Shown here one piece after another: positions 1-64,000 of a DNA stretch of 64,000 nucleotides. Origin of the DNA: Sporichthya brevicatena (GTDB taxonomy: Bacteria; Actinomycetota; Actinomycetes; Sporichthyales; Sporichthyaceae). Position 1 is the first letter of the stretch. Each line of letters starts with the position of its first letter. A program made the translations under genes and the position numbers. Below the pieces are notes generated by a model. That model had not been told where the DNA came from and did not search any database. It was given only the letters and a program-made list of their open reading frames with translations. The DNA lies in contig NZ_BAAAHE010000007.1 in the NCBI RefSeq assembly GCF_039525035.1, positions 248,001-312,000 of the forward strand, in the 5' to 3' direction.

Positions 1-2
1 AC

Positions 3-974
3 GGCGCGGGATCGTGGGTGAACGCGATGCCGATGTTCCACATCGGCGGCTCGTCGTTCGGGGCCATCGGGTCGATGTGGAGCCGGGCCGCGCACATCAT
101 CACGACCTTCGACCCCGCGCTCATGCTCGAGCTGATCGAGACCGAGCGGCCGGCGTTCCTCCCCAGCGTCCCGACGATGCTGCTCGCGATGTCCGAGCAC
201 CCCGATTTCGCCAAGCGCGACCACTCCTCGATCCAGGTGATCATGGCCGGCTCGACGACGATCCCGGCCGAGCTGATCCGCCGGGTGGAGAAGGAGTGGG
301 GCGCGAACTTCGTCCCCTGCTACGGCCAGACCGAGTGCAGCGGCGTCATCGTGCAGGGGATGCCGACCGACAGCCCCGAGGACAAGTCCGCGTGGGCAGG
401 CCGGCCGCTGGAGCAGGTCGAGGTCCGCGTCGTCGAGCCCGCGACCGGGCAGGTCGTCCCGCACGGTGAGGTCGGGGAGTTCCACGTCCGCGGCTACACG
501 ACGATGGACGGCTACTTCGGGATGCCGGCCGAGACCGCGGCGACGCTCGACGCCGACGGGTGGCTGCACACCGGCGACCTCGGCGTCATGGATCCCCGTG
601 GCTACTGTCAGGTGACGGGGCGTCTGAAGGACATGATCATCCGTGGTGGGGAGAACATCTATCCCCGCGAGATCGAGGACCGACTCGTCGAGCACCCCGC
701 GATCAGCGAGGTCGCCGTGATCGGCGTCCCCGACGAACGCATGGGCGAGGAGGTCGCCGCCGTCGTCCGCCTCGCCCCCGGCGCCGAGCCCGACCCCGAG
801 GCCTGGCGCGCCTTCGCCCGGGAGGCCCTCGCCGGCCCGAAGGTCCCCCGCCGCTGGTTCGTCGTCGACGCGATGCCGACGACCCCGTCGGGGAAGATCC
901 AGAAGTTCCGGCTCCCCGATCTCCTCTCGGACCCCGCCGCCGCCCGCGACGTCACACCTCCGAGGCCCGCGTAG
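3..974 (+). CDS. Acyl-CoA synthetase (AMP-forming), 5' end outside the window
   Basis: This is an adenylate-forming (ANL) ligase that joins a carboxylic acid to CoA using ATP. The reading frame is already open at the first bases, so only the last 323 residues are visible and the N-terminal P-loop half is missing. Visible core motifs are YGQTEC, the hinge region WLHTGDLG, GRLKDMIIRGGENIYP, and the C-terminal PSGKIQK with the catalytic lysine. These match FadD-type acid-CoA ligases. The substrate cannot be read from the sequence. The acyl-CoA genes downstream suggest a catabolic acid, but the VapBC pair lies between, so co-regulation is not shown. Confidence 0.9.
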   Translation, partial: GAGSWVNAMPMFHIGGSSFGAIGSMWSRAAHIITTFDPALMLELIETERPAFLPSVPTMLLAMSEHPDFAKRDHSSIQVIMAGSTTIPAELIRRVEKEWGANFVPCYGQTECSGVIVQGMPTDSPEDKSAWAGRPLEQVEVRVVEPATGQVVPHGEVGEFHVRGYTTMDGYFGMPAETAATLDADGWLHTGDLGVMDPRGYCQVTGRLKDMIIRGGENIYPREIEDRLVEHPAISEVAVIGVPDERMGEEVAAVVRLAPGAEPDPEAWRAFAREALAGPKVPRRWFVVDAMPTTPSGKIQKFRLPDLLSDPAAARDVTPPRPA

Positions 975-978
975 GGCA

Positions 979-1008
979 GCAGCAAAGTGCTGCAACTGTC
1001 GCTAGAAT
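979..1008 (+). promoter_or_regulatory. Putative promoter and operator of the vapBC pair
   Basis: A 15-bp palindrome (GCAGCA, AAG, TGCTGC; 979-993) sits just upstream of a TAGAAT -10-like hexamer (1003-1008). The antitoxin ATG is at 1015, about where transcription would begin, so a leaderless transcript is possible. VapB-type antitoxins usually bind a palindrome over their own promoter. Binding here is inferred. Confidence 0.4.
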
Positions 1009-1014
1009 GCTGAC

Positions 1015-1248
1015 ATGGCCTCGATCACCGTCCGCGACCTTCCCGACGACGCGCGGGACGAGCTGGCAGCGCGCGCAGCTCGCAGCGGGCGTTCTCTGCA
1101 GGAGTATCTGCGCCTTCAGCTGATCGCGCTCAGTCGACGCCCCGACCCGGAGACCTTCGCCGCTTCGGTTCGTGAGCGGAAGCGGCGCACCGGAAGCACC
1201 GTGTCCACGGAGGACATCCTCGCGGCGCGAGATGCCGATCGCCGGTGA
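1015..1248 (+). CDS. vapB: VapB/FitA-type ribbon-helix-helix antitoxin
   Basis: This 77-residue protein has an N-terminal ribbon-helix-helix segment (ITVRDLPDDARDELAARAA) of the type found in FitA/VapB antitoxins. The C-terminal half is charged and probably wraps the toxin. Its stop overlaps the next gene's GTG (GTGA at 1245-1248), the usual coupled arrangement of an antitoxin and its PIN-domain toxin. In the family, the antitoxin neutralises the nuclease and the complex represses the promoter. The palindrome at 979-993 is a plausible binding site. Confidence 0.85.
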   Translation: MASITVRDLPDDARDELAARAARSGRSLQEYLRLQLIALSRRPDPETFAASVRERKRRTGSTVSTEDILAARDADRR

Positions 1249-1646
1249 CGGTGGTCGTCGATGCGTCCGTGGTCGTTGCCGCGCTGATCGACAGCGGTCC
1301 AACCGGGACGTGGGCGGACGCGCTGCTGGACGGGGACGACCTCGCCGCGCCTCACCTGATGCAGGTCGAGGCCGCGAACATTCTTCGCCGTTGTGAGATC
1401 ACCGGTGCCGTCGAGAAGGACACAGCGGTGCTGGCTCACGCCGACCTGCTTGCGCTGCGGGTCGCCCGATTCCCCTACGACCCCTTCGCGGATCGCGTTT
1501 GGGAACTCCGGCACAACCTGACTGCCTACGACGCGCTGTACGTCGCCGTCGCGGAGGCGCTCGGCGCCGATCTCGCGACACTTGACCGACGTCTGGCCTC
1601 AGCCACCGGACCGCGGTGCGGTTTCCTCGTGCCGCCCACGGCCTGA
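1245..1646 (+). CDS. vapC: VapC-type PIN-domain ribonuclease toxin
   Basis: This 133-residue PIN-domain protein carries the expected acidic residues: Asp6 in VVVDASV, Glu42 in QVEAAN, Asp95 in TAYDALYV and Asp114 in ATLDRR. PIN toxins of this family cut RNA (often tRNA or rRNA) in a Mg-dependent way. It begins at a GTG inside the antitoxin stop, so translation is coupled. Length and active-site spacing look intact, so the toxin is probably functional. The cellular RNA target cannot be predicted. Confidence 0.88.
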   Translation: MTVVVDASVVVAALIDSGPTGTWADALLDGDDLAAPHLMQVEAANILRRCEITGAVEKDTAVLAHADLLALRVARFPYDPFADRVWELRHNLTAYDALYVAVAEALGADLATLDRRLASATGPRCGFLVPPTA

Positions 1647-1654
1647 CGTAAGTC

Positions 1655-2191
1655 TCAGCGGGAGGCGCGGCCCAGGTGGGGGAGTTCGTCCGGGGAGATC
1701 TCGCGGACGACGGTGTGCTCCTCGCCGAGGTGGACCTCCTCGCCGGTGAGGAGGCCGGTGTCCGGGTCGATCGGCCAGACGATCAGCGACTGGTACGTGA
1801 CGTGGTACCAGCGGCCCGGCTCGACGGGGGTGGAGACGCGACCGAGGAGGTCGGCCCCGTCGAGGACGTGGTGGATGACGCCGTCGGTGACGACGGTCGA
1901 CGCGTCCGCCACGACGCGGGAGAGCACGTAGTCGAGCCGGTTCTTCCCGCTGCCGCACAGGGCGTCGTAGAACCCGCGGACCTGACCGGTGCCGTCGAGC
2001 ACCGAGCGATTCGTGCCGACACCCCAGAACCGGTAGGTCGGGTGCGGCACCAGCGTCGCGAGCACGCCCTCGATGTCGCCCTCCACCTCGGCGACCACGT
2101 GCCGCGCGACCATCGTCAGCGCGTGCTTCACGCGATCGTCGGTTGCGGTCTCGATCGCGTCGAGCAGGGGCTGCCAGCCGGGTTGCGTCAC
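1655..2191 (-). CDS. SnoaL/NTF2-like protein
   Basis: This 178-residue protein starts at GTG 2191, overlapping the stop of the MaoC gene upstream (GTGA). The pattern TYRFWGVG...VRGFYDAL...GVIHHVL resembles the cone-shaped NTF2/SnoaL fold found in ketosteroid isomerases, dehydratases and epoxide hydrolases. No catalytic residues can be assigned with confidence. It is the last gene of a three-gene operon (3027-4037, 2188-3030, this gene) transcribed from the 4.04-4.14 kb divergent promoter, so a role in the same degradative pathway is likely. Confidence 0.75.
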   Translation of the reverse strand: MTQPGWQPLLDAIETATDDRVKHALTMVARHVVAEVEGDIEGVLATLVPHPTYRFWGVGTNRSVLDGTGQVRGFYDALCGSGKNRLDYVLSRVVADASTVVTDGVIHHVLDGADLLGRVSTPVEPGRWYHVTYQSLIVWPIDPDTGLLTGEEVHLGEEHTVVREISPDELPHLGRASR

Positions 2192-3030
2192 GGCGCGATT
2201 GTCGCGCGCCCGGCGTTGAGGACGACCGTCTCCTCCCCGGTGCGGACGCGGAAGCGCACACCGCCGTCGACGTTCCAGAGATCGACGTGGAGGGTGTCGC
2301 CGGGGAAGACGGGCTTGGCGAAGCGGGCGTCGATGGAGCGGACGCGGTCGGGGTCGCCGCCCGCGGCGGCGTGGAGAACCGCGCGGCCCGCGAAACCGTA
2401 CGTGCACAGCCCGTGGAGGATCGGGCGGTCGAAGCCGGCCTTCGCCGCGTAGGCCGGGTCGGAGTGCAGGGGATTGCGGTCGCCGGAGAGGCGATAGAGC
2501 AGCGCCTGGTCGCGGCGGGTCTCGTAGCTGACGGTCTCGTCGGGCTTGCCGGTCGGCTCGTCCTCCTCGACCGACGGGCCGCGCTCGCCGCCGAAACCGC
2601 CGGCACCGCCGATGAACACCGTCATGCGGGTGCGGAACAGGTCGGTGCCGTCGGGCGCGGTGGCCGTCGACTCCGCGGTGATCAGCGCGGCCTTGCCCTT
2701 GTCCCACAGCTCCGCGATGCGCGAGACCACCGTGGCCTCACCCTCGACCGGCACCGGAGCGAGCAGTTCCACGCCCTGTGCGGCGTGCACGAGGCGCACC
2801 CAGTCGATCTTCCCCGCGAGCTTGAGCGAGGCCGCGGTCGCGCCGAGGCCGAGGACGACCGGCTGCGTCGGCAGCATGCGCTGCTCGAGACCGCGGGTGT
2901 TGTCGGTCGTGAAGGCGAGTTCGTCGGTCCCGGCCCCGACGCCGAGGGCGTAGAGCAGGCAGTCCTTCGACGTCCAGCGAATCGACTGGGGGTCGGCGGT
3001 CGCGCCGACGGAGGTGGGGTCGAGCGTCAC
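2188..3030 (-). CDS. MaoC-family 2-enoyl-CoA hydratase (hydratase 2)
   Basis: This 280-residue double hot-dog protein has the hydratase 2 signature GDRNPLH at about 183-189, with Asp184 and His189 as the catalytic pair, followed by AGFDRPILHGLCTYG. The N-terminal half is the degenerate hot-dog. The family adds water to trans-2-enoyl-CoA to give the R-3-hydroxyacyl-CoA. In mycobacteria a relative acts in sterol side-chain breakdown. The GTG at 3030 overlaps the end of the upstream gene, and its own stop overlaps the SnoaL-like gene, so all three are translationally coupled. Confidence 0.88.
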   Translation of the reverse strand: MTLDPTSVGATADPQSIRWTSKDCLLYALGVGAGTDELAFTTDNTRGLEQRMLPTQPVVLGLGATAASLKLAGKIDWVRLVHAAQGVELLAPVPVEGEATVVSRIAELWDKGKAALITAESTATAPDGTDLFRTRMTVFIGGAGGFGGERGPSVEEDEPTGKPDETVSYETRRDQALLYRLSGDRNPLHSDPAYAAKAGFDRPILHGLCTYGFAGRAVLHAAAGGDPDRVRSIDARFAKPVFPGDTLHVDLWNVDGGVRFRVRTGEETVVLNAGRATIAP

Positions 3031-4037
3031 GTGATCAGTCCGTCCTCGGAGATGCGGTCGGCGAACGCCTCCAGCCAGGTCAGGCCGTCGACGAGTTCGC
3101 GGGAGTCGCCGACCAGGCGGGTCTGCCCGAACTGGGCGCGGTAGTTGGCCCAGCGCGAGGCGGAGAACTGCGTCATCCGGCCGGTCGGCGGGCCGGTGAA
3201 CTCGTACTGCGCCGAGCCGAGGTCGAACGAGGCGGCCTTTGGCCAGGCCCCGTCGTCGACGCTGAACTTCGCGTGCAGATCGGGGGTGGACGCGACGATG
3301 TCGTCGGAGCTCACCACGATGCCGGGGGTGAACCCCTCCCGGCCCATGACGAGGTGGCCCCACTCGAACGTGCCGTCCGCGAACTTGTTGCAGAAGACGT
3401 GCCAGGCCACCTGCAGCCCGTTGAAGTAGCCGTACTCCTTCCATTCCAGGCCGTGGACCCAATAGGAGTTGTCCATCCAGAGCGGTCCGGCGACCGCGCG
3501 GCCCTGGAACGTCCCGGAGACCCAGTGACACGTCGACGTGTAGAGCATCGGGTTGGCGCGCGAGGCGACGTAGAACTGCACGCCCAGCCCCGCGCGGGGG
3601 CCGGACAGGTCGAGGATGTCGCCCTCGCGGTAGCTGATCGCGTCGCCCGTCCAGCGCAGGTCCATCGGCTGCTCGCCGGCGGGCACGGTGCCGGCGGGGA
3701 GGCGCTGGAACACCGGCTCGTGCCAGCGCCGCTCCGGACCCTCCAGCACACGCCGGAGCTCACCCCGCGCGCTGCGGCCGGAGTCGGGGTGGACGTTGAG
3801 CTCGTTGCCCGCGTCCCCGTCCTGAGTCATGACGAAGCAGCCGCTGGTCAGGGACCCGACGAACTTCCGCTCGATGGCCGAGACCAGGCCCGATTCCTCC
3901 CGGAAGAAGCCGTACAGCCACGTCGCCTGCAGCGGGAGACCGTGCTGCATCTCCTGCACGGCCATGGTCTGCGGGTCGGGCCGGAAGGCGCCGACGGTGA
4001 CGCGGTGGTCGAAGTCGCCGAACAGGAACCTGGGCAC
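3027..4037 (-). CDS. Uncharacterised protein, possible lipocalin/CrtC-type fold
   Basis: This 336-residue protein starts at GTG 4037, with a clear GAGGGGAG ribosome site upstream. A longer frame to 4154 lacks one and would run through the promoter. It has no signal peptide or membrane segment. It is rich in aromatic residues in alternating patterns (SGPRAGLGVQFYVAS, GPLWMDNSYWVHGLEW), as in beta-barrel AttH/CrtC-like proteins, and loosely recalls the proteins at 20949-22166 and 35746-36876. No catalytic motif is recognised. As first gene of an operon with a MaoC hydratase and a SnoaL fold, it probably binds or modifies the pathway substrate. Confidence 0.7.
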   Translation of the reverse strand: MPRFLFGDFDHRVTVGAFRPDPQTMAVQEMQHGLPLQATWLYGFFREESGLVSAIERKFVGSLTSGCFVMTQDGDAGNELNVHPDSGRSARGELRRVLEGPERRWHEPVFQRLPAGTVPAGEQPMDLRWTGDAISYREGDILDLSGPRAGLGVQFYVASRANPMLYTSTCHWVSGTFQGRAVAGPLWMDNSYWVHGLEWKEYGYFNGLQVAWHVFCNKFADGTFEWGHLVMGREGFTPGIVVSSDDIVASTPDLHAKFSVDDGAWPKAASFDLGSAQYEFTGPPTGRMTQFSASRWANYRAQFGQTRLVGDSRELVDGLTWLEAFADRISEDGLIT

Positions 4038-4072
4038 AGCGTCTCCCCTCGGGCTGCGGGCTGGGCACCAAT

Positions 4073-4094
4073 AAAAGTCTGTGTTACAACTATT
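4073..4094. promoter_or_regulatory. Putative shared operator, copy F (weakest)
   Basis: This site has AAAAGTCTGT, two bases, TACAACTATT. Its outer parts match the palindrome found at five other divergent promoters in this window (AATRGTCTAG, two bases, CTAGACYATT), but its centre is degenerate. It lies in the 4038-4144 divergent promoter between the 336-residue unknown protein and the membrane protein. The TTACAACTA core is also present in copy D. Confidence 0.45.
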
Positions 4095-4144
4095 TGCCAC
4101 GCAACTATTCCGTGAGCTGGACCACGATGGCGAGGTCTTCCGCG

Positions 4145-5164
4145 ATGTCGACACCCATGCCCGTTCGCAAGGTTCGATCGCCCGAGGAACGGGCTCGTAC
4201 CCGCGCGTTCGCGCTGACGATCTTCGGGTTCTTCGCCGTGCTGGCGGTGCTCGACCTGCTGATCACCGGGCTCACCGACCCGCCGGCCGCGGTGCCGGAC
4301 CTCGTGATGGACGAGAACACCGGCGTCCCGCCGGTGCCGACCAACGCGGACTTCCCGTACGACCGGACGCACAACGTCATCGCGATCGTCCTGCTCGGTG
4401 GCCTCGGCCTCGCCGGCCTGCTCGTGTGCCTGCGCGAGCTGATCAAGAAGGGCGACTGGCTGCCGCTCTGCGCCAGCATCGGCACCGTCATCATCGTGGT
4501 GCCCGAGGTCTTCCTCGACGTGATCGGGATGGTCTACTACCCGGTCGACGACGCCGACAACGCGTTCACGCTGTTCGGCCGTCAGATGGGCTGGTTCATC
4601 GTCGCCGGCTGGTTCGGCGCCGGTGCGTTCGCGGTCACGATGCTCAAGATCCTGCTGACGCGGCCCACGGCGAAGCAGGTCTGGATCATGCTCGGCTTCA
4701 CCGGCCTGAGCTACACGATCTTCGAGGAGCTGTTGGTCGGATCCAACGGCATCTACCACTACTACGGCAACCAGCCCATGTGGTGGAACGAGCTGCCGAT
4801 CTGGTGGACCCCGTGCAACACCATCGGCTGCGCCCTGCTGCCGGCCGCGTTCGCCTACCGCTACCAACACCACCTCAAGGGCTGGAAGGCGAGCGCAATG
4901 CTCGTGGCGGTCCCCGCGTCCGTCGGCGGCGTCTACGCCCTCATCGGCATGCCGAGCTGGATCGTCGTCAACGGCGACTACAACTGGTTCCTCACCGAGC
5001 TCGCCGGCCTGAGCACCTGGGCGCTGGGTATCGGCCTGATCGCGGTCATCATGAACCTGTTCCTCGGTTACCAGCCCTTCGACCCGGAGAGCCGCCCGTG
5101 GGACCTGTCGGAGAACGCCGACACCGACGTCCCGAGCGCCCGCTCCGAGACGGTCGGCGTCTAG
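4145..5164 (+). CDS. Eight-helix membrane protein, AveC-like
   Basis: This 339-residue integral membrane protein has about eight hydrophobic segments, beginning FALTIFGFFAVLAVLDLL and ending GIGLIAVIMNLFLGY. Conserved-looking polar motifs between helices include TIFEELLVGSNGIYHYYG and WWTPCN. It resembles actinobacterial proteins annotated as spirocyclase AveC family, which shape spiroketals in avermectin. A cyclase role here is not shown. I chose ATG 4145 (MSTPMPVRK) over earlier starts because GAGGT precedes it. Its stop overlaps the GTG of the next gene (TAGTG), so the two are coupled. Confidence 0.75.
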   Translation: MSTPMPVRKVRSPEERARTRAFALTIFGFFAVLAVLDLLITGLTDPPAAVPDLVMDENTGVPPVPTNADFPYDRTHNVIAIVLLGGLGLAGLLVCLRELIKKGDWLPLCASIGTVIIVVPEVFLDVIGMVYYPVDDADNAFTLFGRQMGWFIVAGWFGAGAFAVTMLKILLTRPTAKQVWIMLGFTGLSYTIFEELLVGSNGIYHYYGNQPMWWNELPIWWTPCNTIGCALLPAAFAYRYQHHLKGWKASAMLVAVPASVGGVYALIGMPSWIVVNGDYNWFLTELAGLSTWALGIGLIAVIMNLFLGYQPFDPESRPWDLSENADTDVPSARSETVGV

Positions 5165-6762
5165 TGCCCGAGATCTCCGACCCCACGCTCGGCACCAGCG
5201 AGCCGGGCCGCTACTGGACGACCACCAACCTCGGGGAGGCGGCGCCCGACGTTCTCTCCCCGCTGGACATGAGCATCTGGGGCGAGACTGCCGAACGCGG
5301 CTGGCTCTACTCGATGAAGGTGTTCGGCGTCCTGCCGCCGTCGGCGAAGGCGTCGCCGGACGTCAACGACTGGGGCCTGTCGATCTTCTACGGCCGCCCG
5401 GCGCTGAACGTCGACGCGATCCGCGGGATCGTCGTCAGCCTGCCCGGGGTCTCCGGTGACGACTTCGAACGCGACCTGTGCGGCAGCGTTCGCCCCGACG
5501 CGCCGCCGGTGAAGGGCAAGAAGTCGCGGCTGCCGGTGATCGCCGTGAAGGCGCCCCGCGCGCTGCTGCGCCAGGGCAAGGTCATGCACGCCAACTACGC
5601 CGAGACGCGGGCGTGGTGGGAGCGCGAGGTCTACGGCGACGGCGGCACGGCCCCGGCCATCGAGCGACTCGTCGCGGCGCGGGACCGGTTCGAGAAGGTG
5701 TTCGCCGACCACTGCGCCTGGCGCTTCGTCTTCTCCGGTGCGCAGAGCGCCATCACCGACCTGGCGAAGAAGGCCGGCGATCCCGCGCTGGGAACGCGCT
5801 TGATGTCCGGGGTCGGCGAGGTCTTCGAGACCAAGATGGCCGACGACCTCTGGAAGGTGGCGCAGGGTCAGCTCGAGGAGGCGGAGTTTCTCCGCCTCTG
5901 GGGCTACCACGGCCCGAACGAGGGCAACGCCGACGCGCGCGTCTGGCGCGAGGACCCGGCCCCGGTGCGGGCGCTGGTGAAGTCGTACCAGGGCCGCGCG
6001 GACGTCGAGCGGCCCCGCGACCGTGAGGGGCGCTCGGTGGCCGCCGGCGCCGAGGCCGAGAAGGCGCTGCTCGCGGCGACGCCCGCGGCCAAGCGTCCGG
6101 CCATGCGCTGGCTGATGAAGCGGACGCGCAACATCGTGCGGACGCTGCAGGTCGGCAAGGCCGCGTACCTGATGTGCATCGACGGAGTTCGTCGCGCCGC
6201 CCGCGACTTCGGTGCCGAACAGGTCGCCGCCGGCCGCCTCGCGCAGGTCGACGACGTGTTCTACCTGCAGATCGAGGAGTGCCAGGAACTCGCCGCCGGG
6301 CGGCTGGAGAACGTCGCCGAGATCGTCGTCGCGCGCCGTGGGTACCGGGAGGCGCACCGCAAGGTCGAGCTGCCGGTGTTCTTCCGCGGCATGCCCGAGC
6401 CGATCGTGCCCGAGGCACCCGTCGAGGGTGACCGGGGTGCGGTCGAGATCTCCGGCTCCGCCTCCGGCGGCGGTCAGGTCGAGGGCCGGGCGCGTGTGCT
6501 GCTCGACGTCAACGACGCGATCGCACTCGACGACGGTGACATCCTCGTCTGCCGGTTCACCGACCCCAGCTGGGCGCCACTGATGTCGCTGGCCGAGGCG
6601 CTCGTCATCGATGTCGGAGGCTCCGCCTCGCACGGCGCGGTCGTCGCCCGCGAGCTCGGGATCCCTTACGTGATCGGCACCGAGCGGGGGACCAGCGTCC
6701 TCCGCGACGGCGACCGCATCCTCGTCGACGGCGAGAACAACGTGGTGCGCGTGCTGGCCTGA
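5164..6762 (+). CDS. Phosphohistidine-domain protein resembling rifampin phosphotransferase without the ATP-grasp domain (paralogue 1)
   Basis: This 532-residue protein starts with TTNLGEAAPDVLSPLDMS, the motif that opens the drug-binding domain of rifampin phosphotransferase (RPH). It has YHGPNEGNADARVWREDP at about 248-265, equivalent to the RPH GHRGPGE...RWREDP motif. It ends in a swivelling domain with GGSASHGAVVARELGIP, where His490 is the predicted phosphorylated residue. No ATP-grasp domain is present in it or next to it. PEP-synthase-type enzymes pass phosphate from ATP through this His to a substrate, so a separate ATP-binding partner or a changed chemistry is implied. It is coupled to the AveC-like gene. 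Confidence 0.82.
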   Translation: MPEISDPTLGTSEPGRYWTTTNLGEAAPDVLSPLDMSIWGETAERGWLYSMKVFGVLPPSAKASPDVNDWGLSIFYGRPALNVDAIRGIVVSLPGVSGDDFERDLCGSVRPDAPPVKGKKSRLPVIAVKAPRALLRQGKVMHANYAETRAWWEREVYGDGGTAPAIERLVAARDRFEKVFADHCAWRFVFSGAQSAITDLAKKAGDPALGTRLMSGVGEVFETKMADDLWKVAQGQLEEAEFLRLWGYHGPNEGNADARVWREDPAPVRALVKSYQGRADVERPRDREGRSVAAGAEAEKALLAATPAAKRPAMRWLMKRTRNIVRTLQVGKAAYLMCIDGVRRAARDFGAEQVAAGRLAQVDDVFYLQIEECQELAAGRLENVAEIVVARRGYREAHRKVELPVFFRGMPEPIVPEAPVEGDRGAVEISGSASGGGQVEGRARVLLDVNDAIALDDGDILVCRFTDPSWAPLMSLAEALVIDVGGSASHGAVVARELGIPYVIGTERGTSVLRDGDRILVDGENNVVRVLA

Positions 6763-6769
6763 CGTTCCG

Positions 6770-7366
6770 TCAGCCTTGGTCGACCCCGCTGGCGAGCTCG
6801 GTCAGGACCTCGACGAACTCGTCGCGGGTCAGACCGGTGCCGCCCTCGACCCAACGCGAGACGGCCTCGGTCGCGCCGGCGACGAGGACCTGCGTGGCGA
6901 GCCGGGCCCGGGGGCTCGGCTCGGTCAGGCCGAGGACCTCGTGCGCGACGAGGTCGGCGTAGACGTCGTAGGCGCGGCGCCGCAGGTCGTGCAGCGAGGG
7001 CAGCGCGGCGGCCTCGACGAAGAGACGGGCCAGGCGCGGGTCGTCCATGGTGTCGGCGAGCATCCGCGCGGTGAGGCGCGTGCGCTCGCGGGCGTCGGGT
7101 TCGTGCGCGATTGCGGTGCGGATCCGCTGCAGCAGCGCGACGTGCAGGTCGTCCAGGGCCGCGCAGAGGATCGCGTCCCGGTCGGCGAACGCCTCGTAGA
7201 AGTAGCGCTTGGTGAGTCCGGCCTGCTCGCAGATCGCGCCGACGGTCGTCCCGGCGACCCCGGACCGTCCGACGACGTCCAGGCACGCCTGCAGCAGCTG
7301 CTCCCGGCGTTCGCTGCGCCGGTTGTCGGCGCTGACGCCCCGATACGGCCGGTCCGTGACGGTCAC
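6770..7366 (-). CDS. TetR-family transcriptional regulator
   Basis: This 198-residue protein starts at GTG 7366 (VTVTDRPYRG). A longer frame to 7426 would run into a palindromic repeat. The N-terminal helix-turn-helix is TTVGAICEQAGLTKRYFYEAFADRDAIL at about 40-67. The C-terminal ligand domain has no identifiable effector. It converges on the phosphohistidine gene with only seven bases between stops. No copy of the shared palindrome lies at its own start, which argues against it being that regulator. Its target may be local. Confidence 0.85.
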   Translation of the reverse strand: MTVTDRPYRGVSADNRRSERREQLLQACLDVVGRSGVAGTTVGAICEQAGLTKRYFYEAFADRDAILCAALDDLHVALLQRIRTAIAHEPDARERTRLTARMLADTMDDPRLARLFVEAAALPSLHDLRRRAYDVYADLVAHEVLGLTEPSPRARLATQVLVAGATEAVSRWVEGGTGLTRDEFVEVLTELASGVDQG

Positions 7367-7388
7367 CCGGCCATCGTGGCACGCACAT

Positions 7389-7443
7389 CCCGTTGCGTCC
7401 GGCCAACGGTGGGTTATAGGCCCCACTTTGCCGGACGCACGGG
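7389..7443. repeat. Dispersed palindromic repeat, family R, copy R1
   Basis: The inverted arms CCCGTTGCGTCCGGC (7389-7403) and GCCGGACGCACGGG (7430-7443) enclose a 26-base core with GGTGGGTTATAGGCCCCAC. The arms match those of copies near 37.97, 53.71 and 63.84 kb. It lies between the TetR start and the end of the SnoaL-like gene. Confidence 0.65.
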
Positions 7444-7444
7444 T

Positions 7445-7924
7445 TCAGTCGCGGCGGTAGGACGGGTCCGTGCGGTCGCGCGCGGCCGGGGCGGTGCCCG
7501 GGGGAGTGGCGACGAAGCCGGTCTGCTCGGTCTGCCACTCGGAGACCAGCGTCCGGTGGGCGATGCGCCAGCCGGCGCCGGGGCGGTCCTCGAAGCGGTC
7601 GACGTAGCGGGCGCCGAAGACCTTGAGCGAGCCGCCGCCCTTGGTGACGTGGTAGGCGATCAGGTAGCTCTCGACGTGGGCGACGCCGCCGTCCTGCTCG
7701 ATCGTGATGTTCGTGAGCGTGTGCATCGTCGAGTCGAAGCGCTCGGCCAGGACGTTCAGGACCCAAGTGATGTAGTCCTCGACCGAGCCGCGGAAGACGT
7801 CGCCGTGGTCGTCGTAACCGTCGGAGTGGTACGCCGAGCGGATCAGGTCGGCGTCCATCCGGTCGATGCCGCGGCAGTACCGGTGCAGCGCCTCGGTGAT
7901 GTCCGCGCGGACCTTCTCGCTCAT
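7445..7924 (-). CDS. SnoaL_4-type NTF2-like protein (possible dehydratase or isomerase)
   Basis: This 159-residue protein carries HRYCRGIDRMDADLIRSAYH and DDHGDVFRGSVEDYI, the usual opening of SnoaL_4 proteins. That superfamily includes the bile-acid 7-alpha-dehydratase BaiE and scytalone dehydratase. Tyr and His residues (SAYHSDGYDDHGD) sit in the expected pocket positions. Its ATG overlaps the stop of the P450 gene (ATGA at 7921-7924), so they form one unit. A role in removing water from, or isomerising, a P450-hydroxylated ring substrate is reasonable but inferred. Confidence 0.8.
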   Translation of the reverse strand: MSEKVRADITEALHRYCRGIDRMDADLIRSAYHSDGYDDHGDVFRGSVEDYITWVLNVLAERFDSTMHTLTNITIEQDGGVAHVESYLIAYHVTKGGGSLKVFGARYVDRFEDRPGAGWRIAHRTLVSEWQTEQTGFVATPPGTAPAARDRTDPSYRRD

Positions 7925-9201
7925 ACGCTCACCGGGTCGAAGACGACGTTCAGTCGCGTCAGATTGTGCTGGACGAGGTTCGGCGCCCATTGGCCGGCGT
8001 CCTCGTCGGGGGCGAGCGCGAGGTTGCGGGTGCGCGCGAGCAGGGTCTCGAGAGCGATGCGCGCCTCCGCCCGGGCCAGCGGCGCACCGAGGCAGAAGTG
8101 CGGCCCCTGCGCGAAACTGAGGTGGCGTCGGCCCTCGGCGCCGCGGTCGAGCCGGATCTCGTCGGGGGTGGGGAACTGCGCCTCGTCGCGGTTGGCCGAG
8201 CCGTAGACGAGCCAGAGGAAGTCGCCGGCCCGAATCGGCACGCCACCGACGGTGGTGTCCCGCATCGCCTGGCGGAACAGGCCCTGCACCGGCGGTTCGA
8301 CGCGCAGCGTCTCCTCGACGAACGGCGGGATCAGCTCGGGGTCCGCGCGGAGCTCGTCCTGCAGCTCCGGGCGTCGGCAGAGCATCCAGATGCACGAGGC
8401 GATCAGGCTGTTCGTCGTCTCGTTGCCGCCGATCAGGAAGAGCGTCAGCATCTGCAGCCGCTCCTCGTGGCAGAGATCGGCCTGCGCGACGTCGGTGACG
8501 AGGTCCTCACGCGGGTCGGCGAGGCGCTCGGACATGCGTGCCTCGAAGAAGTCGTAGCACTCGTCGAGGGAGAGGATCAGCGCCGAGATCTCCTCGACCG
8601 ACAGGTTCGGCCGGCCGTTCGCGCGGACGAAGGCGTCGGACCAGCGCTTCAGCGTCGGGATGTCCGTGCCCTCGATGCCGAGCGCGCGGGCGATGACGGT
8701 CATCGGCAGCGGGGTCGCGAGTTCGGCGACGACATCGGCCTCGCCGCGGGCGACAAAGGCGTCGACGAGACCCTCGGCCAGCTCACGGATCGGCGGCTCC
8801 AGGAGCGCGACGCGACGCGGCGTGAAGACCTTGTTCATCATCTTGCGCTGCTCGCCGTGGCGGGGCGGGTCGCAGTTGACGAGGGCGGCGCCCTTCTCGG
8901 CGATGCCGATGCGGCGCACCGCCGCGGCGCGGACGCGGTCGGAGTACTGCGGGTCCTCGGCCGCCGCGACCGCGAGGCTGGTCGCGGCGCCGGGGCCGGA
9001 CTGCTTGCGCGAGGAGAAGTCCTCCGGGCGCAGTAGGACGTCGAGGATGTCGGCGTGCCGGGTCACGGCGTACGCCGTCAGGGCGGGGATCCACTGGACG
9101 GGGTGCTCGCCGCGCAGGTGCTCGTAGACCGGGTACGGGCAGCGGACCAACTCGGGCGTCGCCGCGGCGAACAGGCCGTCGTGGGGGCAGGTCTCGGTCA
9201 C
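7921..9201 (-). CDS. Cytochrome P450
   Basis: This 426-residue soluble bacterial P450 has all the hallmarks: I-helix GGNETT (258-263), the ExxR motif EETLR (296-300), and heme-binding FAQGPHFCLG with Cys370 as thiolate ligand. There is no membrane anchor, so it would need a separate ferredoxin and reductase, which are not in this window. Related CYP families hydroxylate steroids, terpenes and fatty acids. It is the first gene after the divergent 9.2 kb promoter carrying operator copy A and is coupled to the SnoaL gene. Confidence 0.95.
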   Translation of the reverse strand: MTETCPHDGLFAAATPELVRCPYPVYEHLRGEHPVQWIPALTAYAVTRHADILDVLLRPEDFSSRKQSGPGAATSLAVAAAEDPQYSDRVRAAAVRRIGIAEKGAALVNCDPPRHGEQRKMMNKVFTPRRVALLEPPIRELAEGLVDAFVARGEADVVAELATPLPMTVIARALGIEGTDIPTLKRWSDAFVRANGRPNLSVEEISALILSLDECYDFFEARMSERLADPREDLVTDVAQADLCHEERLQMLTLFLIGGNETTNSLIASCIWMLCRRPELQDELRADPELIPPFVEETLRVEPPVQGLFRQAMRDTTVGGVPIRAGDFLWLVYGSANRDEAQFPTPDEIRLDRGAEGRRHLSFAQGPHFCLGAPLARAEARIALETLLARTRNLALAPDEDAGQWAPNLVQHNLTRLNVVFDPVSV

Positions 9202-9217
9202 GCCCCGAGGTTATCCC

Positions 9218-9239
9218 AATAGTCTGGCACTAGACCATT
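9218..9239. promoter_or_regulatory. Putative shared operator, copy A
   Basis: AATAGTCTGG, two bases, CTAGACCATT: a near-perfect palindrome in the 72-bp space between the divergent P450 (start 9201) and SDR (start 9274) genes. It has the same sequence and spacing as the copies at 23.9, 29.5, 39.1 and 42.7 kb. Confidence 0.7.
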
Positions 9240-9273
9240 GAGTGCGCGAGTTTCTGTGCGTAGGGTCGGGCCC

Positions 9274-10074
9274 GTGAGTGATCCCTTCCGTCTCGACGGC
9301 GAGACCGCCCTGGTCACCGGGGGAACGAGCGGGATCGGCGCGGCCGTCGCCCTGCTGTTCCGCGACCGCGGCGCCGAGGTGGTGGTGTGCGGGCGCAACG
9401 TCGACCGAGGCAAGGCGTTCGAGGCCGAGACGGGGATCCGGTTCGTCGCCGCCGACGTGACCAGCGAGGTCCAGGTCTCGGCGGCGATCGCCGCGTGCGG
9501 GCGACTCTCGGTGCTGGTCAACAACGCGGGGCCGACAGACCTGCTGCACACCCGCAGCGTCGACGGGCCGATCGGCGAGATGACGCCGGAGAACTGGGCC
9601 AAGCTGCTCGACGCGACTCTGACCGGCGCTTATCTGACGACCCATCATGCGCTGCCGCTGTTGATCGCCGCGGGGCGGTCCGCGATCGTCAACATCTCTT
9701 CGATCGCGGCGACGCAGGCGATGCCGGGCTTCGACGCGTACTCCGCGGGCAAGGCCGGCCTGGAGGCGATGACGCGCTCCCTCGCCGCGGGCTACGGGCA
9801 TCTCGGGGTGCGCGCGAACGCCGTGCGCGTCGGTTCGATCCGCGTCGACCACGGTGACGGCGAGCGACGCCGCGGCGTCGAACCGGACCCCCGGCCCGAC
9901 GCCTGGCGACGTCCGGAGCCACCGAAGGCGGGTGCGCCCGACGATGTCGCGCACGCCGCGCTGTACCTGGCCTCGCCCGCGAGCGCCTACGTCACCGGCG
10001 TCGTGCTGCCCGTGGACGGCGGCCTGGAGATGCGGTCACTCATGCCCTGGCAGACCGCGCGGCCGGGGGACTAG
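9274..10074 (+). CDS. Short-chain dehydrogenase/reductase
   Basis: This 266-residue Rossmann-fold oxidoreductase has TGGTSGIG at 15-22 (nucleotide binding), NNAG at 83-86, and the catalytic Ser142/143, Tyr156 and Lys160 (YSAGK). The family oxidises or reduces alcohols and ketones with NAD(P). The C-terminal VTGVVLPVDGG is typical of classical SDRs. I chose GTG 9274 rather than 9238, because the upstream option would overlap operator copy A. It is followed after 33 bp by the second phosphohistidine-domain protein, probably on the same transcript. Confidence 0.9.
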   Translation: MSDPFRLDGETALVTGGTSGIGAAVALLFRDRGAEVVVCGRNVDRGKAFEAETGIRFVAADVTSEVQVSAAIAACGRLSVLVNNAGPTDLLHTRSVDGPIGEMTPENWAKLLDATLTGAYLTTHHALPLLIAAGRSAIVNISSIAATQAMPGFDAYSAGKAGLEAMTRSLAAGYGHLGVRANAVRVGSIRVDHGDGERRRGVEPDPRPDAWRRPEPPKAGAPDDVAHAALYLASPASAYVTGVVLPVDGGLEMRSLMPWQTARPGD

Positions 10075-10107
10075 ACAGACCGGACATTCAGTCCAGACAA
10101 TGCGTCT

Positions 10108-11688
10108 ATGAGCTCCGAGCCCTGGGACACCCTGAACGACCCGACCGCGGAGTCGCTGTGGTGGTCGACCGACAACATGGGCGAGGCCGCGCCCGGTGTG
10201 CTGTCCCCGCTGGGCTGGTCGGTGTGGGGGCACGTCGGTGAGCGGGCCGCGCGCGAGGCGCTGTACCGCGCCGGAGCGCTGACCGCTGCGGAGCGGGCCG
10301 CGCCGGCGGACGTGCACGACCGGATCGTGCGCGTCTTCTGCGGCCGCATGGCGATGCAGGTGCAGTTCCTCGCCACCGTCGGCAACCGCATGCCCGGGAC
10401 GTCGGGGCAGCAGGTCGCCGAACAGATCTTCGGCCGCGTTCCCGACGACCTCGACTACACCGCGACGCGGAGCCGGTACCCCGCGGTGGCGGGAAAGCTC
10501 CCCGCCGTCGCGGTCGCGACGCCGGCCCAGGTGCGGCGGCTCGCGACCGAGGCCGACGCGTGGTGGGCGCATCAGACGACGGCGGCGTCGAGCTGGGACC
10601 GCGGCGAGGCCGTCGTCGGTCTGCGGACGGGCATGCAGTGGTTCGGCCGCACGCTGACGTTGCACACGCTCTGCCTGATGACGTGCGTCTCGCCGGTGTA
10701 CGACCTGCTGGCGGCGCTGGTCCGCCGGGTGGGGGCGGGTGACGTCGGGGCGCTGTCCGGCTCCGGCGGGGCGGAGATGGCGGTGGTGTCGGATCTCTGG
10801 CGGGCGTCGCGTAACGAGCTGACGCTGGATCAGGTCACTGCCCGGCACGGCTTTCACGGCCCGGCGGAGGGCGAGATCTCGTCCCGGGTGTGGCGGGAGG
10901 ACTGCAGCCCGCTCGTCGCGCTGGTCTCCCGGTACGCGGACGAGCCGGAGTCGGCGTCCCCGGCGCACCTGGAGCGGCGCCGGGTGGAGGAGGAGCGCGC
11001 CGCCCGCGCGGAGGTGCTGGCGGCGGTGCCGCGGTGGCAGCGTCCCGGTGTCGCCGCGGTGCTCGACCTGGCCGCGAAGCGGATCCCGATGCGGGGCGTC
11101 GGCAAGCGCTCGTTCCTGCAGGGTCTCGACGGCACCCGCGCCGCCGCCCGGCGGCTGGGGGAGCTGTTGGCGAAGGAAGGGCTGCTGGGCGACCCCGACG
11201 ACGCCTTCTACCTGACGTGGCGTGAGTTGATGCTGGGCCCGCCGCCGGAGGCGAAGGAGCTGGTGTCGCTGCGTCGCGCCCGCCGCGAGGAGTACCAGCA
11301 GCTGATCCTGCCGGGCAGCTGGAAGGGCACCCCGGTCCCGATCCCGGCCTCCGACACCGCGGCCGACGTCGTGAACGGCATCGGCGCCAGTGCCGGCGTG
11401 GTCGAGGGCCGGGTGCGCGTGCTGCTGACGCCGGACTTCGACGCCGTCGAGCCCGACGAGATTCTCGTGTCCCCGACGACCGACCCCTCGTGGTCCTCGG
11501 TGATGTTCCTGTCCTCCGCGCTGGTCGTCGACATCGGCAGCGCGCTCTCCCACGCCGCCGTCGTCGCCCGGGAGCTCGGCCTCCCCTGCGTCGTCAACAC
11601 CCGCACCGGCACCCGCGACCTCCGCACCGGCGACCTCGTCCGCGTCGACGGCTCCGCCGGCACCGTCACCGTCCTCGCCCGCGCCTGA
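10108..11688 (+). CDS. Phosphohistidine-domain protein resembling rifampin phosphotransferase without ATP-grasp (paralogue 2)
   Basis: This 526-residue protein is clearly paralogous to the one at 5164-6762. It opens with STDNMGEAAPGVLSPLGWS, has HGFHGPAEGEISSRVWRED in the middle, and ends with GSALSHAAVVARELGLP, with His482 as predicted phosphocarrier. As in the paralogue, the ATP-grasp domain that normally precedes this architecture is absent. It lies behind an SDR gene under operator copy A. The conserved RPH-type central motif suggests it binds a bulky ring substrate. Phosphotransfer is inferred, since the phosphate donor is not evident. Confidence 0.82.
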   Translation: MSSEPWDTLNDPTAESLWWSTDNMGEAAPGVLSPLGWSVWGHVGERAAREALYRAGALTAAERAAPADVHDRIVRVFCGRMAMQVQFLATVGNRMPGTSGQQVAEQIFGRVPDDLDYTATRSRYPAVAGKLPAVAVATPAQVRRLATEADAWWAHQTTAASSWDRGEAVVGLRTGMQWFGRTLTLHTLCLMTCVSPVYDLLAALVRRVGAGDVGALSGSGGAEMAVVSDLWRASRNELTLDQVTARHGFHGPAEGEISSRVWREDCSPLVALVSRYADEPESASPAHLERRRVEEERAARAEVLAAVPRWQRPGVAAVLDLAAKRIPMRGVGKRSFLQGLDGTRAAARRLGELLAKEGLLGDPDDAFYLTWRELMLGPPPEAKELVSLRRARREEYQQLILPGSWKGTPVPIPASDTAADVVNGIGASAGVVEGRVRVLLTPDFDAVEPDEILVSPTTDPSWSSVMFLSSALVVDIGSALSHAAVVARELGLPCVVNTRTGTRDLRTGDLVRVDGSAGTVTVLARA

Positions 11689-11737
11689 CCCCCCGCCCCG
11701 CCCCGCCGCCCTCGTTGTGTGCTCATTACTGAGTGGA

Positions 11738-11820
11738 GCGGTGCCTGTAATGCGCGGGCGACCAGATTTCGCCCCGCGGGAGGACCAAATCTGGCACTGC
11801 GCGTATTACAGAGGCCCGGT
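11738..11820. repeat. Long two-tier palindrome abutting a gene fragment
   Basis: The outer arms CTGTAATGCGCG (11745-11756) and CGCGTATTACAG (11800-11811) have one mismatch. The inner arms CCAGATTT (11762-11769) and AAATCTGG (11787-11794) are perfect. Further GGTGCC stretches flank the outer arms on both sides. It is AT-richer than its neighbours and ends where the SnoaL-like fragment begins. Together with the fragment and the next hairpin it fills the 11689-12048 gap. Confidence 0.7.
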
Positions 11821-11944
11821 GCCCGTCCCGTACGAGAACACCTACGCCTGGTTCCTCCGGATGGAGGACGGTCTCGTCGCCGCCGGCACCGCGTTCTCCG
11901 ACGCCCACGCCTTCGACGCCCTCTGGACCCGGCTCCAGCTCTGA
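11821..11944 (+). pseudogene. C-terminal remnant of a SnoaL/NTF2-like gene
   Basis: The frame reads PYENTYAWFLRMEDGLVAAGTAF and ends AFDALWTRLQL. This is the typical last strand and helix of ketosteroid-isomerase-like SnoaL proteins. Only about 41 residues survive. The sequence before it is a palindrome that does not encode the rest of the fold, so this reads as the tail of a truncated gene. A short frame from 11717 could translate it, but as a fold it would be incomplete. Confidence 0.6.
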
Positions 11945-11964
11945 GGTTGGCCAGCCGTCGCCCC

Positions 11965-12041
11965 AGCGAGCGACAGGGTTGCAACGAAAGAGGCGACCTG
12001 GCGGTCGTAACCGCGTCGGGTGTTGCAACGGGGTCGCTGGG
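11965..12041. terminator. Imperfect inverted repeat, possible bidirectional terminator
   Basis: The arms AGCGACAGGGTTGCAAC (11969-11985) and GTTGCAACGGGGTCGCT (12022-12038) can pair with a few mismatches; GTTGCAAC is perfect in both. It lies just past the stop (12049) of the minus-strand membrane protein gene and past the plus-strand fragment, where a terminator is expected. There is no T-run, so intrinsic termination is uncertain. Confidence 0.4.
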
Positions 12042-12048
12042 TGGGGGA

Positions 12049-12708
12049 TCAGTCGTGGGGAAGTAGGCCGAGGCGCCGGAGAACGAGGTTCGGCCAATTC
12101 GTGTCCCGGTCCCGATAAGCCCGGCACGAGCCGGGGCAGGCGATGACCGCGTGACGTGCGACGACGGTGTGGCGCTTGCCGTCGACGGTGTACACGGCGC
12201 GGATTCCGTTGAGGGCACCGATCTCACTGTTGGTCAGTCGGAAGCCGGCGACGAGCGCGACTGGGGCTTCCTGATTCCAACCGCGCGGGACATAGGTGGT
12301 CGCCGTCGCGGGAATCGTGGCGCCCACCGGATATGTCGCCTTCGCCCTCGGCGGGAAAGCGGGACCGACACCGATGTTGGCGGAGCCCTCACGTGGGAAG
12401 GCGGCCACAGCTCCGACGAACTCGACGTTGTTCGACGTCAGTGGCTCAACTTCGAGCAACGTGACGGTCTTGCCCGGAGCCTCGACGTACTCGAACGCGA
12501 CGTGGAACTGCTGGCGTTTGTCCATCCCCACGCCGACGTAACTGACCTCAGGATTCCGCGGGCCGAAGGCCTCTGCCCGCGTGTGCGACCAGGCCCAGGA
12601 CGAACCCGCCACGAGCAGCGCCGCGGTGAACAACGCGACGACGATCCAGCCGAGCCGACGGTTCAGCCACGTCGGCGCGTCCCACTGATAGTCGTAGTAC
12701 ACCGTCAC
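12049..12708 (-). CDS. Membrane-anchored protein of unknown family, paralogue 1 of 3
   Basis: This 219-residue protein has a short cytoplasmic N-terminus, one hydrophobic segment at about 19-41 (LGWIVVALFTAALLVAGSSW) and an exterior domain of about 175 residues. The exterior domain shares with the next two genes the pattern LLEVEPLTSNNVEFVGA, VAGFRLTNSEIGALNGIRAVY and a C-terminal cysteine pair (ACPGSC), then VLRRLGLLP. I do not recognise the family. The tandem copies and the secreted protein upstream suggest an envelope complex. The cysteine pair could form a disulfide. Confidence 0.8.
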   Translation of the reverse strand: MTVYYDYQWDAPTWLNRRLGWIVVALFTAALLVAGSSWAWSHTRAEAFGPRNPEVSYVGVGMDKRQQFHVAFEYVEAPGKTVTLLEVEPLTSNNVEFVGAVAAFPREGSANIGVGPAFPPRAKATYPVGATIPATATTYVPRGWNQEAPVALVAGFRLTNSEIGALNGIRAVYTVDGKRHTVVARHAVIACPGSCRAYRDRDTNWPNLVLRRLGLLPHD

Positions 12709-12737
12709 CCCCCCTGGTTCGACGACGTGAGTCGTGA

Positions 12738-13442
12738 TCAGCCGGAGCGGACGAGTCCGAGCTCATCGAGCGTGGGTGTGTAGACGAGGTCCTGCTCATT
12801 GTCGTCCACGCAGTGTTCGCGCTCGAAGCAGGCGAGGGCCGCAACGCGGAAGACCTTGCGGACGATGGAATCTCCGTCGCGGTAGACGACCTCGATGCCG
12901 TTGACCGCTCCGATGTCGCCGGACACGAGTCGGAACCCGGCCACCAGACGCACCGAATGGGTGAGGCCGTTCTCGTCATGAAAGTCCGTGATGTGGGCAG
13001 GGATGCGCTCCGTCACGGGGTGACTGACCTTCACCTGCGGGCGCGGGAATCCGCGGCCGGGGACCTGCCAGTTCCCGTAGACGTCCTGGTTCGGCCAGAT
13101 CGCGCGGGCACCGATGTACTGCACGTTGGCAGTGGTGAGGGGCGTGACGCTGATGATGGAGATCTCGCGGTCGGTCTCGTCGAGGTACAACGCGCTTGAG
13201 CTGAACTCCGGAGCAGCTCGGCTCACGATGACCGGGTCGAAGCGCCATTCCGGTTCGATGCCGAGGTGAACGTCTGTGTCCCGGGTGAGCCAGAGCGTCG
13301 TCCCGACGGTGGCCGCCACGAGGACGAGAAGTGCGCTGACCCCTGAGACCCACCCGAGCCAGCGGTCGGTCCAAGCCCGGACCGGATCCTCGGCAACGAC
13401 GTTGTCGACCGCCGGCTCCGGCATGCCGATGAGCGTGTTCAT
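12738..13442 (-). CDS. Membrane-anchored protein of unknown family, paralogue 2 of 3
   Basis: This 234-residue protein has a 30-residue cytoplasmic N-terminus, a membrane segment at about 31-53 (SGVSALLVLVAATVGTTLWL) and an exterior domain. Shared family motifs are ISVTPLTTANVQYIGARAIWP, VAGFRLVSGDIGAVNGIEVVY and a late cysteine pair (ACFEREHC). It lies between its two paralogues in the same direction with gaps of about 30 bp, so one transcript is likely. No function is recognised. The strong conservation of the VAGFRL...GAVNG strand-turn suggests a common fold with diverged surfaces. Confidence 0.8.
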   Translation of the reverse strand: MNTLIGMPEPAVDNVVAEDPVRAWTDRWLGWVSGVSALLVLVAATVGTTLWLTRDTDVHLGIEPEWRFDPVIVSRAAPEFSSSALYLDETDREISIISVTPLTTANVQYIGARAIWPNQDVYGNWQVPGRGFPRPQVKVSHPVTERIPAHITDFHDENGLTHSVRLVAGFRLVSGDIGAVNGIEVVYRDGDSIVRKVFRVAALACFEREHCVDDNEQDLVYTPTLDELGLVRSG

Positions 13443-13473
13443 GTGATCCCCCCGGATCGACGTGGTGACGTTG

Positions 13474-14136
13474 TCAGTTGCCGTCGGGCAACAACCCGAA
13501 CTGGCGAAGGACTCGCTTGTTGTAGTCGGATTCGTTCTCGCCGCCGGCCGGCTCGCAGAGCGCCGTCTTCGTGCACACGATCAGGGCGTAGCGGAAGATG
13601 CGTTCCCGCTTCTTGCCGTCGGCCTTGTAGACGACTCGGACGCCGTTGACCGCGCCGAGCTCACCGGAGGTCAGGCGGAAGCCGAGCGCCAGCGACAGCG
13701 GCTGCGGGTCTGACGTACCGGGCAGCGGCTCCAGGTCGGTCTCCGTGGACGGGATGACCTCGGTCAGCGGGTGATGCTGTTTGATTTCCGGGGCCGGATA
13801 TCCGGGGCCGACTGATAGTGCGTTGAACGCGTGGTCGCGCGGCCAGACATTGACTCCGCCGATGTAATCCACATTCGGCGAAGTAAGGGCTTCGACCTCA
13901 AGGACCTGCAGCTCGGCGCCGGGGTGCTCCAGATAGAGCGCGCTGAGGGTGAAGGCCCGCTCGCGTCCTTCGAGTTCCATGGTGTAGCCCGCCTCCGGCC
14001 TTGCCGGGCCGAAATCGGGTGTCTCCTCAATACCGGTCAGAGCCAGCCCACCGGCGAGGGCTCCGGCCAGCACGATGGCACCGATTCCTAGAGCGAGCCA
14101 ACGACCGCGGCGGCTCTGCCGGTCGACCAGCGTCAT
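13474..14136 (-). CDS. Membrane-anchored protein of unknown family, paralogue 3 of 3
   Basis: This 220-residue protein starts at ATG 14136, overlapping the stop of the secreted protein gene (ATGA), so the two are coupled. It has a membrane segment at about 13-35 (ALGIGAIVLAGALAGGLALTG) and an exterior domain with LEVEALTSPNVDYIGGVNVWP, ALGFRLTSGELGAVNGVRVVY and the cysteine pair VCTKTALC, ending VLRQFGLLP. A longer frame from 14196 has no ribosome site. Its direct coupling makes it the likely partner of the secreted protein. Confidence 0.82.
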   Translation of the reverse strand: MTLVDRQSRRGRWLALGIGAIVLAGALAGGLALTGIEETPDFGPARPEAGYTMELEGRERAFTLSALYLEHPGAELQVLEVEALTSPNVDYIGGVNVWPRDHAFNALSVGPGYPAPEIKQHHPLTEVIPSTETDLEPLPGTSDPQPLSLALGFRLTSGELGAVNGVRVVYKADGKKRERIFRYALIVCTKTALCEPAGGENESDYNKRVLRQFGLLPDGN

Positions 14137-15431
14137 GCCTCGAACCCTTGCACACGCTGCCCCTTCGAAAGCGGAAATTTCGTGTGGCCGCACCACTGGC
14201 CTTTATGCCTGCCGGCGAATTCGAAGGTGACCTTCACCTGTTCGTTGTAGCCGCTGACTGCGCGGCCGGTGAACGAGGCGCCGTCAAACGGCGTCAGCTT
14301 GAAAGCTCGTTCGTAGGTCGCGGCCTTAGCGTTCTCCGTCCACACCTTCCCATGTCCCAGGGTTGTCTTCCCGTCGTGAAGCTGGCAGTTCCACACCGGG
14401 TACTTCGACGGCGCGTCGGTGAAGCCGCCGGTCAACTCGACGGGATTGGTGACGTAGTAGTGGCGGTACTCGCCGACTCGGTCGCCCATGCAGACGCGTT
14501 CGAGGGTTTGGTGCTGAACCTCGACCAGGAAGTCGCGGGCAATCGTCTTGCCCTTCTTGGCTGTGTAGGACTCGAACTCGACTCCGCCGCCCGAGGTTCG
14601 CGTCCGCGACCCGTTGATCGCGAACTGGCCGTTACCGATGCCGACGCCGGTGCTCGTCGTGATGGTCGCGCCCGTGTTGAAGAGAACGGAGGCCTTCGTG
14701 TTGTTCCGGGCTACCGCCGTCGCGGCCGTCGTCCAGGCCTCGGTCAGAGCGAAGTTTTTCCAGTGGGTGCACGCCGGCCCGCCGGGAATGGGCTTGTCGG
14801 AAGTCCGAAGGTGAGAACCGCGTCGAGCGGCGTCTTCGACCCCTTCCCCGTGCGCGGGGTCGAAACTGAGATTCAGGGCGTTGGTGGCGGAGGAGCGGAG
14901 CTCGGAGGCCTGGCCGTCGACGCCGCGGACGAAGTCGTGGATCCAGGCCGTGCCGCGGTCGGACTTGAGTTGGGTCAGGTAGACGTAGTGACGGCCGCCG
15001 TGGAAGACGTCGAGCTCGACGTCGAGGCCGTCGCGGCCGGTGAGGGACGCCAGCAGCGGGGTGATGAGCGACCGCAGCTGGTACGAGCCGTCCTTGCCGG
15101 CGACGGTGCGGGCGACGGGGACGACGGAGAACGAGCCGCCGACCGGGAGCTTCGCGACGACGTCGTTCGAGGGCCACGCGGCCATCAGGACCTGCGCCCC
15201 GCCGAGGGCCTTGCCCGCGACGTCGGTCAGCCGGCCCTGCAGCATCAGCGGGTCCTGAAGGGCCCGGCTGTCGGTCAGGCCCGCGAACTCCGGGAACCGC
15301 AGCAACGCGGCGCCGGTGACGGCCGAAGACGCTTCCGCGGAAGCGTTCGCCGACAGGGCCGGTCCGGCGAGGACCAGAGCGAGCGAGGCGGTGACGGTGC
15401 TGACGACGGACTTGCGAGCACGCAGCTTCAC
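14133..15431 (-). CDS. Secreted protein of unknown family
   Basis: This 432-residue protein has a clear Sec signal peptide: charged MKLRARK, hydrophobic TVTASLALVLAGPALS, and likely cleavage after ANA or ASA near residue 30-34. The N-terminal mature part contains a carboxypeptidase-regulatory-like strand set (LQGRLTDVAGKALGGAQVLM...GKDGSYQL), often used in surface proteins. The C-terminal half has several cysteines (PACTHW, ERVCMGD, WNCQLHD, QWCGHT). No enzyme motif is seen. It heads the operon with the three membrane-anchored paralogues. Confidence 0.8.
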   Translation of the reverse strand: MKLRARKSVVSTVTASLALVLAGPALSANASAEASSAVTGAALLRFPEFAGLTDSRALQDPLMLQGRLTDVAGKALGGAQVLMAAWPSNDVVAKLPVGGSFSVVPVARTVAGKDGSYQLRSLITPLLASLTGRDGLDVELDVFHGGRHYVYLTQLKSDRGTAWIHDFVRGVDGQASELRSSATNALNLSFDPAHGEGVEDAARRGSHLRTSDKPIPGGPACTHWKNFALTEAWTTAATAVARNNTKASVLFNTGATITTSTGVGIGNGQFAINGSRTRTSGGGVEFESYTAKKGKTIARDFLVEVQHQTLERVCMGDRVGEYRHYYVTNPVELTGGFTDAPSKYPVWNCQLHDGKTTLGHGKVWTENAKAATYERAFKLTPFDGASFTGRAVSGYNEQVKVTFEFAGRHKGQWCGHTKFPLSKGQRVQGFEA

Positions 15432-15546
15432 AGCGGATCCCCCCGGATCTCACAACCACCGGCCCCCCGACCGGCGGAGCTGAAAGCTATCGGCGGGATG
15501 TCCGAATTGTCACGCTTCCTCAGCAACTTCTTGGGAAGTCGATCTT

Positions 15547-15618
15547 CGCTTCACTCGCCGCAGCCAGGCCTCACTCGCCCGGCCGAGCGAGTGAGGGCTG
15601 TTCCCAGCGAGTGAAGCG
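15547..15618. terminator. Nested hairpin, likely terminator of the methyltransferase gene
   Basis: There are two perfect nested inverted repeats. The outer pair is CGCTTCACTCGC (15547-15558) with GCGAGTGAAGCG (15607-15618). The inner pair is CCTCACTCGC (15569-15578) with GCGAGTGAGG (15587-15596). It lies 23 bases past the methyltransferase stop and before the promoter of the secreted protein gene, both on the minus strand. Confidence 0.65.
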
Positions 15619-15640
15619 CGTCCCCGGGCGAGGCGCGTAC

Positions 15641-16261
15641 TTACGGCTTGGTGGCGACGCCGGAGATCATCGGGCTGATGGGCATCCAGGCGGGGAGCTC
15701 GCGGAGCCGGTCGAGGGAGGTGAAGGTGAACCCCGCCTTCTCGACCGAGATGGCGGTGTCGCGGGTGAGGACGCAGCCGGCGGCGAGTTTGGTCCAGACC
15801 GGGCCGATGCGGTGCTGCCAGCGGTGCAGCCGGGCGTCGGGGGAAGCCTCGACGTGTTCGAGGACCACGAGGGTCCCGCCCGGGACGAGGACGCGATGGA
15901 TCTCGGCCAGCGCGCGCTCCGGGTCCGCGACGGTGCACAGCACCAGCGTGCAGACCACCGCGTCGAAGGAGGCGTCGGGGAACGGGAGATCCTCCGCCGG
16001 GGCGTCGGAGACCTCGACCGGAACGGGGGCCGAGCCGAGCTTGGCGTTCATCTTCGCCCGCATCGCGCCGTCGGGTTCGGCGAGGACGACCCGGGCCGCC
16101 GCCTCGTAGTACGGGATGTTCACGCCCGTGCCCGCGCCGACGTCGAGCACACGGCCCGTCAGCGGGCCGAGCAGCGCGCGGCGCCGACGGCCGAGCACCT
16201 TCTTCTCGACGGAGGCGATGATGCTGTCGTAGGACGCGGCGAAGATCCGGTGCTCCTTCAT
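15641..16261 (-). CDS. SAM-dependent methyltransferase (class I)
   Basis: This 206-residue protein starts at ATG 16261 (MKEHRIFAASYDS). Motif I is VLDVGAGTGVNIPYY at about 38-52, with an acidic loop LAEPDGAM at motif II, then FDAVVCTLVLCTV (motif post-I/IV) and GTLVVLEHVEA. This layout matches small Ubi/Coq5-like methyltransferases (UbiE family) acting on small molecules or lipids. The substrate is unknown. The next gene upstream is an M23 peptidase 16 bp away, on the same strand. Confidence 0.87.
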   Translation of the reverse strand: MKEHRIFAASYDSIIASVEKKVLGRRRRALLGPLTGRVLDVGAGTGVNIPYYEAAARVVLAEPDGAMRAKMNAKLGSAPVPVEVSDAPAEDLPFPDASFDAVVCTLVLCTVADPERALAEIHRVLVPGGTLVVLEHVEASPDARLHRWQHRIGPVWTKLAAGCVLTRDTAISVEKAGFTFTSLDRLRELPAWMPISPMISGVATKP

Positions 16262-16277
16262 GGGAGCCACCCTGCCG

Positions 16278-17117
16278 TCAGTGGACCGGACTCGCCAGCA
16301 CCGCCTGCTCATTCGCCGGGACGTCGACCTCGTCGCCGGCCTCCGTGACCAGCCCACGGAAGCGCATCGGCAGGCCCGCGCCGAAGAAGATGCTGGGCGC
16401 GTCCATGACCTGAACGTGCAGGTGCGGCTCGCTGGAGTTGCCCGAATTCCCGCACTCGCCGATGTGCTGACCGGCCTGCACCGCGTCGCCCGGACGCACC
16501 GTCACCGACCCGCGGCGCAGGTGCGCGAGCGCCACGTACCGGCCCTCCCCGATGTCGATCACGACGTGGTTGCCGAGAATCCGCCCGGTCGCCTCCATCA
16601 GCGCGCCCTCGGCGGTCATCAGCAGGACGCCGGGCCAGGACGTCCGCGCCCCGTGGTCGCGCTGGGAGGTCTTCGCCCGCACCACGACCCCGTCGGCCGG
16701 GGCGAGCACCGGCGCCCCGAAACCCGGGTACTCCTCGGGCGGCCGCGTGTGCGGTCCGCGCCAGTGCAGGTCGAGCTTCCACTCGCCGGTCGGCCGGCTG
16801 ATCAGGTCGACGGCGTAGGTCTGTCCGTACGCGTGCAGCCCGTGGCTCGGCACCTTGTCCGCGGGGCTGTTCACCGCGAACCAGCGACCGGTCACCGGAG
16901 CGTCCAGCAGCGTCGGCGTCGCGTGCACCCGCCCGCCGCGGAAGTACAGCGCCAGAGCGGCGAGCACCAACACGAGGCTGGTGAACCGCGGCAACGGGAG
17001 CCCCACAAGCGCGTCGAACAGCATCGCCACGATCGCGAACGCTGCGAGCGGGATGCGCAGCCGCGCGACGGCGACGCCCCACCGGGGGCCGGGGCGGAAT
17101 CGCGTGGTCGTCGACAT
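16278..17117 (-). CDS. Membrane-anchored M23-family peptidase (LytM-like)
   Basis: This 279-residue protein starts at ATG 17117 (MSTTTRFRP). Two hydrophobic segments at about 20-65 anchor it, followed by a LytM domain. Visible zinc-site elements are an HAYGQTYAVD segment (His and Asp ligands), APADGVVV, YVALAHLRRGS and the EPHLHVQV motif giving the HxH pair. M23 enzymes cut glycyl or peptide cross-links of peptidoglycan, and some are inactive regulators. The ligands look intact, so an outer-face cell-wall hydrolase is likely. Confidence 0.87.
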   Translation of the reverse strand: MSTTTRFRPGPRWGVAVARLRIPLAAFAIVAMLFDALVGLPLPRFTSLVLVLAALALYFRGGRVHATPTLLDAPVTGRWFAVNSPADKVPSHGLHAYGQTYAVDLISRPTGEWKLDLHWRGPHTRPPEEYPGFGAPVLAPADGVVVRAKTSQRDHGARTSWPGVLLMTAEGALMEATGRILGNHVVIDIGEGRYVALAHLRRGSVTVRPGDAVQAGQHIGECGNSGNSSEPHLHVQVMDAPSIFFGAGLPMRFRGLVTEAGDEVDVPANEQAVLASPVH

Positions 17118-17154
17118 CCTTAACCCCTGACACACCGGGGCCGGATGCAAACAC

Positions 17155-18660
17155 CTATTGCCGTGCGGCTCGCAACGCCTTCTTGTCGAGCTTCCCGACG
17201 GGGGTGCGCGGCAGGGCGTCGACGAACTCCACCGTGCGCGGGCACTTGTAGAGCGTCAGGCGGTCGCGGCAGTACGCCAGCAGGTCGTCGGCGCTCACCG
17301 GCGCAGTCGCGACGACGACCGCGTGCAGCGCCTCGCCCAGGTCCGGGTGCGGGACGCCGATGCACGCGACCTCGGCGACGGCCTCGTGGTCGAGCAGCAC
17401 CTTCTCCGACTCGGCGGGGTAGATGTTCACGCCCCCGGAGACGACCATGTCCGACGCGCGGTCGGTGATCCAGACGTACCCTTCGTCGTCCATGACGCCG
17501 ATCTCGCCGAGGGTGAACGGCTCACCGTCGCCGGTGCCCTGCCCGTCGACGTACCGCAGCCCGTGGCCGGGCGGCGCCCGGAAGAACAGGCGTCCCTCGG
17601 TGCCGGGCGGCACCGGCTTGTCGTCGTCGTCGAGGATGCTCGCCTCGAACGGCGGGATCGCGCGGCCCACCGAGCCCGGCCGCTCCATCCACTCGGCGGC
17701 GCTGATCATGCAGGTCGTCCCGACCTCGGACGCGCCGTACGACTCCCACAGCACGTCGGGCAGCCCCCGCGAGGCGAGCCACTCGATCGTCGCGCGCTTG
17801 TCCGGCTCCGGGAACTTCGCGCCGACCTGGAGCAGGAACTTCAGCGACGACAGGTCGTACCGGTCGCGCACCTCGGGCGGCAGCGCCATCACCCGCTGCA
17901 GGTGTGTGGGCACGACGATCGACGACCCGATGCGGTCGCGCTCGATCGTCGCGAGCAGGTTCTCGGCGTCGAACCGCCCGAGCACCGTGACGGGTGCCCC
18001 GCCGAGGAACAGGCGCGTGCCGGTGATCGGCCCCGAGTGGTACATCGGCCCGACGACGAGGTGCCGCCCGTGCGCGACCATCGAGTTCTGCGCGAGCCGC
18101 TCGAGGTGTTCGTCGATGTTCGCCCCGCCGACCCAGGACGTCAGCGGAAGCTCGACGCCCTTCGGGGTCCCGGTCGTCCCGGACGTGTAGACCATCGTCG
18201 GCCGGGGTTCCTGGGACGTCGGGGGCTCGGCGTCGCCCGCGAACGCCGATGCGTCGGCCAGGGAGATGACGCCGCTGACCGAGCCGCTCCCACCCACCAC
18301 GGCGGGGACGCCCGCCAGCCGGGCGGCCGTCATCCCGCGCTCCGCGGTGACGTCGTCCACGATGAGCAGGTCGGCCTGACTGTGCGTCAGGATGTACGCG
18401 GTCTCCTCAGGCGTGAGATGGAAGTTCACCGCCACCGCCGAGCACCCGGCCAGGGTCGCGGCCGCGTAGTAGAGCAGGGTCCGCCCGCTGTTCTCGGCGT
18501 AGACCGCGACCCGCCGGGTCGGCCGGTACCGCGCGGAGAGCAGCCCGTTCACCATCGGCCGCAAAGCGGCGTCGGCCTGGGCCCAGGTCCAGTCCCCGTC
18601 GGGCGCCCGGAGAGCGATCTCGTCGGGGCGCTCCGCCGCGAGGCGGGCGGCGAACGTCAT
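17155..18660 (-). CDS. Acyl-CoA synthetase (AMP-forming, FadD-like)
   Basis: This 501-residue ANL ligase has YTSGTTGTPKG (ATP loop), YGASEVGTT (A5), ITDRASDMVVSGGVNIYP (A8) and PVGKLDKK with the catalytic lysine. It is the last gene of a six-gene run that starts at 23905, all with overlapping ends (its ATG overlaps the stop of the limonene-epoxide-hydrolase-like gene). Activation of a pathway acid to its CoA thioester is likely. Relatives in mycobacteria act on sterol ring or side-chain acids, but the precise substrate cannot be assigned. Confidence 0.9.
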   Translation of the reverse strand: MTFAARLAAERPDEIALRAPDGDWTWAQADAALRPMVNGLLSARYRPTRRVAVYAENSGRTLLYYAAATLAGCSAVAVNFHLTPEETAYILTHSQADLLIVDDVTAERGMTAARLAGVPAVVGGSGSVSGVISLADASAFAGDAEPPTSQEPRPTMVYTSGTTGTPKGVELPLTSWVGGANIDEHLERLAQNSMVAHGRHLVVGPMYHSGPITGTRLFLGGAPVTVLGRFDAENLLATIERDRIGSSIVVPTHLQRVMALPPEVRDRYDLSSLKFLLQVGAKFPEPDKRATIEWLASRGLPDVLWESYGASEVGTTCMISAAEWMERPGSVGRAIPPFEASILDDDDKPVPPGTEGRLFFRAPPGHGLRYVDGQGTGDGEPFTLGEIGVMDDEGYVWITDRASDMVVSGGVNIYPAESEKVLLDHEAVAEVACIGVPHPDLGEALHAVVVATAPVSADDLLAYCRDRLTLYKCPRTVEFVDALPRTPVGKLDKKALRAARQ

Positions 18661-19037
18661 GCTTCCTTCCGCTCCCGCCAGGTCGCCATGTCGACGTAGT
18701 CGCGCACGGCGCGGATCTTCTCGCCCTCCAACTCGAAGACGCCGGCGACCTCGATCGGCACCTCACGGCCGGCGAAGGTGAAGCGGTCGACGCGCTCGGT
18801 CCAGACCCGGTCGCCGTCGACGGCATAGCCGACGATGTCCCACCGCACTGCCTCGGCCTCGACGAGGAGCTTGCCGAACATCGCGCCGATCGCCTCCCGT
18901 CCCTCCAGGGCCGGCAGCGGCATCGCGTAGGCGTAAGTCGCGTCGGCGGTGAAGTGGTCGAGGACTCCGTCGAGGTCCCGGCGCTCCAGCGCCGCCAGGA
19001 ACCCGACGATCGCCGGGGGAAGGCTCGCGTACGTCAT
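18657..19037 (-). CDS. Limonene-1,2-epoxide hydrolase-like protein
   Basis: This 126-residue NTF2-fold protein resembles the limonene-1,2-epoxide hydrolase family. VWTERVDRF (with the Arg-Asp expected in the active site) and the final Asp in AVRDYVDMATW fit the Asp-Arg-Asp triad that activates water to open an epoxide. The length is typical. It overlaps the flavoprotein gene upstream by one base and the ligase downstream by four. It could instead act as an isomerase or dehydratase, as many members of this fold do. Confidence 0.8.
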   Translation of the reverse strand: MTYASLPPAIVGFLAALERRDLDGVLDHFTADATYAYAMPLPALEGREAIGAMFGKLLVEAEAVRWDIVGYAVDGDRVWTERVDRFTFAGREVPIEVAGVFELEGEKIRAVRDYVDMATWRERKEA

Positions 19038-20458
19038 CAGTGCTGTGCTCCCGTCGCCAGGGCCGCGGCCTCCTCGCCCGCGATCCGGCCGACACCGGTC
19101 GCGAGGCCGAGCGAGTTGCCGCTGCCCATGTAGAGCGGCCCGAGCAGGCCGCCGACACATTCTCCGGCCGCGAACAGACCGGGCACCGGGCGCCCGTCCG
19201 CACCGACCACGCGCGCGCAGTCGTCGATGCGCAGCCCGGCCCCGGTGAGGTTGACCGCGATCGGGTACAGCGGCACCGCGTAGAACGGCGGAGTCCGCAG
19301 CGGCACGAGGAACTTGCCCGCCTTGCCGTAGTCGGCGTCGGTCCCCGCGTCGGCGAACGCGTTGTAGCGGTCGATCTCGCCGACGACCGCGGTCGGGTCC
19401 AGGCCGACCTCGACGGCGAGCGACGCGATGTCGTCGGCGACGAACGCGGTCTTCTGACCGAGCAGGAACTCGATCATCTCGGTCTTGTAGTGCCGCGGCT
19501 TGAACGGGGCGTGGTTCGGCCACACCTGCTTGTACGCGTCGCGGTAGCGGTCGGCGAGGTCGGCCGGCGGCTCGAGGGCCGCGGCGTCGAGGAACGCGAC
19601 GCACCGGTTGCCGTGCGCGCGCACCGCGTTGTCGAGGATCCCGTAGGGCGCGGTCTCGTCGGCGAAGCGGTGGCCGTTCGGGTCGAGCAGGACGACCCAC
19701 CCCGGCAGCAGGGCCTCGTTGACGAACGTGCCGCCCGGGCCGAGCGTCCGCAGCCCGCGGTCGTGGCCGGTGACCTGCGCGCCGAGCGCACCTGCGAGGT
19801 CGAGGGCGTCGCCGCGGGCCCCGTCGTGCCCGATGTACCAGGTGCGCTCGGGGTCCCACGCCGAGGGGAACAGCTCCGCGATCTTCTCCGGCGCGGCCCC
19901 GAACCCGCCGGTGGCGAGAACGACGGCGGCCGCGGTGATCTCGTCGTCCCCGACGGCGACGCCGACGACGCGGCCGTCCTCCACGAGCAGGCGGTCGACC
20001 CGCTGCCCGAGCGCGATGTCGATCTGACGGGCCGTCGCGGCGCGGTGGAGCGCGTCGATCAGCGCCTGCCCGCCGCCGTCGACGGCGTGCGACCGCGGTC
20101 GGCGCTCCTCGCCGCCGAAGATCAGCCGGTCGAAGAACGGGACGCCGTGCGCGGCGAGCCAGTCGATGGTCTCGCCCGACCGGCGCGCGAACTTGCGGAC
20201 CGGTCCGGCGGCGATGTCCCACCGCATCAGCGAGCGGTAGTCGTGGAAGAGGTCGTCCTCCTCCTCGTAAATCTCGTTCGCGTGCTGCACACCGCTGCGG
20301 CTGCCCATCACGATGCCGCCCGAGAGGCGCGAGGAGCCGCCGACCTCCGGCGAACCCTCCGCGACCAGCACGCGGTGCGCGCCGTGCTCGACCGCGGCCA
20401 GCGCCGCGCACAGCCCGGCCGCGCCGGACCCCACCACGAGGACGTCGACGTCGGTCAT
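19037..20458 (-). CDS. FAD-dependent oxidoreductase (3-ketosteroid dehydrogenase / fumarate reductase flavoprotein family)
   Basis: This 473-residue flavoprotein has N-terminal dinucleotide binding VLVVGSGAAGLCAALAA and GGSSRLSGG, a mid-protein AAVVLATGGFG, and C-terminal GLFAAGECVGG with MGSGNSLGLATGVGRIAGEEAA. The family includes 3-ketosteroid delta-1- and delta-4-dehydrogenases, which desaturate ring A, and fumarate reductase subunits. It is shorter than usual delta-1 KstD (above 500), so a delta-4-type or other substrate is possible. It sits in an operon with a thioesterase and an epoxide-hydrolase-like protein. Confidence 0.85.
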   Translation of the reverse strand: MTDVDVLVVGSGAAGLCAALAAVEHGAHRVLVAEGSPEVGGSSRLSGGIVMGSRSGVQHANEIYEEEDDLFHDYRSLMRWDIAAGPVRKFARRSGETIDWLAAHGVPFFDRLIFGGEERRPRSHAVDGGGQALIDALHRAATARQIDIALGQRVDRLLVEDGRVVGVAVGDDEITAAAVVLATGGFGAAPEKIAELFPSAWDPERTWYIGHDGARGDALDLAGALGAQVTGHDRGLRTLGPGGTFVNEALLPGWVVLLDPNGHRFADETAPYGILDNAVRAHGNRCVAFLDAAALEPPADLADRYRDAYKQVWPNHAPFKPRHYKTEMIEFLLGQKTAFVADDIASLAVEVGLDPTAVVGEIDRYNAFADAGTDADYGKAGKFLVPLRTPPFYAVPLYPIAVNLTGAGLRIDDCARVVGADGRPVPGLFAAGECVGGLLGPLYMGSGNSLGLATGVGRIAGEEAAALATGAQH

Positions 20459-20949
20459 CGGCTCTCTCCTGACTCCGGGCGGGCGGCGCCGCCGACGATC
20501 ATCGTGCCCTGGGCCGTCGCGCAGTGCTCGCCGGTGCGGTCGCGGATAACGACCTCGACGAACTTGACGCGGCTCCCGCCGGGCAGCAGCGCCCCGCGCA
20601 CGTCGAGCGGCGCGTGGGCCGGGCGGTGGAACTGGATGTGCAGGGACGCGGTGGCCGCGAGGTACCCCGGCGGGCACGCCATCGCGGTGAGCACGCCCAT
20701 CACCTGGTCCGCGATCGCCGAGAGCATCCCGCCGTTGACCGAGCCGTTCGGGTTCGGGACGTACGGCACCGACGAGACCGTGAACTCCGCCGTGCCGTCC
20801 GCCGCCGCCGTGCACTCGATACCGAGACCGCGCAGCTGCGGCGTGCCGTTGGCCCACTCCGCCCACTCCGCGGAGGGCGCCTGCGGGCCGGGGCGGTTGT
20901 GCAGGTGCTCGAGCTCGGGCTCCAGCGGTTCCAGCGTCTGGTTGCTCAT
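20455..20949 (-). CDS. PaaI-family hot-dog thioesterase
   Basis: This 164-residue protein has a PaaI-type hot-dog fold: PNPNGSVNGGMLSAIADQVMGVLTAM contains the HGG-like loop (here NGG) on the central helix, and LHIQFHRPAH matches the following strand. The family hydrolyses acyl-CoA thioesters that would otherwise trap CoA. The histidine usual in the HGG motif is replaced by Asn, which also occurs in active members. The ATG at 20949 overlaps the upstream gene by one base. Confidence 0.82.
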   Translation of the reverse strand: MSNQTLEPLEPELEHLHNRPGPQAPSAEWAEWANGTPQLRGLGIECTAAADGTAEFTVSSVPYVPNPNGSVNGGMLSAIADQVMGVLTAMACPPGYLAATASLHIQFHRPAHAPLDVRGALLPGGSRVKFVEVVIRDRTGEHCATAQGTMIVGGAARPESGESR

Positions 20950-22166
20950 CAGCGACTTTCGAATCCGTAGGGGGAGAAGCGGCCGTCCAGAAACAGCTCG
21001 GTGTGGCCGCCGCCGGTCCAGGTCCGCCCGTCGGGGGCGGTGGTGACAACCTCCGAGACGTACTCCTTCCCGATCAGGCCCGGCTGCTTCGTGCCGTCGT
21101 ACAGCTCGTGGTCGACGGGCTGGACGGAGAAGTCGAACTCGTCGAACTCCAGACTGACCCCGGGGCCGTGGTAGGTCCGCATCGACCCCCCGTCGCGCCA
21201 GCTGCCGGCCTGATACCCGATCGTCGACGTCACCCACGGCGGGCCGGCGGGCCGCACCGTCTGCACCCACTCGCCGCCGGCGGCGTCGGTGAGCACGATC
21301 CGCGCGCCGGAGATCAGGCGGGTGCCGGCGACGAAGGTGAGCTCGTGCCGGCCCGCGACCAGGTCGACGACCTCGTCGTCCCAGCCGACCGTGAACCGGC
21401 CCTCGAACGGGGTGCCGAAGGTGTCGTTCATCGGGACCTGCCGGCCGTCCGGGTCCTCGTGGATCGCGTAGAACCCGGACAGCGTGGTGCCGTCCTCGGC
21501 GGCCGCGCCGAACAGCGTCCAGAACCGGAGGGCGCGCGACACACCCTCCGCGGCGCGAGGCGGGAGCCACCGGCCGTCGGGGGCGAGCGGTGGCCGTTCG
21601 AAGTACAGGCCCCACGCGTGGTCGCGGCTGCCCCACCAGCGGCGAGGCTCGACCTCGATCCGCTCGTCGTCGACGGAGATCCAGCCCGCGACCGTGCCCG
21701 CCTGGACGTAGCGGGTCTGGTCGGTGGTCGGGCGGCCGCGGTTGGTCGCGAGATGGTGCGCCTCGGTGTAGGCGGGGGAGAGGCCGAGCCAGTGCAGTTC
21801 CATCGCCAGACCGGACGGGTTCTGATCCAGCGTCAGGACGATCTCGCGGTAGGGCTCGACGATGCGGAACTCGAACGGTCCGATCCGGGTGTCGCAGAGC
21901 TCGCGCCAGGTCCGCGAGAACCGCGCGGTGCGCTGCCGGCCGGCCCGGTTCAGGCCGACGTACCCGCCGACGAGGTCGGTGTTCGGGTTCACCCGCAGGC
22001 CGCAGAACAGGAACGTCTGCAGCTCGGCGCAGAACGCACCGAAGAAGTAGCCGTCGTCGAAGCCGGGGTCGGTGTTCGCCACCACCGAGAGTGGCCGGGT
22101 CGTCTGGTGGACCGGCAGTTCGTCGTAGGGCGAGAGCGGGACGCCCGACTGCGACACGTCCGCCAT
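20949..22166 (-). CDS. Uncharacterised protein with WWGxRDHxWG motif, copy 1
   Basis: This 405-residue soluble protein has no known enzyme motif. It is clearly related to the product of 35746-36876: both share an NPNTD/YPNTD segment, an RYVQAG/RYVQHG segment and a WWGSRDHAWG/WWGERDHSWG box. It is rich in aromatic residues and beta-strand patterns, and a two-barrel lipocalin-like (AttH/CrtC) fold is my guess. It lies between a thioesterase and phosphohistidine paralogue 3 with overlapping ends. A role in binding or hydrating a hydrophobic substrate is plausible. Confidence 0.72.
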   Translation of the reverse strand: MADVSQSGVPLSPYDELPVHQTTRPLSVVANTDPGFDDGYFFGAFCAELQTFLFCGLRVNPNTDLVGGYVGLNRAGRQRTARFSRTWRELCDTRIGPFEFRIVEPYREIVLTLDQNPSGLAMELHWLGLSPAYTEAHHLATNRGRPTTDQTRYVQAGTVAGWISVDDERIEVEPRRWWGSRDHAWGLYFERPPLAPDGRWLPPRAAEGVSRALRFWTLFGAAAEDGTTLSGFYAIHEDPDGRQVPMNDTFGTPFEGRFTVGWDDEVVDLVAGRHELTFVAGTRLISGARIVLTDAAGGEWVQTVRPAGPPWVTSTIGYQAGSWRDGGSMRTYHGPGVSLEFDEFDFSVQPVDHELYDGTKQPGLIGKEYVSEVVTTAPDGRTWTGGGHTELFLDGRFSPYGFESR

Positions 22167-23905
22167 CAGTGCACCGTCACGATCCCGGCGGTGCCGTCGA
22201 CGGTCAGCAGGGCGCCGTTGGGGATCCGTACCGACGCGTGCTGAACCCCGAGCACGCAGGGGATCCCGAGCTCACGGGACACGATCGCGGCGTGGGACAT
22301 CGTCGAGCCGATGTCGACCACGACCGCCTCGGCCGAGGTGAACAACGGCGTCCAGCCGGGGTCGGTCATCGGGGCGACGAGGATCTCGCCCGGCTCCAGG
22401 TCGCGCGCGTCGGCGGGGTCGGAGATGATCCGCGCCCGGCCGGTCGCGACCCCGGGGCAGGCGGGCAGGCCGGTGAGCGCGTCACCCGAGCGCGCCGGCG
22501 CGACGTTCGGCTCCGAGCGCAACGGCCACGACGTCACCGGCGGGACCTCGCCCGCCATCACGATGTACGGCGGTTCCCGCTCGGAGAGCGCGGCGTGCCA
22601 CTCCCAACGCTCGCGGATCGTCGGCACCGTCGACGCCGGATCGGCGACGAACGCGTCGAGCTCGTCCTCGCGCAGCATCGTGATGTCCTCCGGCCGCTGA
22701 AGCAGGTCGGCCGCGACGTACCGCTGCGCGAGCGCCCGCATCGGCAGACGCGCCTCGTGCAGCACGCGGATCAGGTTCGACTTCGACAGCTCCCGCGCCG
22801 GCATGAAGACCCCGGACAGGCGCAGCGCCAGGTCCAGGGAGCCGACGGCCTCGGGCTGGTCGGCGAGCTGGGCGCGCAGGTCCGCGGTCAGGGCCTCGCG
22901 CTCGGCGGCGAGCCGACGTGACTGGGCCTCCGGGTCGCGGTCGTCGGGCTGCAGGCGCATCCGCTCCAGGAGCCCGAGCGGGATCTGCGGGTGGGTCTCC
23001 CACGTCTGCGGCATCGCCTCCCACTCCATCGCGGAACGGGAGCCGAAGTCGTGGAGGAACTGGTCCCACCCGGCGCGGAACTCCGCCGCGGCGGGCTCGT
23101 CGAGCGCGGCGATGCGGTCGAGAACGCCGTCGAGTCCGGCGTCGAAGGCCGCGGTCAGCGCGGGGGAACCGGTGACCAGGCGGGAGAGCCGCCAGAGCGC
23201 CGCCGACGGCGCGGCCGAGGCGATGTTGCCGAGGCCGGTGAGCACGCGCGCGACCAGCGTCGGGTCGCCGAGCGGGGCGAGCGTCGTCTCGAGCAGGCCG
23301 GTGACCAGCGACCCCTCGTAGACCAGCATCAGGTGCGCGTAGAGGAACGGCTTGTACTGCTGCATCCGCTCCCGCTGGAGCGCGACGAGGTCGGCGTCCG
23401 ACAGCGTCGTGTAGTCCGGCCGAGCGGCGCGGCTCCGCTCGGTCTCCGCGGCGAGCTCGACGAGGTCACCCCGGTGCTCGGTCGCGAAGACCCGGTTGAC
23501 GGTCGCGAGGATCCGCTCGGTGTACTCGGGCTTCGCGTCGTCCGGGTGCGGCTCGTAGGGCGGGACGTCGGAGCGCTCGCCGAGGTAGGTGCGGTCCATC
23601 AGTTCCGGCGAGGCGCCGGGCATGCGGGCGCCGAACACCCGCAGGTTGGACAGGTTCAGGTACACGTAGCCGTGGAGCATCCCCTGGATGTCGATGGCGT
23701 CGTCGCGGAACTCGTCGAGGTCGAACGCGCCGAAGTCGGCGAGCACCCGCTTCCACACCTGCTCGGCGGGCGGGCCGCCGATCTGCGACCAGAACAGCGG
23801 CGTCGCGACCGAGGGCGTGACCTCGCCCGCGTTGGCGCGGGTGTAGACCGGGAACCGGGTGCTCAGGGGGCTGTCGACCACCCACGGCGGCGCGATGTCG
23901 ACCAC
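22166..23905 (-). CDS. Phosphohistidine-domain protein resembling rifampin phosphotransferase without ATP-grasp (paralogue 3)
   Basis: This 579-residue protein is a more distant relative of the two at 5.2 and 10.1 kb. It opens with TRANAGEVTPSVATPLFWSQ, very like the start of the RPH substrate domain, has a long helical middle, and ends with GSTMSHAAIVSRELGIPCVLG, His538 being the predicted phosphocarrier. The central HGPxE...WRED motif of the other two is replaced by HDFGSRSAMEWEAMPQTW. It is the first gene of the 23.9-17.2 kb minus-strand operon under operator copy B. Again no ATP-grasp domain is present. Confidence 0.82.
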   Translation of the reverse strand: MVDIAPPWVVDSPLSTRFPVYTRANAGEVTPSVATPLFWSQIGGPPAEQVWKRVLADFGAFDLDEFRDDAIDIQGMLHGYVYLNLSNLRVFGARMPGASPELMDRTYLGERSDVPPYEPHPDDAKPEYTERILATVNRVFATEHRGDLVELAAETERSRAARPDYTTLSDADLVALQRERMQQYKPFLYAHLMLVYEGSLVTGLLETTLAPLGDPTLVARVLTGLGNIASAAPSAALWRLSRLVTGSPALTAAFDAGLDGVLDRIAALDEPAAAEFRAGWDQFLHDFGSRSAMEWEAMPQTWETHPQIPLGLLERMRLQPDDRDPEAQSRRLAAEREALTADLRAQLADQPEAVGSLDLALRLSGVFMPARELSKSNLIRVLHEARLPMRALAQRYVAADLLQRPEDITMLREDELDAFVADPASTVPTIRERWEWHAALSEREPPYIVMAGEVPPVTSWPLRSEPNVAPARSGDALTGLPACPGVATGRARIISDPADARDLEPGEILVAPMTDPGWTPLFTSAEAVVVDIGSTMSHAAIVSRELGIPCVLGVQHASVRIPNGALLTVDGTAGIVTVH

Positions 23906-23921
23906 GGTTCCTCCCCGGGAA

Positions 23922-23943
23922 ATTAGTCTAGGGATATATCATT
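23922..23943. promoter_or_regulatory. Putative shared operator, copy B
   Basis: The core TAGTCTAG (23924-23931), two bases, ATATATCA, then TT. The left half is perfect and the right half is degenerate. It lies in the 86-bp divergent promoter between phosphohistidine paralogue 3 and the acyl-CoA dehydrogenase. Confidence 0.6.
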
Positions 23944-23991
23944 GAGCACTCGTGCTTTTTCCGCCAGGCCCCGTCCCGAGATAGTGACTGC

Positions 23992-25155
23992 GTGAGTTCA
24001 CTCGACGACCTCGATCTGCCCGAGCGGGACATCGTCCGCACGGTCGCGGACTTCGTCGACCGCGAGGTGCGGCCGGCGGTCCGGGACCTCGAGCACGCGA
24101 ACACCTACCCCGAGGCGCTCATCGAGGCGATGAAGCGCCTCGGCATCTACGGCCTCGCGGTGCCCGAGGAGTTCGGCGGGACCGACGTGAGCATGCCCTG
24201 CTACGTCCTCGTCACCGAGGAACTCGCGCGCGGGTGGATGAGCCTCGCCGGCGCGATGGGCGGGCACACCGTCGTGGTCAAGCTGCTCACGCAGTTCGGG
24301 ACGCCGGAGCAGCAGAAGACGTGGCTGCCGCGCCTGGCCACCGGCGAGGTCCGCGCGACGATGGCCCTCACCGAGCCCGGCGGCGGCTCCGACCTGCAGG
24401 GCCTGACGACGACCGCGCGACTCGAGGGCGACGAGTACGTCGTCGACGGCGCCAAGACGTGGATCAGCAACGCCCGCCGGGCGGGGCTCACGGCCCTGCT
24501 GTGCCGGACCGACCCGGCCGCCCAGCCCGCCGCGCGGGGGATCTCGGTGCTGCTCTGCGAGCCCGGACCCGGCCTGACGGTCTCGAAGGACCTGCCCAAG
24601 CTCGGCTACAAGGGCGTCGAGGCGTGCGAGTTGATCTTCGACGGGTACCGCACGCCGGCGACCAACGTCCTCGGCGGCGAGCCCGGGCGCGGGTTCGCGC
24701 AGATGATGAAGGGCCTGGAGACCGGGCGCCTGCAGGTCGCGGCCCGGGCCCTCGGCGTCGGCCGCGCGGCCTACGAGGACGCGCTCGCGTACAGCCAGGT
24801 CCGCGAGACGTTCGGCAAGCCGATCTGGCAGCACCAGTCGATCGGGAACTACCTCGCCGACATGGCGACCTCGCTGGAGGCGGCGCGTCAGCTCACCCTG
24901 TACGCCGCGCGCCGCTTCGACGCCGGGCACCGCGTCGACCTCGAGGCCGGCATGGCCAAGCTGTTCGCGTCCGAGGCGGCGATGAAGATCGCGCTCGACG
25001 CGGTCCGCATCCACGGCGGGTACGGCTATTCGACCGAGTTCGACGTCGAGCGCTACTTCCGCGACGCCCCGCTGATGATCGTCGGCGAGGGCACGAACGA
25101 GATCCAGAAGAATGTGATCGTGCGTCAGCTGATCGAGAGGAATCGGCATGCCTGA
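23992..25155 (+). CDS. Acyl-CoA dehydrogenase
   Basis: This 387-residue FadE-type flavoenzyme has the full set of ACAD features: TMALTEPGGGSDLQ (FAD/substrate loop), GGYGYSTEFDVERYFRDA and the C-terminal VGEGTNEIQ whose first Glu matches the catalytic base of medium-chain enzymes. It removes hydrogens from the alpha and beta carbons of an acyl-CoA and passes electrons to ETF. It starts at GTG 23992 with operator copy B upstream. Two WS/DGAT genes follow, the first overlapping by 8 bp. Confidence 0.93.
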   Translation: MSSLDDLDLPERDIVRTVADFVDREVRPAVRDLEHANTYPEALIEAMKRLGIYGLAVPEEFGGTDVSMPCYVLVTEELARGWMSLAGAMGGHTVVVKLLTQFGTPEQQKTWLPRLATGEVRATMALTEPGGGSDLQGLTTTARLEGDEYVVDGAKTWISNARRAGLTALLCRTDPAAQPAARGISVLLCEPGPGLTVSKDLPKLGYKGVEACELIFDGYRTPATNVLGGEPGRGFAQMMKGLETGRLQVAARALGVGRAAYEDALAYSQVRETFGKPIWQHQSIGNYLADMATSLEAARQLTLYAARRFDAGHRVDLEAGMAKLFASEAAMKIALDAVRIHGGYGYSTEFDVERYFRDAPLMIVGEGTNEIQKNVIVRQLIERNRHA

Positions 25156-26563
25156 GGGTCCCGACCGAATGTCGGCGCTCGACGCGTTCTTCTTCTACAC
25201 CGAGGAGGACGGGCGCAACCACATGCACGTCGGCGGGTTCGCGCTCGCCGACGGCACCGCGCCGAGTGCCGAGGAGGTCGCGAAGGCGCTCGCGCCGAAG
25301 ATCGCGCGCATCCCGCGGTACACCCAGCTCGCCCGGCCGGCTCCGTTGCACGTGAACCGCCCGGAGTGGGTCCCGGCGCCCGACTTCGACATCACCGAGC
25401 ACGTCCGCAGGGTGACTGCGCCCGAGCCGGGGCACGTCGGCGTCTGCCGCGTCGTGGGCGACCTGATCTCCGTCCAGCTCGACCGGTCGCGGCCCCTCTG
25501 GGAGGTCGTCGTGATCGACGGCGTCGCCGAGGGCCAGTTCGCGATCTTCTGGAAGATCCACCACAGCATGGTCGACGGGGTCTCCGGGACGCAGCTGCTG
25601 ACGATCCTCTTCGACGACTCCCCGGACGGCCCGACCACCGAGCTGCCGCCCCTGCCCGCCGGCGCGGACGTCGCCCCCCGCTCGCGCCTGCGCTCGACGA
25701 CCGACGCCGTCACCGGCCTCGGCAAGGACGCCGTCGGCCGGGTGCGCTCGCTGCGTCCCTCGACGGTGACCAAGGCCGCCCGGGTCGGCGCGGCCGGCCT
25801 CGCGCTGACCCGGCGCAACCTGATGCCGGACCTGCGCAGCCCGCTGACCGGACCGATCGGCGCGACGCGCTCGTTCGACTTCTGCGCGATCCCGTTCTCC
25901 GACGTGAAGACCGTGCGCGGCGCGTTCGGCGGCACCGTCAACGACGTCGTGCTGACGATCGTGCTCGACGGCTTCCGCGAGCTGCTGGAGTCCCGTGGCC
26001 TGAAGGTGACGGGCAAGCACCTGCGGCTGATGAACCCTGTCGCGCTGCGCGAGCGCGACGCCGAGGGCCGCCCGCTCGGCGACGGGACGATGGAGACCAA
26101 GGCCTCGGCGCTGATGCCCCGGCTGCCGCTCGACGTCGACGACCCGGTGCAGCGCCTGGAGTTCGTCCGGGGCCACCTCGCCGAGCTGAAGCAGACCGCG
26201 CAGGCCGACGCCGTCAGCGCGATGAACGAGATCCAGGCCGTGCTCCCGGGGACGCTGAACGCGATCTACCTGCGGGCCAGTTCCGCGATGCCGCAGCGCT
26301 CGCTGCAGACGACGGTGACGAACGTGCACGGGCCGACGATCCCGCTGTTCCTGCTCGGCCGACCGCTGCGGCGGATCGCGAACTACGCGCCGCCGTTCCC
26401 GGTCGGGGCGCGGTCGTCCGTCACCGTCTACAGCTACAACGGCGAACTCGTCTTCGGCATCACCACCGACCGCGAGTCGCTGCCCGACGTCGACCGGATC
26501 GCGGCTGGCATCCAGCGCTCGATGGACGAGCTGCTCGAACGCGCCGCTGTGCTGAACACCTGA
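25148..26563 (+). CDS. WS/DGAT acyltransferase, copy 1
   Basis: This 471-residue wax ester synthase/diacylglycerol acyltransferase carries the catalytic IHHSMVDGVSG motif (His138, His139, Asp143, Gly144) and the later LMNPVALRERD and NVHGPT boxes. The family esterifies an alcohol or diacylglycerol with acyl-CoA and is expanded in actinobacteria for storage lipid. I chose ATG 25148, preceded by GAGAGGAA, over ATG 25169. Its place behind a dehydrogenase under the shared operator links acyl storage to the catabolic island. Confidence 0.92.
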   Translation: MPEGPDRMSALDAFFFYTEEDGRNHMHVGGFALADGTAPSAEEVAKALAPKIARIPRYTQLARPAPLHVNRPEWVPAPDFDITEHVRRVTAPEPGHVGVCRVVGDLISVQLDRSRPLWEVVVIDGVAEGQFAIFWKIHHSMVDGVSGTQLLTILFDDSPDGPTTELPPLPAGADVAPRSRLRSTTDAVTGLGKDAVGRVRSLRPSTVTKAARVGAAGLALTRRNLMPDLRSPLTGPIGATRSFDFCAIPFSDVKTVRGAFGGTVNDVVLTIVLDGFRELLESRGLKVTGKHLRLMNPVALRERDAEGRPLGDGTMETKASALMPRLPLDVDDPVQRLEFVRGHLAELKQTAQADAVSAMNEIQAVLPGTLNAIYLRASSAMPQRSLQTTVTNVHGPTIPLFLLGRPLRRIANYAPPFPVGARSSVTVYSYNGELVFGITTDRESLPDVDRIAAGIQRSMDELLERAAVLNT

Positions 26564-26564
26564 C

Positions 26565-27881
26565 ATGCAGCAGCTCAGCGGACACGACGCCACGTTCCTC
26601 GCGCTCGACACCGGCAACTCGAGCGGGCACTCGGGGTCGGTGGCGCTCCTCGGCGCGGGCCGGACGCTGACGCGCGCCGACGTCGTCGCGCAGGTCGAGG
26701 CCCGGCTGCCCGCGGCGCTGTGCCGGCGGCTCGCGCCGGTGCCGCTCGGCCTCGACCTGCCGTACTGGGTCGCGGCCGTGCCCGATCTCGACGTCCACGT
26801 GCAGGAGGAGACCCTGCCCGCCGGGGCGGGCCTGCCGGAGCTCGCGGCGCTCGTCGCGGACCGGCACGCCCAACGGCTCGACCGCTCCCGGCCGCTGTGG
26901 GAGCTGACGCTGATCTCGGGCGTCGAAGGTCGGCAGGCGCTGTATCTGAAGATCCATCACGCGATGGTTGACGGCGTCGGCGGCAACGACCTCCTGCTCG
27001 CGCTGTTCGGGCCCGACGCCCCGCCGCCCGCCCCGCCGCTGCTCTCGAGCCCGTCCGCGCGGCACCTGCTGGTCCGCAGCGTCGCCTCGATCCCCGGCCG
27101 CACTGGGCGGACGGTCCGCACCGTCGCCGGCGTCGTGCGCCGTCTGCCCGACGTGGGCGCCGAACTGCTCCGCCGGGCTCCGGCCACGCCGCTCTCCGGA
27201 CCGGTCTCGCCGCACCGGCAGCTCGCCCTGGTCCCGCTCGACCTCGCGGAGATCCGCAAGGTCCGCGAGGCGCTCGGGCTGACGGTGAACGACGTCGCGG
27301 TCGCGGTCACCGCGGGGGCGCTGCGGACCTGGCTGGGGGAGGCCGACGCACTCCCGGTCGAGCCACTGGTGGCCGCGGTGCCGATGTCGCTGCGCGCGGC
27401 GGAGAGCAGTGGCGGCAACGTCTTCACGCTGCTGGTCGCGCCGCTGCCGACCGACGTCGCCGACCCTCGCGGCCGCGCCCTGGCCGCCGCGGAGTCGATC
27501 CGCGCCGCCCGCGCCGCTCAGGGCGCACTGCCCCCGACGACGCTGACCGACCTGACCGCCCTCGCGGTCCCGGCCCTCGCCGGCCCGGGCCTGGGCCTCG
27601 CCGCGCGGCTCGGCCTGGTCTCCCGGCTCCGGCCGTTCAACCTGATGCTCTCGACCGTCCCCGGACCGCGGGAGACCCTCTCCTGCGCGGGGGTCCCGTT
27701 CACCGCGTACTACCCGCTCTCCCAGGTCGCCGAGGGCCAGCGGCTGAACGTCACGATGTTCGGCTACGCCGGGGCCCTCCACGTCGGCCTCCTCGCCGAC
27801 GCGGCCCTCGACCTCGACGTCGAGCGGCTGGCCGAGCTGATGCGGGCCGAGCTCGCCGCGCTCGTCGCCGTTTCGGGCTGA
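26565..27881 (+). CDS. WS/DGAT acyltransferase, copy 2
   Basis: This 438-residue paralogue of the preceding gene has KIHHAMVDGVGG with His131, His132 and Asp136. The conserved VPMSLR and STVPGPRETLSCAG boxes appear in the C-terminal half. It begins one base after the first copy's stop. The two differ through most of their length, so the duplication is old. Two tandem copies may form one complex or use different acceptor alcohols. Confidence 0.92.
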   Translation: MQQLSGHDATFLALDTGNSSGHSGSVALLGAGRTLTRADVVAQVEARLPAALCRRLAPVPLGLDLPYWVAAVPDLDVHVQEETLPAGAGLPELAALVADRHAQRLDRSRPLWELTLISGVEGRQALYLKIHHAMVDGVGGNDLLLALFGPDAPPPAPPLLSSPSARHLLVRSVASIPGRTGRTVRTVAGVVRRLPDVGAELLRRAPATPLSGPVSPHRQLALVPLDLAEIRKVREALGLTVNDVAVAVTAGALRTWLGEADALPVEPLVAAVPMSLRAAESSGGNVFTLLVAPLPTDVADPRGRALAAAESIRAARAAQGALPPTTLTDLTALAVPALAGPGLGLAARLGLVSRLRPFNLMLSTVPGPRETLSCAGVPFTAYYPLSQVAEGQRLNVTMFGYAGALHVGLLADAALDLDVERLAELMRAELAALVAVSG

Positions 27882-27882
27882 C

Positions 27883-27911
27883 GGTCAGTCAGTCAGCTAG
27901 TCAGTCAGTGA
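27883..27911. repeat. GTCA tetranucleotide tract
   Basis: A run of GTCA units interrupted by GCTA spans the junction of two convergent genes (27881 and 27901). It includes the last codons and stop of the phosphatase gene. It is short and imperfect. A change in unit number would alter that gene's last residues. Confidence 0.5.
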
Positions 27912-28638
27912 GCAGGTCCGCGCGGAGGCGGTCGAGCTCGGGGCCGACGCCGAGCTTCTCCAGGTAGGAGACGGGGGAGCCCCAGCGCTCGTCGACGGCG
28001 TCGAGGAACGCGGCCATGCAGGCGCGCGGCGTGCGGGTGAAGGCGTAGCGGTTGCCCTCGCTCATCGGGACGGCGTCGGGGACGTGCTCGTCGATGTAGG
28101 CGAGCATCCGTTCCATGCCGGTGCCGCTGGCCTCGTAGTCGTCGAGAACGTCCTCACGGGAGACCCCGAGGGTCTCGAGCAGGAACGCGGCGATCACCGC
28201 GGTGCGGTCGCGGCCCGACGCGCAGTGGATCAGCCGCGGCTGGTCGCCGGCGGCGGCGAGGGCGCGCCAGAGGCGGCGGGCGATGTCGTCGTCGGCGATC
28301 ATAGCGAGGTACTCGTCGCGGACGAACTCCGGCTCGATGTAGCGCGCGAGGTTCTCCGGCACCGGCTCCTTGGACATGATCGAGCAGCGGACCGGGTCGA
28401 GGCCGAGCGTGGTCCAGACGTGCGAGCCGCGGGCGTCGACCTCGACGTCGAGGCGCAGGTCGATCACCGTCGTGATGCCGAGCGCGCGCAGGGCCTCGAC
28501 GTCGGCCTCGGTCGCGCGGTGCGGGTCGTCGGAGCGGTAGACGAGGCCGGGGCGGACGGTCCGGCCGTCCGCGGTGCGCAGACCGCCGAGGTCGCGCACG
28601 TTGAACAGGCGCTCGAAGGTCAGCTCGCGTCCCGTCAC
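27901..28638 (-). CDS. Tyrosine-protein phosphatase (dual-specificity-like)
   Basis: This 245-residue protein has FNVRDLGGLRTADGR at the N-terminus and the HCx5R P-loop IHCASGRDRT with Cys139 as nucleophile and Arg145. This is the actinobacterial tyrosine phosphatase type related to MptpB. It starts at GTG 28638, overlapping the alpha/beta hydrolase stop. The family dephosphorylates proteins and, in some cases, phosphoinositides. Why it is tied to the catabolic operon is unclear. A small phosphorylated intermediate is one speculative substrate, given the phosphohistidine proteins nearby. Confidence 0.87.
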   Translation of the reverse strand: MTGRELTFERLFNVRDLGGLRTADGRTVRPGLVYRSDDPHRATEADVEALRALGITTVIDLRLDVEVDARGSHVWTTLGLDPVRCSIMSKEPVPENLARYIEPEFVRDEYLAMIADDDIARRLWRALAAAGDQPRLIHCASGRDRTAVIAAFLLETLGVSREDVLDDYEASGTGMERMLAYIDEHVPDAVPMSEGNRYAFTRTPRACMAAFLDAVDERWGSPVSYLEKLGVGPELDRLRADLLTD

Positions 28639-29510
28639 GATGCTCCTTGGGCGAGGGTGGCGATGTCTGCCGTGATTGTCGGCCACAGAGCCTCGGGCAG
28701 GTCGTGCCCCATCCCCGTGTGCACGACGAGGCGGGCGTTCGGCACGGCGCGGGCGGTCGCGAGGCCACCCTCGGCGCGGATCAGGGGGTCGTCGGCGCCG
28801 TGCACCACGAGCGTCGGGGCCTTCACCCCGCGCAGGGCACGCACCCGGCTGCCGCCGGCCATGACGGCGGCGAGCTGGCGTGCCTGCCCCGCCGGGTCGT
28901 GGCTGCGGCGGAACGCGGAGGCGGCGTACTCGCGCAGCCAGGCCTCGTCGAGCGGGAAGCCGGGGGAGCCGATGATGCGGAACTGCTTCACGATGCGGTC
29001 GGCCGCCTGCTCGGGCGTGCGCGGCGGCGGCAGCAGGAACAGGCGCCGGGCCGCGAGCGTCGGGCGGCCGATCCGGGGCGCGGGCGTGGAGGAGATCGAC
29101 GTCAGCGACCGGACCTTCTCCGGGTGCCGGATCGCCAGCTTCTGGGCGATCATCCCGCCCATCGAGACGCCCACGACGTGCGCGGAGTCCCAGCCCGCGG
29201 CGGTCATCACGGCGACGGCGTCGTGCGCGAGGTCCTCCAGGCCGTAGACCGCGACCATGCGGGGCACGGTCATCACCGCGGGCCAGGCCGGCGCCCCGAG
29301 GTGGGAGAGATGGGTCGACTCCCCGGCGTCGCGGTTGTCGAATCGGACAACGTCGAACCCGGCGTCGACGAGCTGTTCGCACAGCCCGTCGGGCCAGAAC
29401 TGACGGTGCACCGCGAAGCCCATGACCAGCAGCAACGGCTCCCCGGTGCCGGGTCCGAGCCGCTCCCAGGCCAGCTCGACACGGCCGTTGGCGGCCCGAG
29501 CGACGTTCAT
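28635..29510 (-). CDS. Alpha/beta-hydrolase
   Basis: This 291-residue alpha/beta-hydrolase has the nucleophile elbow GVSMGGM (Ser116), a later VHGADDPLI acid position and TGMGHDLP with the catalytic His. An FDNRDAGEST segment near 58-66 is common in esterase/hydrolase subfamilies. Family members cleave esters, lactones or C-C bonds. It is the first gene on the minus side of the divergent promoter with operator copy C and is coupled to the phosphatase. Confidence 0.9.
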   Translation of the reverse strand: MNVARAANGRVELAWERLGPGTGEPLLLVMGFAVHRQFWPDGLCEQLVDAGFDVVRFDNRDAGESTHLSHLGAPAWPAVMTVPRMVAVYGLEDLAHDAVAVMTAAGWDSAHVVGVSMGGMIAQKLAIRHPEKVRSLTSISSTPAPRIGRPTLAARRLFLLPPPRTPEQAADRIVKQFRIIGSPGFPLDEAWLREYAASAFRRSHDPAGQARQLAAVMAGGSRVRALRGVKAPTLVVHGADDPLIRAEGGLATARAVPNARLVVHTGMGHDLPEALWPTITADIATLAQGAS

Positions 29511-29534
29511 CCGGCTCCTTGCCCTCGCCCGGAA

Positions 29535-29556
29535 AATACTCTAGTAATCTATCATT
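29535..29556. promoter_or_regulatory. Putative shared operator, copy C
   Basis: AATACTCTAG, two bases, ATCTATCATT: same spacing and outer bases as copies A, B, D and E. It is in the 94-bp divergent promoter between the hydrolase (start 29510) and the DUF35 gene (start 29605), the first gene of an eight-gene plus-strand operon. Confidence 0.6.
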
Positions 29557-29604
29557 CAGTAGACGACGAAATCGTCGCTGCGAGATCTTCCGAGGAGCCG
29601 CCTC

Positions 29605-29994
29605 GTGCCCGCTCAGATCCCCGCCGTGGACTACCTGGTCCTCGGCAACGAGCCCCACCTGCAGGTCTGGCGGTGCGACGACTGCTCCGCGGCCTACTTC
29701 GACCGCCGCAACGGCTGCGCCCGCTGCTTCGGCACCGCGTTCACGCGGCAGCCCGTGGCGAGCGAGGGCGTCGTCCGCGCGTTCACGCGCGTCGAGCGCG
29801 GGGCGAAGGAGCCGTTCACGTCGGTGGTCGTCGACCTCGGCGAGGGCGTCCACGTCAAGGCGAACCTGCGGGGCGTCGACGACCCGAACCTGATCACGCC
29901 CGACTTCAAGGTCCGGATGTTCACCTACGTGGTGGGCACCGACGACGAGGGCACCGAGGCCGTCGCGTTCGCGTTCGAGCCGGTGGGGAGCTGA
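29605..29994 (+). CDS. DUF35 OB-fold/zinc-ribbon acyl-CoA-binding protein
   Basis: This 129-residue protein has a zinc ribbon CDDCSAAYFDRRNGCARC (two CxxC pairs at about 27-44), then an OB-fold with ACO-type strands (GVVRAFTRV, SVVVDLGEG). DUF35 proteins pair with thiolase-like partners, for example ChsH2 with Ltp2 in sterol side-chain retro-aldol cleavage, where they bind the acyl-CoA. The next gene is such a thiolase, two bases away. It starts at GTG 29605 with CGAGGAG upstream. Confidence 0.9.
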   Translation: MPAQIPAVDYLVLGNEPHLQVWRCDDCSAAYFDRRNGCARCFGTAFTRQPVASEGVVRAFTRVERGAKEPFTSVVVDLGEGVHVKANLRGVDDPNLITPDFKVRMFTYVVGTDDEGTEAVAFAFEPVGS

Positions 29995-29996
29995 GC

Positions 29997-31193
29997 ATGT
30001 CCAACAACGTGTGGGTCATCGGAACCTCGATGACGCGGTTCGGGCGCTTCGGTGAGAAGGACCTCATGGACCTTGCGGTCGAGGCCACCTCGGGCGCGCT
30101 CAAGGACGCCGACCTCGACCTCGGCCAGATCGGCCTGCTGGCGCTGGGCAACGTGTACGAGACCAACTCGCACCACGGCCAGCGGCTGCAGAACCAGATG
30201 GGCCAGACCGGCATCCCGGTCTACAACGTCGTGAACGCCTGCGCGACCGGCGCGACCGCGGTGCGCGTGGCGATGATGTCCATCCTCGCCGGTGAGACCG
30301 ATCTCGGCCTCGCGGTCGGCGTCGAGCAGATGGGCAAGATGGGCCTGATCGGCGGCAGCAAGCGCCGCGACGAGAAGAAGGTCTACACGCCCAAGGGCCG
30401 TTACGGATCGGTGGTGAAGACCGAGGGGACGTTCGGCACGAACCTGATGCCGGGCGTCTTCGCGCAGGCCGGCACCGAGTACGCCCTCCAGCACGGTGTG
30501 ACGCAGACTCAGTTCGCGAAGGTCGCGCACAAGAACCATCTGCACTCGACGCTGAACCCGCTGGCGCAGTACCAGAAGGAGTTCAGCCTCGAGGAGATTC
30601 TCGCCGCCGAGGTCATCGCCTGGCCGAACACGCTGCCGATGTGCTGTCCGACCGGTGACGGCGCCGCCGCGGTGATCCTCTGCTCGGACGCCAAGCTCGC
30701 GACGCTCGACCCGGACGTCCGCCGCCGCGCGGTGAAGGTCTCGGCGTCGGTGCTCACCTCCGACCCGTACGTCGACGGCGGCCAGGTGCAGGCGGACATC
30801 AACACCCTGACCCGCAACGCCGCCGCGCAGGCCTACGAGAAGGCGGGCGTGGGCCCGGCTGACCTCGACCTGGTCGAGCTGCACGACTGCTTCGCGACGG
30901 CCGAGCTGCTGCACTACGACAACCTCGGCCTCTGCGAGCCGGGCGGCGCGGGGGAGTTCATCGACTCCGGCGCGCCCTACCGCGACGGCCGGATCCCGGT
31001 GAACGTCTCGGGCGGTCTGCTCTCCAAGGGCCACCCGCTCGGGGCGACCGGGGTCGCGAACATCTACGAGATCGTCACGCACCTGCGCGGCGAGGCCGGC
31101 GCCCGGCAGATCGAGGGCGCGAAGGTCGGGCTCGCCCACGTCATCGGCCTCGCCTCCGCGTGCGGCGTGCACATCCTCGAGAAGCGCGCCTGA
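29997..31193 (+). CDS. Thiolase-superfamily protein (lipid-transfer/Ltp type)
   Basis: This 398-residue SCP2-type thiolase has VVNACATGATAV with Cys82 in the nucleophile position, ELHDCFATAELL with the HD pair, and GGLLSKGHPLGATG near the C-terminus. With the DUF35 partner directly upstream, it may cleave a beta-keto or beta-hydroxy acyl-CoA in the last step of a beta-oxidation round. The Cys favours true thiolysis over the retro-aldol chemistry of Ltp2, which uses tyrosines. The substrate is unknown. Confidence 0.9.
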   Translation: MSNNVWVIGTSMTRFGRFGEKDLMDLAVEATSGALKDADLDLGQIGLLALGNVYETNSHHGQRLQNQMGQTGIPVYNVVNACATGATAVRVAMMSILAGETDLGLAVGVEQMGKMGLIGGSKRRDEKKVYTPKGRYGSVVKTEGTFGTNLMPGVFAQAGTEYALQHGVTQTQFAKVAHKNHLHSTLNPLAQYQKEFSLEEILAAEVIAWPNTLPMCCPTGDGAAAVILCSDAKLATLDPDVRRRAVKVSASVLTSDPYVDGGQVQADINTLTRNAAAQAYEKAGVGPADLDLVELHDCFATAELLHYDNLGLCEPGGAGEFIDSGAPYRDGRIPVNVSGGLLSKGHPLGATGVANIYEIVTHLRGEAGARQIEGAKVGLAHVIGLASACGVHILEKRA

Positions 31194-32345
31194 ATGACTC
31201 TCACGGCCGACACCATCCCCGGGACGATCGCGGACGTCCGCGAGCAGTTCGGGGTGTGGCTGCACGAGAACTCCGACCGCCTGCGGGAGCTGTGCGCGCC
31301 GGGGCAGGACGTCGCGGCGACGTTCACCGCCCAGCGCGAGCTGCAGAAGCTGCTGTTCGACTCGGGCTGGATCCGCCTGGGCTGGCCGGCGGAGCTGGGC
31401 GGCCTCGGCGGGGAGATGGTCCTGCGGGCGGTCGTCGTCGAGGAGCTCTGCTCGGCCGGCTACCCGCCGCCGTTCTCGTTCGGGACGCAGGAGGTGCTCG
31501 GCCCGGCCATCGCGCGGTACGCGCCGCCGGAGCTGGCGGCCGACCTGCTGCCCCGGCTGCTCAGCGGCTCGGAGTACTGGTGCCAGGGGTTCTCCGAGCC
31601 CGGCGCCGGATCTGACCTCGCGTCACTGCGGTGCAAGGCCGTGGAGGACGGCGACGACTGGGTCATCTCCGGCGAGAAGGTCTGGACGAGCTGGGCGCAG
31701 GTGGCCGACCGCTGCCTGCTCCTCGCCCGGACCGGCGAACCCAACTCCGGCTCCCGCGGCATCACCGCGCTGATGATGGACATGGACACCCCGGGCATCG
31801 ACCTGCGCCCGCTGGTGTCCATGAACGGCGACGCGGAGTTCTGTTCGCTCTACCTCGACGACGTCCGGATCCCGCGCTCGCGGACCCTCGGCGAGATCGG
31901 GGGTGGCTGGGCCGTCGCGATGACGATCCTCGCCTCGGAACGTGGCGCCGCCGCGTGGCAGCGCCAGACCTGGATGCGGGCGCGGCTGCACGACCTGCTC
32001 AAGCAGGCGCCCGACCTGCCGCCGGCCGTGGCGGGCGAGGCGTTCGAGCTCATCCACGCGCTGCGGCTGCTGTCGCGGCGCACCGTCCACGCGCTCTCGC
32101 GCGGTGAGGACATCGGGGCGACCCCGTCGTTCGACAAGCTGCTGATGTCGACGGCGGAGAAGTTCCTGTTCGCCGCGGCGCTGGAGCACCTCGGGTCCGC
32201 GACCCTGTTCGACGACGACCCGACGTCCGCCGGCTGGCGCAACGACTACCTGTACTCGCGAGCCTCGTCGATCTACGGCGGCGCCGCGGAGATCCAGCGC
32301 GACATCATCGCGGGGCGGATCCTGCGGCTGCCGGGGAGGCGCTGA
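31194..32345 (+). CDS. Acyl-CoA dehydrogenase, large-type subunit
   Basis: This 383-residue ACAD fold has GFSEPGAGSDLASLRCKA, WTSWAQVADRCLLLART and C-terminal SSIYGGAAEIQRDIIAGRIL. The Glu-Gly-Thr triplet that carries the base in ordinary ACADs is Gly-Gly-Ala here, so the base must lie elsewhere or in a partner. It is followed with a one-base overlap by a second, smaller ACAD (32345), the arrangement of the alpha2beta2 sterol-type dehydrogenases (FadE28-FadE29 and similar pairs). It begins directly after the thiolase stop. Confidence 0.9.
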   Translation: MTLTADTIPGTIADVREQFGVWLHENSDRLRELCAPGQDVAATFTAQRELQKLLFDSGWIRLGWPAELGGLGGEMVLRAVVVEELCSAGYPPPFSFGTQEVLGPAIARYAPPELAADLLPRLLSGSEYWCQGFSEPGAGSDLASLRCKAVEDGDDWVISGEKVWTSWAQVADRCLLLARTGEPNSGSRGITALMMDMDTPGIDLRPLVSMNGDAEFCSLYLDDVRIPRSRTLGEIGGGWAVAMTILASERGAAAWQRQTWMRARLHDLLKQAPDLPPAVAGEAFELIHALRLLSRRTVHALSRGEDIGATPSFDKLLMSTAEKFLFAAALEHLGSATLFDDDPTSAGWRNDYLYSRASSIYGGAAEIQRDIIAGRILRLPGRR

Positions 32346-33301
32346 TGTCCATCGACCGCACGGAACTCGACCTCCTGCGCGGCGCGCTCGAGGACCTGGC
32401 GACGGCCCACCCCGCGGACCTGCGGGACGCGCTGCGCGACTTCGGTTGGGCCGACCTGCTCGTCGAGGACCCGGCCGTCGCCGTCGAGGTGCTGTTCCGC
32501 CTCCAGGGTGAGCGGCTGACCGACGAGACCCTGCTCGACGAGGTCGTGCTCGCCGCGATCGAGGGATCCGCGGCCGCCGCGGTCGTGCTGCCGCTGCCGG
32601 GTCAGGAACTGAGCAGCCGTTACGACTCCGAGGGCGTCCGCGTCGACGGGGTGTTCACCCGCCCGGTCGAGGCCGGCGCCACGGTGCTCGTGTCGTGCCG
32701 CGCGCTCGGCGGCACCGCGGTGCTCGCCGTCCCCGTCGACGGCCTGCTGCAGAAGGCGGCGCAGGGCCTGGACCTCGGCCGCCCGTGGGTGCGGGTGCGC
32801 GGCGACGTCCATCCCGGCGCGGTGGCGCACGTCGGCGGTGACGCCGCCTGGGAGCGCATGCTCGCGGCCGGCCGGCGCGCGCTGGCCGCCGAGCTGCTCG
32901 GCCTCGGCACCCGGATGCTCGACCTCGCCGTCGAGCACACCAGCTCCCGCGTCCAGTTCGGGCAGGCGCTCGCGACGTTCCAGGTCGTCCGGCACAAGCT
33001 CGCCGACGTCCGCGTCTGGGGCGAGGTCGCCGAGCTCGCGTTCGCGGCGGCGTGGGAGGACACCGACCCGCTGGCCGCGACGCTCGCCAAGTCCGCGGCC
33101 GTCCGCTACACCGCGACCGCGCGCGAGCACGTTCAACAGTTGCTCGGCGGCATGGGCTTCAGCTGGGAGCACGACTTCCACCGCTACCTGCGGCGCGCGA
33201 TCGTGCTCGAGTCCCTGCTCGGCGGCGCGAGTGCGCTGCGGGCGGAGATCGGGACGTCGATCTGTGAGTCCGGGCGACTGCCCGACCTCGCGGCGCTGTA
33301 G
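32345..33301 (+). CDS. Acyl-CoA dehydrogenase, small-type subunit
   Basis: This 318-residue protein has the C-terminal ACAD helical domain (TSSRVQFGQALATFQVVRHKLAD, GGMGFSWEHDFHRYLRRA) and a reduced N-terminal domain. It lacks the C-terminal EGT base motif. Such short subunits form heterotetramers with a full-size ACAD subunit, leaving half the usual number of FAD sites. Its tight TGATG overlap with the preceding gene supports a complex. The acyl-CoA would probably be a bulky ring-bearing substrate, as in mycobacterial relatives. Confidence 0.87.
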   Translation: MSIDRTELDLLRGALEDLATAHPADLRDALRDFGWADLLVEDPAVAVEVLFRLQGERLTDETLLDEVVLAAIEGSAAAAVVLPLPGQELSSRYDSEGVRVDGVFTRPVEAGATVLVSCRALGGTAVLAVPVDGLLQKAAQGLDLGRPWVRVRGDVHPGAVAHVGGDAAWERMLAAGRRALAAELLGLGTRMLDLAVEHTSSRVQFGQALATFQVVRHKLADVRVWGEVAELAFAAAWEDTDPLAATLAKSAAVRYTATAREHVQQLLGGMGFSWEHDFHRYLRRAIVLESLLGGASALRAEIGTSICESGRLPDLAAL

Positions 33302-33344
33302 CCCTGTCCCTGTTCGAGAGGTCCGCCCGGTAGAAAGGCTGGTC

Positions 33345-34157
33345 ATGAGTCCGACCGCGCTCGAGGTGCTGACCTCGGACGGATCGCCCGGCAGCCTGCC
33401 CGCGGGTGTGGCCGAGCTGCGGCTGACCCGGCCCGAGCTGCTCAACCGGTTCGACGAGGTGCTGCTCGACGAGCTCGGCCCGGCGCTGACCTCCCTAGCC
33501 GAGGACCCGGGCGTCCGCGCGGTCGTGTGGACCTCGACCGGCAAGCACTTCTCCGCCGGCGGCGACACCGAGGAGATCCTCGCCTCCTACCGCGACCCGG
33601 AGCACCTGAGCGCCGGCGTCGAGCGCGGCAAGACGCTGTACCGGACGTTCGCCGGCTTCACCAAGCCGCTGGTCGTCGCGCTGCACGGGCACACGTTCGG
33701 CGTCGCGACCTCGCTGGTCCTGCTCGCCGACGCGATCGTCACCACCCCGAGCGCGCGCCTGTCCGACCCGCACGTGCACATGGCGCTCGTCGCCGGCGAC
33801 GGCGGCGCGATCAGCTGGTCGGTGAACCTGCCGCTGATCAAGGCCAAGCGCCACCTGCTCTGGGGCGAGCCGCTGACCGGGCAGGAGGCGTTCGACCTCG
33901 GCCTGGTCTCCGACCTCGTCGAGGACGCGGACAAGGTGCGTGAGGTCGCCGTCGAGCTCGCCGGCCGGGTCGCCGCGCTGCCGCCCGTCGCGGTTCAGCT
34001 GACGAAGGCGACGCTGAACGCCGGGCTCGCGAAGCGCGTCGACGAGCTTCTCGACGTCGGCTTCGCGAACGAGGCGATCAGCAACCGGACCGAGGACGTC
34101 GTCGAGGCCGTCACCGCGTTCAAGGAAGGCCGTCCCGGCCGCTGGACCGGCCGATGA
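33345..34157 (+). CDS. Enoyl-CoA hydratase/isomerase family protein (crotonase)
   Basis: This 270-residue crotonase has GKHFSAGGDTEEI (oxyanion-hole strand) and ALHGHTFGVATSLVLLADAIV. The segment that normally carries the catalytic glutamates reads DPHVHMALVAGDGGAISW, without the usual Glu, so it may be an isomerase, hydrolase or lyase of the superfamily. The ATG at 33345 is preceded by GAAAGG. It overlaps the ligase gene by four bases. Confidence 0.88.
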   Translation: MSPTALEVLTSDGSPGSLPAGVAELRLTRPELLNRFDEVLLDELGPALTSLAEDPGVRAVVWTSTGKHFSAGGDTEEILASYRDPEHLSAGVERGKTLYRTFAGFTKPLVVALHGHTFGVATSLVLLADAIVTTPSARLSDPHVHMALVAGDGGAISWSVNLPLIKAKRHLLWGEPLTGQEAFDLGLVSDLVEDADKVREVAVELAGRVAALPPVAVQLTKATLNAGLAKRVDELLDVGFANEAISNRTEDVVEAVTAFKEGRPGRWTGR

Positions 34158-35749
34158 GCACCGACGTCAGCGAGCAGCTCGCGGCGATCTGGGGCCGGGA
34201 GATCGGGCCCGCGACGATCGCCGGGCACGACGGCCTCGCGGTCTCGCCGCGGCCGACGGAGTTCGACCAGCTGCTGATCGGCGCGGAGCGGTGGGCGGAC
34301 CGCGAGTTCCTCGTCCAGGGGGACCGGCGCTTCACCCACGGGGAGTTCCGCGCGGCGATCCCGGCGGCGGCCGACCGGCTCGCCGCGGCGGGCGTCGGCC
34401 CGGGCGACCGCGTCCTGCTCCTGTCCTACAACTCGCCGGAGTTCGTGCTCGCGCTCTGGGCGCTGTGGTGGCTCGGGGCGGTACCGGTCTTCGGCAACCG
34501 CTGGTGGAGCGAGGCCGAGCTCGAGCACGCGCTCAAGGTGACCCGGCCGGTGCTCGCGCTGACCGACCGGGCCGACTGGGATTCCGAAGGGCTGACGGTC
34601 CATCAGCTGACGACGCTGACCCCCGCCTTCGGCACCGCCTCGGACCGGCCCTGCGCCCGCGCCGGGGACGAGGACGCCGCCGCGCTGATCCTGTTCACCT
34701 CGGGCAGCTCGGGCGTCCCGAAGGCCGTGGTGCTCTCGCGTCGGGCCGTGATCGCGAACCAGCACAACCTGATGCTCCGCACCCGGCGCCTGCCGCAGGA
34801 CCTGGACGCCTCGCGCCCGCAGGCCGTGACGATGGTGTGCACACCGCTGTTCCACGTCGGCGGGGTCAGCAACATCCTGCTGGCGCTGCTCATCGGCACG
34901 AAGATGGTCTTCAACCACGGCCGGTTCGACCCGGGCCAGGTGCTCGAGCTGATCGAGGCCGAGAAGGTCCAGAGCTTCGCCGGCGTCCCGACGATGGCGG
35001 CCCGGCTGATCGAGCACGACGACTTCCCGCGCCGCGACCTGAGCTCCCTGCGGGCCCTGCCGATGGGCGGCGCCCCGGTGCCGGCGGCCCTGCTTGAGCG
35101 TGTGGTCGAGAAGCTGCCGCAGCTGCGCCGCGGCGGGCTCGGCAACAACTGGGGGATGACCGAGTCCGGCGGGTTCCTCACCGCGGCCGGCGCGTCGGAC
35201 CTGACCGAGCGGCCGGGCACGGTCGGGCGTCCGCTGTCATGCGTCGAGGTCCGCATCGACTCCCCGGACGCCGACGGCGTCGGCGAGATCGTCGTCCGCG
35301 CCCCGACGGTGATGCTCGGCTACCTGAGCGCCGACGGCTCGCTCGACGGCGTCGACGCCGAGGGCTGGCTGCGCACCGGTGACCTCGGCCGCGTCGACGA
35401 CGACGGCTACGTGTACCTGCTGGGGCGCTCGAAGGACATCGTGATCCGGGGCGGGGAGAACATCGCCTGCGCCCACGTCGAGGGCACGTTGCTGACGCAT
35501 CCTCAGGTCCGCGAGGCGGCGGTGTTCGGATTGCCGCACGACGACCTCGGCGAGGAGCTCGCCGCCGTCGTCGTGCACGCGGGTGAGGCCCCGACGTCGG
35601 CCGAGCTGCGCGAGTACCTGCGGGCGCGGCTCGCCTACTTCGAGGTCCCGACCGCGTGGCGGATCACCACCGACCCGCTCCCGACGCTGGCGGGCGAGAA
35701 GATCGACAAGAAGACCCTGAAGGCGACCTTCGTCCGTGATCCGGAGTGA
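34154..35749 (+). CDS. Acyl-CoA synthetase (AMP-forming)
   Basis: This 531-residue ANL ligase has LFTSGSSGVPKAV (ATP loop), NNWGMTESGG (A5), RTGDLGRVDDDGYV (A7), GRSKDIVIRGGENIACAHVE (A8) and GEKIDKKTLK with the terminal catalytic lysine. It belongs with FadD and medium-chain acid-CoA ligases. It sits mid-operon between a crotonase and the WWGERDHSWG protein, both with overlapping ends. It would recharge acids released during the pathway, or admit the substrate itself. Confidence 0.92.
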   Translation: MSTDVSEQLAAIWGREIGPATIAGHDGLAVSPRPTEFDQLLIGAERWADREFLVQGDRRFTHGEFRAAIPAAADRLAAAGVGPGDRVLLLSYNSPEFVLALWALWWLGAVPVFGNRWWSEAELEHALKVTRPVLALTDRADWDSEGLTVHQLTTLTPAFGTASDRPCARAGDEDAAALILFTSGSSGVPKAVVLSRRAVIANQHNLMLRTRRLPQDLDASRPQAVTMVCTPLFHVGGVSNILLALLIGTKMVFNHGRFDPGQVLELIEAEKVQSFAGVPTMAARLIEHDDFPRRDLSSLRALPMGGAPVPAALLERVVEKLPQLRRGGLGNNWGMTESGGFLTAAGASDLTERPGTVGRPLSCVEVRIDSPDADGVGEIVVRAPTVMLGYLSADGSLDGVDAEGWLRTGDLGRVDDDGYVYLLGRSKDIVIRGGENIACAHVEGTLLTHPQVREAAVFGLPHDDLGEELAAVVVHAGEAPTSAELREYLRARLAYFEVPTAWRITTDPLPTLAGEKIDKKTLKATFVRDPE

Positions 35750-36876
35750 GTGACGGCATGCAGCTGACCCCGGCCGACGAGTTCTTCACGCACCAGACCT
35801 CGCTGCCGCACGCGATGGTCGCGACCAGCGACCCGAGCTGGCGGGAGCGGTACTGGATCAGTGTCCAGGACGTCGCCGGGGGCGACACCGTGATGACGAT
35901 CGGGCTGGGCAAGTACCCCAACACCGACGTCATGGAGGCCTTCGTCGCGCTCTCGCACGCCGGCACCCAGCGCAACCTGCGGCTCTCGCGCACCCTGCTG
36001 CCGCGCTCGACGGAGATGAGCGTCGGCCCGCTGCGGGTCGAGGTCGTCGAGCCGCTGCGGCACCTGCGGCTGGTGTGTGAGGCGAACTCCAGCGGAGTCG
36101 AGTTCGACATCGACTGGCGGGCCCGGACCGAACCGTTGCTGGAGGGCCGGTTCTTCCAGATCAGCCGGGCGCGGGTCACCTACGACGCGATCCGCTACGT
36201 GCAGCACGGCCGGGCGACGGGGAGGCTGACCGCGCCCGGCCTGGACGCGACGCTGACCGAGGACACGTGGTGGGGCGAGCGGGACCACTCGTGGGGCACC
36301 CGCCCGCTGCCGCGCGCGCCGGGGATGCCGCCGGGGGAGCGCCCCGAGTGGCGGATGCTGCTGTTCGCGCCGCTGCAGCTGCCGGAGTTCGGGTTGCACC
36401 TGTACCTGCAGGAGGCGCCGGGCGGGCGTGCGGTGCACCTGTCCGCGGGCCTGACGCCGCTGGTCGGCCGGGACCCCGAGCCCGAGGCGATCGTCGCCGT
36501 CGAGCACGACCTGGAGTGGGTCGCGGGCGCCCCGGCCCCGACATTGTCCGGCGGCACAGTCGTGCTCCGCCTGTCCGACGGCCGGGCGCTGGAGTTCGGC
36601 CTGCGGACCCGGCCGGGCCGCGCGCACCTGCGCGGCGGCGGGTACGAGGGCTGGAACGGCTGGTTCCAGGGCCACTGGCGCGGGGACGACACCGCCGAGT
36701 CCGACGTCTGGGACCTGACCGACCCGGCCCAGTTCTACCGCTACGCGAAAGCGGGAAGCGACCACCTGGTCGAGGTCACGCACAACGGTCAGACGGGCTA
36801 TGGCATCGTCGAGTACATGGTGCTGCCCGGATACCACCGCTACACCGAGGCCCTGCCTCCCCGGAGGGACGCATGA
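35746..36876 (+). CDS. Uncharacterised protein with WWGxRDHxWG motif, copy 2
   Basis: This 376-residue protein is homologous to the product of 20949-22166. Shared boxes are KYPNTDVMEAFVAL, RYVQHGRATGRL and WWGERDHSWG. No signal peptide, membrane segment or known catalytic motif is seen. It starts at GTG 35746, overlapping the ligase stop, and its own stop overlaps the kinase-like gene (ATGA). Two copies under the same putative operator suggest a direct role in the pathway, perhaps as a hydratase or carrier for a hydrophobic substrate. That is inference from the aromatic beta-rich pattern. Confidence 0.72.
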   Translation: MSDGMQLTPADEFFTHQTSLPHAMVATSDPSWRERYWISVQDVAGGDTVMTIGLGKYPNTDVMEAFVALSHAGTQRNLRLSRTLLPRSTEMSVGPLRVEVVEPLRHLRLVCEANSSGVEFDIDWRARTEPLLEGRFFQISRARVTYDAIRYVQHGRATGRLTAPGLDATLTEDTWWGERDHSWGTRPLPRAPGMPPGERPEWRMLLFAPLQLPEFGLHLYLQEAPGGRAVHLSAGLTPLVGRDPEPEAIVAVEHDLEWVAGAPAPTLSGGTVVLRLSDGRALEFGLRTRPGRAHLRGGGYEGWNGWFQGHWRGDDTAESDVWDLTDPAQFYRYAKAGSDHLVEVTHNGQTGYGIVEYMVLPGYHRYTEALPPRRDA

Positions 36877-37961
36877 CTGAGCCTCACTTCTCCGAGAACC
36901 TGTTCGAGGACGACGTCACCGACGACCTCCCGTCGGACGAGGAGATCTTCGAGGTCGACGAGGACGACTCGGGGCTGAAGGCCCAGCTCAAGGAGTTCCT
37001 CAAGGACCAGCTCAACGACGAGGCCGGCCCGATGATCGAGTCGCCGCCGGTGCCGATCGCGGGCGGGAGCTCGAAGCACCACTACAAGTTCACGGTCAGC
37101 TGGTTCAACGGGACCAAGCGCATCCGCCGGCACATGATCCTGCGTCAGGAGCCCGCGTCCGGCGTCGTCGACTCGGACATGCAGACCGAGGCGATCATTC
37201 TCAACGCGTTGCGCGGCGGTGACGTCCCCGTCCCCGCGCTGCAGTGGTCGGACCTGACGCCGACGTGGTTCGACACCCGCACGCTGATCTTCGAGCAGAG
37301 CCGCGGCGAGGCCGACCGCGCCGTGCTCCGCGACAAGGACCCGTTCAAGCTCGGGCTCGAGGGCCGCGTCGACCTCGCCCGCGCGATGACCGGCATCCTC
37401 GCCGACCTCCACGCGCTGAACCCGGCGGAGCACAGCCTCGACCTCGTCCTGCCGTACCCGGACGACTCGGTGATGAGCGAGGTCAACAAGTGGGACTACG
37501 CCGTCGACAAGGAGCAGCTCGACCCGCAGCGGCTGCTCGCCCCGGCGCGCGACTGGCTGCAGGTTCACATGCAGCCCGGCTCCCCGGAGCTCAGCCTCGT
37601 CCACGGTGACTTCCGGCCGGCGAACTTCCTCGTCGACGACGGCCGTCCGACGACGTTGCTCGACTGGGAGATGGCCCACCTCGGTGACCCTGCCGAGGAC
37701 GTCGGCTGGTACACCTGCTCGCTCTACCGGACCGAGCACTTCCCCGAGGGCTGGGGCGTCGAGGACTTCCTCGCCCGCTACGTCGAGCGCGGCGGCCCCG
37801 AGCTCGAGCCCGAGCGGATCAAGTTCTGGCAGGTCTTCGCGGTCTTCAAGCTCGCGGTGATCGCGCTCCGCGCCGTCCGGAACGTCGAGTCCGGCGCCGT
37901 CGACGGCCCGAAGCCCCCGATCGACCGGGTCATCGAGACCCTGAACGCCGACATCGCCTGA
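36873..37961 (+). CDS. Aminoglycoside-phosphotransferase-like kinase (APH fold)
   Basis: This 362-residue protein has an acidic, low-complexity N-terminus (about 1-45) and an APH-type kinase fold. The catalytic loop is LVHGDFRPANFLVDDG (catalytic Asp in HGD) and the metal-binding segment is LLDWEMAHLGDP. APH-fold proteins phosphorylate hydroxyls of small molecules. Some actinobacterial ones next to acyl-CoA dehydrogenase genes are related to the ACAD10/11 N-terminal kinase, which phosphorylates 4-hydroxyacyl-CoA. That is an attractive, unproven model here, as this gene shares its operon with two ACAD genes. It is the last gene of the operon. Confidence 0.85.
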   Translation: MTEPHFSENLFEDDVTDDLPSDEEIFEVDEDDSGLKAQLKEFLKDQLNDEAGPMIESPPVPIAGGSSKHHYKFTVSWFNGTKRIRRHMILRQEPASGVVDSDMQTEAIILNALRGGDVPVPALQWSDLTPTWFDTRTLIFEQSRGEADRAVLRDKDPFKLGLEGRVDLARAMTGILADLHALNPAEHSLDLVLPYPDDSVMSEVNKWDYAVDKEQLDPQRLLAPARDWLQVHMQPGSPELSLVHGDFRPANFLVDDGRPTTLLDWEMAHLGDPAEDVGWYTCSLYRTEHFPEGWGVEDFLARYVERGGPELEPERIKFWQVFAVFKLAVIALRAVRNVESGAVDGPKPPIDRVIETLNADIA

Positions 37962-37969
37962 GCTGCTTC

Positions 37970-38022
37970 CTTGCGTCCGACGATGTGGCTGCAATAGCGA
38001 CCACTTCTTCGGACGTCACGGG
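37970..38022. repeat. Dispersed palindromic repeat, family R, copy R2
   Basis: The arms TTGCGTCCGA (37971-37980) and TCGGACGTCACGG (38009-38021) surround a core GTGGCTGCAATAGCGACCAC. It occupies nearly all of the 66-bp space between the convergent kinase and the 144-residue hypothetical gene, so it may also act as a terminator. Confidence 0.7.
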
Positions 38023-38027
38023 GTGTT

Positions 38028-38462
38028 TCAGGGGCGCACGGTCAGGTGCGCCGCGAAGGCGATCCCGAACTCGGCGGGAACGACGATCTGCCCCTCCGTC
38101 TCGCCGACTCGGGCGCGCCAGGCCAGGGAGACGAGTTTGTCCGACTCGCCGGCCGGAGCGGGCGTGGGGGGCCCGGGGTGAATGGTCACCGGCGCCGGGG
38201 AGCGGTCGCGGAACCGCCCGACGCTCCAGGACGGGGTCGCCTGACGCTGTGTCAGGCTCAGCCGGCCGCGCTGCGGCGCTGCGCCGGGACGGACGAACTC
38301 GGCGGGCAGCTGCACCCGCGCCCCGCGGCCGTAGCGGTTGAGGAACCGATGGGCCCGCCTCGTCATGCTGAGGTTTCGCAGGGGCGTCTCGGCTCCGAGG
38401 GCGTGCTCCAGCGACGAGATGTCGTGGGCCAGCCGCTCGTGCGACAACGGGAAGCCGAACAT
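38028..38462 (-). CDS. Hypothetical protein
   Basis: This 144-residue protein is not recognised. The N-terminus is helical and charged, the middle is rich in Pro and Arg (APVTIHPGPPTPAPAG), and the C-terminus looks like two strands (KLVSLAWRARVGETEGQIVVP). It has no signal or membrane segment. The start at ATG 38462 has only a weak ribosome site. It lies alone between a palindromic repeat and the MarR gene's 3' end. A longer plus-strand frame across the same bases looks like a shadow because its composition is poor. Confidence 0.5.
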   Translation of the reverse strand: MFGFPLSHERLAHDISSLEHALGAETPLRNLSMTRRAHRFLNRYGRGARVQLPAEFVRPGAAPQRGRLSLTQRQATPSWSVGRFRDRSPAPVTIHPGPPTPAPAGESDKLVSLAWRARVGETEGQIVVPAEFGIAFAAHLTVRP

Positions 38463-38518
38463 GATCGGGACCCTAGTGGCCGTGCGGATGGTGGGAAGAC
38501 GCAGCGAGGCGCTTCCCG

Positions 38519-39046
38519 TCAGTCGCCGGCGGCGGCGCGGAGGCGGGCGAGGACCTCGACGAGCTCGGCGCGGTCGGCGACGGAGGTCCCGGCGAGGCCG
38601 TACTCGAATTCCCCGAGGGCGGCGGAGGCCTTGCGGACCAGGGCCCGGCCCTCGTCGGAGATCGTGACCAGGGTCGCGCGGCGGTCGGACGGGTGCGGGC
38701 CGCGAGAGAGCAGGCCGCGGGCCTCGAGGCGGTCGGTCGCGAGCGTCGCCGTCGTGGCGTGGACGAGCAGGCCGCGGGCGAGGCGGGAGACCGGCCGGGT
38801 GCCGGTCTCGGACAGCTCCAGCGTCATCAGGAGCATGTAGTCGGTCAGGTTGAGGCCGTGCTTCTTGAGCTCGTCCTCGACGGCGACGGTCATCAGCCGG
38901 TGGAAGCGCAGGACCGAGCTCATCGCGATGAACGCGTCCTCGCCCGCGCCGAGGTTCTGCTGGCGCCAGTAGTGGCGCGCCCAGTCGACGGGGTCGGAGT
39001 GGGGTTTCGCCCGGCCTCCGCCCTCGGTCGCGGGCTCCGCACTCAT
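38519..39046 (-). CDS. MarR-family transcriptional regulator
   Basis: This 175-residue winged-helix regulator has the recognition-helix region VSRLARGLLVHATTATLATDRLEARGLLSRGPHPSDRRATLVTISDEG, including the DRR wing. MarR proteins bind 16-22-bp palindromes as dimers and release them on binding an aromatic or similar ligand. Operator copy D lies 39 bp upstream of its start, in the promoter shared with the SDR gene. That makes it the best in-window candidate for the regulator of all six operators. It would also regulate itself. Confidence 0.92.
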   Translation of the reverse strand: MSAEPATEGGGRAKPHSDPVDWARHYWRQQNLGAGEDAFIAMSSVLRFHRLMTVAVEDELKKHGLNLTDYMLLMTLELSETGTRPVSRLARGLLVHATTATLATDRLEARGLLSRGPHPSDRRATLVTISDEGRALVRKASAALGEFEYGLAGTSVADRAELVEVLARLRAAAGD

Positions 39047-39082
39047 GCGCGCAGCTTATCGCGTACTGAAATGTCTATGCCA

Positions 39083-39104
39083 TAATAGTTTACAACTAGA
39101 CCAT
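39083..39104. promoter_or_regulatory. Putative shared operator, copy D (next to the MarR gene)
   Basis: AATAGTTTAC, two bases, CTAGACCATC: the right half is nearly perfect and the left half has three changes. It lies between the divergent MarR gene (start 39046) and the 3-hydroxyacyl-CoA-dehydrogenase-type SDR (start 39131). Confidence 0.65.
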
Positions 39105-39130
39105 CTGTCGGAGAGCACGGAGGAGCAGCC

Positions 39131-40042
39131 ATGGGGAACCTGGACGGACGCGTCGCGATCGTCACCGGAGCGGCCCGGGGCATCGGTCGCGAGCACGCGT
39201 TGCTGCTCGCGGCGGAGGGCGCGAAGGTCGTCGTCAACGACCTCGGTGGTGCGCACGACGGCACCGGCGCCGCGGCCGGCCCGGCGGAGGACGTCGCGGC
39301 CGAGATCCGCGCGGCCGGGGGCGAGGCCGTCGCCAACGGCGACGACGTCGCGGACCCCGCGGGTGCCGAGCGCCTCGTCCGGCAGGCCGTCGACACGTTC
39401 GGCCGCCTCGACGTGCTCGTCAACAACGCCGGCATCCTGCGCGACCGCGTCCTGATCAACCTCACCGACGACGACTGGGACCTCGTGGTCCGCGTCAACC
39501 TCACCGGGACGTTCGTCTGCACCCGCGCCGCCGGCAACTACTGGCGCGAGCAGTCGAAGGCGGGCGTCGAGGTCGCGGCGTCGGTCATCAACACCACCAG
39601 CGAGTCCGGCGTCTTCGGCAACCCGGGCCAGGCGAACTACGCCGCCGCCAAGGCCGCGGTCGCGTCGCTGACGCAGGTCGCGTCGAAGGAGCTCGCGCGC
39701 TACGGCGTCCGCGTCAACGCGATCGCGCCGCAGGCCCGCACCCGCATGACCGAGTCCGCCTTCGGTGACGCGCTCGCCCCGAAGGAGGGCAAGTTCGACC
39801 GGTTCAACCCGGCGAACGTCAGCCCGTTCGTGGTCTACCTCGCCTCCCCGCTGTGCGAGATCACCGGCGAGGTGTTCATCGTCGGCGGCTCCCGCGTCCA
39901 GCGCGTCAAGCCGTGGGAGAAGGATCGCGAGTGGAAGCTCGACACCGACGGCCGCTGGACCGTCGACGGTCTCGCCAAGGCCGTCGCCGAGGCCGGCGTC
40001 CCCCAGGGCAGCGGCTGGACGGCGAACCCCGACAAGGGCTGA
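39131..40042 (+). CDS. SDR of the peroxisomal multifunctional enzyme type 2 (17beta-HSD4) class
   Basis: This 303-residue SDR has TGAARGIGREHALLLAAEGAKVVVNDLGG, the typical start of MFE-2/17beta-HSD4 dehydrogenase domains. It also has NNAGILRD, a catalytic Ser in NTTSESG, and Tyr/Lys in ANYAAAKAA. This class oxidises R-3-hydroxyacyl-CoA with NAD, which pairs well with the MaoC hydratase at 2.2-3.0 kb. The C-terminal extension after 255 is also typical. It is divergent from the MarR gene and followed after 21 bp by a crotonase. Confidence 0.92.
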   Translation: MGNLDGRVAIVTGAARGIGREHALLLAAEGAKVVVNDLGGAHDGTGAAAGPAEDVAAEIRAAGGEAVANGDDVADPAGAERLVRQAVDTFGRLDVLVNNAGILRDRVLINLTDDDWDLVVRVNLTGTFVCTRAAGNYWREQSKAGVEVAASVINTTSESGVFGNPGQANYAAAKAAVASLTQVASKELARYGVRVNAIAPQARTRMTESAFGDALAPKEGKFDRFNPANVSPFVVYLASPLCEITGEVFIVGGSRVQRVKPWEKDREWKLDTDGRWTVDGLAKAVAEAGVPQGSGWTANPDKG

Positions 40043-40063
40043 CGGCCTTGAGAGGATTCCGGC

Positions 40064-40867
40064 ATGACTGACGCGAAGAACGCCGTGCGGGACGAGGAGC
40101 CGACGATCCTGCTCGAGCGGGACGACGACGGGGTCGCGACGCTGACCCTGAACCGCCCGGCCCGGAAGAACGGGATCCACCGCGGGATGGTGGACGCCGC
40201 GATCACGGCGCTCGATGAGGTCGCGTCCGACCACCGGAACCGCGTGCTCGTCGTGACCGGGGCCGGGAACGCGTTCTGCTCCGGCATGGATCTCGTGGAG
40301 CCGATGGCGCCCGACGAGCTGACGTTCATGCGCCGCGTCGGCATCCTGTGCCGGAACCTGCACGAGCTCCCGATCCCGACGATCGCGAAGGTCCGGGGCC
40401 CGGCGATCGGCTTCGGGGCGAACTTCGCGCTGTGCTGCGACCTCGTCCTCGCCGCGGACGAATCGACGTTCGGCGAGCTCTTCGCCGCCCGGGGTCTCGG
40501 CCTCGACGGCGGGGGCTCGTGGTCGCTGCCCCGGCTCGTCGGGCCGCAGAAGGCGAAAGAGATCGCGTTCTTCGCCCAAAGCCTGACGGGCAGTCAGGCC
40601 GCGGCGATCGGGCTGATCAACAAGTCGGTTCCGGGGGACTCACTCGACGGCGTCGTCGCGGAGTGGGCCTCGACCCTCGCGGCCGGCCCCCGTCGCGCGC
40701 TGTCGATGATCAAGTCGCAGATCAACACCGCGCTCGAGACCAGCTTCTCCGCCGCGCTGGAGAAGGAGGCGGTCGCGCAGGCCCAGGCCGCCCGCGCCTC
40801 CGAGGTGAAGGAAGGCGTCAAGGCGTTCTTCGAGAAGCGCAAGCCAGACTTCCGCGCCGCCGACTGA
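40064..40867 (+). CDS. Enoyl-CoA hydratase/isomerase family protein
   Basis: This 267-residue crotonase has GNAFCSGMDLVEPM (oxyanion hole), KVRGPAIGFGANFALCCDLVLAA and FGELFAARGLGLDGGGSWSLPRLVG, where the Glu in FGELF and the GGGSW turn fit the catalytic region. The family hydrates 2-enoyl-CoA or shifts double bonds. It probably shares a transcript with the SDR. Its 3' end faces the Rieske gene across a palindromic repeat block. Confidence 0.9.
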   Translation: MTDAKNAVRDEEPTILLERDDDGVATLTLNRPARKNGIHRGMVDAAITALDEVASDHRNRVLVVTGAGNAFCSGMDLVEPMAPDELTFMRRVGILCRNLHELPIPTIAKVRGPAIGFGANFALCCDLVLAADESTFGELFAARGLGLDGGGSWSLPRLVGPQKAKEIAFFAQSLTGSQAAAIGLINKSVPGDSLDGVVAEWASTLAAGPRRALSMIKSQINTALETSFSAALEKEAVAQAQAARASEVKEGVKAFFEKRKPDFRAAD

Positions 40868-40881
40868 CCCCCGCCCCGCCT

Positions 40882-41003
40882 GGCTGTAAAGAAAGGGTGA
40901 CACCCCTTACTGCGCAGTAACAAGAAAGGGTGACACCCCTACTGCGCAGTAAGGGGTGTCACCCTTTCTGGCGCCAAAAGGGGTGTCACCCCTACTGAAA
41001 CAG
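40882..41003. repeat. Palindromic repeat block, family P (copy P1, expanded)
   Basis: Two direct copies of AAGAAAGGGTGACACCCC plus TACTGCGCAGTAA (40888-40920 and 40921-40952) are followed by the inverted form GGGGTGTCACCCTTTCT (40953-40969) and another copy AAAAGGGGTGTCACCCC (40976 on). Every unit is itself a near-palindrome. The block fills the gap between the convergent crotonase and Rieske genes and should form strong hairpins, so it may terminate both. A simpler copy is at 53.65 kb. Confidence 0.8.
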
Positions 41004-41011
41004 GGGGGACG

Positions 41012-42424
41012 TCAGAGGTCCATGAGCTCGCGGTAGAGGGCGTAGAAGTGGCGGATCTTCGTCTCCTGGTAGGCGCCGAAGGAGACGCCGGGCTTGTGCT
41101 CCACCAGGGTGTGGAGGCCCTTCTGAACGAAGCCGACGTTGAACTCGTCCTGGAAGAAGACGCGGGCGAGGGGGCCGAGCTCGATCGCGTCGAGGAACGA
41201 GTCCTCGAGGCCGAGGCGGCGGACCGGGGCGTCCGGGGGGCGCTCGCCGGCGAACGGGGAGAGGACGAGGACCTCCATGAAGCAGGTCTCGGGGTCGAAA
41301 CCGTTGGGACGGAACCGGTAGCAGGTCCGGTTGTAGCTGCCCCAGGGGTGGAAGTTCGGAAACGCCGTGTAGAAGAACGTGTCCACGCACTCGGAGTCCG
41401 ACAGCGTCTCGGCCTTCTCGCCGAGGGACTCGCGCATCCGCTTGCGCGTCGCCGCGGCGATGACGGTGCGGGCGGTGGCGTCGTCCGGCAGTTCGAGGAT
41501 GCGCGGGTCGTCGAGGCCGAGACCCATCATCGCGTCGAAGATCTGCTGCTCGGTCGGCTCGTACGACAGGTGCGGGGACGGAGTGCCGCGCGGGGTGATG
41601 GCGCGGCTGATCCACCCCCACGCGTCGTACTGGGAGTTCGCGTCGCCGATGCCGCGCAGCAGCTGCGGGTGGGTGGTGACGACGTGGAAGCTCTCCATGA
41701 AGGCTTCCTGTGCGACCTTCCAGTTGCAGGGCAGCAGCTTCTCGACGTGCGCCTCGACGTAGCGCCCCTCGAGGTCCCAGTGGTCGAGCTCGGTGAGGCG
41801 GCCGAGGTAGTCCCGCAGCGGAACCTGATCCTCACTCAGGCAGACGAAGACGAACCCGCCCCACGTGTCGACGCGGACCTGCGGGAGGGCGAAGCCGTCG
41901 TCGGTCACGTGGGGGAAGTCCCACCGCGCCGGCACGCGCTTGAGGCCGCCGTGCAGGTCCCAGCAGAACCCGTGGAACTGGCAGGCGAGCTCGGTGGCCG
42001 GGCCGTCCTCGTGCCGCAGCTGACGGCCGCGGTGCAGACACGCGTTGTAGAACCCGCGCAGGACGCCGTCCTCGCCGCGCACCAGCAGGATCGAGAGGTC
42101 CGCGATGTCGTAGACGACCGTGTCGCCCGGGTTCGCGACCGCGGTCTCGCGGCAGGCGAACTGCCAGACGGTCTTCCAGATCCGCTCCTTCTCCAGCACC
42201 GCGATGTCGCGGTCCAGGTAGTAACGGGCGGGGATGTCGGCGACGCCGAAGTCGGACTCGCCCTCCGCGCGCAGGAACGCCGGCACGTCGTGGGTGTCCC
42301 CGTCGAGCAGGTCCTGGTAGCTCGGGCCGGGGGAGCGGTCGGGGCGAGCTTGGTCGAACAGGCCCGGTCGCCGGCCGGGTCGGTCGGTGGGTCGGTCGGC
42401 GGGTCGCTCAGTAGGTGCGGTCAT
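41012..42424 (-). CDS. Rieske non-heme iron aromatic-ring-hydroxylating-type oxygenase, alpha subunit
   Basis: This 470-residue protein has a Rieske 2Fe-2S domain with CLH (Cys129, His131) and CQFH (Cys148, His151), and a catalytic domain with ESFHVVTTHP providing His247 and His252 of the mononuclear iron site. The bridging residue in NWKVAQEAF(ME)SFH is Glu244 rather than the usual Asp. The N-terminal 30 residues are a Pro-Arg-Asp repeat encoded by GGTCGGTC tandem DNA. Related KshA-like enzymes hydroxylate steroids. The ATG overlaps the stop of the upstream small gene. No reductase is in the window. Confidence 0.92.
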   Translation of the reverse strand: MTAPTERPADRPTDRPGRRPGLFDQARPDRSPGPSYQDLLDGDTHDVPAFLRAEGESDFGVADIPARYYLDRDIAVLEKERIWKTVWQFACRETAVANPGDTVVYDIADLSILLVRGEDGVLRGFYNACLHRGRQLRHEDGPATELACQFHGFCWDLHGGLKRVPARWDFPHVTDDGFALPQVRVDTWGGFVFVCLSEDQVPLRDYLGRLTELDHWDLEGRYVEAHVEKLLPCNWKVAQEAFMESFHVVTTHPQLLRGIGDANSQYDAWGWISRAITPRGTPSPHLSYEPTEQQIFDAMMGLGLDDPRILELPDDATARTVIAAATRKRMRESLGEKAETLSDSECVDTFFYTAFPNFHPWGSYNRTCYRFRPNGFDPETCFMEVLVLSPFAGERPPDAPVRRLGLEDSFLDAIELGPLARVFFQDEFNVGFVQKGLHTLVEHKPGVSFGAYQETKIRHFYALYRELMDL

Positions 42425-42669
42425 CCGGATCGCTCGCCTTCCACGCCGTCGTGCTGGGTGAACCCGACCAGGTGACGGGACGCGGGGGTGTACCCGTGGG
42501 TGCCGACCCAGCGGCACATCTCCGGGTCGGCGGTACGCAGGTCGCCCTCGAGCCAGAAACCGCGGTAGTCGAAGATCCCGCGGAGGTCGCCCTTGGTGAC
42601 CTCGACGCGGCCGTCCTCCAGCCCGGCGTAGATCGCGCCGCTGAAGGGGTGCTCGAGGCGGTGTGCCAT
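42421..42669 (-). CDS. Small hypothetical protein coupled to the Rieske oxygenase
   Basis: This 82-residue protein has no known domain. It is polar, with several aromatic residues (FDYRGFWLEGDL, RWVGTHGYTP), and no membrane segment or cysteine pair that would suggest a ferredoxin. Its stop overlaps the Rieske start (ATGA) and its ATG lies just downstream of operator copy E. It may be an accessory or substrate-handling subunit. No function can be read from the sequence. Confidence 0.7.
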   Translation of the reverse strand: MAHRLEHPFSGAIYAGLEDGRVEVTKGDLRGIFDYRGFWLEGDLRTADPEMCRWVGTHGYTPASRHLVGFTQHDGVEGERSG

Positions 42670-42672
42670 GAA

Positions 42673-42694
42673 AATAGTCTAGCTCTAGACCAAT
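42673..42694. promoter_or_regulatory. Putative shared operator, copy E (best palindrome)
   Basis: AATAGTCTAG, two bases, CTAGACCAAT: the most symmetric copy. It lies four bases beyond the start of the 82-residue gene, in the divergent promoter with the DedA gene (start 42748). Confidence 0.72.
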
Positions 42695-42747
42695 CGCCGT
42701 GCCGATTCCGCGTCCGAGCGCAAGATCGGCGTGAGACCCTGACCGCG

Positions 42748-43521
42748 ATGAACTCGCACGCGCCGGGCCCGAAGTTGCCCTGGGAGGGCAAGGCCCAGCC
42801 CGCCGACAAGATCATCGTCACCGCGATCATGCTCAGCGGGATCTACGGACTCGCGACGATGCCGCTGATCCCGTGGATGATCCAGAACCACCCGGTCGCC
42901 CTGGCGGCGATCCGCGGCGGGATGACCGCGATCGTCAACCTCGGGGCGCTCGCCCGGGTCGACGAGGTCAGCCTCTGGGCCGCCGTGTTCGTCGGCCTCC
43001 CCGCGACCGTCATGTTCGACTGGGCGTACTGGTGGGCCGGTCAGCGCTGGGGCGAGCGCAGCCTGCACATGATCCTCGGTGAGTCCCGCAAGACCGAGAT
43101 GCGCCTGGCCAAGGTCAAGCGCCTGACGGTCCGCTTCGGCGCGATCGCCGTCCTGACCGCCTACTACTCGCCGCTGCCCACCGTGCTGATCTACGCCGCC
43201 GCCGGCTGGGCCGGCATGCGGTTCACGACGTTCCTGATCCTGGACGTCCTCGGCGCGCTGCTGTGGACGAGCGTGCTGGCCGGCCTCGGCTACTGGGTCG
43301 GGCAGTCCGCCGTCGACGCCGTCGAGGCGTTCGCGGACTACACGCTCTACCTGACGCTCGCGCTGATCGTCGTCATCGTGATCCGGCAGATCTGGAACAC
43401 CCGCCAGCAGCTGCGGGCGGCGCCGCCCCGCCGCGCGCCGGAGGACGCGGCGCCGGAGGACGCGGCGCCGGAGCCGGACGTCGAGCCGGACGTCGACCCG
43501 GACAAGACCCCGGTGGAGTAG
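42748..43521 (+). CDS. DedA-family membrane protein
   Basis: This 257-residue DedA/VTT-domain protein has re-entrant and transmembrane segments such as VSLWAAVFVGLPATVMFDWAYWWAGQRWG and YYSPLPTVLIYAAAGWAGM, which fit the family's conserved G-x-W and R-x-x-P-like region (here YYSPLPT). DedA proteins are lipid scramblases or undecaprenyl-phosphate carriers of the inner membrane. The C-terminus has a repeated acidic tail (EDAAPEDAAPEPDVEPDVDP). It faces away from the Rieske operon across operator copy E. Confidence 0.82.
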   Translation: MNSHAPGPKLPWEGKAQPADKIIVTAIMLSGIYGLATMPLIPWMIQNHPVALAAIRGGMTAIVNLGALARVDEVSLWAAVFVGLPATVMFDWAYWWAGQRWGERSLHMILGESRKTEMRLAKVKRLTVRFGAIAVLTAYYSPLPTVLIYAAAGWAGMRFTTFLILDVLGALLWTSVLAGLGYWVGQSAVDAVEAFADYTLYLTLALIVVIVIRQIWNTRQQLRAAPPRRAPEDAAPEDAAPEPDVEPDVDPDKTPVE

Positions 43522-43525
43522 CGGG

Positions 43526-44182
43526 TCACTCGATCCCGGTCCGCATCCCGTCCTGGGTGAGGTCGATCCACATCTTCTTGCCCGCCTTGGTGGCGGTGAA
43601 GGTGACCACGAACTTGGGGTCGGGCTCGAGGTTGAGGTCCCCGTTGCCGGGCTTCAGCTTGTCCGTGGCCCACGCCGGGGGACCGGAGGCCGGGTCCTTG
43701 CGGGTCCAGCCGGCCTTCGCCAGGATCTCGATGGCCTCGGCGCCGGTCATGCCCTTCCAGAGTGCGGCGATGCCGCCCCAGTCCGGGCCCTCGGCGGGGT
43801 CGCAGTTCATCGTGTCGGCGGGCTTCATCCGCTCGATGCGGCGCAGGTTCTTCGCCGGGAACAGCGTCATCACGTGCTTGGTCAGCAGGGCGTTGGACGC
43901 CTCGATCGAGCGGGCGCACTCGCCCTTGGGGACCTTCGGGCCGCCCTTGGCCGGGTCGTCGCCCTTGATCAGGCCCTCGTGGTCGCCGGCGGGCTCGTTC
44001 TGCGCCGTGCCGCCGCCCGCCGCGTCGCCGAGCGTCTTGGCGTCGTCGGCGGCGGGGACGAGGCTGAGCTGACCCTGGATGTCCTCCTGCTGCTCGTCGC
44101 CCGCGCAGCCGGTCACCGCCAGCAGCAGGGCGAGACCGCCCGCCGCGCAGACCCGTCGTGCCCTTCCCGCCGTGATTCTCAT
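43526..44182 (-). CDS. Lipoprotein of unknown function
   Basis: This 218-residue protein has a lipoprotein signal: MRITAGRARR, hydrophobic GGLALLLAV, then lipobox VTGC with Cys26. The mature part starts with an acidic, glycine-rich linker. A globular part from about 88 (GECARSIEASN) follows, with two cysteines, and GMTGAEAIEILAKAGWTRKD recalls a PASTA-like or DUF-type small domain. It is anchored on the outer face of the membrane. It converges with the DedA gene (4 bp apart) and follows the flagellar filament genes on the same strand, but no flagellar role is evident. Confidence 0.8.
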   Translation of the reverse strand: MRITAGRARRVCAAGGLALLLAVTGCAGDEQQEDIQGQLSLVPAADDAKTLGDAAGGGTAQNEPAGDHEGLIKGDDPAKGGPKVPKGECARSIEASNALLTKHVMTLFPAKNLRRIERMKPADTMNCDPAEGPDWGGIAALWKGMTGAEAIEILAKAGWTRKDPASGPPAWATDKLKPGNGDLNLEPDPKFVVTFTATKAGKKMWIDLTQDGMRTGIE

Positions 44183-44228
44183 GGCCCTACTGTGCCCACT
44201 CGCGGCCGACCTACGGGGGAGGTACGGC

Positions 44229-44585
44229 TCAGAAGCTCGCGTCGAGGAAGGCGGGCGTGCTGCGGTCGAGCGTGTTCGACTGCAGTCGTTCGGCCAGGCG
44301 GAGTTCGGTCCGGGCGGCGGCGATGGCCCGGCTCAGGTCCTCGGCGACCCGCAGCTGCCGGGCTGCGATGGCCTCGGCGCGGGCCCGCAGTCGCTCGGGC
44401 AGCGGGCCGGACAGCTCCGGCGCGACCCAGTCCGGCCGCGGCGCGGGGAGCTCGGCGGGGGTACCCGCGGCGAGGAGCTCCTCGGCCCGGGCGACGTCGA
44501 GTTCGAGGGCGGTCAGGGCGTCGGCCCAGGCGTCGTCCCAGGTCGCGGTGTCCGCGCCGGCGAGCCGCAGGGTGCGATCGGTCAT
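44229..44585 (-). CDS. Small helical protein in the fliT position
   Basis: This 118-residue protein is predicted to be all-helical and rich in Ala, Glu and Arg (AWADALTALELDVARAEELLAAG, RARAEAIAARQLRVAEDLSRAIAAARTELRLAERLQ). It follows fliS by 9 bp, where many genomes carry the FliD chaperone gene fliT. I see no sequence motif proving FliT, but size, helix content and position fit. It ends near the lipoprotein gene. Confidence 0.65.
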   Translation of the reverse strand: MTDRTLRLAGADTATWDDAWADALTALELDVARAEELLAAGTPAELPAPRPDWVAPELSGPLPERLRARAEAIAARQLRVAEDLSRAIAAARTELRLAERLQSNTLDRSTPAFLDASF

Positions 44586-44594
44586 GACGACCCC

Positions 44595-45047
44595 CTACCC
44601 CACGCGGTCGACCGAAGCCGCCGCGGCCGAAACTTCCAGCGCGGCGGCGCGCCACGCCTCCGCGAGGGGCTCGACCAGGGTCCGGACGGCCGCGGTGCGC
44701 TCCGGGTCGCCGGACACGTTCGCCCGGACCAACTCGGAGTGTAGGAACGTGTAGAGCGCGGCCAGGGCGGGCCCGCCCTCCCAGAGCTCGGGACGGAGGC
44801 TGCCGGCCAGCTCCAGGACGATCTCCTGGGCGTGCAGCAGGTGGGTGTTCGCGGCGGCCCGGTCCCCGACCGACTGCGCGTCCGCGCCGCGGGTCAGGTC
44901 GAGCAGCAGGCGGTCGTAGAGCATCGTGACCAGCCGCGTGGGCGAGGCGGTGGCGACCGCGTCGTCGAGGAAGCGCGCCCGCTGGGCGGCGATTCTCGCT
45001 CCGCCGTTGAGGCCCAAGGCGTTCGCCGTGGTCAGGCCGCTGCTCAT
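44595..45047 (-). CDS. fliS: Flagellin-specific chaperone FliS
   Basis: This 150-residue four-helix chaperone has the family pattern ATASPTRLVTMLYDRLLLDL at about 32-51 and LLHAQEIVLELAGSL, WEGGPALAALYTFLHSELVRAN. FliS binds the disordered C-terminus of flagellin in the cytoplasm and stops early polymerisation. In Bacillus it also helps release FliW. It sits downstream of fliD with a 50-bp gap, as usual. Confidence 0.93.
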   Translation of the reverse strand: MSSGLTTANALGLNGGARIAAQRARFLDDAVATASPTRLVTMLYDRLLLDLTRGADAQSVGDRAAANTHLLHAQEIVLELAGSLRPELWEGGPALAALYTFLHSELVRANVSGDPERTAAVRTLVEPLAEAWRAAALEVSAAAASVDRVG

Positions 45048-45097
45048 CCGGGACTCCCCGTTCGAAGGTGCCGAATAGTCCGTCAGGAGGGGTGGCG

Positions 45098-46414
45098 TCA
45101 CTGCGAGCCCCACGTCGGCAGGGACGCGAGCTGGCCGGACAGCCAGGAGGACTGGTTCCGCAGCGACGAGAGCGCCGTCTCCATCGCGCTGAACTGCCGC
45201 ACCAGGGCGGCCTTGCGCGCGGAGAGCCGGGTGTCCCAGTTCTCGATGCGTGTCCCGAGGTCCTTGATGGCCGCGTCGCGGCCCTGAATGGCGAGGGTGA
45301 CCGAGCCGGACGTCGAGTCCGTCGCGCCCTTCGCGACCGCGGCCAGCGAGGCCCCGACGCCGGCGGCGAGGGCTTGGGCCCGGGCGGGGTCCTCGGCCAT
45401 CAGCTCGACGAAGCGGGCGCGGTCGAAGGTCAGCCGGCCGTTGCGGTCCAGGCCGATGCCCGCGGTGCCCGGTGCCCCGGCGCCCGCGACGACGTCGACC
45501 GCGCCGAGCGTCTGCGACTGCAGCGTGCGGATCGCGGCCTCGCCGACCAGTGGCGCGCCCTTCTTGCTCGCGGTGTCGTAGGTCGACTGCTTCGCGGCCT
45601 CGGCCAGCGCGGCGTTGGCGGCGTTGACCATCGCGGCGACCTTGTCGGCGATCGACTCCGCCGTGACCGCGGTGGACACCGACACCCCCGTCTCCTCCTT
45701 GCTCACCGTGAAGGTGGTGCCCGGGAGGACGTCGGTGAACGTGTTGGTGGCCGACTTCACCGTCAGGCCGCCGCCGAGGTCGATCTCGGCGTCGGTGCCG
45801 GTGCGGACGACGCTGGTGGCGCCGAGGCCGTCGAGGGTGAACTGGCTCGCCTCGCCGGTGTCCTTGGCGGTGATCTGCAGCCGGTACGTACCGGGGGCGA
45901 CCTGGACGACGACGGCCTGCAGGTCGAGCGAGGCGCCGTTGACGCCGGTCGCGGTGTTGATCGCGTTGATCAGGCCGGAGACGGAGTTGTCCGTCGCCGT
46001 GATCGCGAACGCCATCCCGCCCTTGTCGCCGGTCAGCACGACCGGCCAGGTCTGCACGATGTCGTTGATGTCGGAGAAGGTCCCCGTCGCCAACGAGTGC
46101 GACCGCGCCACCGAGGTGACGTCGAAGTCGAGCCGGCCGAGGGTCGCGGTGGCGGTGCTGCTCGCCTTCACCGACGCGGACGAGGACGACGTCACCGGCG
46201 TGGTCCAGGTGTCGGGGTTCGCGATCGCCTCGGCGGCCGTCGCGAGCGCGGCGTAGCGGGTGTTGATGCTCTGATAGGCCGACACGGCGGCCTGAGCCTC
46301 GCTGACCTTGTTCTTGAGCGACGTCTGCGGCGCCGCTTCGGCCTGGATGAGCTGGTTGATCAACGAGGTGGTGTCCAGCCCGCTGATCAGTCCGTCGACC
46401 GACATACCGGCCAT
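45098..46414 (-). CDS. fliD: Flagellar filament cap protein FliD
   Basis: This 438-residue protein has the FliD N-terminal domain (VDGLISGLDTTSLINQLIQAEAAP with a following coiled coil), mid-protein D2/D3 beta regions, and the C-terminal FliD domain with VGEAAIRTLQSQ, IGLDRNGRLTFDRARF and a final coiled coil. It caps the growing filament and guides flagellin folding outside the cell. There is no signal peptide, as expected for a flagellar type III substrate. It follows fliC after a strong terminator hairpin, so it may have its own promoter, though I see no good sigma-28 site in the 116-bp gap. Confidence 0.93.
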   Translation of the reverse strand: MAGMSVDGLISGLDTTSLINQLIQAEAAPQTSLKNKVSEAQAAVSAYQSINTRYAALATAAEAIANPDTWTTPVTSSSSASVKASSTATATLGRLDFDVTSVARSHSLATGTFSDINDIVQTWPVVLTGDKGGMAFAITATDNSVSGLINAINTATGVNGASLDLQAVVVQVAPGTYRLQITAKDTGEASQFTLDGLGATSVVRTGTDAEIDLGGGLTVKSATNTFTDVLPGTTFTVSKEETGVSVSTAVTAESIADKVAAMVNAANAALAEAAKQSTYDTASKKGAPLVGEAAIRTLQSQTLGAVDVVAGAGAPGTAGIGLDRNGRLTFDRARFVELMAEDPARAQALAAGVGASLAAVAKGATDSTSGSVTLAIQGRDAAIKDLGTRIENWDTRLSARKAALVRQFSAMETALSSLRNQSSWLSGQLASLPTWGSQ

Positions 46415-46468
46415 CGGGACCTCCTTCGGCTACTGGTGGAGCTGGGGGTGGTGCAGGAGTGGTGCGCT

Positions 46469-46502
46469 CGCCCCGGGGAGGTGTGGCCCCCTCCCCGGGG
46501 CG
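46469..46502 (-). terminator. Terminator hairpin after fliC
   Basis: A perfect 13-bp stem, built around CCCCGGGGAGG (46471-46481) and CCTCCCCGGGG (46490-46500), has an 8-base loop and lies 30 bases past the fliC stop. There is no T-run, as is common in high-GC actinobacteria. It should reduce read-through into fliD. Confidence 0.75.
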
Positions 46503-46530
46503 TCGCGCGTCTGGCGGGACGGCCGAAGGA

Positions 46531-47757
46531 TCAGCCGCGGAGCAGCTGCAGGACGCCCTGCGGGGCCGAGTTGGCCTGAGCCAGCATCGCGGTGCCGGCC
46601 TGGGACAGGATCTGGCTCCGGGTGAAGCTGACCATCTCCGCCGCCATGTCGGTGTCGCGGATCCGGCTCTCCGACGCGGACAGGTTCTCCACCGCGACGT
46701 TGAGGTTGTTGATCGTGTGCTCGAAGCGGTTCTGGTAGGCACCGAGCTGCGCACGAGCGGTCGACACGTTCTTGATCGCGTTGTCGACGAGGTCGATCGC
46801 CGACCGCGCGTTCGCGGTGTTGCTCAGGCTGGCCGCGTTGACGCCGAGGCCGGCGCTGTCGAAGCCGGTCGCGGTGCCGAGAACGGCCTCGGCACCGGCC
46901 GTGGCGGTCTCGGCGAGACCCAGGGCGGTGGTGAGCGAGTCCGTCGAGGCCGCCAGCACGTTGATGCTGGAGGATGCGCCGGTGGTCTCCGAGGTCAGCG
47001 TGACGACGCCGGCCGCCTCCGACGCGATGGTCCCGGTGGAACCGGTCGCGGTCTGGTAGGCGGTGTTGATGGCGCTGACCACCGTCGCCGCGGTGGCGTC
47101 GTTCGCCACCGTGACGTCGAACGACGCGCCGCCGTCGACCGACAGGGACAGCGTGCCGCCGGTGTAGGTGCCGGGAACCGCGCCGCCGCCGGTGACCGTG
47201 GCCGCCGTCGCCGCCGAACCCGTCACGGCCGTGCCGAACGCCGCCGCGGTGAGGGCGACGTCGATGCGGTCGTTGAGGGTGTTGTTGGCGCCGACCTGGA
47301 AGTTGCCGGAGTAACCGGTGGAGCCGTTGACGCCCACGTCGAGCAGCTTCTGGCCACCGAACGACGTGGTCTTGGCGATGCGGTCCAGCTCGCCCTGGAG
47401 CTGGGCGAACTCGGTCTGGGCCGCGGCCTGGGCCTTGGCGTCCTGGCTACCGCCGTTGGCGGCCTGGACGGCGAGGTCACGCATGCGCTGCAGGATCGAG
47501 GTGGTCTCGGTCAGCGCACCTTCTGCGGTCTGGACGACCGAGATGGCGTCCTGGCTGTTCCGAACGGCGACCTTGAGGCCACCGATCTGCGAGCGCAGGC
47601 CCTCGGAGATGCTGAGGCCGGCCGCGTCGTCCGCTGCGCGGTTGATGCGGAAACCGCTGGAGAGACGCTCGAGCGACTTCTCCATCTGACCCGACGTCAC
47701 CGACAGGTTGCGGTAGGCGTTCATCGCCGAGATGTTCTGGTTGATGCGGAGTCCCAT
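46531..47757 (-). CDS. fliC: Flagellin FliC
   Basis: This 408-residue flagellin has conserved D0/D1 ends: N-terminal MGLRINQNISAMNAYRNL and RLSSGFRINRAADDAAGLSI, and C-terminal RIRDTDMAAEMVSFTRSQIL with ending GVLQLLRG. The central 160-290 part is Thr/Ala-rich and variable, typical of the surface-exposed D2 region. It forms the filament after export. A sigma-28-like promoter lies at 47821-47847, and the leader contains two CsrA-type ANGGAN motifs, one over the ribosome site. Confidence 0.96.
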   Translation of the reverse strand: MGLRINQNISAMNAYRNLSVTSGQMEKSLERLSSGFRINRAADDAAGLSISEGLRSQIGGLKVAVRNSQDAISVVQTAEGALTETTSILQRMRDLAVQAANGGSQDAKAQAAAQTEFAQLQGELDRIAKTTSFGGQKLLDVGVNGSTGYSGNFQVGANNTLNDRIDVALTAAAFGTAVTGSAATAATVTGGGAVPGTYTGGTLSLSVDGGASFDVTVANDATAATVVSAINTAYQTATGSTGTIASEAAGVVTLTSETTGASSSINVLAASTDSLTTALGLAETATAGAEAVLGTATGFDSAGLGVNAASLSNTANARSAIDLVDNAIKNVSTARAQLGAYQNRFEHTINNLNVAVENLSASESRIRDTDMAAEMVSFTRSQILSQAGTAMLAQANSAPQGVLQLLRG

Positions 47758-47763
47758 GATGGA

Positions 47764-47810
47764 GTCCTTTCCTGATGGGTTCTCGTGATCGGTGGGGCCG
47801 TCCGTGGCCC
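47764..47810 (-). promoter_or_regulatory. fliC leader with predicted CsrA binding sites
   Basis: The transcript folds GGGCC, loop ACGGAC, GGCCC (47795-47810). The six-base loop matches the CsrA loop consensus ANGGAN exactly. A second ANGGAN (AAGGAC) is part of the ribosome site AGGAAAGGA just before the ATG. Two such sites, one hairpin and one at the ribosome site, are how CsrA blocks hag translation in Bacillus subtilis. csrA and fliW are both in this window. Confidence 0.6.
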
Positions 47811-47820
47811 GACACCGAGG

Positions 47821-47847
47821 ATTTCGGCCGCCGAAGCGGATACCTGA
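47821..47847 (-). promoter_or_regulatory. Sigma-28-type promoter of fliC
   Basis: Read on the minus strand: TCAG (47847-47844), 15 bases, GCCGAAAT (47828-47821). This agrees with the flagellar sigma consensus (TAAA, 15 bases, GCCGATAA) in spacing and -10, and matches the TCAR -35 seen before flgN and cheA. The start of transcription would be near 47814, giving a leader of about 57 bases. Confidence 0.65.
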
Positions 47848-47851
47848 GGAG

Positions 47852-48748
47852 TCAGGCGGTCTTCTGCTCGCCGGTGCGCGGGCTGGTGTCGACCGGACGC
47901 GCGGACAGGCGGGAGCGGTAGTCGCTGCGGGCGGCGACGGCGGCGTAGTACGCCTCGTGCCGCTTCGCGGCGCGGCCGGTGGCGGCGGCGGGTGCCGGCC
48001 GCTCCTCGGCCAGGGCGGCGTTGAGGCCGCCGCGCAGGAGGGTGAGGGCCTCGGCGCGCATCTGCGAGACGCGGGACTCCGTCACGCCCAGCTGGGCGGC
48101 GGTCTCCGCCATCGGGCGCTCCTCGAAGTAGTACTGCGTGACCACGGTGCGGAGACGCTCCGGCAGCGTCAACACGGCGTCGTGGAGGTAGCCGATGCGC
48201 TCGTGCGCGAGCAGCTGGTCCTCGGGGCCGGCCTCCGACGAGGGCGCCAGGGTCTCCACGGCCTCCGGGTCGGCGAAGCCGTCGAGGGAGAGGACCACGG
48301 CGCGGTGGACGTCGTGTCGGCCGTCGGCGATCTCCGACACCTCGACGCCCAGGGCGGTGGCGATCTCGGTGTCGGTCGGCGTGCGGCCGAGCTCCGTCGT
48401 CAGCTGCGCGACGACCGTCTCCTGCCGGCGAGCCTTGGCGCGGACCGAGCGCGAGGCCCAGTCGGTGTTGCGCAGCTCGTCGATGAGAGCGCCGCGGATG
48501 CGGATGCTCGCGAACCGGGTGAACGGCACGCCGCGGTCCGCGTCGTAGGCGCGGACGGCGAACGCCAGAGCGGCGAGACCGGCCGAGGTCAGCTCCGCGC
48601 GCGACACGTGCGCGGGAACCTTCGCGAGGACTTCCGAGACCAGGTAGCCGACCAGCGGAAGGTTCTCGCGGACCATGGCCTCTTCGTCGATCGAGCGGGC
48701 CGACGGGGGCAGCGGCGTCGCGGTGGGGGAAAGCAAAGAGTTGGTCAC
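47852..48748 (-). CDS. fliA: Flagellar sigma factor (sigma-28/FliA-WhiG type)
   Basis: This 298-residue sigma-70-family factor lacks region 1. Region 2 is visible as AALAFAVRAYDADRGVPFTRFASIRIRGALIDELR, followed by a DWASRSVR segment typical of FliA/WhiG; region 3 is TELGRTPTDTEIATALG; region 4 is LPERLRTVVTQYYFEERPMAETAAQLGVTESRVSQMRAEAL. The 35-residue C-terminal tail after region 4 is not conserved. It would read the TCAR-N15-GCCGA promoters of fliC, flgN and cheA. The anti-sigma FlgM is not visible in the window. It is divergent from flgN. Confidence 0.92.
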   Translation of the reverse strand: MTNSLLSPTATPLPPSARSIDEEAMVRENLPLVGYLVSEVLAKVPAHVSRAELTSAGLAALAFAVRAYDADRGVPFTRFASIRIRGALIDELRNTDWASRSVRAKARRQETVVAQLTTELGRTPTDTEIATALGVEVSEIADGRHDVHRAVVLSLDGFADPEAVETLAPSSEAGPEDQLLAHERIGYLHDAVLTLPERLRTVVTQYYFEERPMAETAAQLGVTESRVSQMRAEALTLLRGGLNAALAEERPAPAAATGRAAKRHEAYYAAVAARSDYRSRLSARPVDTSPRTGEQKTA

Positions 48749-48884
48749 GAGGGCCTTCTCGGCCCCTTAAGGCCCGGGACTGAAGGCCCAGGTCACGGGC
48801 CGTGTCCGGTCACGTTCCGTAGTGCCCGATTTGCGCCCGGAACTCGGGACCAAAGTCCCGAGCGACACGCCGGGGCGGTTCCCC

Positions 48885-48911
48885 TCAGGTGGGGTGGACC
48901 CGCGCCGATAG
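48885..48911 (+). promoter_or_regulatory. Sigma-28-type promoter of the flgN-flgK-flgL-fliW operon
   Basis: TCAG (48885-48888), 15 bases, GCCGATAG (48904-48911). This is the best -10 match of the set. Transcription should begin near 48917, about 31 bases before the flgN ATG. Confidence 0.72.
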
Positions 48912-48947
48912 GTCCGCTGACACGACACCGGTGAAGGGTGAGGGGCG

Positions 48948-49448
48948 ATGGGTCTCGCGGAGGTCTCCACGATTCTCTGGCGCGAGCGCGAGCTTCTGGA
49001 GCTCTTGCTGTTCAAGCTCGAGGAGGAGCAGCTGGTCCTCACGTCGGGCCGCTCGCGCTGGTTGGCGCGCGCGACGAAGGAGGTCGAGATCGTGCTGGCG
49101 GAGATCCGCCGCACCGAGCTCGCCCGGGCCACCGCCGTCGACGAGGCCGCCGAGGCGCTCGGCCTGGCGCCGAACCCGAGCCTGGCCGCCCTCGCGGACG
49201 CCTGCGCGGAGCCCTGGTCCGGCATCCTGCGAGACCACCGCACCTCCTTCCACGCGCTGACCGCCGAGATCACCGCGCTCGCCAACAGCAACCGCGACCT
49301 GATCACCGCCGGCAAGCAGGCGACGGAGGAGACCATCCGGATGCTGATGGCCCTGAACTCCAAGGGCGACGACGTCCCGACCTACTCCCCGAGCGGCACG
49401 GCCAGCGCGTCCGTGCCCCGGGCCCGGCTGATCAACGAGACGCTGTGA
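48948..49448 (+). CDS. flgN: Flagellar export chaperone FlgN
   Basis: This 166-residue predicted long-helix protein has a coiled-coil N-terminal part (ILWRERELLELLLFKLEEEQLVL) typical of the FlgN family, and ends with a polar tail. FlgN binds the hook-associated proteins FlgK and FlgL before export. Here it is directly upstream of flgK, and its stop overlaps the flgK GTG start (GTGA). Confidence 0.88.
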   Translation: MGLAEVSTILWRERELLELLLFKLEEEQLVLTSGRSRWLARATKEVEIVLAEIRRTELARATAVDEAAEALGLAPNPSLAALADACAEPWSGILRDHRTSFHALTAEITALANSNRDLITAGKQATEETIRMLMALNSKGDDVPTYSPSGTASASVPRARLINETL

Positions 49449-50848
49449 CCAGCTTCTCCGGCCTGTCCACCGCGCTCACCGGCCTGCAGGCCGCACGCCG
49501 CGGGCTGGACGTCACCGGCCAGAACATCGCGAACGCCAACACCGACGGCTACACCCGGCAACGGGTCGTGCAGCAGTCGGTGGGGGCGCCCGAGGTCCCG
49601 GCGCTGTGGGCGACCTACGACGGCGCCGGGGGCGGCGTCCGCGTCACGGACGTCGCACGCCTCTCGGACGACTTCCTCACCGCGCGGGCCCGGAGCGAGT
49701 CCGGGACCCTCGCCCAGCTGACAGCGCGTCAGGCCACGATGGCCGGCGTCGAGTCCGTGCTCGGGGAGCCGGGGGACACCGGCATCGCGTCGCAGCTCTC
49801 GGACCTGTGGGCCGCGTGGCACGACGTGGCGAACCGGCCCGGTGACGTCGCCGCGCGTGCGCAGCTGCTCGCCCGCACGACGACGGTCGCCGACGGACTC
49901 CGCGCCGCACACCTCAAGCTCGACACCCAGTGGACGGCGGGGCGCGAGCAGCTCGCGGTCGCCGTCGACCAGGTCAACACGACTGCAGCCAACGTCGCCG
50001 AGCTGAACCAGGCGATCCTGCGCAGCACGCAGGCCGGCATCCCGGTCAACGAGCTGCGCGACCAGCGGGACCAGCTGATCAACGCCCTCGCCGCCGCCAC
50101 CGGTGCGGTCGCCCGGGCCGGGGAGGACGGCACGATCGACGTCTACCTCGGCGGGATCGCCCTCGTCCGCGGCGAGCGGGCGGAGACGCTGGCGGTCACC
50201 GGCGCGACGTCGATGACCGACCTGCGCGCCGGTTCGAGCCCCGCGCCGGCGGTGACCTGGACGTCGATCGGCACCCCGGCCGTGCTCGGCGGCAGCCTCG
50301 GCGGGCAGGTCGAGGCGCTCGGCGTCACGATCCCGAAGTACGCCGACGACCTGGACTCGGTCGCGTTCGCCCTGCGGGACGCGGTCAACGCCGCGCACAC
50401 CGCCGGTTACGACCTCGACGGCAACGCCGGCGTCGCGATGTTCTCCGCGACGGCGACGGCGAAGGACATCACGAACCTGGTGACGGACCCGCGGCTGGTC
50501 GCGGCCTCCGGCCAGGCGCCGAACCCGGACCCGTCGCTCGACGGCAGCAACGCGTCCGTCCTCGCCGAGATCGGTCGCGGCGCGAGCTCACCTGACAACG
50601 TCTACCGCCGATTGGTGGTCGACGTCGGGGCGGCGGCGCAGGCGGCCAACCGCCGGCAGCAGATTCAGGCGTCGGTCTCCACACAGGCAGCAGCCGCGCT
50701 GGAGTCCGCGGTCGGAGTGAACGTCGACGAGGAGATGGTGGGACTGCTCAGCTACCAGCGCGCGTACGAGGCGGCCGCGCGCGTCATCACAGCGATCGAC
50801 GAGGCGCTCGACGTCCTGATCAACCGCACCGGCCTGGTGGGGAGGTAA
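49445..50848 (+). CDS. flgK: Flagellar hook-associated protein 1, FlgK
   Basis: This 467-residue protein has the N-terminal rod motif STALTGLQAARRGLDVTGQNIANANTDGYTRQR and the C-terminal VNVDEEMVGLLSYQRAYEAAARVITAIDEALDVLINR, the two coiled-coil ends of axial proteins. The centre is variable, with repeated QLINALAAATGAVARAG-like segments. FlgK joins hook and filament. The GTG start at 49445 is inside the flgN stop codon. Confidence 0.94.
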   Translation: MTSFSGLSTALTGLQAARRGLDVTGQNIANANTDGYTRQRVVQQSVGAPEVPALWATYDGAGGGVRVTDVARLSDDFLTARARSESGTLAQLTARQATMAGVESVLGEPGDTGIASQLSDLWAAWHDVANRPGDVAARAQLLARTTTVADGLRAAHLKLDTQWTAGREQLAVAVDQVNTTAANVAELNQAILRSTQAGIPVNELRDQRDQLINALAAATGAVARAGEDGTIDVYLGGIALVRGERAETLAVTGATSMTDLRAGSSPAPAVTWTSIGTPAVLGGSLGGQVEALGVTIPKYADDLDSVAFALRDAVNAAHTAGYDLDGNAGVAMFSATATAKDITNLVTDPRLVAASGQAPNPDPSLDGSNASVLAEIGRGASSPDNVYRRLVVDVGAAAQAANRRQQIQASVSTQAAAALESAVGVNVDEEMVGLLSYQRAYEAAARVITAIDEALDVLINRTGLVGR

Positions 50849-50851
50849 CGC

Positions 50852-51748
50852 ATGACCATCGGACGCATCACCCAGCGCTCGATCGCAACGACCACGTTGG
50901 CGGGGTTGCAGAACAACCTGACCCGGCTCAGCGGAATCCAGCAGCAGCTCTCGAGCGGCAAGCTGATCTCGAAGCCCTCGGACTCGCCGACGGGCACGGT
51001 CTCCGCGATGCAGATGCGCGCCGAGATCCGCGACAACACGCAGTGGTCGCGCAACGCCGACGACGGCCTCGGCTGGCTCGGCACCATCGACCAGAGCCTG
51101 ACGAGCGCACTGTCCTCCGTCCGGCGCGCGCGGGACCTCACGCTGACCGGCCTGAACTCCGGGGCGGCCTCGGCCACCTCGGGCGAGGCGCTGGCCGCGG
51201 AGATCGACCAGCTGCGGCAGGGCCTGATCGGGCTGGCGAACACGCGCTACCTCGACCGCCCGGTGTTCGGCGGCACGACCGGTGGGGCGCAGGCGTACGA
51301 CGCGTCCGGCACCTACGTCGGGCCGGCGACCTCGCCGCCGATCCTGCGCACGGTCGGGGCGAACGCGACCGTCCGCGTCGACCAGACCGGGCCGGAGGTG
51401 TTCGGGCCCGCGGGGGCGGACCTGTTCCAGGTGCTCGACGACATCTCGGCCGCACTGCGCGCCGGAGACCACACGGCGCTCAACACCGGGCTCGGCGACC
51501 TCGACACGGCGATGAAGCGCATCGCCGGCAAGGTCGCGGAGGTCGGCGCCGCCTACAACCGGGTCGAGCAGATGCGCTCCGCCGCCGACGACCGGATCCT
51601 CACCCTGAAGGCGTCGCTCTCGGAGGTCGAGGACGTGGACCTGCCCTCGGCCATCGTCGAGCTCTCGCTCGCGCAGGTCGCCCAGCAGGCCGCCCTGGCC
51701 GCCACCCAACGGGTGGTCACCCCCTCGCTCGTGGACTTCCTCCGATGA
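50852..51748 (+). CDS. flgL: Flagellar hook-associated protein 3, FlgL
   Basis: This 298-residue flagellin-like protein has N-terminal QRSIATTTLAGLQNNLTRLSGIQQQLSSGKLISKPSDSPTGTV and C-terminal LPSAIVELSLAQVAQQAALAATQRVVTPSLVDFLR. It is the second junction protein between hook and filament. It starts 3 bp after flgK, and its stop overlaps the fliW ATG. Confidence 0.94.
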   Translation: MTIGRITQRSIATTTLAGLQNNLTRLSGIQQQLSSGKLISKPSDSPTGTVSAMQMRAEIRDNTQWSRNADDGLGWLGTIDQSLTSALSSVRRARDLTLTGLNSGAASATSGEALAAEIDQLRQGLIGLANTRYLDRPVFGGTTGGAQAYDASGTYVGPATSPPILRTVGANATVRVDQTGPEVFGPAGADLFQVLDDISAALRAGDHTALNTGLGDLDTAMKRIAGKVAEVGAAYNRVEQMRSAADDRILTLKASLSEVEDVDLPSAIVELSLAQVAQQAALAATQRVVTPSLVDFLR

Positions 51749-52170
51749 CCGCGGCGGTGGAGATGCTGCCCGGTACCGAGGACGAGGCGGTCCCGGCGCT
51801 GGAGTTCGTCGGACCGATCGCGGGCTTCCCCGGGCACCGGTCCTTCGCGCTCACCGAGATCGACCCCGCGTCGATCGTGTGCGCGCTGCAGTCGCTGGAG
51901 GACCGCGAGGTGCGGTTCCTCGTCATGCCGCCCGGTCCGGTGTTCCCGGACTACGCGCCGGAGATCAGCGACGACTGGGCGGAGACCCTCGGCCTGACGC
52001 GGGCCGAGGACGCGCTGGTGCTCGTCATCGTCAACGCGGGGGCCTCGATCGCCGACGCGACCGCGAACCTGATGGCGCCGATCATCGTCAACACCGTGAC
52101 CCTGCGCGCGGCGCAGGTCGTGCTCAGTGACCCGGAACTGCCGCTAAGGGCCTCGTTGTCCGCCGCCTGA
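51745..52170 (+). CDS. fliW: Flagellar assembly factor FliW
   Basis: This 141-residue protein has the FliW pattern IAGFPGHRSFALTEID, VRFLVMPPGPVFPDYAPEI and the late LMAPIIVNTVTLRAAQVVL. FliW binds either newly made flagellin or CsrA. Free FliW removes CsrA from the flagellin mRNA, so translation follows filament export. The gene overlaps flgL by 4 bp. Its last 47 bp overlap the 3' end of the convergent kinase gene. Confidence 0.92.
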   Translation: MTAAVEMLPGTEDEAVPALEFVGPIAGFPGHRSFALTEIDPASIVCALQSLEDREVRFLVMPPGPVFPDYAPEISDDWAETLGLTRAEDALVLVIVNAGASIADATANLMAPIIVNTVTLRAAQVVLSDPELPLRASLSAA

Positions 52171-52672
52171 TCCGGCGCACCAGCAGGTCGACGGTCTGGC
52201 TCGGATCCAGGTCGGACGTGTCCGTCGTCAGGTCGGCCACCCGCTCGTAGAGCGGGTGGCGCCCGCGGACCTGGGCCCGGAGCTGGGCCTCGACGTCGAC
52301 GTCCCAGGGCCGGCCGGCGCCGGCGCTCGCGCGCGCGGCGAGATGCTGCGGGTCGGCCCGGAGCCAGACGACGAACGCGCGCTCGGCCAGCGCCCGCCGG
52401 CACGCCGCGCTCTCGATCGTCGACGCCGCCGCGGTGACGATCGCGGGGCCGTCCCCGGCGAGCACGTCGAGCAGGACCGCGGCCTCGGCGGCGTGCGCGG
52501 CGTCGAGCCCGTAACGGGCCGTCAGTCCGGCGGCCGTCTCCCCGAAGCGGGCGATGAGCTCCCGGTCGTTGTCGAGGTACGCCACGGCGAGCCGCTGCGC
52601 CAGCGCCTCGCCGACCGTCGTCTTGCCGCTGCCCATCAGACCGACCAGCGCGATCCGCCGCGTGTTGCCCAT
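52124..52672 (-). CDS. Shikimate-kinase-like P-loop kinase
   Basis: This 182-residue kinase fold has the Walker A loop LVGLMGSGKTTVGEALA at 9-25, as in AroK. A DNDREL segment matches the DxD region, but the GGG loop and the FRxxE motif that bind shikimate are replaced by TAAAST and a weak segment. It may phosphorylate another small molecule (gluconate-like kinases share the fold). The stop lies within the fliW coding region (convergent overlap of 47 bp). It is divergent from the ribokinase-family gene. Confidence 0.8.
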   Translation of the reverse strand: MGNTRRIALVGLMGSGKTTVGEALAQRLAVAYLDNDRELIARFGETAAGLTARYGLDAAHAAEAAVLLDVLAGDGPAIVTAAASTIESAACRRALAERAFVVWLRADPQHLAARASAGAGRPWDVDVEAQLRAQVRGRHPLYERVADLTTDTSDLDPSQTVDLLVRRIRRRTTRPLAAVPGH

Positions 52673-52702
52673 TCCCGTCGTCTACCCGGGTAGGGGCCCG
52701 TC

Positions 52703-53662
52703 ATGGGTGCCGTTCTCGCGCTGGGCAGCGTCAACGCCGACTTCGTCGTCCGGACCGAGAGCTCGCCCGCGGGCCCGGGGAGCCTCGCGGCGCACTCGCT
52801 GCTGCGGACCTCGGGTGGGAAGGCCGGGAACCGTGCCGTGCTCGCAGCCCGGCTCGGAGCGCCGGCCCGGCTGCTGGCGGGGGTCGGGGACGACGACCTG
52901 GCCGCCCAGGCGCTGCGTGGACCCGAGGCCGCGGGGGTGAACCTGCGCGCGGTGCGCCGACGGCCGGGCCCGACGGGGTACGCGAGCATCGTCGTCCCCG
53001 CCGACGGGGGAAAGACGATCCTGCGCGTGCCGAACGCCAACGACGCCTGGGGTGAGGACGAGGCCAAGGTCGCGCTCGAGGTCGACGCGGCCCCCGACGG
53101 CAGCGTCGTGACCGTCGACTGCGAGGTCCCGGTCGCGCTGGTGCGGGCGGCCCTGGAGGCGGCGCGGGAACGGGGCTTCGTCACGGTTCTCGACCCTGCA
53201 CCTCCGACGCGGGTGAGCGACGAGCTCCTGGCCCTGACCGATCATCTGACGCCCGATCACACCGAAGCGAAGGAGCTGACCGGGATCGCGGTGTCCGGGC
53301 CGGCGGAGGCTGCCCGGGCGGCGGAAGCTCTGCGGGCGCGCGGCGCGGCCGTCGTCCACGTCAAGCTCGCGGGCGGTGGCTGCGTCACAGCCACCGCTGA
53401 CGGGGTGACGCTGATCGAGGCTCCGGACGCCGAGGTCGTCGACGCCACCGGCGCCGGGGACGCCTTCGCCGGCGCCCTCGCCGTCGCCCTGCTCGCCGGC
53501 CGGTCCGCTCTCGACGCCGCGGCCTCCGCCGTCGCCGCCGCCACCTGCGCCGTCACCGGCTACGGGAGCCAGGAGTCCTACCCCGATCCCGCCGCCCTCG
53601 CCCCCGTCCTCGCCGCGGTGCAGAAGCGGATTCGCCCCCTCCCCGCTGTAAAAAAGGGGTGA
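52703..53662 (+). CDS. Ribokinase-family (PfkB) carbohydrate kinase
   Basis: This 319-residue PfkB kinase has SVNADFV at the start (substrate), RTSGGKAGNRAVLAARLGA (motif 1) and VVDATGAGDAFAGALAVAL (motif 2, with the catalytic Asp). Members phosphorylate ribose, nucleosides or other sugars with ATP. Its final codons and TGA stop are inside the family P palindrome (53645 on), so insertion of that repeat may have set the C-terminus (AVKKG). Confidence 0.9.
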   Translation: MGAVLALGSVNADFVVRTESSPAGPGSLAAHSLLRTSGGKAGNRAVLAARLGAPARLLAGVGDDDLAAQALRGPEAAGVNLRAVRRRPGPTGYASIVVPADGGKTILRVPNANDAWGEDEAKVALEVDAAPDGSVVTVDCEVPVALVRAALEAARERGFVTVLDPAPPTRVSDELLALTDHLTPDHTEAKELTGIAVSGPAEAARAAEALRARGAAVVHVKLAGGGCVTATADGVTLIEAPDAEVVDATGAGDAFAGALAVALLAGRSALDAAASAVAAATCAVTGYGSQESYPDPAALAPVLAAVQKRIRPLPAVKKG

Positions 53663-53706
53663 CACCCCTTACTGCGGAGTAAGGGGTGTCACCCTTTCTT
53701 GGCAGC
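53645..53706. repeat. Palindromic repeat, family P, copy P2
   Basis: A 62-base near-perfect palindrome: GCTGTAAAAAAGGGGTGACA, then CCCCTTACTGCGGAGTAAGG, then GGTGTCACCCTTTCTTGGCA ending in GC. The arms pair along the whole length around ACTGCGGAGT. It supplies the stop codon of the ribokinase gene and should work as a terminator. It is directly followed by repeat R3. Confidence 0.8.
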
Positions 53707-53711
53707 GATGC

Positions 53712-53757
53712 GGCCGAAGAAGTCGTTGCAATAGCGACCAGATCGTCGGACGCACGG
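53712..53757. repeat. Dispersed palindromic repeat, family R, copy R3
   Basis: CCGAAGAAGT, core TTGCAATAGCGACCAG, then ATCGTCGGACGCACGG. This matches the reverse complement of copy R2 outside the core, while the core has the opposite orientation, as if the central palindrome had flipped. It lies 5 bases after repeat P2 and upstream of csrA. Confidence 0.65.
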
Positions 53758-53833
53758 GCAACGTCCCCTAAGCTCGCGGACAGACGGCGCGGCGCACGGA
53801 AGTGCCGCCGCCTCCCAGGGAAGGGGACCAGGG

Positions 53834-54079
53834 GTGCTCGTGCTGAGTCGCTCCCAGGGCGAGAGCGTGATGATCGGCTCCGACATCGTCGTGACGGTGC
53901 TCGAGGTGCGTGGGGACGTGGTCCGGATCGGGATCGACGCGCCCCGGGACGTGAAGGTCCACCGCGAAGAGGTCTACCGGGCGCTGGAGCAGGCCAACCG
54001 CGAGGCGGCCGGGTCGGACCCGGCGGCGGAGGCGGAGCTGAGCAAGCACCTCAAGATCCCGCCGCCGATGCACGACTGA
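53834..54079 (+). CDS. csrA: Carbon storage regulator CsrA
   Basis: This 81-residue protein is a recognisable CsrA: MLVLSRSQGESVMIGSDIVV at the N-terminus, IGIDAPRDVKVHREEVY for the RNA-binding strand with the conserved Arg, and an extra 20-residue C-terminal tail. The dimer binds GGA in loops near ribosome sites. The fliC leader holds two such sites and fliW lies 2 kb away. It starts at GTG 53834. CsrA is uncommon in actinobacteria apart from flagellated ones. Confidence 0.94.
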   Translation: MLVLSRSQGESVMIGSDIVVTVLEVRGDVVRIGIDAPRDVKVHREEVYRALEQANREAAGSDPAAEAELSKHLKIPPPMHD

Positions 54080-54098
54080 CACAGCGACGCAACGAGGG

Positions 54099-54584
54099 TC
54101 AGAAGGCCTTCCGGACGATCGAGAGCGAGCCGGCGCCGTAGCCGGCGATGTCGATCGTCAGGTCGATGCGGTTGCCGAACCCGCGCAGGAGCTCGGCGAC
54201 GTCGGGTGCTGGGAGCTCGGCGGGGGACGTCGTCGAGTACAGCCGCAGGTGGGCGGCCCCGTCGCGGTTGAGCAGGGCCGCGCCGACGTTGAGGATCTCG
54301 GCGAAGTTCTCCCACATCGCGGCCGTGAGGCCCTCCTCGGACGCGCCCTCGGCGTGCGCGACCGGGATCAGGCCCAGGGCGCTGCCGGCGAACGCGCAGA
54401 ACGGGAGGTCGGCGGCCGCCGCGGCGGCGAGGTTGAGGTTGTCGTCGACGTAGACGCCGACGGCCGCCCGCACGTCCGCAGTGGGGACGACGGGACGGCC
54501 CGGGGAGACGGTGACGTCCCGCCCGAGGAGGCCCTCGACCAGGTCGCGGACGTCCTTCGGGCTGGGCAGGACCAGGGTGGCCAT
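54099..54584 (-). CDS. Uncharacterised protein of the chemotaxis operon
   Basis: This 161-residue protein has no recognised domain. It is soluble and mixed alpha/beta, with YVDDNLNLAAAAAADLPFCAFAGSALGLIP and ENFAEILNVGAALLNRDGAAHLRLY. The Glu-Ile-Leu-Asn segment is reminiscent of the ExxN motif of CheC/CheX phosphatases, but is not a firm match. It is the last gene after cheY on the same strand, 12 bp downstream. It may be a diverged CheC-like adapter. Confidence 0.7.
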   Translation of the reverse strand: MATLVLPSPKDVRDLVEGLLGRDVTVSPGRPVVPTADVRAAVGVYVDDNLNLAAAAAADLPFCAFAGSALGLIPVAHAEGASEEGLTAAMWENFAEILNVGAALLNRDGAAHLRLYSTTSPAELPAPDVAELLRGFGNRIDLTIDIAGYGAGSLSIVRKAF

Positions 54585-54596
54585 GGCGGAAGACTC

Positions 54597-54959
54597 CTAA
54601 CCGAGGACGGGGGACAGCACCTCGGCGAACGCCTCGGGCGTGAACGGCTTGGCGACGAGGAACAGGGCCCCGGCGGCGGTCGCGGTCTCGCGCATCTCGG
54701 CGGTGCCCTCACTGGTCACAAAGCCGAACGGGGTCTGGTCCCCGGTGTCGCGGAGGTTGCGCAGGAACTCGATGCCGCTCATCTCGGGCATGTTCCAGTC
54801 GGACAGGACGAGGTCGGGGCGCTCGGAGCGCACCTGCTCGCAACCCTGGCGGCCGTTCTCGGCCTCGACCAGATCGAGGTCGTCGAAGCCGGCCTGCCGG
54901 AGAGTGCGCGACACGATCTGGCGCATCACCCGGCTGTCGTCGACGATCAGGACCTTCAC
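54597..54959 (-). CDS. cheY: Chemotaxis response regulator CheY, copy 1
   Basis: This 120-residue single-domain receiver has acidic pair VDD (7-8), phosphoacceptor Asp54 in SDWNMPEMSG, Thr in FVTSEG and Lys in VAKPFTPE. There is no output domain, as in CheY. Phospho-CheY binds the flagellar switch. Its start overlaps the stop of cheX (GTGA-type at 54956-54959). Confidence 0.93.
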   Translation of the reverse strand: MKVLIVDDSRVMRQIVSRTLRQAGFDDLDLVEAENGRQGCEQVRSERPDLVLSDWNMPEMSGIEFLRNLRDTGDQTPFGFVTSEGTAEMRETATAAGALFLVAKPFTPEAFAEVLSPVLG

Positions 54960-55432
54960 GACGTGCTCCCTTCAGAACTGGATCGCCGGGCGGGGATCAG
55001 CGGGCGCGCGGGTGCGACCCGGATGCACAGCGGGTGGTGGTGCCAGGTCGCGAGGACCTGCAGCGCGTCCGGCCCCGGCGCACCGGGGGCGAAGCGCGAG
55101 ACGTTCGGCAGCGAGAGCGTCGACTGCCCGTCGACGCAGGACTTCACCGAGCCGCCGACGATGTTGGCCAGCTCGCCGATCGCGTCGGCGAGGTCGGCCT
55201 CGCGGACCGTCGACTCCGGCACGGCCAGCATGTGCGCGGCGAGCGCCAGCGCGCCCTCGGTCGTCGTGGCGACGAGGACGCGGCCCTGCCAGCCGCCGCT
55301 GATGTCGACGAAGGCCGTGACCGGGTCGTCCGGCATCGGGGCGTCCTGGTCCAGCGGGGTCTCGAACAGCGAGGTCCAGATGTCGTCGATCAGGCCGCGG
55401 AGCTCGTCGGTCGCGAGCATCAGGGTGCTCAT
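54956..55432 (-). CDS. cheX: CheX-like chemotaxis phosphatase
   Basis: This 158-residue protein has the CheX-type helix LADAIGELANIVGGSVKS with an E-x-x-N pair (Glu, Asn) that attacks phospho-CheY, and preceding beta strands VTAFVDISGGWQGRVLV. CheX removes phosphate from CheY and ends the signal. It lies between two cheY genes with overlaps on both sides, as one operon. Confidence 0.85.
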   Translation of the reverse strand: MSTLMLATDELRGLIDDIWTSLFETPLDQDAPMPDDPVTAFVDISGGWQGRVLVATTTEGALALAAHMLAVPESTVREADLADAIGELANIVGGSVKSCVDGQSTLSLPNVSRFAPGAPGPDALQVLATWHHHPLCIRVAPARPLIPARRSSSEGSTS

Positions 55433-55806
55433 GCGCGCACCCCCACCAGCCCCAGGAGCTGAAGCTTCTCCTCGATGGCGTCCGGCGTGAACGGCTTGAT
55501 GACGTACTCGTGGGCGCCGGCGGCGAGGGCGCGGACGATCTGCGCCTGCTCGCCCTCGGTGGTCACCATCATCAGCGTGATGTTGCGCCACTCCGCCGTC
55601 GCGCGGACGGCCTGGATGAACGAGAGACCGTCGAGGACCGGCATGTTCCAGTCGACGAGACAGAGCTCGGGGACCTCACCGGCGCGCATCTTGTCGAGGG
55701 CTTCCTGGCCGTCGCCGGCCTCGGTGCACTCGAAGCCGAGTTCGGTGACGATCCGGCGGAGGATGGCGCGCATCGCCCGGGAGTCGTCGATGACCATGGC
55801 CAGCAT
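55429..55806 (-). CDS. cheY: Chemotaxis response regulator CheY, copy 2
   Basis: This 125-residue receiver has DD at 7-8, Asp52 in LVDWNMPVLDG, Thr in MVTTEGE and Lys in VIKPFTPD. Two CheY copies in one operon often mean one acts at the motor and the other as a phosphate sink. Which does which cannot be told here. The ATG overlaps the cheR stop by one base. Confidence 0.93.
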   Translation of the reverse strand: MLAMVIDDSRAMRAILRRIVTELGFECTEAGDGQEALDKMRAGEVPELCLVDWNMPVLDGLSFIQAVRATAEWRNITLMMVTTEGEQAQIVRALAAGAHEYVIKPFTPDAIEEKLQLLGLVGVRA

Positions 55807-56648
55807 CAGCGGGCTTCCTTTCGGTAGACGGTGGTGCGCCCGAACACGACGCGGGTGAAGCCGTCGACGTCTCCGACGGACGTCTCGGAGCTGCCGAGCA
55901 CGAGGTAGCCACCGGGGGCGAGGGTGTCGCGGATCTTCCGGACGATCCGCGCCCGGACCTCGATGTCGAAGTAGATGAGCACGTTGCGGCAGAGCACCAG
56001 GTCGAAGCGCGGCAGCACCGGCCAAGGCCCGACGAAGTTGAGCTGGGTGAAGGTCGCCCGGGAACGGACCCGCTCGGCGAGGACGTAGGACGCGCCCTCC
56101 CGCTCGAAGTACCGCGCGAGGTACTGCGCCGGCAGCCCGCGGTTGACCTCGAGGGCCGAGTACCGCGCAGCCTTCGCCTGCGCGAGCACCTCGAGGTTGA
56201 TGTCGGTGCCGTGCAGCGCGACGTCCCAGCCCGCGACCTCGGGGAACTGGAGGTCGAGCATCATCGCGAGGCTGTAGAGCTCCTGCCCCGTCGAGCACGC
56301 CGCGCTCCAGACCGCGAGCCTGCGCGTGCTCTGCCGCGCGGCGATCAGTTCCGGAAGGATCCCGGTGCGGATCGCGTCGAACGGGTGCACGTCGCGGAAC
56401 CACGAGGTCTCGTTCGTGGTCATCGCCTCGATGACGGCCTCGGCCAGCGCCGGCGGCGGGCCCTTGCGCAGCGCGGCGGCCAGCTCGGTCAGACCGGGCA
56501 GGTCGTGCTTGCGCAGAACCGGGCGCAGCCGCGCCTCGAACAGGTAGTACTTGTCCTCCGGGCAGAGGATCGCGGAGCGGCTCTCGACGAACTGCGCGAC
56601 GACCTTCAGGTCGGCGGCGCTCGCCTCGGTGACGGTGGTGGAGGTCAT
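55806..56648 (-). CDS. cheR: Chemotaxis methyltransferase CheR
   Basis: This 280-residue protein has the CheR N-terminal helical domain and a SAM domain with VWSAACSTGQELYSLAMML (motif I), GTDINLEVLAQAKAA and FDLVLCRNVLIYFD. It methylates glutamates of chemoreceptors using S-adenosylmethionine. TNETSWFRD near 75-83 is also typical of the family. It overlaps cheB by four bases. Confidence 0.95.
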   Translation of the reverse strand: MTSTTVTEASAADLKVVAQFVESRSAILCPEDKYYLFEARLRPVLRKHDLPGLTELAAALRKGPPPALAEAVIEAMTTNETSWFRDVHPFDAIRTGILPELIAARQSTRRLAVWSAACSTGQELYSLAMMLDLQFPEVAGWDVALHGTDINLEVLAQAKAARYSALEVNRGLPAQYLARYFEREGASYVLAERVRSRATFTQLNFVGPWPVLPRFDLVLCRNVLIYFDIEVRARIVRKIRDTLAPGGYLVLGSSETSVGDVDGFTRVVFGRTTVYRKEAR

Positions 56649-57781
56649 CTCAGCACTCCGGCGGCCGTCGGGACGGCGGTTCTGGCGCCGCGCACCGTGT
56701 CGACGATGGTGGGCGCGATGCGGGACAGCGGCAGGACCGAGTCGGCGACGCCGGCCTTGGTCACCGCGCCGGGCATGCCCCAGACGACCGAGGTCTCGGC
56801 GTCCTGGGCGATCACCCGGCCGCCGGCGGCGCGGAGGTCCCGCGCTCCGGCGAGGCCGTCGCTGCCCATGCCGGTGAGGATCACCGTCAGGGTCCGCGGG
56901 CCCCACAGCGCCTTGGCGTGACGGAGCGTCACGTCCACGGCGGGCTTGCAGGAGTTCTCCATCGGCCCGTCGTCGAGCCGGAGGACCTGCATGCCGCGCA
57001 CTGTTGTCATCGTGAGGTGGAAGCCACCGGCCGCGATGTAGACCCGGCCGGGCGTCAGCGGCATCAGGTCCGCCGCCTCCACGACGTCGAGCGGGCTGGC
57101 CGCGTCGAGCCGCTCGGCGAGCAGCTTGGTGAACACCGGCGGCATGTGCTGGACGATCACCACGGGCACGCCGAGGTCGGCCGGCAGCGCCGGGACCACG
57201 GTGGACAGCGCCACCGGGCCACCGGTGGAGACGCCGATGACGACGCCCAGCGGCGGACGGCCGTCGAGCTCCGGCTGCCGCGGGGCGGGGGCCACCGGCG
57301 CCGCCGGGACCGTCCGGTCCGGGGCCGGCGCCGCGGTCGGCCCGGCGGCACTCCGCCGAGCGTCCGCAGCGCCGACCCGGCCCCACAGCTTGAGCAGCGG
57401 GACCAGCGACGACCGCACTGCGGCCAACGCTGCCTCCCGGTCCCGCAGCGCCGTGGGCTTCGTGACGTAGTCGTTCGCGCCGAGTGCGAGCGCGTCGAGC
57501 GTCGCCGACGCCCCCCGCGAGGTGAGCGTGCTGAACATGATCACCGGCAGCTTCGGCCAGCGCTTGCGGATCTCCGCGAGCGTGGCCAGCCCGTCCATCA
57601 CCGGCATCTCGACGTCGAGCGTGACGACGTCGGGCTTGCACACCGGGATCTGGTCCAGGGCGAGCTGGCCGTGCGCCGCCGTCCCGACCACCTCGATGCC
57701 CTCGGCCCCGGCGATCACGTCGGCGACCAGCCGGCGGACGACGACGGTGTCGTCGACCACGAGGACGCGGATCGGTGGCAT
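56645..57781 (-). CDS. cheB: Chemotaxis methylesterase CheB
   Basis: This 378-residue protein has a receiver domain with Asp56 in LDVEMPVMDG, a Pro/Ala-rich linker, and the methylesterase domain with IGVSTGGPVAL (Ser), VIVQHMPPVFTKLLAERL (His) and GMGSDGLAGARDLR (Asp). It removes methyl groups from receptors when phosphorylated by CheA, giving adaptation together with CheR. It lies 53 bp after the receptor gene on the same strand. Confidence 0.95.
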   Translation of the reverse strand: MPPIRVLVVDDTVVVRRLVADVIAGAEGIEVVGTAAHGQLALDQIPVCKPDVVTLDVEMPVMDGLATLAEIRKRWPKLPVIMFSTLTSRGASATLDALALGANDYVTKPTALRDREAALAAVRSSLVPLLKLWGRVGAADARRSAAGPTAAPAPDRTVPAAPVAPAPRQPELDGRPPLGVVIGVSTGGPVALSTVVPALPADLGVPVVIVQHMPPVFTKLLAERLDAASPLDVVEAADLMPLTPGRVYIAAGGFHLTMTTVRGMQVLRLDDGPMENSCKPAVDVTLRHAKALWGPRTLTVILTGMGSDGLAGARDLRAAGGRVIAQDAETSVVWGMPGAVTKAGVADSVLPLSRIAPTIVDTVRGARTAVPTAAGVLR

Positions 57782-57833
57782 GTGGCTCCTCCGGAAAGGG
57801 GTGCTCGTGCGGGCTTGGTTCGCGTGCGTGGGC

Positions 57834-59780
57834 TCAGAACTGGAACTGGCCCAGGAGGCGCTGCAGCTCGGCGGCCATGGCCGCGAGTTCGGCGGCGGCG
57901 CGCTGGCTGTCCTCGGCGCCCTGGCGGGTGCTCTGGGCCGCCTCGGCCACGGTGCCGATGCTGCGGGAGATCTCGCCGGAGCCGCCGGCGGCGGACGAGA
58001 CGCTGCGCGCGATCTCGTTCGTCGTCGCGGTCTGCTCCTCGACGGCCGAGGAGATCGTGTTCTGGATGTCCGAGATCTGGTTGATGACCGTGGAGATCTG
58101 ACCGATCGCCGTGACGGCGGAGGTCGTGTCGGCCTGGATGGCCTCGATCTTCCCCGAGATGTCCTCGGTCGCCCGAGCCGTCTCCTTGGCCAGTTCCTTG
58201 ACCTCGTTCGCGACGACCGCGAAGCCCTTGCCCGCCTCGCCGGCGCGCGCGGCCTCGATGGTGGCGTTGAGCGCGAGCAGGTTGGTCTGCTGCGCGATCG
58301 AGGTGATGACCTTGATGACCTTGCCGATCTCCTGGGAGGAGTCGCCGAGGTTCGACACGGTGCGGTTGGCGGACGCGGCGCCCTCGACGGCCTGGCCGGC
58401 CACGTCCGCGGCGGAGGAGGCGTTGCGGGCGATCTCCGCGATGGACGCGGTCATCTGCTCGGCGGCGGTCGCGACCGTCTCGATGTTCGAGGCGACCTCG
58501 GACGAGATGCCCGACGCCGACTCGGCCTGCGAGGACGTGGAGGTCGCGTTGGAGATCATCTGCTCGGACACGGCGGAGAGCTCCTCGCCGGCCGCGGCCA
58601 GCGCCTGCGCGGTCTGCCCGATCTCGGACATCGACGAGCGCAGCGTGCCGAGGAACGCGGACAGGCCCTCGCCCATCTGCCCGATCGCGTCGTCACCGGA
58701 GACGGTGATGTCGCGGGTCAGGTCGCCGGCGGCGGCCGCGGAGACGACGTCGAGCATCTGGTCGACCTGCGCGCGGAGCACCTCGCCCGCGGCGCGGTCG
58801 GCCTCCTCCTTGCGGATGCGCTCGATCGCCTGCGAGACCAGACGGCCCACGTTGCGGAGCGCGTCGAGCCGCTGCGGGCTCGGCTCGAGCGTCTCGAGCA
58901 TGAAGAAGTCCATCGTGCCGACGACCTCGCCGTCGACGAGAATCGGGAAGCAGACGCCGGACTTGACGCCGACGCGCTGCGCGATCGGGGCGCGGACGCA
59001 GTCGGTCATCTCGCCGATGTCCGGGGTGAAGAACAGGTCGCGGTTCTTCCACGCGCGCCCGGAGAGGCCGACGCCCTCCTTGAACGAGGCGGTCCGGGTG
59101 ACGCGGGCGAACTCCTCGCCGGCGTTGCCGGACTCCTGCGCGAACTTCAGCGTCCGGTCGTTCGGGTCGAGCGCCCAGAACGAGCTGTACGCCCACTCGT
59201 ACGACTCGCGGACGGCGTCGAGCGCGAGCTGGATCGCCTCGTCGTTGCTGCGCGCACCGGCGAGCCCGGCGAGCACCTTGTTGACCGCGGCGGCGTCGAT
59301 CTCGGCGTCGCGGCGGGCGGCCTCGGTGGCGAGCTGCTCGGTGACGTTCTCCCACGACGCCATCGCGCCGACGTAGACGCCGTTGTCGTCGAAGATCGGC
59401 TGGACCGCGAGGTCGAGGGTCTGCGGGCCGACCTGGATGTAGTTCTTTCGCGGCAGATTCTCCGGCGACGCGAGGACGCCGCGCTGGAACGCCGGGTTCT
59501 TGTGGAAGATGTCGATGTTCGCGCCGAGCACCTCCTCGGCCGAGATCGGCAGGAACTCCTCGAGCTCCTTCAGCCCCTCCATCGAGGCCTTGTTGACGTA
59601 GCGGACGACCAGGTCGCGGTCGCAGAGCATGACGCGCGACGGGACGTTGTCGATCACCGAACGGAGGGAGGCGAGGTCGAGCTCGCCGCTCGGGGCCTTG
59701 GCCTTGGCCGGCGCGGAGCGACCGTTGCGGGCGGGAGCCGGCACGGACTGGGCCCGGTTGTTCGCGGTGGTGCTGGACAT
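57834..59780 (-). CDS. Soluble chemoreceptor (PAS-GAF-HAMP-MCP)
   Basis: This 648-residue methyl-accepting protein has no membrane segment. A PAS domain at about 38-150 ([26 protein letters not shown]) is followed by a GAF domain at about 170-325, a HAMP-like stretch at about 345-395 ([25 protein letters not shown]) and the signalling coiled coil with tip [38 protein letters not shown] and GAF domains sense internal cues such as redox state or small ligands, so this receptor probably reports the cell's energy state. It is the only receptor in this cluster. Confidence 0.92.
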
Positions 59781-59828
59781 CGGTTCTCCTCGGGAGGGCG
59801 GGCGAATGCGGTGGGGTGTGAGGGAGGG

Positions 59829-60281
59829 TCAGACCCGCGCCGCGGCGGGTCGCTGGGAGTTCTGTACGCGTTCGGTGTCCAGCACGAGGAGCAGCGTGTG
59901 CGGGAGTTTGTAGGCGCCGAGCACGAGTTCGCGGGCCGGTCCCGACAGGGTCGGCGGGGGCGGTTCGAAGTCGGCCGGGTCGGTGTCGACGACGTCGCCG
60001 ATCTGGTCGACGAGGAGGCTGACCGCCTCGTCGGCGCCGTCGCGGATGACGACGTTGGTCGGCAGTTCGTCGCCCTCCAGCGGCGGGAGGTTGAGCATCC
60101 GGCGCAGGTCGAGGGCGGTGACGATCTGGCCGCGCAGGTTGATCAGACCGCGCACGACCTCGGGAGCGAGCGGGACCGCGGTCATCTCCTGGTAGCGGAT
60201 GACCTCCTGCACCTCCATGACGTCCACGCCCAGGTAGAGGTCGTCGACGGTGAACGTGCAGAGCTGACGGGGCTGATTCAT
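59829..60281 (-). CDS. cheW: Chemotaxis adapter CheW
   Basis: This 150-residue CheW-domain protein has the pattern FTVDDLYLGVDVMEVQEVIRYQ, VVRGLINLRGQIVTALDLRRML and VSLLVDQIGDVV. It links the receptor to CheA. It lies 2 bp after cheA and 48 bp before the receptor gene, all in the same operon. Confidence 0.94.
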   Translation of the reverse strand: MNQPRQLCTFTVDDLYLGVDVMEVQEVIRYQEMTAVPLAPEVVRGLINLRGQIVTALDLRRMLNLPPLEGDELPTNVVIRDGADEAVSLLVDQIGDVVDTDPADFEPPPPTLSGPARELVLGAYKLPHTLLLVLDTERVQNSQRPAAARV

Positions 60282-60283
60282 GG

Positions 60284-62509
60284 TCAGTTCTCCTGGGTCG
60301 CGGCGACGAGCGCCGGGACGTCGACGATGTCGGTGACCCGCGACTGCAGGACCGCGGAGCCGGCCAGGCCGCGGCGGGCGCCGACGGCGGAGAGGACGAC
60401 CTCCTCCTCGATCACGTCGAGGATGCTGTCGACGACGAGGCCGACGGCCGCGTCGTTCTCGTGCCGGTGGACGACGACCGAGTAGGTCTCCGCGTCGGCG
60501 TTCGCCGAGCCCATGCCGAGCAGTGGCCCGACGTGGACGAGGCGGAGCAGGTCGCCGCGGTACTGCACGACGTCGGCGTTGCCGGCCTTCTCGACCTGGT
60601 CGACGCTGAACTCCTCCAGCCGCGCCACGTCGGTCATCGGCAGGGCCAGGCGGCGGTCGGCGCCGACCTGGCAGATCAGCAGGCGGGTGGTCTCGGTGGT
60701 GCGGCTGCGCTCGGACTCGGTCATGCGTGCGGCGGTCGCGGCCACCGTCTGGTGCGTCGCGCGCTGCGCGATGCCGGCGACGTCGAGGATCAGCGCGACC
60801 TTGCCGTCACCGGTGATCGTCGCGCCGGCGAACGTCTCGACGTGCTTGATCTGACGGGAGAGCGGGCGGACCACGATCTCCTGGGTGTCCCGGATCTCCT
60901 CGACCACCAGGCCGAAGTGCGTGTTGTCCGCGGCGAGGACGACGATGTTCAGCGCCTCGCGCTCGGCCGGGGCCGGCAGGCCGAGCTGCTCGTCGAGGTA
61001 GACGAGCGGGAGCAGCGTCCCGCGCAGCCGGTAGACCGGGGCGCCGGCGACGTGCTCGATGCCGGACTCCGCGGCCTCGCCCTCCAGGCGCACCAGCTCC
61101 AGCAGGTTCGCCTGCGGGATCGCGTAGGTGTCGCCGGCCTGGCCGACGACCAGGGCGGGGATGATCGCGAGCGTCAGCGGGATGCGGACGCGCACCGTGG
61201 TGCCCATGCCGATCTCGGACGCGAGGTCGACGGTGCCGCCGATCTTCTCGATGTTCGTGCGGACGACGTCCATCCCGACCCCGCGGCCGGAGATGTTCGA
61301 CACCGCCGGGGCGGTGGAGAAGCCCGGCCGGAAGACGAGGTCGGCGATCTCGCGCTCGCTCATCCGCGAGACCTGGTCGCGGGAGACCAGGCCGTTCTCG
61401 ATCGCCTTGGCCGCCACCTTCGCGGGGTCGATGCCGCGACCGTCGTCGCCGACCTCGACCACGACCTGGCCGCCCTCGTGGTACGCCCGCAGGCTCAACG
61501 TGCCCTCGGCGGGCTTGCCGGCCGCGGTGCGTACCTCGGGGGCCTCCAGGCCGTGGTCGATCGCGTTGCGGACCAGGTGGGTCAGCGGGTCCTTCACCGC
61601 TTCGAGCAGGGTCCGGTCGAGCTCGGTCTCGCGGCCCTCCATGACGAGGCGCACGGACTTGCCGCACTGCGCCCCGAGGTCGCGGACGACGCGGGGGAGC
61701 CGGGACCAGACCTGGTCGATCGGCTGCATGCGCGTCTTCATGACGCCCTCCTGCAGCTCGGTCGCGATCAGGTTCAGGCGCTGGCTCGCCCGCTGGAGCT
61801 CGGTGTGCTGCGTCTCGCCGACGTACTGGACGACCTGATTACGCGTCAGCACCAGCTCGCCGACCATGCGCATCAGCTGGTCGAGCAGGCCGACGTCGAC
61901 CCGGATGCTGGAGTCCGCGACGCTGCGGCGCGCGTTCTCCTCGTCGTGGTCGGTGGAGTTCTCCGCGAGCAGGGGAGCGACCGGGGCCGGGGGCTCGACG
62001 ACCGCGACCGGCTCGGGCGCGGGCTCGGGGGTGATCTCGGCGACGGGCTCGGGCGCGGCGGCGGGCTCGACCTCGTCGCGGGGGGCGGGGACCAGCGGGG
62101 CGGCGGGTTCGAGGCAGCCGGCCAGGGCGGCGGAGACGGCGTCGACGTCGATGTCACCCTCGACGCCGGTGGTCTCGATGCTGGCGAGCAGCGCGCGGAC
62201 GGTGTCGACCATCTGCAGCAGGACGGTCGTGATCTGCGGGGTGAGTGCGAGCTCGCCGTCGCGGAGCTTGGACAGGACGTTCTCGCCCACGTGCGTCACC
62301 GCCTCGAGACGGTTGAACGCGAGGAAGCCGCTCGTCCCCTTGATCGTGTGGATCGTGCGGAAGACGGAGGCGAGCAGGGGCTGCGAGTCGGGCTCGCGCT
62401 CCAGCGCGACCAACGCGCGGTCGAGTTCGTCGAGGTTCTCGTAGCTCTCGATCAGGAACTCCTGCGCGATGTCGTCCAAACCGTCGGCGAACACCGGCCG
62501 ATCGCTCAC
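60284..62509 (-). CDS. cheA: Chemotaxis histidine kinase CheA with two CheW-like domains
   Basis: This 741-residue CheA has P1 with phosphoacceptor His in FRTIHTIKGTSGFLAF at about 47-62, an Ala/Pro-rich linker where P2 would be, dimerisation P3, ATPase P4 with HLVRNAIDHG (N box), VGDDGRGID (G1), FRPGFSTA (F) and SGRGVGMDVV (G2), and P5. A further CheW-type domain (TRLLICQVGADRRLALPMTD on) fills the last 120 residues. It starts at GTG 62509 with GGGAG upstream. It sits behind a sigma-28-type promoter at 62563-62589. Confidence 0.94.
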   Translation of the reverse strand: MSDRPVFADGLDDIAQEFLIESYENLDELDRALVALEREPDSQPLLASVFRTIHTIKGTSGFLAFNRLEAVTHVGENVLSKLRDGELALTPQITTVLLQMVDTVRALLASIETTGVEGDIDVDAVSAALAGCLEPAAPLVPAPRDEVEPAAAPEPVAEITPEPAPEPVAVVEPPAPVAPLLAENSTDHDEENARRSVADSSIRVDVGLLDQLMRMVGELVLTRNQVVQYVGETQHTELQRASQRLNLIATELQEGVMKTRMQPIDQVWSRLPRVVRDLGAQCGKSVRLVMEGRETELDRTLLEAVKDPLTHLVRNAIDHGLEAPEVRTAAGKPAEGTLSLRAYHEGGQVVVEVGDDGRGIDPAKVAAKAIENGLVSRDQVSRMSEREIADLVFRPGFSTAPAVSNISGRGVGMDVVRTNIEKIGGTVDLASEIGMGTTVRVRIPLTLAIIPALVVGQAGDTYAIPQANLLELVRLEGEAAESGIEHVAGAPVYRLRGTLLPLVYLDEQLGLPAPAEREALNIVVLAADNTHFGLVVEEIRDTQEIVVRPLSRQIKHVETFAGATITGDGKVALILDVAGIAQRATHQTVAATAARMTESERSRTTETTRLLICQVGADRRLALPMTDVARLEEFSVDQVEKAGNADVVQYRGDLLRLVHVGPLLGMGSANADAETYSVVVHRHENDAAVGLVVDSILDVIEEEVVLSAVGARRGLAGSAVLQSRVTDIVDVPALVAATQEN

Positions 62510-62562
62510 GCTGCACTCCCGTGGGGCGTCTGCACCCCGTCCCTGGGGTGCCTGTCCCGCTC

Positions 62563-62589
62563 TGATCGGCAGGGCGGGGGAGTGGTTGA
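62563..62589 (-). promoter_or_regulatory. Sigma-28-type promoter of the cheA operon
   Basis: On the minus strand: TCAA (62589-62586), 15 bases, GCCGATCA (62570-62563). The TSS would be near 62556, giving a leader of about 47 bases. Confidence 0.65.
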
Positions 62590-62627
62590 GGTGACTTAGG
62601 TCCCGGAGGTTCGGTTCGTTGGTCGCA

Positions 62628-62654
62628 TCAGGTCGAATCCGGCGGAACCGACCT
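62628..62654 (+). promoter_or_regulatory. Possible weak sigma-28-type promoter of the membrane sensor gene
   Basis: TCAG (62628-62631), 15 bases, ACCGACCT (62647-62654). The spacing is exact, but the -10 shares only CCGA with the others. Transcription would begin about 40 bases before the ATG at 62700. Confidence 0.3.
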
Positions 62655-62699
62655 GGTTGAGGGACGCACAGCGACAGGCCAGGAGCAGTCGGGGGAGAC

Positions 62700-63803
62700 A
62701 TGATCGAGCGCATCGCACGGCGCGCAAGCCTGGGCGGCTGGGCCGCGACGGCTGCCGCCGGCGCGGCCGCGGTCGGTGTGTCCGGTCTGCTCGGGCGCGC
62801 GACCGGGGTGGAGGTTCTCCACGAACCGCTGCCGAACGGTGGCGACATCAAGGTCGCCTCGTGTGCCGCGGTGGTCCTGGTGGCGGTCGCGGTCCTCGTC
62901 CGGGTGCGCCTGGTCCGGACACTCGCCCTCGGCGGAGCCGCCGCGCTCGCGGTCGCCTGCGTGGCCGACTACCTCGGCGCCCCGGGCCTGGAGGTCGGGC
63001 CGTCGGGCCGGATGTCGATGGCGACCGCGGTGAGCGTCCTGCTCCTCGTCGTCGCGGAGGCCGCGACGCGGCGGTGGTTGCGGCAACTGGCCGCGATCGG
63101 CGCCGGCAGCGTCGGTGGTCTCCTGGTGATCGGCTACACCTACGGTGCCCATTCGCTGACGCGGTTCTCCCACTCGTCGATGAGCGTGCCGTCCGCGGTC
63201 GCGGTCGTGCTGCTCGCCCTCGCCGTGCTGGCGCGGACGAAGAACGGCTGGGTGCCCTGGGTCTGGTCCGGTGGCGACGCCGGCGCGGCGATGCTGCGCC
63301 GGGCACTGCCGCCCGTCGTCCTCGGCCTGCCGGCGCTGACCTTCCTGCACATGCAGGGCGAGCGGCTGTTCTGGGAGGACGAACGCGTCACCGAGGCGGC
63401 GTTCGTGACCTTGCTCGTCGTGGTGACCTCGACGTTGCTGATCCGCATCGCCACCTCCCTGCGCGAGCTCGACGAGCAGCGCGACCAGGCCCGCCGCGAC
63501 CTCGTCGCGCTGAACTCCAAGCTGGTCGGTGAGATCCGCGGCAGTTACGCCTCGCTGCGCTCGGCGAAGCAGCGCATCGGCAGCCTCGAGGACTCCCAGC
63601 GCGCCGTGCTGACCGTCCACGACGACGTCCTGCAGTCGCTGTTCGCCTCCGGGCTGATGCTCCGCACCGCTCTCGACGGCTCCGCCCCCGACGCGTCCGT
63701 CCAGCGGACCCTCGACTGCATGGACGACGCCGTCCGCGCGATCCGCGTCGTCGTCGAGAACCTCAACGATCACCTCGGCGTCCCCCGCCAACGCGGCCAC
63801 TGA
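62700..63803 (+). CDS. Membrane protein with HisKA_3-like helix but no ATPase domain
   Basis: This 367-residue protein has about six to eight membrane segments over residues 14-255 (for example ASCAAVVLVAVAVLVRV, VTEAAFVTLLVVVTSTLLIRIA), a coiled coil at 258-300, and a dimerisation helix with SQRAVLTVHDDVLQSLFASGLML. The HDDVLQ segment matches the phosphoacceptor box HDxxxQ of NarL-type kinases. The protein ends about 60 residues later, with no N, G1 or G2 box, so it cannot bind ATP itself. It may be phosphorylated by another kinase. It is divergent from cheA. Confidence 0.82.
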   Translation: MIERIARRASLGGWAATAAAGAAAVGVSGLLGRATGVEVLHEPLPNGGDIKVASCAAVVLVAVAVLVRVRLVRTLALGGAAALAVACVADYLGAPGLEVGPSGRMSMATAVSVLLLVVAEAATRRWLRQLAAIGAGSVGGLLVIGYTYGAHSLTRFSHSSMSVPSAVAVVLLALAVLARTKNGWVPWVWSGGDAGAAMLRRALPPVVLGLPALTFLHMQGERLFWEDERVTEAAFVTLLVVVTSTLLIRIATSLRELDEQRDQARRDLVALNSKLVGEIRGSYASLRSAKQRIGSLEDSQRAVLTVHDDVLQSLFASGLMLRTALDGSAPDASVQRTLDCMDDAVRAIRVVVENLNDHLGVPRQRGH

Positions 63804-63940
63804 CCTGCACTGAAGATGACATCTCCAGTGCACGGCTTGCGTCCCCGTACGTGGTTGCTCCGGCGACCATTTTCCCGGACGTAACGGCTCTTTGCGGTCG
63901 GGCCCGCCCCCTGCACTGAAGATGACATCTCTAGTGCAGG
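63804..63940. repeat. Composite repeat: family S copies flanking repeat R4
   Basis: S1 (63805-63832: CTGCACTGAAGATGACATCT then CCAGTGCA) and S2 (63911-63940: CTGCACTGAAGATGACATCT then CTAGTGCAGG) are near-identical palindromes in the same direction. Between them lies R4 (63837-63887: TTGCGTCCCCG, core with GTGGTTGC, CCGGACGTAACGG). S1 starts right at the sensor gene's stop. This resembles a small non-autonomous element. The remaining bases to 64000 show no gene. Confidence 0.7.
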
Positions 63941-64000
63941 CAAGGCGATTCGAGTCGGGACCATCGGCCCGTTCACTGGATCACCGCGTCCGCCGAAGCT

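Follow-up and report, generated by a model that had tools for sequence, protein, structure and literature searches.

A conserved hairpin in actinobacterial flagellin leaders and predicted CsrA-FliW control of fliC in Sporichthya brevicatena

Introduction

CsrA of Gram-positive bacteria is known mainly from the Bacillota. In Bacillus subtilis, a CsrA dimer bound to the flagellin leader keeps the ribosome off; FliW takes CsrA away and is itself removed by cytoplasmic flagellin (PMC6529632). FliW binding requires CsrA residue N55 in both C. jejuni and B. subtilis (PMC7829508). The fliC leader of Clostridioides difficile has two predicted CsrA sites, BS1 (TGACAAGGATGT) and BS2 (CTAAGGAGGG), with FliW and CsrA genetics behind them (PMC8523840). 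The bound form in RsmE structures is an ANGGAN hexaloop, and most SELEX ligands present GGA in a six-base loop, in most cases with four or fewer contiguous pairs (PMC7652899).

For actinobacteria, CsrA control of the Kineococcus radiotolerans flagellin Krad1626 was proposed in 2008 from a ribosome-site match alone (PMC2587704). A 2015 paper suggested that FliW controls CsrA in Actinobacteria (PMC4682653), and a 2023 study of actinobacterial flagella included csrA and fliW among the surveyed genes. The initial annotation of the DNA studied here called such control little described in actinobacteria; the literature is indeed scant, but these two proposals mean that it is not empty. In the open literature that we searched, the fliC leader hairpin of actinobacteria was nowhere described and CsrA in actinobacteria was only proposed, with no experimental test found. 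What is new here is a phylum-wide flagellin hairpin, together with a similar two-site leader on csrA.

Results

The fliC leader and its promoter

The window (the whole stretch of 64,000 nucleotides of S. brevicatena DNA that was analysed) gave Pfam matches to flagellin, a sigma factor, FlgN, FlgK, an FlgL-type protein, FliW and CsrA. On the minus strand, a leader of 94 bases separates the sigma factor gene (last base 47852) from the fliC ATG at 47757. The initial annotation had claimed a leader hairpin with an exact ANGGAN loop, a second ANGGAN at the fliC ribosome site, and csrA and fliW in the same region. All of these were found (Table 1): the loop is ACGGAC, the second motif overlaps the Shine-Dalgarno sequence, and both genes start where they had been placed and are confirmed by Pfam. 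The two GGA motifs of the leader are 36 nt apart, and in most relatives the distance is 29-38 nt. A search of Rfam returned no family that covers the leader hairpin, the sole match being a meaningless miRNA.

Table 1. Coordinates of the features discussed (window positions unless a locus is named)
Feature	Position	Strand	Remarks
FliA-type -10 element GCCGAAAT	47821..47828	-	GCCGATRR-like box
FliA-type -35 element CTCA, 16-nt spacer	47845..47848	-	identified by eye; related leaders again show CTCA/CTAA
Predicted transcription start zone	47812..47816	-	placed from the -10 box
FliA/WhiG-family sigma factor gene	47852..48748	-	TIGR02479, 1.5e-54, 185.1 bits (slightly below the cut-off of 189.6)
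BS1 hairpin GGGCC[ACGGAC]GGCCC, predicted high-affinity CsrA site	47795..47810	-	loop is an exact ANGGAN
BS2 AAGGAC (ANGGAN) over the fliC Shine-Dalgarno sequence, candidate CsrA site	47764..47769	-	
fliC (flagellin), proposed regulated gene	46531..47757	-	Pfam Flagellin_N 3.4e-46, Flagellin_C 6.5e-30
fliW, predicted CsrA antagonist	51745..52170	+	Pfam PF02623, E 1.4e-31
csrA-leader hairpin GCGGCGC[ACGGAA]GTGCCGC	53789..53808	+	7/7 pairs; GGA 36 nt before the GTG start
csrA, 81 aa	53834..54079	+	PF02599; L4, R6, V40, V42, H43, R44, N55
Mini-flagellin	L135 1414-1812	-	own CsrA-type hairpin leader
Mini-flagellin	L136 1243-1584	-	own CsrA-type hairpin leader

The fliC promoter is likely read by the FliA/WhiG-family sigma factor. 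The simple -10 pattern was recognised in 35 leaders; in 32 of them the box begins 23-25 nt ahead of the loop, and from this fixed spacing the hairpin is predicted to start within a few bases of the mRNA 5' end. The closing pair of the hairpin has a probability of 0.93-0.99 in predicted transcripts that start anywhere in the zone of Table 1. Judged from the promoter position, both CsrA-type sites would lie inside the transcript. The initial annotation had named a fliC start downstream of the hairpin as evidence against its reading; the predicted start zone lies upstream of it.

Conservation of the hairpin among actinobacterial flagellins

Loci of relatives were collected by the flagellin protein alone, so the leaders are unselected for the hairpin. 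A start could be assigned in 55 actinobacterial leaders, among them those of the window and its sister species, and these form the set; L012 (a contig without the leader) and L029 (start codon unclear) were left out. It spans Kineococcus, Pseudokineococcus, Nocardioides, Actinotalea, Cryobacterium, Salinibacterium, Agromyces, Microbacterium (which is over-represented), Sinomonas, Zafaria, Catenuloplanes, Geodermatophilus, Modestobacter and acidimicrobial MAGs. Conservation in related flagellated actinobacteria was one of the checks that the initial annotation had called for: an A.GGA. hexaloop with six or all seven of the flanking pairs occurs in 52 of the 55 fliC leaders, against about 1% of controls (0.6% of dinucleotide shuffles; 1.2% of 1042 control ORF upstreams). 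At a threshold of at least 5 of 7 pairs the count is 54 of 55. The hairpin is thus present beyond chance. The one outright miss, L014, has by eye a pentaloop AGGAC hairpin instead. Both Kineococcus leaders carry the hairpin, and L007 carries it twice. Such tandem GGA-loop hairpins were seen in some Kineococcus and Microbacterium fliC leaders (L007, about 7910-7961; L058, L063, L075 and L077, about 7928-7975). Just upstream of fliC, two species of a single genus (L135 and L136) encode mini-flagellins, about 113-132 aa long, that are reduced to the terminal flagellin regions.

An ungapped alignment of 50 leaders (A1) has an invariant A.GGA loop between variable flanks. Both-side changes were seen at all seven stem pairs, and 91% of cells pair. 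The covariation score was 0.681, against 0.167 after shuffling and about 0.2 after a one-column slide, with a sharp peak at zero slide. Kinship of the sequences inflates such covariation counts; the slide control retains that kinship. RNAalifold recovered the identical helix unprompted.

ANGGA is present at the Shine-Dalgarno sequence in 55 of 55 fliC leaders, compared with 75 of 297 control ORFs that have an SD-like sequence and whose start codons are uncertain. Shine-Dalgarno sequences often include ANGGAN, and the second motif is therefore weaker evidence when taken alone. Presentation of BS2 in a small hairpin of its own (GGA[AAGGAC]UCC in the host genus) was considered and dropped as unsupported: at least 3 pairs were found in 15 of 55 leaders and in 29 of 75 control sites.

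Genome survey with model R1

We searched 62 whole genomes of the class with a model (R1) built from the actinobacterial leaders. The top matches of R1 stop a few bases short of flagellin genes located separately by Pfam, and in genomes with several flagellins, several of the copies each have their own hairpin. Adjacency was taken from the coordinates of R1 and Pfam matches, and from direct inspection of the genomes that R1 missed. By R1 or inspection, the hairpin is present in 40 of 41 csrA-positive genomes with a FliC-type flagellin; the surveyed genomes are related, and these counts are not independent events. The one exception found, G079 (L128), has csrA, fliW and a divergent flagellin without a recognisable hairpin. 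No such hairpin was found at the flagellins of G269 and G378, two complete genomes of one genus that have flagellin but neither csrA nor fliW. G026 has the hairpin, and csrA was not found in it; since this assembly is 80% complete and that of G370, likewise lacking a detected csrA, is 63% complete, both were unusable as controls.

In the host genome the fliC leader is the only strong R1 match (E 9.1e-7). R1 also matches flagellin leaders of Bacillota, best in Lysinibacillus (E 2.9e-6); Solibacillus and other non-actinobacterial flagellin leaders are matched as well. Weak matches outside flagellins, such as those preceding a chemoreceptor-like gene in G334 and a GatC-like one in G271, were inconsistent across genomes and were dropped. 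A perfect ACGGAC hexaloop hairpin together with a second ACGGAC was seen, in one genome only, before an RsiG-like gene (L195; G031:C1:245152-245179, minus strand). RsiG is the c-di-GMP-responsive anti-sigma factor of WhiG, and the candidate hairpin of L195 precedes its look-alike.

CsrA and FliW

The window CsrA, single-copy in the host genome, has the profile match and the RNA-binding residues L4, R6 and R44 of its family, and it shares N55 and a C-terminal extension with FliW-regulated CsrAs. The closest solved relative of the window FliW is the FliW of 5dmb, which was crystallised with CsrA; the NCBIfam FliW equivalog models match the window FliW only below their cut-offs. Among 394 genomes of the class, 50 have csrA and fliW together, 6 have csrA alone and 1, a fragmented sister genome, has fliW alone. 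All 53 CsrAs that were examined carry R44. Each of the 46 CsrAs paired with FliW has N55, and none of the 7 unpaired ones does; since the latter belong to six genomes without FliW, from two genera, and to G288 as its second CsrA, the independent events are few. Actinobacterial CsrAs without fliW or a detected flagellin (L138, L139, L140, L141, L180, L183) have kept R44 and lost N55. Where fliW and N55 have both been lost, such CsrAs provide a natural contrast.

A two-site leader on csrA

Scanning both strands of the window for ANGGAN hexaloop hairpins gave five sites, one of them in the csrA leader (Table 1), and the csrA ribosome site has a second ANGGA motif, AGGGAA. In the sister species the loop is kept and the stem has one mismatch; the near-identity of the region makes this weak evidence. 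A 7-pair hairpin stands at the same position in G092 and a weaker one in Modestobacter; most other actinobacteria are without it. The two-site layout suggests, as a lead, CsrA autoregulation in the host genus. It is tentatively conceivable, at rather worse than even odds, that CsrA there represses its own synthesis through this layout and that flagellin and csrA make up nearly its whole target set. If true, autoregulation would be an extra loop on the actinobacterial switch. A strong inverted repeat (AAGGGGTGACACCCCTTACTGCGGAGTAAGGGGTGTCACCCTT, 53646-53700), probably a terminator, lies between a sugar-kinase-like gene and csrA.

Discussion

We put at roughly 0.87 the probability that the fliC leader is a CsrA leader of the B. 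subtilis hag type, on which CsrA would repress flagellin and FliW would relieve the repression. This reading draws support from the conservation of the hairpin, its invariant loop and covarying stem, its place in the predicted transcript, the co-occurrence of csrA and fliW, the CsrA residues and the cross-recognition of Bacillota leaders. The occurrence of the hairpin before flagellin in nearly all flagellated actinobacteria examined argues that a Bacillus-type feedback switch very probably operates here. The parallel with hag drawn by the initial annotation is borne out at the sequence level, where every prediction that could be tested held, binding itself being predicted. Some points count against a CsrA leader: the stem, rich in GC, exceeds that of most SELEX ligands in length, the divergent flagellin of G079 has no recognisable hairpin, and the incomplete G026 assembly has the hairpin but no detected csrA.

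We infer CsrA binding, repression, FliW relief and flagellin-FliW contact from homology, and the B. subtilis switch, applied unchanged to the window genes, would fit. The fliC mRNA would start with the hairpin, whose six-base loop would be the high-affinity CsrA site, and 36 nt further downstream a second, weaker site would cover the ribosome-binding site. Gripping the hairpin and bridging to the ribosome site, a CsrA dimer would block ribosome loading, so that no flagellin is made. FliW would bind the C-terminal helix of CsrA via N55 and remove it from the leader, and unexported cytoplasmic flagellin would capture FliW, whereupon repression would return. We propose that flagellin would therefore be made only at the pace of its export.

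5' hairpins commonly protect mRNAs, and the hairpin, sited at the predicted 5' end, might be a generic stabiliser of an abundant message, with CsrA uninvolved and the GGA loop incidental. A stabiliser needs no fixed loop, however, whereas A.GGA is invariant in 50 leaders despite the changing stem, and the flagellins of the complete genomes without csrA and fliW have no hairpin; we consider this explanation very improbable. Slightly less probable still is that the repeat serves a flagellar transcription factor as a DNA operator that overlaps the transcription start. The inverted repeat does stand at a fixed distance from the promoter, and strand asymmetry in the stem, as an argument for RNA over DNA, proved too weak to help much (15 G-U against 9 A-C cells among distinct rows). 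Yet the half-sites vary freely in paired fashion, with CG, GC, AU and UA at one position, which would be intolerable for a sequence-specific operator, and what is conserved is the asymmetric spacer ACGGA, which always reads in the mRNA sense.

It is also unlikely, if less so than the two preceding ideas, that CsrA binds and controls fliC while its activity is set otherwise than by FliW acting as in the B. subtilis partner switch. What speaks for this is that the evidence on the FliW arm is of the sequence kind; that csrA and fliW nearly always occur together, and that N55 is missing wherever fliW is, speaks against it. Under the preferred hag-type reading, the hairpin is a simple, directly testable candidate RNA target for actinobacterial CsrA. 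The covarying hairpin across flagellated actinobacteria and the Bacillota leaders recognised by R1 together suggest that the flagellin checkpoint predates the split between Actinobacteria and Bacillota; parallel origin in the two phyla could also account for it.

In the E. coli glgC leader, as predicted here, a hairpin-loop site tethers CsrA and a bridged site lies over the Shine-Dalgarno sequence; that target is a different one, and its CsrA is antagonised by the CsrB/C sRNAs, not by FliW (PMC7652899). The Krad1626 proposal shares with ours CsrA control of an actinobacterial flagellin and a BS2-like ribosome site; its passage on this control names only the BS2 match, whereas the two Kineococcus leaders in our set also bear the hairpin (PMC2587704). 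The C. difficile fliC leader has two predicted sites in the same order, in another phylum and with another stem sequence. Compared with B. subtilis hag, the window stem is GC-rich, the hairpin lies at the predicted extreme 5' end, csrA and fliW are separated by two unrelated genes, csrA has a candidate CsrA hairpin of its own, and the system is known here from sequence alone. Like hag, the fliC leader has an upstream ANGGA and a second site over the Shine-Dalgarno sequence, the same three proteins are encoded, and a model trained on actinobacteria recognises the related leaders of Bacillota.
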